DNA of 23,735 nucleotides, from the IMG/VR virus record IMGVR_UViG_3300012917_000012, positions 1 to 23,735 of that record; one strand, 5' to 3'. Positions 1-23,735 of the stretch are shown here, one piece after another. The translations under genes were made by a program, and so were the position numbers. Below the pieces are notes generated by a model that saw only the letters and a list, made by a program, of their open reading frames with translations, had not been told where the DNA came from and searched no databases. How positions within the stretch are numbered: the first letter of the stretch is position 1; each line of letters begins with the position of its first letter. The DNA is from a virus.

Positions 1-1132
1 CACCTAAGAAACCCAGTGTTTTCGGATCACACTCTTCCTCACCTTTCCTACGTTGGTCATTTCACCTCAGGCTGATTGGTGATCAGCATCTACAGGTTGC
101 ACCCTGCATGCATCCTTGAGGGGTACCTTGCAAACAGTATCTATCAGCGATACTCCGCTCCGCGATAATTCCGCGGCGGCACGGCACACAAGACTGCCTC
201 ACTTCTGCCACTGAGATTTATTTCCAAGTCAGTTTATTTCCCGGGGACTCCGAGAGGAAACGTTTAGGACTGGCCTCGGTTCCTTTACCAAGCGACTTCG
301 TGTTGTCCGATCTTGCGGAGAACATCTGGTTGCTCTACACCATGTAAAGGTAGACGATTTGAACGTCCTCGGAACCTACACTCCGTCCAAAGAACGATGT
401 GTATCCTACTTGTCTCATACTATACTATGAACACTAGCCTATGAGTACATCCCATAAGTTGTTACGTATGAGACGATTATTCAAAGCTACTCCACGTGAG
501 GCGTGGATGATGCCGCTCTGTGGTTTTTAACGACTCCGTTTGGATCGGAGAGCTTCGTTAAAAGGACTTGTCCGGTCGTCTCCGTGCACAGAGGTACGCA
601 TCCTATTGTCTCCGTTTTTAGCCTCCACAGGTGACATTGCGGGTGGCATCATCAGTTGCGTCTGCCGGGGTTATTAATCGCACTTTCAACCCTTTTGATT
701 GCGCCACACTCTCGATACCTGTCAGTCGAGTAGGACTGGACTCGAACCAGTACAAGTACTGATGTAGCCATTCTATGCTGCTCTTTTAATCCTGCAGCTA
801 AGTGGACTGAGAAGCCTCGGTCTGCTTTCGCACCCATAAGGATACATGTTACGCATGTATGCCGGGTCTCTCCTCACTAGGATGGGTCACCACTCCATCA
901 CCACTCACCCACGTTCCTGGGCTGCGACTTACATGATCTCTCTGTCTGCGCCCACGGATTTGAGACCGTGTTAGTAAACGGGACAGTGCCAAGGATCAGT
1001 AGTATCGGACACGAGGACTTCAGTAGGTCAGAGTTGCACTCGGTACTCTGGTCAGCTTTACCAGAGATTATTACCTATTATTGGCATCACGTCTAAGGTG
1101 AACCTCAGGTCATCTAGCACCTGGCTAGCGCC
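1..1132 (-). ncRNA. Candidate very large structured non-coding RNA (left end outside window)
   Basis: No convincing gene lies in this stretch, in a genome where genes otherwise overlap. It is packed with perfect complementary arms: 71-76/82-87, 160-164/172-176, 250-254/275-279, 334-338/350-354, 412-420/466-474, a nested set 509-513/598-602, 516-522/587-593, 525-533/555-563 and 534-538/546-550, then 668-672/688-692, 711-715/726-730, 842-848/854-860, 881-885/895-899, 1046-1052/1060-1066 and 1106-1110/1119-1123. Leftward reading is favoured by a GAAA (GNRA) tetraloop at 823-832, tRNA-like arms, the direction of neighbouring genes and a possible promoter at 1139-1167. Large phage RNAs of the GOLLD and ROOL classes have this size and genomic setting, and some GOLLD RNAs contain a tRNA. 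Assignment to either class is inference only. Confidence 0.62.
735..798 (-). other. tRNA-like segment (T-arm and D-arm mimics) inside the large RNA
   Basis: Read leftward, 751-747 and 739-735 form a 5-bp stem around the loop TTCGAGT (746-740), which fits the TTCRANY consensus of a tRNA T-loop exactly. A 5-bp stem GCTGC/GCAGC (798-794/781-777) with a 12-base loop lies 25 bases before it, close to the D-arm to T-arm spacing of a tRNA. No acceptor stem pairs with the seven bases after the T-arm, and no good anticodon stem is present; a competing CAGTAC/GTACTG hairpin sits between the arms. It is therefore a tRNA relic or mimic rather than a normal tRNA, or coincidence. Confidence 0.35.
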
Positions 1133-1138
1133 GCGAGT

Positions 1139-1167
1139 GATATATGCGACTAGTGGCAGATTAACAA
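1139..1167 (-). promoter_or_regulatory. Possible sigma70-type promoter for the large RNA
   Basis: Leftward, TTGTTA (1167-1162) is followed after 17 bases by TATATC (1144-1139). Each hexamer matches four of six consensus positions. Transcription would start near 1132, at the edge of the hairpin-rich region and just after the stop of the gene ending at 1169. Position and spacing support it; the hexamers are imperfect. Confidence 0.4.
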
Positions 1168-1168
1168 A

Positions 1169-1414
1169 TTATTTCTTTTTCTGAGGAGGTATCCATTCTG
1201 AAATATTATCCTCAATAGTTTCAACTTTATCTAAGTATTTTGGTACAGCTTCTCGGAAAGCTTGTTTACGCAAATTCCCATTGTGAGGGATACTTGCGAT
1301 AGCTTCTTCAGAAGCTACATCCATTAGATAATCAATCGCCTCCTGTTTGGAGTCGAAGAATTTGGTTTCTTTCTTACTGTTACGTGTACATTCTGCTCGA
1401 AAGATCGCAGCCAT
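1169..1414 (-). CDS. Hypothetical protein, 81 aa
   Basis: Not recognised. The protein is charged and probably alpha-helical (FFDSKQEAIDYLMDVASEEA), with a Lys-rich end (IPPQKKK). Two in-frame ATGs stand at 1420 and 1414; the GGAG just upstream is two bases from the first and eight from the second, so 1414 is preferred. It is isolated between structured element 1437-1697 and the large RNA, and is the last gene of the leftward SSB run. Low complexity is not evident, and the ribosome binding site makes it likely to be real. Confidence 0.6.
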   Translation of the reverse strand: MAAIFRAECTRNSKKETKFFDSKQEAIDYLMDVASEEAIASIPHNGNLRKQAFREAVPKYLDKVETIEDNISEWIPPQKKK

Positions 1415-1436
1415 CTTCATTACTCCAAGTTAACTG

Positions 1437-1697
1437 GCAAATTGCCTAACTATAAATAATAAATGCCTGAAGCGGAGTGCTAAATTTCCGATCTCTTCAC
1501 CTTGTAAGGTTACTCACCCATCAAATGGCGTGTGAGGAAGCTGTTCTCACCTCATCAGGCATTTACAAATTATGCCCGCCGCGCGCTAATCAGAGGAATT
1601 TAACCTCTTGCCGCGGGCTCTACCAGGTTCTTTGTAATGCTGGCAGGAGATACCTAACTAGATGAGTAGTTAGGCAACACTTAATCTAACGATTAAG
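1437..1697 (-). ncRNA. Structured RNA element between genes (element B)
   Basis: About 270 bases without a gene carry a chain of perfect helices: a 10-bp closing stem 1461-1470/1555-1564 enclosing GTGAG/CTCAC (1532-1536/1546-1550); GCCCGC/GCGGGC (1574-1579/1613-1618) enclosing AGAGG/CCTCT (1592-1596/1604-1608); CCAG/CTGG (1623-1626/1640-1643); CCTAACTA/TAGTTAGG (1653-1660/1667-1674); and CTTAATC/GATTAAG (1680-1686/1691-1697), which overlaps the stop codon of the upstream gene. Read leftward it precedes the gene starting at 1414, so it could be a long 5' leader, a riboswitch-like element or a separate small RNA. No known family was recognised. Confidence 0.6.
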
Positions 1698-1965
1698 CAA
1701 CAAGATCCGTTATGACTGCTTCAGGACGCGGTGTAGCAATACGCTTGATCGCCTTAAGGACGAGGTAATCGTCCCCATCACGATCATTCTTGGCTGCCTG
1801 AGCTGCCTTCTTAGTTGCAGCCTCCAGATCATTTGTCAAGCTGCCAGAATCCACACAGCTGGTGAAGTAAACAGGCTTCGTGAAATCAATGGTCATATTA
1901 ATCTCCTCTTCTTTATCAAAAGCAAAATCGTCGTCATCCCAAAAGGTTTCTGAATTAACTCCCAT
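1693..1965 (-). CDS. Hypothetical acidic protein, 90 aa, with a second in-frame start
   Basis: Not recognised. The first 23 residues are very acidic (FWDDDDFAFDKEEE) and are followed by MTIDFTKPVYFTS and an Ala/Lys-rich helix. A strong AGAGGAGG precedes the ATG at 1965 by six bases. A second strong site, GAGGAGAT, sits before the in-frame ATG at 1896 and would give a 67-residue form without the acidic leader. Either both forms are made or the shorter one is the main product. The stop codon lies in the last hairpin of element B. Confidence 0.65.
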   Translation of the reverse strand: MGVNSETFWDDDDFAFDKEEEINMTIDFTKPVYFTSCVDSGSLTNDLEAATKKAAQAAKNDRDGDDYLVLKAIKRIATPRPEAVITDLVA

Positions 1966-1982
1966 GGATGACCTCCTCTAAT

Positions 1983-2285
1983 TTAACTTGAGGCTTGCTC
2001 CGAAACAGTCGGAGGAATTTCCTCAATAATGATTGCGGGAAACGGATACCGGGCAACAGCCGCGGACCTCCAGATCGTCACATCCAGCTTACCACGCTGT
2101 GCATGACTAGTTGCTGATGCAATAGCTTCAGCACGAGTCTTAAAACGATTGCCGCAATAGCCGTCCATCCACTCTTCTGTAATAGGTGTAGACATTGGTC
2201 TTGTCTCCTTTATTTTTATACCTGGTTCCCAGGTAAAGTCTTCCCACGTAAGTGGGCGATAGGGGTTGTTTCTTAACATAAACAT
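1983..2285 (-). CDS. Hypothetical protein, 100 aa, alternative start at 2195
   Basis: Not recognised. The frame opens two bases after the SSB stop (ATG at 2285), giving MFMLRNNPYRPLTWEDFTWE and so on. A much better ribosome site, AAAGGAGA, precedes an in-frame ATG at 2195, which would give a 70-residue protein beginning MSTPITEEWMDGYCG. The C-terminal part (residues about 50-90) reads like a small alpha-beta domain (FKTRAEAIASATSHAQ, then TIWRSAAVARYPFPAIIIEE). The downstream gene shows the same pattern of a long form and a well-supported internal start. Confidence 0.55.
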   Translation of the reverse strand: MFMLRNNPYRPLTWEDFTWEPGIKIKETRPMSTPITEEWMDGYCGNRFKTRAEAIASATSHAQRGKLDVTIWRSAAVARYPFPAIIIEEIPPTVSEQASS

Positions 2286-2286
2286 A

Positions 2287-2769
2287 TTAGAAATTGTAAT
2301 CACCTTTAGGTGCTTCTTTCAACCCAAAGATAGCTTCTCTTTCAGCGGGTTCTGCGAAGTCTTTTATCTCCCAAGGAATTAAATTATCAATTCTCACTGA
2401 CTCCCATCTGGCACCAATACCTTTGCCACCACCAGGAGACATAAATGGATAAATTAATAGTTTGATTGTAACTTCGGAACCATTACCAATACTATCGGAG
2501 ATAGGTACTCCATTTGAGTTAAGTACTGTAGGATTTGCGAAGGTAACTGGTAAACCTCTCATAATTTTTGTCATGGGACGTTTAAAAGACATAAAGGGAC
2601 CATCATCATCTTTCTTCAGAGTATTCTTAAGTCCTCTCGCCTTAAGTTCCATAATTTTTATTAAAGATTTATCATCGGGATAAAGATCTGTCTTCCAGTC
2701 TCCGAATTGATTAGGTGAATTGGTTTTACACCACTTACACTTACCACTTAAATAAACGTATTCAGTCAC
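2287..2769 (-). CDS. Single-stranded DNA-binding protein, T7 gp2.5-like
   Basis: Recognised from the pattern of podovirus SSBs: a first beta strand YVYLSGKCKW, then FGDWKTDLYPDD, a helix GLKNTLKKDDDGPFMSFKRP (residues about 45-64), the central block NSNGVPISDSIGNGSEVTIK and GKGIGARWESVRIDNLIPWE near residue 130. The protein should coat unwound DNA and coordinate the helicase and polymerase. At 160 residues it is shorter than T7 gp2.5 (232), and the end (APKGDYNF) lacks the long acidic tail of gp2.5. The start is GTG at 2769, overlapping the stop of the 56-residue gene by eight bases; the longer ATG frame from 2859 reads only out-of-frame sequence of that gene. Confidence 0.8.
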   Translation of the reverse strand: MTEYVYLSGKCKWCKTNSPNQFGDWKTDLYPDDKSLIKIMELKARGLKNTLKKDDDGPFMSFKRPMTKIMRGLPVTFANPTVLNSNGVPISDSIGNGSEVTIKLLIYPFMSPGGGKGIGARWESVRIDNLIPWEIKDFAEPAEREAIFGLKEAPKGDYNF

Positions 2770-2932
2770 TGGTAGTACTAACAATCTCCGGATCAATTGC
2801 TTCTGGATACATCCGGGTAAATTCTGCCATAGCCAAATCCTGTATCTTTGGCATCTCATCTTCTTTGGTCTCCACAGTCACAGTAGCAAACTCTGGTACC
2901 ATATATTCAAATTCAAATATATATGTTTTCAT
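2762..2932 (-). CDS. Small hypothetical protein, 56 aa, between polymerase and SSB
   Basis: Not recognised. It begins MKTYIFEFEYMVPEFATVTV, a likely beta hairpin, continues with an acidic helix (TKEDEMPKIQDLAMAEFTRM) and ends VSTTSD. Its ATG overlaps the previous stop as ATGA, and its end overlaps the GTG of SSB. The chain of overlaps with polymerase and SSB suggests coupled translation and a role connected to replication, but no function can be assigned. Confidence 0.6.
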   Translation of the reverse strand: MKTYIFEFEYMVPEFATVTVETKEDEMPKIQDLAMAEFTRMYPEAIDPEIVSTTSD

Positions 2933-3066
2933 TTGTATTTATTGGACTCCCAATATAATTCATACAATCTTTGAGGATTAGCTCCATAATGTTGTACGTA
3001 ATCTTCTAATATTCTTAATTTCTTTAGATCGTGTTTAAATGTTATTCTCATATCTTCGTAATACAT
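2929..3066 (-). CDS. Small hypothetical protein, 45 aa, coupled to the polymerase
   Basis: Not recognised. The sequence (MYYEDMRITFKHDLKKLRIL, ending LYWESNKYK) is charged and helical. The ATG shares one base with the polymerase stop (TAATG) and its TGA is part of an ATGA overlap with the next gene, so all three are probably translated by re-initiating ribosomes. It is too short for domain assignment. Confidence 0.55.
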   Translation of the reverse strand: MYYEDMRITFKHDLKKLRILEDYVQHYGANPQRLYELYWESNKYK

Positions 3067-5000
3067 TAATGGGTCACTTTCCAATTACTCCCTATTGTCC
3101 ACATTCGTGGATCATTGTGGTTCTCTCCATAGCTACCTGCTAATGGACACTTTAGTTTAAGTTCTACTCCTGTTTCTACTAGTGATTGACATTTTATTTC
3201 TGCTACTTGATGAGCAATCATCAAATCATTCGGTGTCTCTGTTTGCCACTCATCGTGTACGAAGTTAACTAGTTTAATAGCATACTCCTTGGGAAAGATT
3301 AAGTCAATCTTTTTCTTCCAACTTAATCTTGCTTTAGACATTATTATTTTTTCTCCCGACTGAAGATACCCAGACATAACCAAATGCCTTCTCTCGCCCA
3401 CGTCCATTCCAGGTATATTAATACGTCGTCCATCCAATCCTGTAAACCAGCCTCTACGAGCATCCCTCGGAATGGTAGTTCTTTTAAGGTAGTCGAGGCC
3501 GGTGTAACGCTCCATAAGTTTCGCAAGAGCATTTTCCGTCTGTGTTCGTTCACATCCAAGAATTTCAGAAAGTTTTCCAATTCCCGCGCCGAATAAAAAC
3601 GCATAGATGAAGCTTTTGGCAGCTGCTCTACTTCTACATATACTACCCAATATTCGCTGGTTGAGGGAGTGAGGGTCTGACTTATCTTCTTTCCGTCCTC
3701 TGACCAAGGCATTAGTAAACTCCTCATCGTCGATGTAGTGAGCAAAGATCCTAAGTTGAATTCCTTCTGCATCGACTCCCACTAACAATCTATTCTTGGG
3801 AGCAATGAATAAGGAACGCATCTCAGAACCAAGTAACTTAACCCTCCCATCTAAATAATGGCTATTAGGAATATTAGCCATGTTAGGCTTCTGATGGGCC
3901 ATCCTATGAGTCCAAGCTCCGATCGATAAAAACTGACCGTGGATACGACCCTCGGAGCTTACGAGGCCCAACCATTCCGTCAGTGTTCGTCGTCTGGACT
4001 CAAGTAGGATGCGTTTAGCCAGGGCACGTGCTGGCGCAGGAGCAGTAAAAGGTAAAGTACTTAAGTTTTCTTCGTTGATCTTCCACCCCGTCCTTTGTAA
4101 CGCCTCAAGCCTGCTTGGGAGAGTCTGTCGTTGGCGGAGGGCCTCAATGTGTGCTTTGGTTTTGACTGTTGGTTTCCAGCCAGCACTATTAAGTGTGAAA
4201 ATAATTTGTTTATGAGAACTAGGGTTGAAGTATCGGTATTCACATCTACAGAAAGAACCTCCGTTGTACTCCGATAGATCGCCACTTTTAATCCATCGGA
4301 AGTCCGATCTATTAAGAGTCCCATATTGGGTGACTCGTGGAGTGATTTCACGAATACAGTGCAAGCGAGGAGGAAAGGATCTTCCGATGTCATCATCTAG
4401 TTCCTTTAGTTCCTTGGTTACTTTCTCTAGAAGAGAAGTACACTTACCAGTGGCAAACCCAAAGCCAGTATTACTAAGCTCCAGGCAATCAGAGTAAAAC
4501 TCTTGTTCCGTGTTGATTGCGGACTTATTGCAGCTATGCTTAATGTAGCTACTGAACAGAGCATTGTAGACCAGTAAACAAAGTCGAACATCTGTTGCAC
4601 AGCGATCCTCCAGTTCTTGAGAGTATTTAGACCAGTCGGAGAATAAGTTCTTAGGAAAGTTTAGTTCTTCTCCGTAAGACTCTAGAGAGTGTCCTCCTTG
4701 TCGGGAGTAGTTGTTGAGCTTGCTAACCACAAGAGTATCAATACACCGATCACTTGTATAAGAAGATAGATTAAAATGAAGGAGATTAGAAAGGACGGGA
4801 AAATCATAACCGATAACATTGTGGCCAATCCATAGAGACACGCACTTACTAAAAACCAGAAACTTTTCTTTCTCCACGGGATCATCACTGACTCTCCTAA
4901 ATGTATATAGTTCACCAGTGTCGATATCTAGACAACAAATAACCCAGATCTTCGTGGGATTATCTTTACCATTAGCTTCAATATCAATAACTACTCGCAA
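3066..5000 (-). CDS. DNA polymerase, family A, with 3'-5' exonuclease (T7 gp5-like)
   Basis: This is the replicative polymerase. The N-terminal DnaQ-type proofreading domain shows Exo I DIE (D6, E8), Exo II GHNVIGYD (N61, D66) and a likely Exo III CATD (D137), where the usual Tyr four residues before the Asp is Arg133. The polymerase domain has motif A GVDAEGIQLR (D410), motif B R458-xxx-K462-xxx-Y466 in RAAAKSFIYAFLFGAG and motif C VHDE (D583). T7 polymerase also has Tyr at the Y466 position. At 644 residues it is somewhat shorter than T7 gp5 (704). The frame is closed by a stop directly upstream, so the only ordinary start is TTG at 5000, overlapping the preceding gene by ten bases with no clear Shine-Dalgarno site. 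Confidence 0.95.
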   Translation of the reverse strand: MRVVIDIEANGKDNPTKIWVICCLDIDTGELYTFRRVSDDPVEKEKFLVFSKCVSLWIGHNVIGYDFPVLSNLLHFNLSSYTSDRCIDTLVVSKLNNYSRQGGHSLESYGEELNFPKNLFSDWSKYSQELEDRCATDVRLCLLVYNALFSSYIKHSCNKSAINTEQEFYSDCLELSNTGFGFATGKCTSLLEKVTKELKELDDDIGRSFPPRLHCIREITPRVTQYGTLNRSDFRWIKSGDLSEYNGGSFCRCEYRYFNPSSHKQIIFTLNSAGWKPTVKTKAHIEALRQRQTLPSRLEALQRTGWKINEENLSTLPFTAPAPARALAKRILLESRRRTLTEWLGLVSSEGRIHGQFLSIGAWTHRMAHQKPNMANIPNSHYLDGRVKLLGSEMRSLFIAPKNRLLVGVDAEGIQLRIFAHYIDDEEFTNALVRGRKEDKSDPHSLNQRILGSICRSRAAAKSFIYAFLFGAGIGKLSEILGCERTQTENALAKLMERYTGLDYLKRTTIPRDARRGWFTGLDGRRINIPGMDVGERRHLVMSGYLQSGEKIIMSKARLSWKKKIDLIFPKEYAIKLVNFVHDEWQTETPNDLMIAHQVAEIKCQSLVETGVELKLKCPLAGSYGENHNDPRMWTIGSNWKVTH

Positions 5001-5353
5001 CTATTAATACTTTGTTTTAGAATTCTTATAACATCTTCTTTAGTTCTGGATTGCTCATCATTCCAAGCAGATATCGCCCATTCATCCCAATGTTTAAAAG
5101 AATTTGTCTTAAACCAATCTGTTTCTTTTGCTATTTCATCAAATACAATGTTTAACGATTTAATGTATTCAGAAACATCAGGGAAGTTTTTACTAAGTAC
5201 CTCTTCTTGAGTAAATACATGTAAATGATTAAAGGATACCATTCTAATAGTATGTAATAGACAGTAACCAGTTAGTTCATTTCCAATGCCTTTAACCCAT
5301 CCTTTAGTTTCTATCATTTCTAAAGTCTTAATTAAAATCTCTTTAGCTAACAT
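4991..5353 (-). CDS. DUF6197-like protein, 120 aa
   Basis: The pattern resembles the DUF6197 family: an N-terminal helix with KGWVKG, the segment GYCLLHTIRM, and a C-terminal AWNDEQSRTKEDVIRILKQS that fits the family's 'WND-x-x-RT-x-x-D/E-V' signature. The biochemical role of the family is not known to me. The ribosome site AAAGGAA lies six bases before the ATG. The end overlaps the TTG start of the polymerase, so reading through this gene may bring ribosomes to the polymerase start. Confidence 0.6.
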   Translation of the reverse strand: MLAKEILIKTLEMIETKGWVKGIGNELTGYCLLHTIRMVSFNHLHVFTQEEVLSKNFPDVSEYIKSLNIVFDEIAKETDWFKTNSFKHWDEWAISAWNDEQSRTKEDVIRILKQSINSCE

Positions 5354-5383
5354 AATTAATTCCTTTAATATTACGCCTCTTGA

Positions 5384-5530
5384 TTAAGACGGTAGACTTA
5401 CATAAGTTTCAGTATCTATAGCTTCCCATACTTTAGAACCTTCTTCTAGAAGTTCTTTAGCAGTTCTCTTATGAGAAGTTCTAGATAAGATATACTGTTG
5501 TAAAAATACTTGTTTATCTAAATAAGACAT
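5384..5530 (-). CDS. Small hypothetical protein, 48 aa, first gene of the polymerase operon
   Basis: Not recognised. The sequence MSYLDKQVFLQQYILSRTSH followed by KRTAKELLEEGSKVWEAI is helical. A clean AGGAG stands ten bases before the ATG, and the promoter at 5587-5615 places its transcript start about 50 bases upstream. It is therefore the first gene of the unit that contains the DUF6197-like protein, polymerase and SSB. Confidence 0.6.
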   Translation of the reverse strand: MSYLDKQVFLQQYILSRTSHKRTAKELLEEGSKVWEAIDTETYVSLPS

Positions 5531-5586
5531 TAAATAATAACTCCTAATATTTATGAACTAATACTATTCATGAAGGCCGTCTCTCT

Positions 5587-5615
5587 TACATACGGTAATT
5601 AAAACATCTTGTCAA
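5587..5615 (-). promoter_or_regulatory. Sigma70-type promoter for the polymerase operon
   Basis: A perfect leftward TTGACA (5615-5610) is followed after 17 bases by TATGTA (5592-5587), a weak -10. Transcription would begin near 5580 and give a leader of about 50 bases before the 48-residue gene. It falls in the only gap between the primase-side genes and the polymerase-side genes. Confidence 0.65.
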
Positions 5616-5627
5616 GCATTATTTTAA

Positions 5628-5771
5628 CTATTTATGTATTATTTGTAAATATAATTTCTTTTCTTTTACCCAAGCTGTTTCTGTTGCATATAGATGCTTC
5701 TTTTTGAAGTTATTCTTCAATATTAACATCAGTTTCCAATCATCAACATCATATGGTCCCAGGATACTCAT
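5628..5771 (-). CDS. Small hypothetical protein, 47 aa
   Basis: Not recognised. MSILGPYDVDDWKLMLILKN is followed by a Lys-rich stretch (NFKKKHLYATETAWVKEKKL). It overlaps the end of the 111-residue gene by 23 bases in another frame and ends just before the polymerase-operon promoter. No strong Shine-Dalgarno site is visible, so support is the protein-like composition and position. Confidence 0.4.
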   Translation of the reverse strand: MSILGPYDVDDWKLMLILKNNFKKKHLYATETAWVKEKKLYLQIIHK

Positions 5772-6084
5772 CCACAATCTCTACTAATTTAAATTTAATA
5801 CAAAATTCTTTAGCGAATACATATTGGACAATATCTTGTACGCCACTAAATTGAAAATGTTCTACTAATTCAACACAATGTTCATGGTTTACAATCTTAG
5901 TGAAGGCTTGTAAGTATATTGGATTTCTAAATTTATCTCTTTCGATACAAACAAATTTACAAAGTCTATTCATAGGTGTTAACCAGTCTTCGTGTTTATC
6001 CGCTCGGTCTACGTCGCTTAGTGGAATGACGTTGGATTGGTTTTCTGAGTTCTCCAACTCTTCCCCCTTTTCGTTCAATTTCAT
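5749..6084 (-). CDS. Hypothetical protein, 111 aa
   Basis: Not recognised. An acidic, disordered-looking start (residues 1-30) leads to NRLCKFVCIERDKFRNPIYL and a mixed hydrophobic C-terminal half with HCVELVEHFQFSGVQDIVQY. GGAG lies seven bases before the ATG. It overlaps the previous gene by 89 bases in another frame, a long overlap even for this genome, and the next gene by 23. Confidence 0.6.
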   Translation of the reverse strand: MKLNEKGEELENSENQSNVIPLSDVDRADKHEDWLTPMNRLCKFVCIERDKFRNPIYLQAFTKIVNHEHCVELVEHFQFSGVQDIVQYVFAKEFCIKFKLVEIVDEYPGTI

Positions 6085-6214
6085 TATTTATCTCCATTAC
6101 TATATCATATGCTCTCGTATAATTTAACATATCGCTCAATGCCCCGTTTGGGTAACAAATTAACCACATCCCCGGAAACTTTGAGCTTTCTGTTAGGATA
6201 TGTCTATTAGACAT
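5996..6214 (-). CDS. Hypothetical protein, 72 aa
   Basis: Not recognised. The core FPGMWLICYPNGALSDMLNY followed by TRAYDIVMEINNEIERKGG looks like a small folded domain. The last 20 residues (KPIQRHSTKRRRPSG) are very basic and lie in the overlap with the next gene. GGAGG nine bases before the ATG supports the start. It overlaps the preceding GTG-started gene by eight bases. Confidence 0.6.
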   Translation of the reverse strand: MSNRHILTESSKFPGMWLICYPNGALSDMLNYTRAYDIVMEINNEIERKGGRVGELRKPIQRHSTKRRRPSG

Positions 6215-6383
6215 CTTGCATATCCTCCATAAATCCCAAGCTTATAATTCGACAAAGATGTCTGAATTCACTGTCTTCCATTGTTGCAATCATTTTGATT
6301 ACATGAAAAGCAGGTTGAGTTATATCTCCGTTGGAATTCATGTGAATGCGTGCAGTTTCAACAATCTGTCTTAGCTTGTTCAC
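6207..6383 (-). CDS. Small hypothetical protein, 58 aa, GTG start
   Basis: Not recognised. The protein (MNKLRQIVETARIHMNSNGD, ending GFMEDMQDV) is probably all helical. The GTG start overlaps the preceding stop as GTGA and has an AGGAG six bases upstream. No ATG start gives a better frame. Confidence 0.6.
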   Translation of the reverse strand: MNKLRQIVETARIHMNSNGDITQPAFHVIKMIATMEDSEFRHLCRIISLGFMEDMQDV

Positions 6384-6754
6384 TCTAATCTCCTAAGTTC
6401 TTCATATTTCTGTTTCTTCTGCCACTCTTCGAATTCATGAAACAGTTTTGTATGGGCAGGGGATATTGTAGCCCCGGCAGATACAGGGTGTAAAATAATA
6501 TTTGCACCACCAGATATTTTCACGTGGCATTTCGTTTTGAGATGGCACGATCGGTGGATTTTTCCGTGTGTCCGGAATTTCCGGTGGTGGTGGGAGATTA
6601 CGGGGATTTCGGATTGCTGTTGCGTTCCTATCAGAGTTTGAATGATTGTTTCCAACCAGTTCGTTTCGTATTTCTTTAATGGCTGCGCATAAGCAGTGGT
6701 CGCAGCCATCATAACAAATAAGCCAAGGGTAAGAACCGCAAAAGTATGTTTCAT
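6380..6754 (-). CDS. Small exported protein with signal peptide, 124 aa
   Basis: The first 23 residues are a signal peptide: MKHTF, a hydrophobic core AVLTLGLFVMMAATT, and a cleavage-type AYA before Gln24. The mature part contains a His-rich segment (ISHHHRKFRTHGKIHRSCHL), two Cys and a charged helical end (EFEEWQKKQKYEELRRLE). It is made inside the replication run, so its function should be in the periplasm or membrane rather than replication; a role in entry, exclusion or envelope modification is only a guess. ATG overlaps the previous stop as ATGA. The overlapping 136-residue frame from 6845 is a shadow. Confidence 0.6.
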   Translation of the reverse strand: MKHTFAVLTLGLFVMMAATTAYAQPLKKYETNWLETIIQTLIGTQQQSEIPVISHHHRKFRTHGKIHRSCHLKTKCHVKISGGANIILHPVSAGATISPAHTKLFHEFEEWQKKQKYEELRRLE

Positions 6755-7035
6755 GCTGCCCTCGCTCGATGTTTTTTGGCTCTAGCTGTGACTGAATTAC
6801 CATGACCGTTTTCTTTCCAAGATACGAGTTGTCTTTCTTTCGCAAGACGTCTGCCTCTTTGCTTTCGAGTTAACAACGGAAGTCCATGTTCAAGCTGTTT
6901 TTCCCATCCGTCCGTGTTAACTCGCTCTTTTGTAATTTTCTTTATCTTGGTTGATGTTTGTGGACTGAGTTTTCCCATCCAAGGGGATACTTGCCCCACC
7001 GGGTCCTGAGGTTTCTTTAGTTTTTTGATTGTCAT
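6751..7035 (-). CDS. Basic hypothetical protein, 94 aa, overlapping the helicase end
   Basis: Not recognised. It is strongly basic, starting MTIKKLKKPQDPVG and ending RAKKHRARAA, with a middle segment NTDGWEKQLEHGLPLLTRKQ. It overlaps the C-terminal tail of the primase-helicase by 119 bases in another frame. GAGG six bases before its ATG and an ATGA junction with the exported protein support translation. The overlapped helicase tail is low in conserved residues, which leaves room for a second reading frame. Confidence 0.5.
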   Translation of the reverse strand: MTIKKLKKPQDPVGQVSPWMGKLSPQTSTKIKKITKERVNTDGWEKQLEHGLPLLTRKQRGRRLAKERQLVSWKENGHGNSVTARAKKHRARAA

Positions 7036-8539
7036 TACTAGCCTCTACGTAAGAATACGTGTTGGGGTTAAATAGGAGTCGACCAGCAGGTCCAGTTCGG
7101 CCACAGAATCTATTCTTTGAGATTGATATGTCTGTGGTGTTTCTGATGGTGTTATCGGCATTGGTCAAATCCCTTCTAAGGTCTATCCGAAGATCAGCAA
7201 CCTTAGCAGTATTGCGAGAGCTACGTGTTTGTTCGTTATCATTCACATGGCTACTAAAGATGAAGGAAAAATCTAGTTCTTTCACCATCATTTCTAATCG
7301 GTTGGTGAGGTAATCGAGAGCCTTCCTCTCATCTTCTCCTTGAAGACCGCTAACCCCCAGAGTAATACCATCACAGAAGATACGGCGACAGCCACGGGCA
7401 GTACGTAGAAACCGTATAGCATCCAGAAGTGTATCTGGATCCACACTCCCAAAGTGATTGTACAAGTGGTAACGGCCATCCGACGATATAGCTTTTCGGA
7501 CAGCAGCCATGATGTCAGCTTGTGAGAGATCAACTGCAGGAATGTGCGCGGGCCTATTGAGCTCAAGGCTAGCAATAGCCTGTAGATGTCTTCTTTTGGG
7601 TTCTTCGAGGAAGATGCTTGCGACATTTTCATCAGTCTCCTTTAAGAACTTATACTCAATGGCGTGCATGAACTCTGTTTTGCCCACGCCTTCCATTGCA
7701 GTAATAAGAACAGACTCCGATGTTCGGATACCATAAGTCATATCCGTTAATGTTTGCCACGGATACGGGAAACCGTACTGTAGATCAGTACTTAGTATTT
7801 CTTCGAACTCTTCAAAGGAAGAAACAATAGTATCAGGCAGGTAATTCTTGGAGTTCCACCAGATATGCTTTAACTCTGCCGTCTCACCTGCCTGTATGTA
7901 TTCATTCGGGTCTTTCCTCTTGGAGAGTTTTACTTGAAATACCCGGTTATAGTCGAAAAGCCGGGCAACTCTCCCCAGAGCTTCTTTGCCTGCTCTGTCG
8001 TTGTCAAAGCAGAGATATATTCTCTCGAAAGAGTCAACCCAGGATCGATCCAGAGCAACGTCCCCGTCTGCACTAGTACTACTACGGACGCTGACCACAG
8101 GAGAGTGGAGAGTTTGATAGAGGGATTGGGCATCTAGTTCTCCTTCACAGATAGTAACGAATTTGCTACTACCGGCCGAGAATTTATCACGACCAAATAA
8201 ACCAGCTTTAGCTATATCGCCTTCAGTTCTGAATTCCTTTTCCTCAATCTTTCTAATCTTATTTGCATTATTAGGATAAGGGAATATAATCTCAATAGGT
8301 TTACCATCACCATCGACCTTAGTCTTGGTGCCGTAGAATTGCATCGTCTCTCTTGTTACGCCACGCCAAGGAACATATTCGTATGTATATTCCTTGGTAT
8401 TGGCCGAGGTCCCATGGCGTTCACTCGGAAAATATGTTTGGCAAGAGAAACAGAATCCATGACCGTCGTCCCAAATACACTTAGCATCTGAAGAACCACA
8501 ACGGTCACAGGGAATGTGTTGTTCAATAATTGTACTCGT
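6917..8539 (-). CDS. Primase-helicase (T7 gp4/Twinkle-like), probable ACG start
   Basis: The protein synthesises primers and unwinds DNA ahead of the polymerase. Domains in order on a 540-residue reading: zinc-binding primase ribbon C11-x2-C14 and C30-x2-C33; Toprim fold with EGELDA (about 132) and CFDNDRAG (about 177-184); SF4 helicase with Walker A AMEGVGKT (K287), a Walker B-like RIFCDGIT, IFSSH and an arginine-rich end motif KNRFCGRTGPAGR. Length fits T7 gp4 (566). No ATG, GTG or TTG exists between the in-frame TAA at 8542-8540 and ATG 8344. GGAGG lies five bases before ACG (8539), which would read MSTIIEQHIPC. Starting at 8344 gives a 475-residue form without the zinc domain, like T7 gp4B. 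Confidence 0.88.
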   Translation of the reverse strand, partial: TSTIIEQHIPCDRCGSSDAKCIWDDGHGFCFSCQTYFPSERHGTSANTKEYTYEYVPWRGVTRETMQFYGTKTKVDGDGKPIEIIFPYPNNANKIRKIEEKEFRTEGDIAKAGLFGRDKFSAGSSKFVTICEGELDAQSLYQTLHSPVVSVRSSTSADGDVALDRSWVDSFERIYLCFDNDRAGKEALGRVARLFDYNRVFQVKLSKRKDPNEYIQAGETAELKHIWWNSKNYLPDTIVSSFEEFEEILSTDLQYGFPYPWQTLTDMTYGIRTSESVLITAMEGVGKTEFMHAIEYKFLKETDENVASIFLEEPKRRHLQAIASLELNRPAHIPAVDLSQADIMAAVRKAISSDGRYHLYNHFGSVDPDTLLDAIRFLRTARGCRRIFCDGITLGVSGLQGEDERKALDYLTNRLEMMVKELDFSFIFSSHVNDNEQTRSSRNTAKVADLRIDLRRDLTNADNTIRNTTDISISKNRFCGRTGPAGRLLFNPNTYSYVEASNDNQKTKETSGPGGASIPLDGKTQSTNINQDKENYKRAS

Positions 8540-9346
8540 TTAATCCTCCAGTTTGGTATAGCAATAGTATTTTCGATTAAGACTACTACGGCTGGAAATA
8601 GTCATGGGTTGAAATAAATAGCCTCCATCAATCTGTGGTTCCCAAAATTCAGGAATACCGATATACATGTAGGCTTCATCACTACGGGTTATACGTTCAA
8701 CATGACCATCGTTGTAGGTTTTTCTCAATGGCATTTCCAATGCAACACGTCTCCGTTTAAACACTTTACCATTTTCCATGAATTTGTCAAGAGAATAAAA
8801 ATGGTTAGCGGGAACGCTCCATAGTTCTCCGATGATCTTAGCCCAATGATCATACCTATTGCGGGATCTATTGTCTTCGACCCATTCGGTAGTAGTTAGT
8901 TGGTCTTTCTTGGGGAGGGCAATGATGAGCGGAGCGCTCACACAGATGGGAGGAGTCGGAAGTGGTTCTCTTTTCTTTTTAGGAAGAGACATAGTATAGG
9001 CAAAGCCGAGAAATACTCTTTCTTTCCCTCTTGTTGTAAACACTTCTTCTGGGATGCTGATTGTCCCGTGTTGGTCGTCATTTTCTTGGGTGGGGATTTC
9101 CGGGGGATCAGGCATACGTTTCCAACAATGAAACTGGGCCTCGGTGAATGCCGTGGCCACTAAAGTAGAACCACCGGAGGATAGAATATTGTGGTATTTT
9201 CTTCCTCTCTGTAAATCATCAATTACAAATAAATTATGACGGTCACAACGTGCCAACTCCGGTGCATCGGATGTGTATTCAGTCTCCTCTGCAATCTTGG
9301 CCAACCAGTCTTTGTCTATTTTCTTGCTGACGTACGGAATGTGCAT
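8540..9346 (-). CDS. Hypothetical protein, 268 aa (possible gamma-glutamylcyclotransferase-like fold)
   Basis: Not firmly recognised. The segment NLFVIDDLQRGRKYHNIL (residues about 39-56) followed by LVATAFTEAQFHCW, and later EAYMYIGIPEFWEPQIDGGY, recall the 'YGxLxxGxxNH' start and 'A-x-V/M-Y' strand of AIG2/gamma-glutamylcyclotransferase-like proteins; this is weak. The middle has proline-rich KKKREPLPTPPICVSAPLII. It overlaps the 68-residue gene by 31 bases. Its stop codon lies in the reading frame of the primase-helicase and immediately before that gene's likely ACG start. Confidence 0.6.
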   Translation of the reverse strand: MHIPYVSKKIDKDWLAKIAEETEYTSDAPELARCDRHNLFVIDDLQRGRKYHNILSSGGSTLVATAFTEAQFHCWKRMPDPPEIPTQENDDQHGTISIPEEVFTTRGKERVFLGFAYTMSLPKKKREPLPTPPICVSAPLIIALPKKDQLTTTEWVEDNRSRNRYDHWAKIIGELWSVPANHFYSLDKFMENGKVFKRRRVALEMPLRKTYNDGHVERITRSDEAYMYIGIPEFWEPQIDGGYLFQPMTISSRSSLNRKYYCYTKLED

Positions 9347-9522
9347 CGTGGTAACTCCGGATTTGAACCTAAAAATCTAACGTATTTAGTTCCACTATTA
9401 TTTATTTCGTGTTGAGGATAACCATCTCGAAGTAATGTTTGTTCGAGTGTTTCACCTGTCAGAGGTAAATATGGTTTAGGAAATCCGTATCTCCATCCAG
9501 AAGGAGGATCATATAATAACAT
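9316..9522 (-). CDS. Small conserved-looking phage protein, 68 aa
   Basis: The start MLLYDPPSGWRYGFPKPYLP, followed by TLEQTLLRDGYPQHEI, resembles small proteins I have seen beside replication genes in other phages; no function is known to me. AAAGGA precedes the ATG. It is the first gene after hairpin array 9538-9641, whose nearest stem ends about 16 bases upstream of the start. Confidence 0.6.
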   Translation of the reverse strand: MLLYDPPSGWRYGFPKPYLPLTGETLEQTLLRDGYPQHEINNSGTKYVRFLGSNPELPRCTFRTSARK

Positions 9523-9537
9523 ATTAATATCCTTTCA

Positions 9538-9641
9538 GCAACTCGCAACAAGAGTTGCAGTTAATAGTGCCCCCGACCAAGTGTGTGGTTAATGGTCGGG
9601 GGCTAGTACTCGATTGGTGTGAGGGATACAACCGAGTACTA
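9538..9641 (-). other. Three-hairpin RNA array in intergenic gap (element C)
   Basis: Three perfect stems fill the gap: GCAACTC/GAGTTGC (9538-9544/9552-9558); an 11-bp GC-rich stem GCCCCCGACCA/TGGTCGGGGGC (9569-9579/9593-9603); and TAGTACTCG/CGAGTACTA (9604-9612/9633-9641), which contains the stop codon of the 456-residue gene. None is followed by a T-run on the leftward strand, so they are not ordinary rho-independent terminators. They may protect or separate the two halves of the transcript or control the next gene. Confidence 0.65.
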
Positions 9642-11009
9642 TCTCATAGTGAATTTCTTCTGTTGGGTAATAATAGTCGGAGGCTCAGCTAATGATTTAG
9701 GAGTAGGTTCTGTGAGCGCTTCGATTGCAGCTTCTTGGCGAAAGAGAGCGTAACACAAATCACGAATTAGTTTGGAAGCAGCAGTGGGATTTTCTTTAAT
9801 CAATGTAGTACGATGCTCTTCCTTCGGTCCTCCGAATACTTTCATACCAGTTTCAAGAGTCCACCCAGTTTCATCCCAGAATGTCGGAGATGCCTTTTCA
9901 TTCTTCTCCATTTCTTCCGGAGACATAACTTGCTGAGTGTTAACGTCAATAGCGCTAACAAATTTCAACAGTTTGTCTTTCATCACATCGTTGAGGATTT
10001 GCGGTGGATCCGTAGTAGTGCTAGGCGATATGGGATCTTGAGCAGCGAGGTGTTTCGATGTACGGATGTTCCATCCTTGTTGTCTGGCATTATCAACCAT
10101 GTTCGGGAGAATAGACACCCATGGTCTGCTGTTCTTCCATCCTGGAGGTTCGTCACGTCCATGATATTTTTTGTACAAGGCTTTCATATCATTAGCCTTG
10201 ATAATATTAGCTGGCATTTGTCCTTCATACAGGACGGTGGACGAAGTGTTTGTAGTATCGTCGATCTTGTTTCCAGTTGCAGTCCTTGCAGCCGCTGCAC
10301 TCGTGCCACTCATCAACGACGTTCTTCCCTTGCGTCCAGAAGGAGGGTCAGCTTTCTTTTCCTCCCATCCACAAGTATCGTTAGTAAAACCCCATGAATA
10401 ATCATGGGAGTCTTTCGCTGCAAAGTAGACGAAACCACCATCACCTGGACACAAGATGGCAACAGAGATTTCTTTGTCATAGTTTTCGATGTCTGTTTGA
10501 AAGACTGGGCGTTTAATCTTGTCTAAGAATTTTGTAATGTCTGCCCCAGAGTCTTCCCATTTTTCTTGTATCTTGGGATTTAAATATTGATCGCAGAATA
10601 GATACGGTCGTCCTTCAGGCGAGGTGTTGGTCTCTAGTGCGGGAAATTCGCCGTCGATGAATGCCAGACACTTAGGTATAACATTGGTGCCTTCGGTATC
10701 TTCAATCAAAATGATTGGTTGAATGTTAGGATGTTCAGAGTCTTTTTCAGGATCTAGTGTTACGCTGTTAGCCTCCTTGCCGAGTATGACAATCTTATCA
10801 ACGTCTTTGTTTTCTTCCGTTTGAAGGAAACGTTTGATACCATCGGCAGTAGCACCTTCAGCGGCCATGTCGTATAGGATTTCGCCATTCTGGACGAATG
10901 CGAAACCTACCCAAGAATTATACTTGGCAGCCGCTCGGGCCAAGTAGTCGTCTGGCGGTAAGTTGCCTTTGTTGGCATAGATCAAACAAGTCCGGCTAAC
11001 AGTCGACAT
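9639..11009 (-). CDS. Hypothetical protein, 456 aa
   Basis: Not recognised. The N-terminus (RTCLIYANKGNLPPDDYLAR, then WVGFAFVQNGEILYDM) slightly recalls class II amidotransferase-type Ntn folds, but the Cys is residue 8 rather than 2, so this is only a possibility. A middle segment SVAILCPGDGGFVYFAAKD is followed by a Ser/Thr/Ala-rich linker (SLMSGTSAAAARTATG). The C-terminal 200 residues are Pro- and Lys-rich. AAAGGCG precedes the ATG by ten bases, and the membrane-protein gene ends five bases upstream, so the two are likely co-translated. Confidence 0.65.
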   Translation of the reverse strand: MSTVSRTCLIYANKGNLPPDDYLARAAAKYNSWVGFAFVQNGEILYDMAAEGATADGIKRFLQTEENKDVDKIVILGKEANSVTLDPEKDSEHPNIQPIILIEDTEGTNVIPKCLAFIDGEFPALETNTSPEGRPYLFCDQYLNPKIQEKWEDSGADITKFLDKIKRPVFQTDIENYDKEISVAILCPGDGGFVYFAAKDSHDYSWGFTNDTCGWEEKKADPPSGRKGRTSLMSGTSAAAARTATGNKIDDTTNTSSTVLYEGQMPANIIKANDMKALYKKYHGRDEPPGWKNSRPWVSILPNMVDNARQQGWNIRTSKHLAAQDPISPSTTTDPPQILNDVMKDKLLKFVSAIDVNTQQVMSPEEMEKNEKASPTFWDETGWTLETGMKVFGGPKEEHRTTLIKENPTAASKLIRDLCYALFRQEAAIEALTEPTPKSLAEPPTIITQQKKFTMR

Positions 11010-11014
11010 GGTAT

Positions 11015-11506
11015 TTACGCCTTTCCGGTTAAGATCGAGGATAGTTGTTTGATTGGTTGCACAGTCGCTGACATTTTTTCAGTAAACTTGTTCGCCGTGT
11101 CAGCGGATAAGCGACCAAGTGTACGACGTTTACGTTCATGTACGTTAGGTCTGGGTGATAAATCTCCTCGTTCGAGTTCAAGCGCCATTTCCAAATTCTT
11201 AGCCATTCGACGCCTGTCTCTTTTTGTGAGCTTTCCTTTGGTGACCCAATCTCGAAGAAGATCATCTACTTCTTCCGCTAGCTCATAGTTTCTTGCCCTT
11301 TTACTCATGGATTTCCCCCGCAGTATCCACCATTTCCATACTAGACGCTTATGTCTAAGGTACAGAAAGATGATCATCCCGAGGGGTAGAAAGAAGTAGC
11401 CTGCAATAATAGTTAATATTGCAATGCACACAGATAACACAGAGTTATCCATTACCCATGTAATAAACTGAGACGTATCAAAGAGACGAACGATAGTCTC
11501 GTACAT
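11015..11506 (-). CDS. Membrane protein with basic cytoplasmic domain, 163 aa
   Basis: One or two membrane segments occupy residues about 22-51 (SVLSVCIAILTIIAGYFFLP then LGMIIFLYL), followed by RHKR, a positive anchor. The remaining 110 residues are a charged helical domain with YELAEEVDDLLRDWVTKGKL and basic patches. The N-terminal part has no signal-peptidase site. GGAG lies eight bases before the ATG, directly after the first hairpin of element D. An internal ATG at 11308 after a G-rich stretch could give the soluble domain alone. Function unknown; a membrane anchor for its 456-residue neighbour is an inference from linkage. Confidence 0.65.
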   Translation of the reverse strand: MYETIVRLFDTSQFITWVMDNSVLSVCIAILTIIAGYFFLPLGMIIFLYLRHKRLVWKWWILRGKSMSKRARNYELAEEVDDLLRDWVTKGKLTKRDRRRMAKNLEMALELERGDLSPRPNVHERKRRTLGRLSADTANKFTEKMSATVQPIKQLSSILTGKA

Positions 11507-11521
11507 GTTTCACTCCATTAG

Positions 11522-11780
11522 CTTATTCTGGTGATATCCAGGTTTCATGTGGATATCATGAGAATAAGTTGCCCCTCAGTACCAAAGAGCAAGCTAAGAT
11601 ACTGAGGGGCGAGGCCCAGAGAGTCACCGGGGGTCACAGGGGAAGCGCTCTCTGAGCTTTAAAACCAACCGCGAGCCACGCTGGGGTGCAGCTCACATCC
11701 GACATCCTTACGGATGCATCACCTGTGGTCCACACAGTGAATGAACGGTTGGAAAACCCTATGCTTACAACATAGGGTTT
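11522..11780 (-). ncRNA. Structured RNA element between genes (element D)
   Basis: About 260 bases without a gene are almost fully paired. Helices: CTTATTCT/AGAATAAG (11522-11529/11561-11568) continued by TGATATCC/GGATATCA (11532-11539/11551-11558); an 11-bp GCCCCTCAGTA/TACTGAGGGGC (11571-11581/11600-11610); CAGAGAG/CTCTCTG (11617-11623/11648-11654); CCAACCG/CGGTTGG (11665-11671/11746-11752) closing a branched domain that holds CATCC/GGATG (11703-11707/11712-11716); and a 10-bp stem 11754-11763/11771-11780. Leftward, the CATCC hairpin is capped by GTAA, a GNRA tetraloop, which favours transcription on this strand. It ends about 15 bases before the membrane-protein gene. No known riboswitch core was recognised. 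Confidence 0.65.
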
Positions 11781-11964
11781 ATTTCGAGATTAATACTTTA
11801 ATCAGTAGTTTTGCATTAGCTACTAGGGCTAGATGCTCAATACGTTTTTGTTGTAGTTCTTGTCTGTGTACGAAACACAACCAAGGATGTTTTGTATTCG
11901 TATTAAACGGTTGAATTAGTTTTGTTTTGTGGCAACCAGGGACTTTACATACGCGCCATGCCAT
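11779..11964 (-). CDS. Small zinc-finger-like protein, 61 aa
   Basis: Residues 1-35 read MAWRVCKVPGCHKTKLIQPF and then WLCFVHRQEL, giving C6-x4-C11 ... C-x2-H, a likely metal site. The rest is a basic helical tail. AGGAGG at 11975-11980 lies ten bases before this ATG. The longer TTG frame from 12042 is the shifted reading of the overlapping membrane peptide gene and is not supported. The stop codon falls in the last stem of element D. Confidence 0.6.
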   Translation of the reverse strand: MAWRVCKVPGCHKTKLIQPFNTNTKHPWLCFVHRQELQQKRIEHLALVANAKLLIKVLISK

Positions 11965-11968
11965 CCTA

Positions 11969-12079
11969 TCATCGCCTCCTATTATCCCAAAATAGGGAGT
12001 AAATGAACAAAGCAATAGCAACCACAATAATTGTGAGGACAAGTTCCACTTTCATGTGTGGATGAAGCTCATCAATCAT
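11969..12079 (-). CDS. Single-span membrane peptide, 36 aa
   Basis: The peptide has a short soluble start (MIDELHPHMK), one hydrophobic segment (LVLTIIVVAIALFIYSLFW, residues about 13-31) and a positive end DNRRR. This fits a small inner-membrane protein with the C-terminus in the cytoplasm. The ATG overlaps the preceding stop as ATGA. A holin-like or host-interaction role is possible, but nothing specific shows it, and no lysozyme is next to it. Confidence 0.55.
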   Translation of the reverse strand: MIDELHPHMKVELVLTIIVVAIALFIYSLFWDNRRR

Positions 12080-12315
12080 GTGCATCTGAGTTTCTCCCTT
12101 GCCCATTCATAAACATCTAAGAAATCCACATCGCAATGCATACATATTATTTTAAATATACGGGGTCTAGTTTTAAACAAATGAGAAACAATAGAAGCTA
12201 TTGCCAGTTCTATTTTATTAATTTCTGGGATATCTAGATCAATAGGCTGTGGTCTACGTTCTTCTTTAGGTGTTGCATCAAATACAATAGGCTTTTCATT
12301 GCGTTCACGTACCAT
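12076..12315 (-). CDS. Hypothetical protein, 79 aa
   Basis: Not recognised. The N-terminal third is charged and Pro-rich (PKEERRPQPIDLDIPE) and is followed by helical LAIASIVSHLFKTRPRIFKI and ICMHCDVDFLDVYEWAREKL with two close Cys. GGAG eight bases before ATG 12315 fixes the start. The much longer frame from 12585 runs through the exported-protein gene in another frame and through a perfect 12-bp hairpin, and is rejected. Confidence 0.55.
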   Translation of the reverse strand: MVRERNEKPIVFDATPKEERRPQPIDLDIPEINKIELAIASIVSHLFKTRPRIFKIICMHCDVDFLDVYEWAREKLRCT

Positions 12316-12334
12316 TGGGATGTTCTCCGTAATA

Positions 12335-12364
12335 ATATGCCCAGCACAGATATGCTGGGCATAT
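12335..12364 (-). other. Perfect 12-bp stem-loop between genes
   Basis: ATATGCCCAGCA (12335-12346) and TGCTGGGCATAT (12353-12364) are exact complements around a 6-base loop. The stem sits between the stop of the exported protein (12407) and the ribosome site of the 79-residue gene. No T-run follows on the leftward strand, so it may be a translation or stability element, or a weak terminator. Confidence 0.55.
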
Positions 12365-12406
12365 GATTGTACAGCACTGCACCCCATAGGATGCAGGACT
12401 TTACAA

Positions 12407-12646
12407 TCAGTAGTAACAGTAATATGCCTGACCATTAGGTCGATAGCATATCTGTTTATTACGTCCACCCCATTCACGATATTCTTCGTACAGATTACGT
12501 GGACGCTGGTATGTGGGTGGGTATTCACGTGTAACAGGACCAGGACCACGCCACTCCCATTGGTATCCATTCCAGTAATACCCACGCTGTTGTGCTAATA
12601 TGGGATTAGATATTAACACAAACAACAGTGTTAATGTTGTTCGCAT
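12407..12646 (-). CDS. Small exported aromatic-rich protein, 79 aa
   Basis: The signal peptide is clear: MRTTLTLLFVLISNPILA with likely cleavage before QQR. The mature part of about 61 residues is rich in Tyr, Trp, Pro and Arg (GYYWNGYQWEWRGPGP) with two Cys near the end (CYRPNGQAYYCYY), perhaps a disulfide. Such a protein should act in the periplasm or outer envelope. It is the second exported product in the leftward genes, the other being at 6380-6754; the two are not visibly related. The start follows GGTGATGC; the site is weak. Confidence 0.55.
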   Translation of the reverse strand: MRTTLTLLFVLISNPILAQQRGYYWNGYQWEWRGPGPVTREYPPTYQRPRNLYEEYREWGGRNKQICYRPNGQAYYCYY

Positions 12647-12649
12647 GCA

Positions 12650-12982
12650 TCACCATGGTACAGGTTTGGGTTTAAGTGCTTCAAGATCGCGGATAAACCT
12701 GTTATATCCGCCATCTCCATTATACCTACGATCTGGATTAGGGATTTCACGATCTTCATCCAGGTATGCAGGCAGTGTCCAGTTACGCAAGATTTCACAG
12801 TATCGATCGGCATTGGTCCTGTCATCAGGATCAATTCCATAGACATTAATCAAATACTTACGCCTGTATCCCTCCTGAAAATCAGGAGGAGTGTATATAT
12901 TTCGTATATTATTACGTCTAATCACTCGGTGACACACACAATCACCGAGTGGACATGCCGGACACCCCCGTATCTTTCTCAT
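12650..12982 (-). CDS. Hypothetical protein with Cys cluster, 110 aa
   Basis: The N-terminus GCPACPLGDCVCH clusters four Cys and a His, as in a metal-binding knuckle. The rest is charged and Tyr/Arg/Asn-rich (YGIDPDDRTNADRYCEILRN). The start at 12982 has only a G-rich upstream stretch and overlaps the preceding gene by 41 bases. Two perfect hairpins lie inside the coding sequence, 12923-12951 (10 bp) and 12871-12889 (8 bp, 3-base loop). Function unknown. Confidence 0.55.
   Translation of the reverse strand: MRKIRGCPACPLGDCVCHRVIRRNNIRNIYTPPDFQEGYRRKYLINVYGIDPDDRTNADRYCEILRNWTLPAYLDEDREIPNPDRRYNGDGGYNRFIRDLEALKPKPVPW
12871..12951 (-). other. Pair of perfect hairpins at a gene junction
   Basis: CACTCGGTGA/TCACCGAGTG (12923-12932/12942-12951) has a 9-base loop and begins at the stop codon of the 90-residue Cys-rich gene. 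CCTCCTGA/TCAGGAGG (12871-12878/12882-12889) has a 3-base loop, and on the leftward strand buries an AGGAGG. Both lie within the reading frame of the 110-residue gene. They may be RNA signals embedded in the coding region. Confidence 0.45.
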
Positions 12983-13214
12983 GCTGCATCCCCCACAATA
13001 GTTTTAAATTCTTGTAATCAAGGATGAATACGTCATCATCATGAATACAAGTTATTAATGCGATTGCAGGTACTTGGTAGTTTGGCGGACCGATGTATGG
13101 TGCACAGGCAAGGTAGCCTTTATACCTTTGCTGTACGCAATAGCCATGCAACACACAGTCAAGCTTATGATGACAAGTCCAGATATCGTCATGTGTCAGC
13201 CTCGCTTTGCACAT
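12942..13214 (-). CDS. Cys-rich hypothetical protein, 90 aa, paralogue of the 15976-16170 product
   Basis: The sequence shows several Cys and His in the first 40 residues (CHHKLDCVLHGYCV, then YLACAPY), followed by GPPNYQVPAIALI. The block PNYxVPAI also occurs after the Cys cluster of the 64-residue protein at 15976-16170, so the two form a small family of probable metal-binding proteins. AGGTGA precedes the ATG. No function is known to me. Confidence 0.6.
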   Translation of the reverse strand: MCKARLTHDDIWTCHHKLDCVLHGYCVQQRYKGYLACAPYIGPPNYQVPAIALITCIHDDDVFILDYKNLKLLWGMQHEKDTGVSGMSTR

Positions 13215-13222
13215 TCATTCAC

Positions 13223-13663
13223 CTATTTCCATGAGATTGTACCTTTAGTAAAGTGACTCATGGCAATCACCTTACTACCGTAGGTTATTGAGACTCGCTC
13301 AGTCCCACAGAGATTATCAAACTCAGTAAACCAATGGATTTCATTTGCACTAAAGCCAGTAAAGACTCTACGCACGTGACGCAATGGAGTATCAATCAAT
13401 ACAACCGAGTATTCATTCTTCTGATCTTTAATAGCAACACGCCATGACTCAACGCGTTCAATCATTGGTTTAGTCATGGTAGATGTATGTTTGTTTTTAT
13501 TTAACCACAATCGTGATCGAGCTGGCAAAGCAGTAATAGGATTAATGTTTCTTCCTAATCCAATAGCAGCTTTTAATGCACTATCTGGACTATCGTCGTA
13601 ACTATGCGAAGTTTTCTTAAGATATGCACGTCTCATCCCTGATTTACGTGGACGTTTAGCCAT
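13223..13663 (-). CDS. Basic hypothetical protein, 146 aa
   Basis: Not recognised. The first 65 residues are basic (MAKRPRKSGMRRAYLKK) with LKAAIGLGRNINPITALPAR, and the second half looks like a beta-rich domain (SWRVAIKDQKNEYSVVLIDT, HVRRVFTGFSANEIHWFTEF). The charge suggests nucleic-acid contact, as inference only. GGGAGG seven bases before the ATG is a strong site, and the start shares a base with the previous stop (TAATG). Confidence 0.6.
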   Translation of the reverse strand: MAKRPRKSGMRRAYLKKTSHSYDDSPDSALKAAIGLGRNINPITALPARSRLWLNKNKHTSTMTKPMIERVESWRVAIKDQKNEYSVVLIDTPLRHVRRVFTGFSANEIHWFTEFDNLCGTERVSITYGSKVIAMSHFTKGTISWK

Positions 13664-13836
13664 TACCTAACCTCCCATTGGTTAGTAATTTCATTAGGTA
13701 ATAGGGTATAACACGCGGTCAGTTGTTTCTTATTAGTCAATGGAACAATTCTATGAAAATTAAACAAGTTTGATAGTTTCCATATACCATATCCTTTTGA
13801 AGCAGGATCATAGGCGTATAAAACATAATGTTCCAT
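13663..13836 (-). CDS. Small hypothetical protein, 57 aa
   Basis: Not recognised. The sequence MEHYVLYAYDPASKGYGIWK, then LFNFHRIVPLTNKKQLTACY, reads like a compact alpha-beta fold. GGGGAG lies six bases before the ATG, and it is joined to the next gene as TAATG. Confidence 0.6.
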   Translation of the reverse strand: MEHYVLYAYDPASKGYGIWKLSNLFNFHRIVPLTNKKQLTACYTLLPNEITNQWEVR

Positions 13837-13848
13837 TACCATCTCCCC

Positions 13849-14046
13849 TTAGTTATCTATCCAGAATGGACCTTCTCTCTCATATCTTTCTGAACAAGGA
13901 TCACAGCAACAAACAATAGTATTAGTGTTTTCATTAGCAAACTCTTTAAAAGAGTTTATTGTTTCATCAAATGAGACAACTTCCTTCTTGCCACACCCGT
14001 AGCATCTAAACCTGACTATCTTAGTTTCTATGTTATTTATGTCCAT
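13849..14046 (-). CDS. Zinc-ribbon-like protein, 65 aa
   Basis: Two Cys pairs, FRCYGCGKKE (residues about 14-20) and TIVCCCDPCSERYE (about 44-54), flank a short helical insert, the usual layout of a four-Cys zinc ribbon. The protein ends with FWIDN. GGGAG precedes the ATG. It lies one base after the KTSC gene. DNA, RNA or protein binding is possible; nothing narrows it. Confidence 0.6.
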   Translation of the reverse strand: MDINNIETKIVRFRCYGCGKKEVVSFDETINSFKEFANENTNTIVCCCDPCSERYEREGPFWIDN

Positions 14047-14047
14047 G

Positions 14048-14242
14048 TTACCATCTCCCTCTCACGTACATATTAAAGAACGATCCTTTGGAGTCAGCTT
14101 CATAGAACCTACGAAAGTCTTTAAATGAAACGTTAAGATAATAGTAATCAGTACCGTTAATAGTTACGAAGCACGTGTGTGTCCACGTGTCGTAAGCTAT
14201 CTGTTCGATAACCTGAGAGTTAACTGATGTAATCACTCTCAT
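14048..14242 (-). CDS. KTSC domain protein, 64 aa
   Basis: The sequence fits the KTSC domain closely: SQVIEQIAYDTWTHTCFVTI, then the strand-turn YYYLNVSFKDFRRFYEA and the signature DSKGSFFNMYVRGRW. KTSC domains are short, often stand alone in phages or fuse to other domains; their activity is not settled. It is the first gene behind the consensus promoter at 14267-14295, so it is likely made early and strongly. Confidence 0.85.
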   Translation of the reverse strand: MRVITSVNSQVIEQIAYDTWTHTCFVTINGTDYYYLNVSFKDFRRFYEADSKGSFFNMYVRGRW

Positions 14243-14266
14243 TGCCTTATCTCCGATTGTCCTTAT

Positions 14267-14295
14267 AGTATATATGATTAAAGTCTCATTGTCAA
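14267..14295 (-). promoter_or_regulatory. Strong sigma70-type promoter for the accessory and primase operon
   Basis: A perfect leftward TTGACA (14295-14290) is separated by exactly 17 bases from TATACT (14272-14267), five of six. Transcription should start near 14260, about 18 bases before the KTSC gene, with GGAG and AAGG in the leader. It lies just downstream of a terminator that ends the previous leftward unit. Confidence 0.85.
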
Positions 14296-14460
14296 ATCGA
14301 GTAGGCTTATTCTCATATATACAGACAATAGAAATAAAAACTATTTAAGCATTTATGTTTTATTTTTCAATTATTTATTGTTTCGAAGCCTACCTAGTGG
14401 CGCGCGAGATGTGACAGGTGGCAATGCCGCGCGCTATATTTATGTGTATATAACGGTAGA
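14296..14460. other. AT-rich intergenic region with long-range inverted repeat
   Basis: No gene. GTAGGCTT (14301-14308) and AAGCCTAC (14386-14393) form an 8-bp inverted repeat around a very AT-rich 77-base stretch. Next to it lies GCGCGCG/CGCGCGC (14400-14406/14428-14434), a GC-only stem. It could be upstream promoter DNA, a regulator site or a remnant of a mobile insertion. Confidence 0.4.
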
Positions 14461-14497
14461 CAATAAAAAACCCCATGCCATTGCTGACATGGGGTTG
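14461..14497 (-). terminator. Rho-independent terminator, leftward
   Basis: Read leftward, a 9-bp stem AACCCCATG/CATGGGGTT (14496-14488/14477-14469) with a 10-base loop is followed at once by TTTTTT. It sits three bases after the stop of the 47-residue winged-helix gene and closes that operon. Confidence 0.9.
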
Positions 14498-14500
14498 TGG

Positions 14501-14644
14501 TTATCTTGGTAGTAATCTTTCTATTATCTGTCTTACTTGTTCGACAGATAACCCGGTTAGTTTAGCTAACTCTTGATTAGTTAAAGGTTTGTTAGCCTTA
14601 TGCAAAGCTAACAATACCTTATCCTCATTAGGTGTGGTTTCCAT
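14501..14644 (-). CDS. Winged-helix-like DNA-binding protein, 47 aa
   Basis: The protein is nearly all one helix-turn-helix: helix DKVLLALHKANK, then LTNQELAKLTGLSVEQVRQI and IERLLPR. This is the pattern of a minimal winged-helix or MarR-type recognition module. The ATG lies six bases after the stop of the 421-residue gene. As last gene of a unit driven by a promoter with an adjacent inverted repeat (16305-16324), it could be its autoregulator; this is inference. Confidence 0.65.
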   Translation of the reverse strand: METTPNEDKVLLALHKANKPLTNQELAKLTGLSVEQVRQIIERLLPR

Positions 14645-14650
14645 ATGAGG

Positions 14651-15916
14651 CTACTTCTTATCGCGAGCAACAACTAATTCTTTTACTGAAGCTTCGAATA
14701 CAGCGTCTGCGAACACAGTGTTTAGATATGCTCGCAGTTTGAATGCTGTATACTTCGCATCGTCCGTTGCCTTGATACCAGACTGGAATTCAAGCCAACG
14801 AGATTGTTCTAACTCTGGCTTGTCGAACAGATAGCCAACGATTGCGTTTAAGTTGGTGTATTGATCGGTCCAACTGTTAACGTCTCTTGCCTTGGGAACG
14901 GAACCGGTCTTGATGTCCTCTGATTTCTTTTTAGCACTCGCAATCAACCCATTGTCACCGCCTAAGTTGGCGTGTTCGCGCTTAATCATATCTTCCGATA
15001 TGCGCCAACGTAAGAACTGACCGACAGACATACGTTCGGGGGCCTTAGTTGGGGCTTCCTTGTTCTTGAACCATAGTACCTTAGTGCTTTTCTTGACTGG
15101 CCCCATGCCGACGATGTTTAGATGGGTCGGATCGTAATCCGCAGGTACTTTGTCTTTGCCCTCGTATTCATCACGTACCCATTGAAACTCAATGTTCTTT
15201 AGTTTCTTTATCTTCTCCAATTGGATACGCAACTTAGCTGCTGTCCTTACTGCGGATAACATCTGATTGATTGCAGATGTTTCATCTTCATCGTCAGTTT
15301 CCCGCGTTTCGACCGGACGTGGCTGATCTACACTATCATCTTTGACCAGCTTGGCTTTGGCTTCCTCTTCCTCCAATGCCTTCTTGGTAGCAAGAGCAAG
15401 TTTGCCGGACTTGGTAGTTAGAACAAGGGTCTTATAGAAAGACACCTTACCTTTGCGCCCACCACTGCCATCCACAGTGTCATAAACAAGCATATTAGAA
15501 CGCTTGTCCGCAGGTAGTAACGACATAGCCAATGCCGCTTCGCTCTTGGTAGATCCGGGAAATGGCAGGTTAGCCATTTGCGTCGATGACAGGAAGCGTT
15601 CCATAAGAGCCAACATATTGATACTCTTATAGTTATCCTCCACCTTGGCATTGACTGCCACCTGCAAAGCTTCTTCGAACTCAGGATGTGAGGACAACAC
15701 CTCGCCAATCTCAATCGCAGTAGCGACGACGGCGTTGGCTTCGCTATCTTCGGTAGCCTTGTTATTGGCAGCATTGGCATCGACCAATGCTTTGCTGTCC
15801 TTCTCTTGTTGTTTCTTATTGTATGTGTCGATCGCATCTTGAGAAGGTGACTTCACATCAGCCTCAACAGACTTGGTTGCAGGCTTTTGTGTACGTGTCT
15901 GAGACATACGTGCCAT
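14651..15916 (-). CDS. Hypothetical protein, 421 aa
   Basis: Not recognised. Residues 1-75 are polar and disordered-looking (Gln, Lys, Ser, Asn). A folded part follows, with EIGEVLSSHPEFEEALQVAV and LLPADKRSNMLVYDTVDGSG, a coiled Lys/Glu-rich stretch, an acidic linker (RETDDEDETSAINQ) and a C-terminal domain with WFKNKEAPTKAPERMSVGQF. The start at 15916 is chosen because AAGGTG stands six bases upstream; the longer frame from 15994 overlaps the preceding gene. Its size and early position suggest an abundant early protein of unknown role. Confidence 0.7.
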   Translation of the reverse strand: MARMSQTRTQKPATKSVEADVKSPSQDAIDTYNKKQQEKDSKALVDANAANNKATEDSEANAVVATAIEIGEVLSSHPEFEEALQVAVNAKVEDNYKSINMLALMERFLSSTQMANLPFPGSTKSEAALAMSLLPADKRSNMLVYDTVDGSGGRKGKVSFYKTLVLTTKSGKLALATKKALEEEEAKAKLVKDDSVDQPRPVETRETDDEDETSAINQMLSAVRTAAKLRIQLEKIKKLKNIEFQWVRDEYEGKDKVPADYDPTHLNIVGMGPVKKSTKVLWFKNKEAPTKAPERMSVGQFLRWRISEDMIKREHANLGGDNGLIASAKKKSEDIKTGSVPKARDVNSWTDQYTNLNAIVGYLFDKPELEQSRWLEFQSGIKATDDAKYTAFKLRAYLNTVFADAVFEASVKELVVARDKK

Positions 15917-15975
15917 TGTATTCACCTTGATGTTTAGACCCTTACATTGCCCGCATCTTGCCCGTGGTATGTTAG

Positions 15976-16170
15976 TTAACAATAGTATTCCCATGCCTCA
16001 ACATAGTATCGCGGCCAATCCTCATTGGATTGCCACGTTGAGGCTAGTCTTAGATCGACAGCGATACGAATAGCAGGGACGGGGTAGTTTGGTTTGCAAT
16101 CGTTGTCACAAATATAACAACGATCACTGCATTTGTGAGCATAAGGACAGTAATAGATATTACAGATCAT
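15976..16170 (-). CDS. Cys-rich small protein, 64 aa
   Basis: Six Cys lie in the first 25 residues (C3, C8, C14, C18, C21, C25) in MICNIYYCPYAHKCSDRC and YICDNDC, followed by KPNYPVPAIRIAVDLRLAS, and a further Cys is the last residue. The PNYxVPAI block is shared with the protein at 12942-13214. Zinc binding is likely. GAGGTG before the ATG at 16170 supports this start over 16194. It is the first gene behind the promoter at 16274-16302. Confidence 0.65.
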   Translation of the reverse strand: MICNIYYCPYAHKCSDRCYICDNDCKPNYPVPAIRIAVDLRLASTWQSNEDWPRYYVEAWEYYC

Positions 16171-16273
16171 TGCTTCACCTCTGTTTACGGGCAAGGTGTA
16201 GGCAATGCTTGGGTCCGATTAACGATGAGAAACAACACTAAGCTTAGCCTAGTCTTTTCTTATTGTTGATACC

Positions 16274-16302
16274 ATTGTAATCCCTGGACCATTGAACGTC
16301 AA
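16274..16302 (-). promoter_or_regulatory. Sigma70-type promoter, leftward
   Basis: TTGACG (16302-16297) and TACAAT (16279-16274) are separated by 17 bases; each matches five of six consensus positions. Transcription would start near 16267 and reach the Cys-rich gene after about 100 bases of leader. A second TTGACA (16311-16306) just upstream is part of an inverted repeat. Confidence 0.75.
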
Positions 16303-16304
16303 GT

Positions 16305-16324
16305 CTGTCAACCCCAATTGACAG
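16305..16324. promoter_or_regulatory. Inverted repeat, likely operator
   Basis: CTGTCAA (16305-16311) and TTGACAG (16318-16324) are perfect inverted copies six bases apart, giving a 20-base dyad centred about 13 bases upstream of the -35 box at 16297-16302. That spacing suits a dimeric regulator. Each half also contains a -35-like TTGACA, one per strand, so a divergent rightward promoter is possible, but its -10 (TTATCA) is poor. Confidence 0.6.
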
Positions 16325-16733
16325 AGAATATAAATCTTTTTTATCAAGCACTACAATCATACCATTATCGTGATTACTCAATGATATCAATTACTTACGA
16401 ATGCCATCTGAGATGTGGTTTAATTAAGGACGATATGATCATGCTCCTCTGTTGCTATAGTCTTACGTTAGCTTACTATAGTCTTATCTTATTATCCTAT
16501 TATTATCTTATCGGTATACCTAGAGTATACCATAGTAATCCTATAGTTACCTAAGGTATTACGCACGCTACTACATATGTAACATACGCTATAATATACG
16601 TAGTATGCTATAGTATGTAGGATATGCTAACGTACGTACGTGCGCAATCATCTTGTAGCCAACACTACATCTTAAAGCCTTTGACCCCCTCCAAGGGGTC
16701 TACCCCTACCCCGTCCGCGCAGTGAACTACACC
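16325..16733. repeat. Non-coding control region with regularly spaced short repeats (possible origin)
   Basis: No supported gene in about 400 bases. CTATAGTCTTA occurs at 16455-16465 and 16476-16486, 21 bases apart. AYGCTA occurs at 16565, 16586, 16605 and 16624, spaced 21, 19 and 19 bases. GGTATAC/GTATACC (16513-16519/16525-16531) is a perfect hairpin. From 16561 to 16648 the sequence is mostly alternating pyrimidine-purine with TACG and TATA steps. GACCCC/GGGGTC makes a small hairpin near 16682-16699. Iteron-like spacing of about two helical turns fits protein binding, for example a replication origin or a regulator array. Confidence 0.5.
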
Positions 16734-16820
16734 TTAAGAATATCTCACCAAATATCTATATTGTTGTTCTGTTATGTGATTCTTATTAAATAACATTTTT
16801 ATGAATTCTAAGTAATTCAT
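16734..16820 (-). CDS. Very small protein, 28 aa
   Basis: The sequence MNYLEFIKMLFNKNHITEQQ followed by YRYLVRYS forms a helix, a turn and an 'ITEQQYRYL' segment that recalls a short C-terminal SHOCT-type motif. GAGGTG lies five bases before the ATG, which begins two bases after the preceding stop. It is the last gene before the repeat region. Length makes any family call unsafe. Confidence 0.45.
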   Translation of the reverse strand: MNYLEFIKMLFNKNHITEQQYRYLVRYS

Positions 16821-16822
16821 TT

Positions 16823-17008
16823 CTACACCTCAAAAGTATCTCGTACATTTTTCATAGAATACCATTTATCTCTAGCTAAAGTAGCAGTTTCAAAACAATA
16901 TAAACAATCTTGAACATAATTAGCCAATATAAAATCAGGAGTATTAGATAAATTTTCTACAGAATATTTATTAATTACAAATTCTATTTCTTTCTTAAAG
17001 TCATTCAT
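16823..17008 (-). CDS. Conserved-looking small phage protein, 61 aa
   Basis: The pattern MNDFKKEIEFVINKYSVENL, then SNTPDFILANYVQDCLYCFE and RDKWY, matches a small protein that I recall as common in phages of many hosts and mostly annotated hypothetical. It is helical and probably forms a bundle. The start at 17008 overlaps the zinc-ribbon stop as ATGA, so the longer frame from 17044 is not used. Confidence 0.65.
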   Translation of the reverse strand: MNDFKKEIEFVINKYSVENLSNTPDFILANYVQDCLYCFETATLARDKWYSMKNVRDTFEV

Positions 17009-17094
17009 ATCAATATCCAATCTAATGAGAAACAACGAGGACATTCTCGTATTGATTTCTTATAGATTAATCCGCATTCTCTGCATTTCTTCAT
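17005..17094 (-). CDS. Mini zinc ribbon protein, 29 aa
   Basis: MKKCRECGLIYKKSIRECPR continues CFSLDWILI, giving C4-x2-C7 and C18-x2-C21, a full rubredoxin-like zinc ribbon with almost nothing else. GGAGAG about ten bases before the ATG is a good ribosome site. It overlaps the 50-residue gene by 35 bases and is joined to the next gene by ATGA. Zinc ribbons this small usually act as adaptors or nucleic-acid contacts; the role here is unknown. Confidence 0.6.
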   Translation of the reverse strand: MKKCRECGLIYKKSIRECPRCFSLDWILI

Positions 17095-17212
17095 ATTTGT
17101 TTTTCTCTCCTGGTTTACGTTCATAAGGAACTTTAGGTTGATTCGCTATTTCCTCCATCATCTTCTCTAATTTCTTTAGGTCTATAGAATCCATTGATAA
17201 ATTCGTATTCAT
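17060..17212 (-). CDS. Small hypothetical protein, 50 aa
   Basis: Not recognised. MNTNLSMDSIDLKKLEKMME forms an amphipathic helix followed by EIANQPKVPYERKPGEKNKY. An A/G-rich GAAGAG precedes the ATG. Another frame across the same bases (17133-17306, 57 aa, MFYLPVRHPSVFPWGKREKQ) is also open, and it is unclear which is used, or whether both are. Confidence 0.4.
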   Translation of the reverse strand: MNTNLSMDSIDLKKLEKMMEEIANQPKVPYERKPGEKNKYEEMQRMRINL

Positions 17213-17306
17213 ATCTTATCTCTTCTTTCTTACAATCTTTAGATTGTTGTTTTTCTCTTTTACCCCAAGGAAAAACACTAGGATGACGCACTGGTAAATA
17301 AAACAT
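17133..17306 (-). CDS. Alternative small frame, 57 aa
   Basis: The frame reads MFYLPVRHPSVFPWGKREKQ and ends GGNSEST. Its first 30 codons are the only open frame between the switch-like element 17311-17389 and the 50-residue gene. The last 80 bases overlap that gene. No clear Shine-Dalgarno site precedes the ATG, which follows the end of the RNA element by four bases, so initiation might depend on that element. Confidence 0.35.
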   Translation of the reverse strand: MFYLPVRHPSVFPWGKREKQQSKDCKKEEIRYEYEFINGFYRPKEIREDDGGNSEST

Positions 17307-17310
17307 TATC

Positions 17311-17389
17311 TTAATTCAAATCTGAATAAAACCCCTAAACAGGGATACTTGATAAGGGGGTACTTAAAATACCCCTGTTTTTGAATTAA
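17311..17389 (-). promoter_or_regulatory. Switch-like RNA element with competing stems (element E)
   Basis: TTAATTCAA (17311-17319) pairs with TTGAATTAA (17381-17389). Inside, AAACAGGG (17337-17344) pairs with CCCTGTTT (17373-17380), while GGGGTA (17357-17362) can instead pair with TACCCC (17370-17375). The two inner stems share bases 17373-17375, so only one can form fully. This is the layout of an attenuator or translational switch upstream of the small genes at 17306 and below. No ligand site was recognised. Confidence 0.45.
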
Positions 17390-17408
17390 TTTTGAATAAA
17401 CTTTTGTA

Positions 17409-17777
17409 TTAAGAAACAACAATGGAGCCTTTTCTGTTTTGTCTGTTTAAGAGCATATTATTTCTCCTCTTTTCTCTAAGTTCTGGAGATGTTTCTCTCT
17501 TCTTCTTTTCTACTTTAAGAGTCTCTTTTTTCTCCTTTACTGCTTTAAACTCATCTATATTCTTGAACAAATAGATATCGTTTATCTTGAGATAATCGAT
17601 AAACTCTTGTCTTGAAATATCTTGATTACTCCAAGACTTACACTCTGCTAGAGCATAATCAACAGTAACAAGTAAAGTAAATATAGGTTCATCTTCCATG
17701 GTCTTACGCCAAGGATCTACTTGCCCCAACATTAGATGGCTCTTCAAGTAGGAAATGAAATCAAATCCGTATAACAT
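17409..17777 (-). CDS. Hypothetical protein with basic tail, 122 aa
   Basis: Not recognised. The first 80 residues look folded (MLYGFDFISYLKSHLMLGQV, TLLVTVDYALAECKSW). The last 40 are highly charged (KEKKETLKVEKKKRETSPEL) and end RKGSIVVS. AAGGAG stands 14 bases upstream of the ATG, inside the preceding gene, and the start shares a base with its stop (TAATG). Confidence 0.6.
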   Translation of the reverse strand: MLYGFDFISYLKSHLMLGQVDPWRKTMEDEPIFTLLVTVDYALAECKSWSNQDISRQEFIDYLKINDIYLFKNIDEFKAVKEKKETLKVEKKKRETSPELREKRRNNMLLNRQNRKGSIVVS

Positions 17778-17899
17778 TAAAATATTACAATCTCCTTTAT
17801 TTTCTTTTCATCTCTGTTATTCCAAAGGAATAAACCACTAGGATTAAACTGGTACTTAGCTACGGTACCATCTTCAAATATTATTTTAATAGTATTCAT
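17777..17899 (-). CDS. Small hypothetical protein, 40 aa
   Basis: MNTIKIIFEDGTVAKYQFNP, then SGLFLWNNRDEKKIKEIVIF, looks like a small beta-rich fold with a final strand. The end overlaps the next start (TAATG). No strong ribosome site is seen upstream, but composition and linkage make translation likely. Confidence 0.5.
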   Translation of the reverse strand: MNTIKIIFEDGTVAKYQFNPSGLFLWNNRDEKKIKEIVIF

Positions 17900-17920
17900 A
17901 AATAGTTCTTGACTTTCTAT

Positions 17921-18088
17921 TTAATACGATTGCTCCAAGATACCATTTCTATGTAACTGATTTAACCATTTAACTAGATTCTCAATATCTGGATTGTTCT
18001 TATACATAGTAAATGTATGTCTTTCATTTTGATTATCATAATAAGCTATTGTATCTGTATCTTTCTGATTAAAATATATAAATAACAC
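17921..18088 (-). CDS. Possible small protein, 55 aa, GTG start
   Basis: The open frame (LFIYFNQKDTDTIAYYDNQN, then NNPDIENLVKWLNQLHRNGI) is protein-like and helical near the end. Its GTG at 18086-18088 abuts the -35 box of the rightward late promoter, and no good Shine-Dalgarno site is visible. A shorter form could begin at an internal ATG (MYKNNPDIENL). It would be the first gene of the leftward run. Confidence 0.35.
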   Translation of the reverse strand: MLFIYFNQKDTDTIAYYDNQNERHTFTMYKNNPDIENLVKWLNQLHRNGILEQSY

Positions 18089-18117
18089 TTGACAAATCTT
18101 TCTAATTAGTGTATAAT
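18089..18117 (+). promoter_or_regulatory. Consensus sigma70-type promoter for the rightward virion genes
   Basis: TTGACA (18089-18094), 17 bases, TATAAT (18112-18117): a perfect consensus. Transcription should start at about 18123-18126, which is at or just before the ATG at 18126. It is the only promoter seen for the rightward block, where genes are spaced too closely for others. Confidence 0.9.
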
Positions 18118-18125
18118 ATACGGTT

Positions 18126-18476
18126 ATGAGTAATATACATTCTATTTCTAATAAACAGTTACACGAAGGCTACTTAATGCTGGACCACAGGGCATCTCCG
18201 GGTTTCACACCAGAAGAAGCCAAAGTCTTGGGTTATGGTGCTGAAGCTTCTGGAGAAAAACTCTATGAAGCTAAGACTAATCACTGTAGTCACTGTGGTA
18301 CTGTTGTTATTATGAATCCACAGCGTACACGAGAAAGATCTTATTGTCAAGCTTGCAGTAAGTATATTTGTGATAATTGTGGAATAGCCATGAGATTACC
18401 AGATTATGTACATAAAACTTATATTCAACAACAAGAAGATGGATTAACAATCTTCTCAAACCTAGGAAATACTTAA
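18126..18476 (+). CDS. Zinc-ribbon protein, 116 aa, possibly from a leaderless start
   Basis: Three CxxC pairs stand in the second half: NHCSHCGTVV, YCQACSKYIC and CDNCGIAMRL (residues about 53-88), fitting two linked zinc ribbons or a treble arrangement. The N-terminal 45 residues are polar. Position at the head of the virion operon suggests a structural or regulatory protein, with no closer match. The ATG at 18126 is at the predicted transcript start; an internal ATG at 18177 has AAGG eight bases upstream and would drop 17 residues. Confidence 0.65.
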   Translation: MSNIHSISNKQLHEGYLMLDHRASPGFTPEEAKVLGYGAEASGEKLYEAKTNHCSHCGTVVIMNPQRTRERSYCQACSKYICDNCGIAMRLPDYVHKTYIQQQEDGLTIFSNLGNT

Positions 18477-19013
18477 TTGGCCAAACGAAACTTTAACACT
18501 TTTGGTGTTACTTTTCCCGCCACTGCTCTAGCTACTGCTGCAACAACCAGTGGTTATATGGCTATGGTTGGGTCGTCTACTACGCAAGTAACAGACATAA
18601 ATGAAATTCTAATTACAGGTACTGCTTCTGCATCTACTATCGGTGCATTTGCATTTATACCTATTTCTACTGCCCAGACTGGTGGTGCATCTGCTCTAGT
18701 TGCTCCTAATTCTGACGGACCTATGCAATCCAATGCCACACCAGTTATTAACACAACCTTTATTGCTGCTGTTACTACTCAGCCTCAAGCATCTAATGGT
18801 ATTACAGCACCTAAGATTAATGTAGGTTTAAACACCTTTGGTGGAATTCTACGCTGGAACGCAGCTCCTACCCAGCAAATGACTCTCATTGGTAATGCTA
18901 TCTTTGCTGCTGGTACTCCCGTTACTTTCGGACAAGCAATGTTATTGAACATGTCCGCTGGTACTGGTGCATCTACAACCGCTAACGTGCATATTATTTA
19001 CGAACCCTTCTAA
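18477..19013 (+). CDS. Putative virion protein, 178 aa, TTG start
   Basis: The sequence is Ala/Thr/Gly-rich with short hydrophobic strands (GVTFPATALATAATTSGYMA, IGAFAFIPISTAQTGGASAL, NVHIIYEPF), as in beta-sandwich capsid, decoration or tail-fibre proteins. It starts at TTG directly after the previous stop, with AGGA nine bases upstream. Two similar beta-rich genes follow. A virion role is inferred from composition and position. Confidence 0.6.
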   Translation: MAKRNFNTFGVTFPATALATAATTSGYMAMVGSSTTQVTDINEILITGTASASTIGAFAFIPISTAQTGGASALVAPNSDGPMQSNATPVINTTFIAAVTTQPQASNGITAPKINVGLNTFGGILRWNAAPTQQMTLIGNAIFAAGTPVTFGQAMLLNMSAGTGASTTANVHIIYEPF

Positions 19014-19393
19014 TGGCTGCTTCTTTCTCAGACTCGTATCAACTCGCTCAAGACCCTGCTTTTCAAGGTAGGGTCGGAGCAGGTCTATTTACTTATTGTC
19101 AAGTAGTTGGTACAGAAGGATGGACCGTAGCTTTTCACAGAGAACGTGCACAGTTTGCAGTACAAATCTTTAATGCTACTTTAAACGCTCAAGGAATCAA
19201 TCCTTATCAAGTAATGTTCGCTCATTCAGTAGCTTCAGATGTTACTGTTTTAGCTGACGCTACTATAAGTGGTACAATTCCTATTACGTCTACTACTATA
19301 GCAGCTACTCAAGCAGTTTTAGTAACCGATACTCACATTTCTAATGCGATAGCTTCTCAGTTTAATAGTTATATAAGAGTTCCTAACGGATAA
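19013..19393 (+). CDS. Putative virion-associated protein, 126 aa
   Basis: Residues 1-75 appear helical (SYQLAQDPAFQGRVGAGLFT, ERAQFAVQIFNATLNAQG, VMFAHSVASD) and the rest Thr/Ile-rich beta (ATISGTIPITSTTIAATQAV). ATG overlaps the previous stop (TAATG). Small helical proteins beside capsid genes are often joining or structural components; this is inference and no family was recognised. Confidence 0.55.
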   Translation: MAASFSDSYQLAQDPAFQGRVGAGLFTYCQVVGTEGWTVAFHRERAQFAVQIFNATLNAQGINPYQVMFAHSVASDVTVLADATISGTIPITSTTIAATQAVLVTDTHISNAIASQFNSYIRVPNG

Positions 19394-19399
19394 TAGCTT

Positions 19400-21205
19400 A
19401 TGGCTTTAGTCCGAACTAATGTAAGCACCACTGTTAAAGCACCAGGTACTGCAACATCAGTCACTACAGCTAGTTTTACACCAGCTGATAATTCATTAAT
19501 AGTTGTTTTCGCTGGTCTTCAATCAAGTAATAACTCTTTAGCAGCTAGTATAAGTGGCGGGAGTTTAACTTGGACTAAACAAGCACAAGCTGGTGTAGAT
19601 GTATCTAATTTTGGACACTTCAGTATTTTATGGACAGCTCCTGTAACAACGGGGGCGTCTATGACGGTAACAGTAGGCAATATGCCTTCAGATGGAACTG
19701 CTGAAGGTATAGTCCATGTTTTCTATTATACAGGATATAATACTAGTACACCTGTAGGAGGAACTGCTTCTGCAACTGCTGCTTTTAACTCAACAGTCAA
19801 TTTAACATTAAGCTCATCTCCTGCTACGACGTCAGAAGTAATAGCCGGGGCATCGGATGATACAGGTTCAGGTGCAGCTAATATTACAACAGGTACTGGT
19901 TGGACACAACAGACACATGTTAGTGATACTGCTAATACTGATTCTCAGACTCAGACTAGAACAAGTTCAACCTCTACAAACGTATTATGGAATAGTAATG
20001 CTGCTGGTACCAATGGATGCGCTGTTGCAATAGAAATTATAGTTGCTGCAGCTGCAGGAAATCCATTTGTAAATAATACAGATTTACCACCTAGGGGATT
20101 TCTCTATTCAGAATGGCAGAAATGGACAGAGAGTGGATTAACTACTCTTCCTACTCCTACTGTATTAACTCAGACTCTACGTATTAAAAGTGATTTTCCT
20201 AATCCTTATCCAGTAACATGGTATAAATCTTGGGAACATAGAGGTAATGTTCTATTACCGAGACCCACTCCTTTTAGACCTTTTGATTATCCGAATCCTC
20301 AACCTATATCTTGGTATCGGAGTATAGAGGTAAGTGGAAACTCTCTAAGAGCAATTGTTCAAAATCCTTTTAGACAAAATGATTGGCCTAATCCTCAACC
20401 AGTAAACTGGTATCAATCATGGACTAAAAATTTTCAACAGGCTATACCGTTTAATCAAACGGATTGGTCTTTACCAAAGACTTATCAACCATTGTTACAA
20501 ACATGGTCTCAAAGTCTTAATATCTTTTATCAATCTGAGACATTTCCCTTTGTACAATCAGATTATCCTAATCCACAAAGAATAATTTGGTATAAAGATT
20601 GGTCTCTTAATTTATTAGAAACTACTTTAGCTCCTGCTTTTCAAGCTCCATTTAATCAGTTTGATTGGCCATTACCCAGAACATATCAACCTATTGATCA
20701 ATTCTGGCAGAATAATTTACAACTTCTACCTAAACCTACACCATTCTTTCAGAATATAGATAGCCCTCTTCCAGTAGTTAGTCAGCCTATAGATGCTACT
20801 TGGTTACAAAATCTATCTGAGTTTATACAATCTAATACATTTCCTTTCTCTCAAACAGATTGGAAGAATCCTTATCCATTATATTGGTATCAGGATCATA
20901 ATCAGAATTTAGTAATCTATTTACCAGTAGGTGCAAAACCATTTAGTCAATTAGATTGGCCATTAACTGGATCACCTCAGCCGATAGATCAATTTTACTA
21001 TCAGTCTTTAGTTCTTAATTTACCTGAGCCTCCACCTCCTGAAATAATTACATCAGCTGGTCGGTGGATATCTCCAGAAGAGGTTATATCAAGCATTGCC
21101 CGTAAATACGGATCAATCGGAGGTCTCGCAAGTGCGAACTCCCGGACAGCGGCTGAGAGAAGCCTTCTTGCATCCATTGCCGCCGCCCATAGATGGAAAA
21201 AATAA
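19400..21205 (+). CDS. Repeat-containing putative virion protein, 601 aa
   Basis: Residues 1-220 form a Thr/Ser-rich beta domain with WTKQAQAGVDVSNFGHFSIL and repeated 'TxxSxT' strands. Residues about 222-545 contain around ten repeats of 30-38 residues, each with PFxQxDW followed by PNPxPxxWYxSW or PLPxxxQPIDQxW (unit starts near 223, 264, 291, 323, 350, 383, 417, 448, 482, 514). A final 55 residues are helical (GRWISPEEVISSIARKYG). Short aromatic-Pro repeats of this type should form an extended or fibrous array. Position with virion genes suggests a fibre or surface protein; function inferred only. Confidence 0.7.
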   Translation: MALVRTNVSTTVKAPGTATSVTTASFTPADNSLIVVFAGLQSSNNSLAASISGGSLTWTKQAQAGVDVSNFGHFSILWTAPVTTGASMTVTVGNMPSDGTAEGIVHVFYYTGYNTSTPVGGTASATAAFNSTVNLTLSSSPATTSEVIAGASDDTGSGAANITTGTGWTQQTHVSDTANTDSQTQTRTSSTSTNVLWNSNAAGTNGCAVAIEIIVAAAAGNPFVNNTDLPPRGFLYSEWQKWTESGLTTLPTPTVLTQTLRIKSDFPNPYPVTWYKSWEHRGNVLLPRPTPFRPFDYPNPQPISWYRSIEVSGNSLRAIVQNPFRQNDWPNPQPVNWYQSWTKNFQQAIPFNQTDWSLPKTYQPLLQTWSQSLNIFYQSETFPFVQSDYPNPQRIIWYKDWSLNLLETTLAPAFQAPFNQFDWPLPRTYQPIDQFWQNNLQLLPKPTPFFQNIDSPLPVVSQPIDATWLQNLSEFIQSNTFPFSQTDWKNPYPLYWYQDHNQNLVIYLPVGAKPFSQLDWPLTGSPQPIDQFYYQSLVLNLPEPPPPEIITSAGRWISPEEVISSIARKYGSIGGLASANSRTAAERSLLASIAAAHRWKK

Positions 21206-21209
21206 GGAA

Positions 21210-21326
21210 ATGCAAGCATTAGGAAAGCTTGGTGGACGCCCTAGAAAACCGCTTAGCATAGGTCCTCCGCCTAAACAGAAACCGCTCAGCATAGAAGACT
21301 TTAGTCGTAGAAACCGCTTAGCATAA
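21210..21326 (+). CDS. Small basic protein, 38 aa
   Basis: MQALGKLGGRPRKPLSIGPP continues PKQKPLSIEDFSRRNRLA, with two copies of KPLSI and many Arg and Pro. AAGG lies within a few bases of the ATG, closer than usual, and the previous stop is five bases upstream, so re-initiation is likely. The frame is open further upstream to 21096, but that part only shadows the repeat protein. Confidence 0.5.
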   Translation: MQALGKLGGRPRKPLSIGPPPKQKPLSIEDFSRRNRLA

Positions 21327-21352
21327 CATAAATTATAAGGAAAAACCGATAA

Positions 21353-21553
21353 ATGGTTCAATATGGTCTAAACAACGTAAATTCATATGATAATCTAAAA
21401 GGAACAGCAACAAAAGCCCACGAAGGCTCTATGTCTCACGATGGTAGTGCTGGTGCTCCAGTTCACGATCCAGGTGGGTATTCTGCCGGACACGTGGGTT
21501 CTGGTACACCAACTCGTCTTGAGCATGGTGCTCCCAGTGGTATGTATATGTAA
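21353..21553 (+). CDS. Small Gly/His-rich protein, 66 aa
   Basis: Not recognised. The sequence is low in hydrophobic residues and rich in Gly, Ser and His (MSHDGSAGAPVHDPGGYSAG, then HVGSGTPTRLEHGAPSGMYM), so probably disordered. AAGGAAA stands 12 bases before the ATG. It is the first in a series of four tiny polar proteins linked by TAATG overlaps. Confidence 0.55.
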   Translation: MVQYGLNNVNSYDNLKGTATKAHEGSMSHDGSAGAPVHDPGGYSAGHVGSGTPTRLEHGAPSGMYM

Positions 21554-21789
21554 TGATTGATGATTCATTTCCTTCTCAAGGAACAGAGCAACCTTCATCT
21601 TCAGGTTCGCAATCTACAGCTCCAGATGCTCCTACAACTCCACAGATGGAATTAGCTAAAGGTCAATTAAGAGCTAAAATGACTTCAGGCACAGGAGTAT
21701 CTGATTACGGTTCTGCTACATCTAGCGCTTATAGACGCGGAGATTATTCACAAGGGACTCATAGTCCTTGGCATCCAAATGAGAAATAA
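21553..21789 (+). CDS. Small polar protein, 78 aa, with SSGSQSTAPDAPTTP block
   Basis: Start MIDDSFPSQGTEQP, then SSGSQSTAPDAPTTP, then a Lys/Ala helix and SDYGSATSSAYRRGDYSQGT. The SSGSQSTAPDAPTTP block and the preceding PSQG recur in the protein at 21998-22207, showing a local duplication. Likely disordered. ATG shares one base with the previous stop. Confidence 0.55.
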   Translation: MIDDSFPSQGTEQPSSSGSQSTAPDAPTTPQMELAKGQLRAKMTSGTGVSDYGSATSSAYRRGDYSQGTHSPWHPNEK

Positions 21790-21791
21790 CA

Positions 21792-21998
21792 ATGAAGAAA
21801 CAAACTAAAAGTTCACACGCATACCGTGGTAGGAATATAGCTCAGACTATAGCTCCTGGCTTTCCACAGGAAGCAGATCCTCAGATGGCTCATCTAGGTT
21901 CTCAGTCTGCAGTTCCCATGCAGCAAGGACCAGAAATGGGTGATGGTGGTTCAACACTTGGTCCTACTCAGGATATGTCATTCGGGAGGACAGCATAA
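21792..21998 (+). CDS. Small polar protein, 68 aa
   Basis: Basic start (MKKQTKSSHAYRGRN) followed by a Gln/Gly/Met/Pro-rich stretch (SQSAVPMQQGPEMGDGGSTL) and SFGRTA. It lies between the two duplicated proteins and shares their polar character, but not their block. The end overlaps the next start (TAATG). Function unknown. Confidence 0.5.
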   Translation: MKKQTKSSHAYRGRNIAQTIAPGFPQEADPQMAHLGSQSAVPMQQGPEMGDGGSTLGPTQDMSFGRTA

Positions 21999-22207
21999 TG
22001 GCTGATTATCCTTCTCAAGGAATAGAGAAATCTGTATCTTCTGGTTCTCAGTCTACAGCTCCGGATGCGCCTACAACTCCAACTCCATACGCTGATCCAA
22101 GAGGTGCTTTTAATAAATATGGAGAAAGTAACATGAGTATTAATAGCTCTGAAGCTGATATTGAAAGTCAACGAAGAACTCTTAATAGACCTAAGCCTCG
22201 GTATTAG
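21998..22207 (+). CDS. Small polar protein, 69 aa, paralogue of the 21553-21789 product
   Basis: MADYPSQGIEKSV is followed by SSGSQSTAPDAPTTP, the same block as in the gene at 21553, and by PYADPRGAFNKYGESNMSIN and a basic end RRTLNRPKPRY. The shared DNA (around 21582-21641 and 22034-22083) differs at third-codon positions, so this is an older duplication under protein-level constraint rather than a recent copy. Confidence 0.55.
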   Translation: MADYPSQGIEKSVSSGSQSTAPDAPTTPTPYADPRGAFNKYGESNMSINSSEADIESQRRTLNRPKPRY

Positions 22208-22220
22208 AAGGATATTAGTA

Positions 22221-22487
22221 ATGACAATAATGGTACCTAAAGATAATAAAGGTAATGCGTTGCATTCAGAATCTATGCAAGGCATGGATCCTAAATACCC
22301 GCAGCATGGTCTGTCCAATGACCATCTAATGCCTAAACGTAGTGATGTTCAGGATGTAGCTAATCATCCTGTTGATAATCGTCCACGTCCAGTAGGCGGT
22401 GGTCAGAAGCCACAGATTATGCCGCCTAAGAAGATGATTGATGATTCTAGTCACTTTGGTAAAGGTAATAAGGCTAATCAGAAGTGA
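22221..22487 (+). CDS. Small polar protein, 88 aa
   Basis: Not recognised. MTIMVPKDNKGNALHSESMQ, then HGLSNDHLMPKRSDVQDVAN and a Pro/Gly/Lys-rich end. AAGGA eight bases before ATG 22221 sets the start; the longer frame from 22161 shadows the previous gene. The end overlaps the next gene as GTGA. Confidence 0.5.
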   Translation: MTIMVPKDNKGNALHSESMQGMDPKYPQHGLSNDHLMPKRSDVQDVANHPVDNRPRPVGGGQKPQIMPPKKMIDDSSHFGKGNKANQK

Positions 22488-22561
22488 CCGAAGCTGATTT
22501 AGATAATCTGCAATGGGCTTTAAAGTTTATGCAAAATTATGAAAAGAAGCATAAGAAGTGA
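22484..22561 (+). CDS. Very small protein, 25 aa, GTG start
   Basis: MTEADLDNLQWALKFMQNYE ends KKHKK. It is one amphipathic helix. Both ends are GTGA overlaps with its neighbours, which supports coupled translation despite the length. Confidence 0.4.
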   Translation: MTEADLDNLQWALKFMQNYEKKHKK

Positions 22562-22713
22562 TTGAATCTGTAGTTAAAGCTGCTGCCGCAGTTATAGCTA
22601 CTGCAGATGCAATTGATGCTGCTCGTGCAGCAGTACAAAAGGCAATAGATTGCCATGATAAAGCTGGCGAATCTTTAAGAGAAGCAGTTAAGAATGCCAA
22701 GCAAATCAGGTAA
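22558..22713 (+). CDS. Ala-rich helical protein, 51 aa, GTG start
   Basis: MIESVVKAAAAVIATADAID, then ARAAVQKAIDCHDKAGESLR, is an alanine-rich heptad-like sequence, probably a coiled coil. The GTG overlaps the preceding stop as GTGA, and the end overlaps the next gene by 20 bases. A short coiled coil in a virion operon might be a structural or chaperone-like part; nothing specific shows it. Confidence 0.5.
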   Translation: MIESVVKAAAAVIATADAIDAARAAVQKAIDCHDKAGESLREAVKNAKQIR

Positions 22714-22855
22714 ACAAGCTAGATTTATGGCAGCTGCTGCTCATAATCCAACTTTCGCAAAGAAAGCTGGTATTTCACAGTCCGCTGCTAGAGAATTTAA
22801 TCAGGCAGATAAAGGTACTGGTATTTTAAGAAAGAAAAGAGGAAGAGGAAGATAA
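22694..22855 (+). CDS. Conserved-looking small phage protein, 53 aa
   Basis: The pattern MPSKSGKQARFMAAAAHNPT, FAKKAGISQSAAREFNQADK matches a small protein type I recall from many phages and prophages, with the same 'S-K-S...Q...M...AHNP-x-FAKK-x-GI...EF...ADK' layout. It ends in a basic tail KKRGRGR. Function unknown to me. It overlaps the next start (TAATG). Confidence 0.65.
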   Translation: MPSKSGKQARFMAAAAHNPTFAKKAGISQSAAREFNQADKGTGILRKKRGRGR

Positions 22856-23112
22856 TGGCTAATAGATTTGTTAGCAATGTTACAGCTGCTGCAAGCACAG
22901 CTTTTGCAATTACGCCGAATGACAATAACGATTTAACATCTACTGCTCGTGCTATTTGGGTTGGTGGTGCAGGTAATATGGTTGTGCAGATGGCTGGAGA
23001 TGCGGGTCAAGTAACGTTTAGTGGAATTCCCGCTGGAACATTGCTTCCTATTCAAGTAAGTCGTGTTTTAAATACACTTACAACTGCTACATTGATTATA
23101 GGACTTAATTAA
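22855..23112 (+). CDS. Spike-base-like virion protein, 85 aa
   Basis: The segments AFAITPNDNNDLTSTARAIW, VGGAGNMVVQMAGDAG, VTFSGIPAGTLLPIQVSRVL and a final strand TTATLIIGL fit the small beta protein annotated as spike base protein of the RCAP_Rcc01079 type, known from the Rhodobacter gene transfer agent and phages. Family members form a base for tail or head spikes. The length is in the expected range. Recognition is by pattern only. Confidence 0.65.
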   Translation: MANRFVSNVTAAASTAFAITPNDNNDLTSTARAIWVGGAGNMVVQMAGDAGQVTFSGIPAGTLLPIQVSRVLNTLTTATLIIGLN

Positions 23113-23159
23113 TGGCTCATAAATCGATTAAGATTTTTATAGGTCTATCTTTAAGTTAA
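23112..23159 (+). CDS. Possible micro-ORF, 15 aa
   Basis: MAHKSIKIFIGLSLS begins at an ATG that shares one base with the preceding stop (TAATG), as other genes here do, and ends eight bases before the next start. It may only serve to carry ribosomes to the coiled-coil gene. Confidence 0.25.
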   Translation: MAHKSIKIFIGLSLS

Positions 23160-23166
23160 GAAATAA

Positions 23167-23445
23167 ATGATTGTATGGGAAATCAGTCTAGGTACTTTAT
23201 TAACTTTAGGAACTGTTTTAGTTAGTGCTGCTGGTTTCTATTGGAAACAGAACTATGATTCCAAGGAAATAAAAGAAGATATTAGAGATATCAAAGAAGA
23301 TATCAAGATATTGAATAAATTGATTATTGAGTCAGCGATACTAACAAAAGATGTAATATATTTAAAAGATCGTATTGAGTTGTTTGAACATAGATTTGAT
23401 AAGGTTTTGGACTATCTTCGTAAAGGTGGTCATAGTGTTGATTGA
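23167..23445 (+). CDS. Membrane-anchored coiled-coil protein, 92 aa
   Basis: One hydrophobic segment near the N-terminus (ISLGTLLTLGTVLVSAAGFY, residues about 6-25) is followed by a charged heptad-like coiled coil (KEIKEDIRDIKEDIKILNKL and beyond, residues about 33-80). This layout fits an inner-membrane lysis accessory such as an i-spanin, or another small membrane protein next to the terminase. No o-spanin or endolysin is in view, so the role stays open. Its stop overlaps the terminase ATG (TGATG). Confidence 0.6.
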   Translation: MIVWEISLGTLLTLGTVLVSAAGFYWKQNYDSKEIKEDIRDIKEDIKILNKLIIESAILTKDVIYLKDRIELFEHRFDKVLDYLRKGGHSVD

Positions 23446-23735
23446 TGCCTCGTAAAAAGAAAGTAAGTAAGCTTCAAGAAGCTAGAGATGTACATCGTAT
23501 AGAAGCTGAAGCAGACTTTATTAAGTTCATTGAAATAGTACAACCACATAGGTTGTTAGGTAATATTCATAGAGAGGTAATATCGTGGTGGACGAGATCA
23601 GAAGCCCACAAATATCAACTCCTTCTACTTCCCAGAGACCATATGAAGTCTTCATTGATCGGTCTAAGAGTAGCGTGGGAATTGACAAGAGATCCGACGT
23701 TAAGGATATTATACATTTCCTCAACGAGCAATCTC
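23445..23735 (+). CDS. Large terminase subunit, N-terminal part (cut by window end)
   Basis: Ninety-seven codons are present. Residues 1-10 are basic, and then the pattern FIKFIEIVQPHRLLGNIHRE leads to the ATP-binding loop LLLPRDHMKSS (K68), the 'PRxxxKS/T' form seen in T7-type terminases, and to ILYISSTSN, the strand after it. The full protein would pump DNA into proheads with an ATPase and cut it with a C-terminal nuclease; the nuclease lies outside the window. Confidence 0.85.
   Translation, partial: MPRKKKVSKLQEARDVHRIEAEADFIKFIEIVQPHRLLGNIHREVISWWTRSEAHKYQLLLLPRDHMKSSLIGLRVAWELTRDPTLRILYISSTSNL

Follow-up and report, generated by a model that had tools for sequence, protein, structure and literature searches.

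A giant structured RNA with tRNA-like modules at one replication-operon site in a clade of uncultivated phages

What does a phage encode in a terminal stretch of more than a kilobase that holds no gene? The window analysed here, a whole linear virus record of 23.7 kb, raises this question at positions 1-1132, the final stretch before the contig end. Replication genes on its minus strand include those for a family A DNA polymerase, a primase-helicase and a gp2.5-like ssDNA-binding protein (SSB). The nearest cultured relatives of the polymerase belong to roseobacter phages (34-40% identity), one of which, CRP-4, is classed in the Zobellviridae. An initial annotation had proposed that the gene-free block specifies a giant structured RNA transcribed leftward, either a divergent GOLLD or ROOL RNA or a new class.

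A polymerase search returned 80 loci. Two of these, L002 and L003, whose polymerases are 86% and 83% identical to that of the window, match the block at 69-76% DNA identity and carry full copies of the RNA (L002, about 13900-15520; L003, about 13887-15460). In both, the full block comprises 1576-1628 bases and has a small gene on either side, one upstream and one downstream. The block is indeed gene-free: its longest ORF has 61 codons' worth of protein (61 aa), no protein frame is retained across it, and most indels separating it from L002 and L003 would shift a reading frame. The three codon phases carry similar numbers of substitutions relative to these relatives (76/76/81), unlike those of the SSB gene (15/47/17), indicating that the block is non-coding. 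The extent first assigned to the RNA was real but covered only part of it, as the 5' end lies near 1137-1157 and the 3' part (about 0.5 kb) lies past the left contig end.

The number of perfect helices, which had been offered as evidence of structure, turned out to be unremarkable. The block contains 26 perfect stems of at least 6 bp compared with 20.2 in shuffled sequences, 11 of 100 shuffles scoring as high, and its two stems of at least 8 bp (1.2 in shuffles) are not an unusual count. Neither did the possible promoter stand out, seven being found where 5.8 were expected. The minus strand of positions 1-1000, on the other hand, had a better fold than every one of its 20 dinucleotide shuffles (z -2.9), and several of the individual elements held up in L002 and L003. 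The 9-bp helix singled out earlier exists and is retained, and the predicted GNRA tetraloop corresponds to a GAAA-capped minus-strand hairpin present in both relatives. Of the nested helix set, the outer helix (512-522/580-593 region) is supported by a compensatory change from CTCTGTG/CACAGAG in the window to CTCTATG/CATAGAG in L003, but the inner part is replaced in the relatives. The hairpin at 841-861 differs in sequence among the window, L002 and L003, with pairing intact in each.

Covariation was assessed without circularity by predicting helices from each single sequence and then projecting them onto relatives. Among the 137 pairs with both bases changed in the window's group, 99 could still form (72%, null 49%); the coding sequence neighbouring the block gave 25% in the same test, compared with 32% expected. 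When seven groups were pooled, pairing persisted at 744 of 1253 doubly changed pairs (59%; group nulls 40-49%), while the exonuclease coding sequence of the same phages yielded 62 of 180 (34%; nulls 32-47%). RNAalifold windows with z<-3 numbered 28 of 140 in the RNA and 1 of 57 in coding sequence. It is this comparative evidence, and not the number of perfect helices, that leads us to accept a giant structured RNA, whose reality we regard as practically certain on the strength of sequence comparison. Folding energy and RNAalifold statistics did not decide the strand; the orientation, leftward in the window and on the same strand as the replication genes, is taken from the T-arms described below and from the direction of the operon.

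Table 1. Features of the window that bear on the RNA and its genomic setting.
Feature	Position	Strand	Basis or remark
Giant structured RNA, 5' ~70%	1..1157	-	L002/L003 homology; compensatory changes; flat codon phase; frame-breaking indels; synteny in 56 loci
Second tRNA-like module (T3)	69..120	-	Covariance model R1, E 9.8e-12 (window itself in model)
9-bp helix 412-420/466-474	412..474	-	Retained in L002 and L003 with one G-U
Nested helix set	509..602	-	Outer helix with compensatory change; inner part replaced in relatives
Putative permuted tRNA-like core	653..751	-	Covariance model R2, E 1.8e-9; pair counts
Two hairpins	820..861	-	Strongly covarying stem 841-861; GAAA-capped hairpin 820-833
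Small CDS, 83 aa (MSIFRTT...)	1169..1420	-	Immediately upstream of RNA; homologues only in L002 and L003
Gp2.5-like ssDNA-binding protein	2287..2859	-	phrog_112, E 6e-7, and synteny; upstream flank of RNA insertion site
Family A DNA polymerase	3066..5000	-	Basis of phylogeny

Divergent versions of the RNA occupy the same site in 56 loci, all from uncultivated phages, between the SSB gene and a gene encoding a Cas4-like exonuclease (Cas4-domain, phrog_1990). In these carriers 1.5-4.2 kb separates the two genes, and the interval contains no broadly conserved gene. In 33 non-carrier relatives outside the clade, by contrast, either nothing separates them or the gap stays below 0.9 kb, the first gene-order comparison giving gaps of at most about 0.85 kb; in the cultured phages CRP-4 and CRP-13 they are adjacent with no insertion. 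In loci where both ends were definable, the RNA region spans 1354-1839 bases (any untranslated flanks included); the typical length, about 1.5 kb, is close to that of 16S ribosomal RNA. The 32 carriers tested in a polymerase tree form one clade with support of 100/100, so a single gain of the RNA is probable. A second, alignment-based search added 27 carriers and 5 non-carriers, which served as a held-out set. A scan of genome contigs added two distant polymerases only: L159, with a 389-base gap and no RNA, and L158, which is too short for the presence of the RNA to be judged. Together, these genomic comparisons show, at the level of sequence, a structured non-coding RNA of about 1.35-1.85 kb in one phage clade and its absence from sister phages; we infer that it is expressed as a discrete RNA.

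The junction has other occupants among non-carriers. A tRNA gene lies exactly between the SSB and exonuclease genes in L041 (Trp; tail 935-1010, about L041:12813-12888) and in L051 (type undetermined; tail 913-987, about L051:12911-12985), and L047, L054 and L077 have short junction spacers that, judged by eye, are hairpin-rich. Among carriers, an ordinary upstream tRNA-Leu(UAA) gene is frequent (e.g., L027:3014-3099, L013:3665-3750, L029:1106-1188, L069:2732-2818).

Recurrent tRNA-like modules are embedded in the RNA. Using a pattern of a 5-bp stem and a TTCRANY loop, with expectation derived from dinucleotide shuffles, we found 37 T-arms on the coding strand of carrier regions and one on the reverse strand (0.28 expected); held-out carriers contained 33 forward and none in reverse. 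A slightly wider loop pattern identified 77 T-arms in 44 of the 56 carriers, up to three per RNA, and their 35 different stem sequences indicate that the stems covary. The canonical T-arm is absent from the other 12 carriers, and several RNAs fit neither of the two covariance models, R1 and R2, that we built around these arms. R1 describes the T3 module, a hairpin with a GTGMAA-type loop followed by AT and then a T-arm. Its 13 sequences show double changes at all 11 pairs, and it recovered held-out matches down to 1.2e-14. In the window, T3 consists of a GTGCAA-loop hairpin (92-107), AT, and a 5-bp/7-nt arm (71-87) that has a changed loop and occupies the position of the canonical T-arm in other members.

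R2 describes a second module, T1-D, in which a T-arm is followed by a stem, paired along its whole length and capped by a short loop, then TG, and then a D-arm (GCG...GG...A-CGC). The D-arm stem varies to GTG/CAC in L128 and L142 and to GTC/GAC in L032. Acceptor-like stems abutting the T-arm include GGGGGA-CAGC-TCCCCC and CCCGGT-TGGA-ACTGGG. In about a dozen members pairing extends from one end to the other of the stem between the two arms, and for this reason a reading of T1-D as no more than two tandem tRNAs was set aside. TGGCG is the top enriched 5-mer after T-arms (13 of 43, compared with 3%). A strict D-arm pattern was matched in only 4 of 43 cases (compared with about 1%), owing to inserts in the loops, and the R2 model was used instead. 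It gave held-out matches of 6.1e-9 to 1e-4, and across its 13 aligned members 100% of paired cells pair, compared with 82% when shuffled. The residues of the tRNA elbow (U8, A14, G18, G19, A21, G53, U54, U55, C56, R57, A58 and C61) occur in permuted order. All are present in 5/5 sequences of seed alignment A4, and those of the T-arm recur in 77 elements. Pattern matching supplied the module seeds, which introduces some circularity into seed-alignment counts but not into the held-out searches. The corresponding core in the window comprises a T-arm (735-751; ACTGG TTCGAGT CCAGT), an acceptor-like hairpin (711-730), and a D-arm (655-706; TG GCG ... GGCAGA CGC) with an extra hairpin inserted in its D-loop.

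We consider it quite likely that T1-D represents a circularly permuted tRNA core. With its ends closed by a loop, such a core would have no CCA end of its own. ARAGORN and Rfam RF00005 called no tRNA within the block of the window or within the other RNA blocks that were scanned, and the same scans detected genuine tRNA-Leu genes elsewhere in these records. The D- and T-arms of the best-preserved permuted modules closely resemble those of the carriers' tRNA-Leu(UAA), which suggests that the modules may have descended from a phage tRNA-Leu-like gene.

A small protein gene accompanies the RNA, lying between its 3' end and the exonuclease gene in 49 of the 56 carriers and in none of the 33 non-carriers. 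The association was seen both in the first set (26/29 carriers and 0/28 non-carriers, with similar ORFs occurring elsewhere at 4 per 100 kb) and in the held-out set (23/27 and 0/5). As called, the proteins range from 86 to 187 aa, mostly about 90-112, and evolve fast; none had a Pfam or PHROG match above threshold. Their layout is a Lys-rich stretch followed by one predicted hydrophobic helix near the C-terminus. The L002 gene, for example, lies at 15527-15796; in the window's phage, the gene would fall past the contig end. The RNA and the small, Lys-rich, putatively single-pass membrane protein very probably constitute a two-gene module, and composition and position suggest that the protein binds RNA and is located in the membrane.

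Searches against known RNA classes gave no assignment. Scanning the block and its relatives against Rfam with cmscan produced no match, GOLLD and ROOL included, and the only convincing Rfam matches in the window and relatives were skipping-rope RNA (outside the block) and ordinary tRNAs. The block had no match to group I or group II introns or to other Rfam ribozymes, sub-threshold RF01998 matches occurring in other records only. A blastn comparison of the block with cultured phages found nothing similar, and the open-licence PMC literature yielded no description of such an RNA. In whole-record searches at E<=10, the GOLLD model (RF02032), which represents the 3' region conserved throughout that family, matched 0 of 13 records, a result compatible with a very divergent member because no control, including Mycobacterium phage Myrna, matched above the cut-off. 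ROOL (RF03087) and OLE RNA (RF01071) likewise matched 0 of 13, with their control genomes also giving no match. The suggestion of a divergent GOLLD or ROOL thus went unsupported, albeit in searches that had no true positive control. A giant, leftward phage RNA of a new class, in contrast, is supported by the covariation, the T-arms, the held-out model matches and the clade distribution.

tmRNA was also considered. Its tRNA-like domain has an acceptor and a T-arm, a large insert takes the place of the anticodon region, and in the gene for the permuted two-piece tmRNA of alphaproteobacteria the T-arm precedes the 5' half. The present RNA resembles tmRNA, especially this permuted form, in these traits, but differs in its capped acceptor stem, its lack of CCA and its retained D-arm residues. 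ARAGORN and Rfam tmRNA scans were negative, a cursory look revealed no tag reading frame, and this identity was rejected. Other uncharacterised large phage RNAs include an orf-less transcript of about 0.8 kb from a gene-free gap in ICP1 and the lncRNAs of phage K (PMC7567579, PMC9241854); these come from unrelated phages, and their sequences were compared only through the matchless blastn search of the phage collection.

A parallel to the two-gene arrangement exists in OLE RNA. Its gene has as tandem neighbour oapA, which encodes a membrane protein and occurs only in OLE carriers, and the RNA needs OapA for its membrane localisation (PMC9723947). In both cases a large, ornate non-coding RNA is paired with a tandem gene for a small membrane protein that is limited to RNA carriers (here, 49/56 against 0/33), an analogous arrangement without detectable homology. 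OLE RNA, however, is bacterial and 0.6 kb long, whereas the present RNA is from phages, is about 1.5 kb and contains tRNA-like cores; the present protein differs from OapA in being single-pass with a Lys-rich tail and has no detectable homology to it. By kind, the RNA ranks among the large, ornate RNAs; we found no counterpart to it as a class, nor to its end-capped, putatively permuted tRNA cores.

Taken together, we favour, with a probability of roughly 0.55, a clade-specific structured RNA with permuted tRNA cores and a membrane-protein partner, forming a membrane-held particle. We postulate that (i) the RNA would fold into a single large particle; (ii) within it, the permuted tRNA elbows would serve as rigid elements of tertiary structure or as faces for docking; and (iii) the Lys-rich protein would bind the RNA and hold the particle at the inner membrane, as OapA does OLE RNA. 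The Lys-rich part precedes the membrane helix and, by the positive-inside rule, is predicted to face the cytoplasm. Such a particle, as a scaffold or RNP, might early in infection help the phage to replicate or to take over its host, a role that its place in the replication operon makes probable. The membrane tether, drawn by analogy with OLE, is for us slightly short of an even bet. More tentatively still, the module could be a membrane-anchored phage RNA machine built around end-capped permuted tRNA domains from a tRNA-Leu-like gene, possibly catalytic or a replication scaffold; in that case the RNA would add a further class of giant RNA beside OLE, GOLLD and ROOL.

Several alternatives were weighed against this proposal. 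GOLLD and ROOL, whose function is unknown, have tRNAs as neighbours and assemble into protein-free cages (PMC12286853), and the present RNA, about twice as long, shares with them phage origin, very large size, an intricate fold and an association with tRNA genes. It could similarly form an RNA-only cage, of the kind that GOLLD builds as a 14-mer, or a homo-oligomer that encloses, for example, tRNAs or ribosomes, with the membrane protein an incidental or late partner. We think this unlikely: the RNA matches neither family in sequence, structure or covariance model in the searches described above, is accompanied by a lineage-specific membrane protein, and carries its permuted tRNA-like elements inside rather than having tRNAs beside it.

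A somewhat more doubtful alternative is that the T-arms and permuted cores serve as a tRNA decoy, titrating a tRNA-recognising host enzyme or defence effector such as an elbow-binding nuclease, a modification enzyme or RNase P. The presence of up to three T-arms per RNA and the retention of elbow residues fit this idea, and RNase P and T-box RNAs are reported to clamp on tRNA and the ribosome to contact the elbow (PMC4919913, PMC4810234). A decoy, however, would render 1.5 kb of other conserved structure and a membrane partner superfluous, and it would have no free acceptor end. Nor does the RNA retain anticodon loops, which anticodon nucleases usually attack.

The genes for the membrane protein and the exonuclease directly follow the RNA on its own strand, and the L002 copy has no terminator-like site at its 3' end, as would be expected of a very long, structured, cis-regulatory 5' leader of both genes. 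We nevertheless judge this improbable, as non-carriers retain the same exonuclease gene without the RNA, and 1.35-1.85 kb far exceeds known leaders; we know of none near this size and none with tRNA-core modules. Finally, that the region is a non-functional, decaying tRNA array or mobile intron remnant is scarcely credible: the tRNA genes at the junction in L041 and L051 show that tRNA genes do land there, but compensatory evolution across a deep clade, the absence of any loss among the 32 carrier lineages of the tree and the lack of an intron family match in the block argue against it.

To our knowledge, only a handful of RNAs this large and complex exist outside rRNA, and those from phages all lack a known function. 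In the present case, function would be made testable by a candidate protein partner next door and by tRNA-elbow modules with known kinds of binding partner; the fixed site in the replication operon and the clean natural comparison of carriers with non-carriers provide further handles. The RNA would also be an evolutionary case of permuted tRNA pieces built into a large RNA.

Other features of the window were noted. Three large ORFs, at 9639-11009 (456 aa), 14651-15994 (447 aa) and 19400-21205 (601 aa), have no Pfam match; the first two also have no PHROG match, and the third has only a weak one to phrog_38872, a family of unknown function (E 3e-4). Upstream of the small gene that precedes the RNA is a leader-like element (1431-1679, minus strand), which is 82% identical in L002 and L003. 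Within it, TTGCCTAACTA (1667-1677) can pair with nearby CTAGTTAGGTA (1651-1661) or, alternatively, with TAGTTAGGCAA (1442-1452), in a switch-like manner. The skipping-rope RNA (RF02924; 1465-1560, minus strand; 34.2 bits, E 1.3e-5), which narrowly missed its gathering score of 36.7, sits inside this element and occurs in the window alone, L002 and L003 lacking this insert. Farther along, ORF direction changes at about 17800-18126, long ORFs running leftward to the left of ~17.8 kb and rightward past 18.1 kb, and the A+T-rich stretch between the two sets (about 30% GC) is likely a divergent promoter region.

Follow-up and report, generated by a model that had tools for sequence, protein, structure and literature searches.

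A phage primase-helicase gene without a standard start codon: a probable ACG start at the stop codon of its neighbour, and relatives with ACG, AUU or CUG

The window, the whole stretch of 23,735 nucleotides of viral DNA analysed here (IMG/VR record IMGVR_UViG_3300012917_000012), carries a primase-helicase open reading frame (ORF) that directly follows the stop codon of an upstream gene. The locus comprises the following features:

8540-9346, minus strand: upstream gene of 268 amino acids, AIG2-like or gamma-glutamylamine cyclotransferase-like, a conserved neighbour of the primase
8469-8574, minus strand: junction block of 106 nt, identical at 105/106 positions in a three-way alignment of the window and its two nearest loci (L001 and L002)
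8545-8549, minus strand: GGAGG Shine-Dalgarno (SD) sequence, 5 bases before ACG, with a duplex energy of -9.3 kcal/mol against ACCUCCUUA
8540-8542, minus strand: TAA, the stop codon of the upstream gene, adjoining ACG (spacing 0)
8537-8539, minus strand: ACG, the proposed start codon, aligned with the ATG, GTG or TTG of relatives at -10 from the first zinc Cys
6917-8539, minus strand: primase-helicase ORF of the T7 gp4 type, 540 codons plus stop when read from ACG
8457-8510, minus strand: hairpin predicted for the mRNA over the zinc-ribbon codons; it starts 29 nt downstream of the first ACG base and has a folding energy of -26.2 kcal/mol, with z about -3.1 relative to synonymous sequences
8441-8509, minus strand: Cys4 zinc ribbon, Cys codons 11, 14, 30 and 33
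8342-8344, minus strand: first in-frame ATG (Met66), candidate start of a short form, not conserved in the family, with a weak SD (-3.5 kcal/mol)
7895-8152, minus strand: Toprim domain (PF13155, residues 130-215)
7187-7765, minus strand: DnaB-like helicase domain (PF03796, residues 259-451)

The primase-helicase ORF proper occupies 8539-6920 on the minus strand, followed by the stop codon at 6919-6917; the span of 6917-8542 given in an earlier note on this DNA is correct. By profile, the ORF belongs to the T7 gp4-type primase-helicases with a zinc ribbon, a Toprim domain and a DnaB-like ATPase: phrog_239 (DNA primase/helicase) matches residues 4-507 with an E-value of 2.1e-119, and the Pfam matches to PF13155 (Toprim_2) and PF03796 (DnaB_C) lie above the cut-off. 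The Zn_Ribbon_Prim match (residues 6-34) is weak, with 17 bits against a 23-bit cut-off. The claim that codons 1-65 encode a zinc ribbon was nevertheless borne out by the phrog_239 match from residue 4 and by the four Cys residues, all invariant among the 26 sequences of alignment A1. The alignments of relatives to the primase mostly begin at residue 1 to 4.

ATG, GTG and TTG are absent from codons 1-65 of this ORF, and the first in-frame ATG is codon 66 (8344-8342, minus strand). The earlier note had described this gap between the TAA at 8542-8540 and the ATG at 8344, as well as the GGAGG (8549-8545) five bases from ACG (8539-8537) and the 268-residue ORF (9346-8540) that ends at the TAA in the frame of the primase, and we confirmed all three in the sequence. 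The absence of the three triplets over 65 codons is fairly frequent by chance alone: the codon frequencies give an expectation of 7%, and 215 of the 1843 windows of 65 codons in four ORFs of the same phage lack them. The unusual feature is a homologous protein that starts directly behind a TAA stop codon.

The two nearest loci, L001 and L002, encode primases 92 and 93% identical to that of the window from residue 1. Both carry an identical TGGAGGATTAAACGAGTACAAT and share the GGAGG-ATTAA-ACG junction, and GGAGGATTAAACG is common to all three. An ATG at the position of the ACG, the finding expected if the proposal were wrong, did not appear: an exact scan of the collection for the junction, allowing ACG or ATG, returned only the copies in L001 and L002, both with ACG. 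The ACG is not a sequencing error, because two other contigs carry the same GGAGG-ATTAA-ACG. The notion that sequencing, assembly or strain differences merely turned an ATG into the ACG, a change of a single C/T, is already contradicted by the same ACG in two contigs with different IMG/VR sample numbers, and we consider it highly improbable. Three-way identity of the window, L001 and L002 is 68% across the upstream gene and 80% across the primase, compared with 105/106 in the junction block, and the stop codon is TAA, not TAG or TGA, in all three. Of the 22 residues shared within the first 23 codons, 21 have one and the same codon in all three sequences; over all 428 codons compared, the figure is 60% (permutation p 0.0002). 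Part of this conservation can stem from the protein and the hairpin instead of the start.

To place the ACG within its family, we assembled 57 loci from a scan of viral contigs; a profile scan, from which the best 80 of 356 relatives were kept, leaving a sample that favours near kin, was complemented by two loci from genome contigs, and further scans extended the set. With 13 duplicate loci removed, 102 loci were scored as family members. After nine loci with a missing N-terminus or a split gene (L044, L045, L046, L048, L090, L093, L172, L174 and L175) had been dropped before the tree, the 93 loci with a usable N-terminus yielded 80 representatives at 97% identity. Start classes were assigned from the codons that precede the first zinc Cys in frame. 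ATG, GTG or TTG occurs at -16 to -8 from that residue in 48/80 representatives. Another 21 have a standard codon only further upstream than 16 codons and were not counted as non-canonical, because those codons may be genuine extended starts. The remaining 11 of the 80 dereplicated members have no usable in-frame AUG, GUG or UUG for the full-length protein; their Met position, or a site close to it, holds ACG, AUU or CUG:

Window, L001 and L002: ACG
L027, L035, L037 and L051: AUU behind AAGGAG
L076: AUU with a weak SD
L083: ACG behind UUAAGGAGGA (-12.1 kcal/mol)
L095: CUG behind AGGAG
L180: AUU or ACG behind AGGAG

Most relatives have their ATG, GTG or TTG at -10 from the first Cys, and the comparison with related phages that had been proposed as a check thus places their conventional starts at the site where the window has ACG. 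L056 shows the same TAA-adjacent arrangement as the window, with ATG. In the distant L083, as in the window, ACG lies five bases from GGAGG. The proposal of an ACG start that yields STIIEQHIPC after removal of Met is hence supported by the GGAGG in place, the junction kept in two contigs, the ATG of relatives at the ACG site and this second GGAGG-N5-ACG. Conversion of ACG into AUG by C-to-U editing of the mRNA, as in chloroplasts, is scarcely credible here: the AUU and CUG of sister clades could not become AUG in that way, and we know of no phage system with such editing of start codons. Editing of ACG to AUG in chloroplasts is itself described (PMC9845219). A special initiator tRNA was considered and rejected; the window holds no tRNA gene, and the tRNAs found in relatives, Leu(taa) and Ile(gat, tat), would not fit ACG.

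On a quick tree, well-supported branches force at least 3 changes for the class without a standard start, a provisional branch count because a later analysis found a better tree. The window, L001 and L002 may form one clade with L083 (support about 42). A clade of these three with the AUU group could not be rejected (p-AU 0.956), and the ACG and AUU cases may therefore share an origin. The start codon of this phage replication gene appears relaxed clade-wide, which is a larger phenomenon than a single ACG case.

Two controls delimit it. The N-terminus of the DNA polymerase could be identified in the contigs of 49/80 representatives, and a standard start was found at -8 to -3 from the exonuclease motif in 48 of the 49, exactly at -5 in 46 and with TTG in 30; the sole exception is L087, with CTG. 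Lack of a standard start is thus seen for the primase in 11/80 and for the DNA polymerase in 1/49 in the same contigs (Fisher p 0.03). The second control comprised 61 distant loci (L100-L160), 26-33% identical to L083, near-copies retained, of which 54 N-termini could be aligned and 7 could not. All 54 have a standard start nearby (ATG in 37, GTG in 17), and none falls into the class without one (0/54). Judged by these two controls, the putative unusual starts belong to this clade, and chiefly to the primase gene.

The upstream protein evolves fast, the window copy being 70 and 68% identical to those of L001 and L002, and 47 copies could be aligned. PF06094 (AIG2-like gamma-glutamyl cyclotransferase) is matched by 20 of these 47 and not by the window copy. 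A search with the upstream protein alone found nothing; a profile search with it matched 1vkb, 2kl2 and 3jud. The AlphaFold model has a mean pLDDT of 84.9, and its first Foldseek hits are 1vkb and 3jud with modest TM-scores; for 1vkb the E-value is 1.4e-4 and the TM-score by query only 0.36.

With the upstream ORF chosen mechanically as the longest one, the spacing between primase start and upstream stop is -35 to 0 in 11/11 members without a standard start (0 in the window) and -59 to 0 in 41 of the 43 standard-start members with a measurable upstream ORF, the other two having +12 and +21. The pair of genes thus lies at the spacing associated with coupling, i.e., overlapping or within about 25 nt. 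Because the primase start overlaps or abuts the upstream stop almost throughout, the best reading is coupled initiation at ACG, which would yield Met-STIIEQHIPC. Readthrough of the TAA, which the earlier note had raised, would fuse the AIG2-like protein to the primase, and the two genes do share one frame in the window, L001 and L002. Clades differ, however, in the relative frame of the two genes, and in the other clades without a standard start the upstream gene lies in another frame with an overlap of 13-35 nt. A fusion would therefore need a separate recoding event each time, which argues against readthrough or frameshifting as the shared mechanism; the conservation of TAA, rather than TAG or TGA, in the three closest sequences points the same way. 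We regard such a fusion as very unlikely.

The alternative start at Met66 would give a protein resembling gp4B. Phage T7 gene 4 makes a long and a short form (gp4A/gp4B), the long form from an AUG, and it likewise joins a zinc ribbon, Toprim and a DnaB-type helicase in one chain; the gene described here differs in having no standard start, and its internal Met66 is not a family feature. Residue 66 is Phe in 52/80 members and Met in 17/80, which lends no support to a conserved gp4B-like start at ATG 8344. An extreme version, in which only this short protein is made and the zinc-ribbon codons are a relic or are made separately, would fit the ATG kept in L001 and L002 and the sister lineage of L172, L174 and L175, where the zinc ribbon forms a small ORF of its own and the Toprim-helicase part starts in another frame at GTG behind AAGGAG. 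The four Cys invariant in A1, the identity of 92-93% from residue 1, the distribution of residue 66 and the weak SDs at Met66 (-3.5, -1.5 and -4.7 kcal/mol in the window, L001 and L002) all stand against it, and we give it little credence. Likewise very unlikely is a start at the in-frame AUU of codon 4 or 5 (8530 and 8527). AUU is the best known bacterial near-cognate start, and in another clade it occupies the Met position of five contigs, behind AAGGAG. Such a start would stretch the SD spacing to 13 or more and would lose the conserved S-T-I, and codon 4 is AUC in L001 and L002. It is plausible, as the earlier note held, that every one of the start options would limit the long form.

The SD duplex energies in the six clades without a standard start are -9.3, -8.0, -12.1, -7.3, -6.8 and -3.1 kcal/mol, that is, strong in 5/6 with only L076 weak, compared with a median of -3.7 kcal/mol in the 48 standard-start members (one-sided Mann-Whitney p 0.0017). 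An energy of -6.8 kcal/mol is attained at 6.4% of 2080 positions within the gene, so five strong SDs in six clades are not expected; the binomial probability is 6e-6, or 1.6e-4 with the rate of the standard class (6/48), although these statistics are weakened by the choice by hand of the near-cognate codon and SD spacing in each clade. The strong SDs agree with the reported compensation of weak starts by SD sequences (PMC5622118). The SD and ACG are only partly paired in the predicted fold. A structured leader was not apparent, the local folds around the SD being not unusual. No Rfam family reached the gathering threshold, and promoters and terminators predicted in 8300-9700 were about as numerous as in shuffled sequence.

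Downstream of the start, the mRNA is predicted to form a hairpin from the first Cys codon on, 29-39 nt after the start across the family. It is more stable than synonymous sequences, with a mean z of -2.63 in 78 representatives (69% below -2), compared with means between -1.50 and +0.21 for the other 38 windows along the primase gene. The polymerase gene also has an excess of structure at its 5' end, though a weaker one (mean z -1.62, n 42), and none was seen in the 12 of 64 distant relatives that were testable, the zinc pattern having missed the others (mean z 0.35). Members without a standard start (mean -2.29, n 11) do not differ from the others (mean -2.56, n 68; p 0.88), and the hairpin was rejected as their distinguishing mark. 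Since it is equally strong with a standard start, it is not a compensation for the codon. Alignment A2 was made after seven loci with insertions had been dropped. No structure shared by all 72 sequences emerged from RNAalifold; covariation is confined to two main registers of the hairpin, classes that were defined by sight and into which 19/72 sequences, including the window, do not fall. Pairing at synonymous codons was 0.790 in one class (29 sequences) and 0.692 in the other (24 sequences), compared with 0.743 and 0.667 after permutation among sequences with the same residue; the observed value was reached in 0/2000 permutations in either class, with relatedness left in place. The protein motif itself accounts for much of the complementarity.

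The hairpin might act as a translational brake, because reinitiation is said to be inhibited by ribosome termination structures (RTS; PMC7518266), which are likewise stable mRNA structures located behind a stop codon. The RTS of that source lie nearer the stop, centred a few nt after it, and are depleted where genes are less than 25 nt apart, whereas here the hairpin accompanies overlapping genes inside the coding sequence, and the stem in the window starts 30 nt downstream of the last TAA base. It comes nearer the stop in members with overlapping stops.

Taken together, the primase-helicase is probably initiated with fMet at the ACG at 8539-8537, coupled to the upstream gene and with its yield kept low. 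A ribosome finishing the AIG2-like gene would stop at TAA with GGAGG in reach of its anti-Shine-Dalgarno and ACG adjoining, for which reason a near-cognate codon would suffice for reinitiation or coupled new initiation. The initiation that near-cognate codons support in E. coli is about a percent of that at AUG, or less, and the E. coli survey by Hecht in 2017 reportedly covered all 64 codons. The weak codon would hold the replicative enzyme low and tie it to translation of its neighbour, possibly also to the level of IF3. From the lack of a standard start, the codon at the Met position, the strong SD, the overlapping or abutting genes and the conserved junction we infer the use of ACG, the coupling, the low yield and any regulation, control by IF3 included. 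A dedicated translational gate on the primase-helicase, in which the start overlaps the cyclotransferase-like stop, the codon drifts to ACG, AUU or CUG and the conserved hairpin meters the ribosome, is a tentative extension that we hold to be rather doubtful; the codon might drift there because reinitiating ribosomes with a strong SD would hardly need AUG.

Non-canonical starts, coupling and SD compensation are individually of known kinds. The AUU start of infC and the GTC start of Streptomyces sigR are repressed by IF3 (PMC5472188) and resemble the present case as conserved starts other than AUG, GUG or UUG that likely serve as an expression brake; they differ in being host genes with experimental proof, whereas the present gene is a phage replication gene with putative ACG, AUU and CUG starts within one family. 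According to PMC2268962, initiator tRNA, IF2 and IF3 take part in reinitiation in E. coli; a surplus of IF3 reduces it, an effect that is smaller when an SD is present. Coupling is described for genes at close spacing (PMC12548453), and in trpE-trpD, galT-galK and M13 stop and start overlap or abut with the SD inside the upstream gene, as here; the coupled starts given in those sources are standard codons, compared with a near-cognate codon at the present junction (PMC12548453, PMC6728339, PMC2268962). In the open-licence PMC literature we found no report of a phage primase with a non-canonical start, of a phage gene starting at ACG, AUU or CUG, or of these features combined, repeatedly and with changing codons, in a replication gene of a phage.

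Very few bacterial starts other than AUG, GUG and UUG are experimentally characterised, according to PMC5472188, and start prediction assumes only those three. For such primases the N-terminus, and with it the zinc ribbon, may consequently often be mispredicted. The relatives with standard starts are natural controls, with which the importance of the start codon under coupling becomes directly testable. If the gate is real, it would make replication depend on IF3 and on the neighbour being translated, and it could determine how much helicase carries a zinc ribbon relative to the zinc-less form. The unusual starts in several relatives suggest that these viruses hold back the production of their primase.

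Two primase-helicases of the family, those of the related loci L178 and L076, carry TCG and TCT, respectively, at the position before the first zinc cysteine where relatives have ATG, GTG or TTG, and their close kin L082 and L173 carry TTG there. In L172 (4000-4200) the primase is split: the zinc ribbon is a separate small ORF, with the Toprim-helicase encoded by a second ORF, and L174 and L175 are likewise split. The Toprim-helicase ORF of all three has its own AAGGAG...GTG start, which overlaps the stop of the zinc-ribbon ORF.

As for the DNA polymerase gene (window 5000, and relatives), TTG is the start codon in 30 of the 48 representatives whose start is a standard one; in L087, GGAGA is followed by CTG instead. 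The 5' end of this gene also shows excess folding. Among the zinc-ribbon codons of the primase, both in the window (8457-8510) and family-wide, the mRNA hairpin exceeds the folding expected of synonymous sequences, and its synonymous covariation is partial, in two pairing registers.

Other features, by locus:

Window 9569-9603: a hairpin rich in GC (GCCCCCGACC...GGTCGGGGGC) that precedes a small ORF and the AIG2-like gene
L002, 3085-3159: single tRNA gene
L027, L035, L037, L051 and others: single tRNA genes, approximately 3 kb upstream of the primase

The GC-rich hairpin, possibly a terminator or processing site, is also present in L001 and, in an altered form, in L002. The single tRNA genes near the primase in several relatives are Leu(taa) or Ile(gat, tat); no tRNA gene was found in the window.

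One primase family member, L097, resides on a MAG contig of 3.65 kb (JAGWGO010000178.1) that carries the label Thaumarchaeota but is probably of phage origin within the bin.
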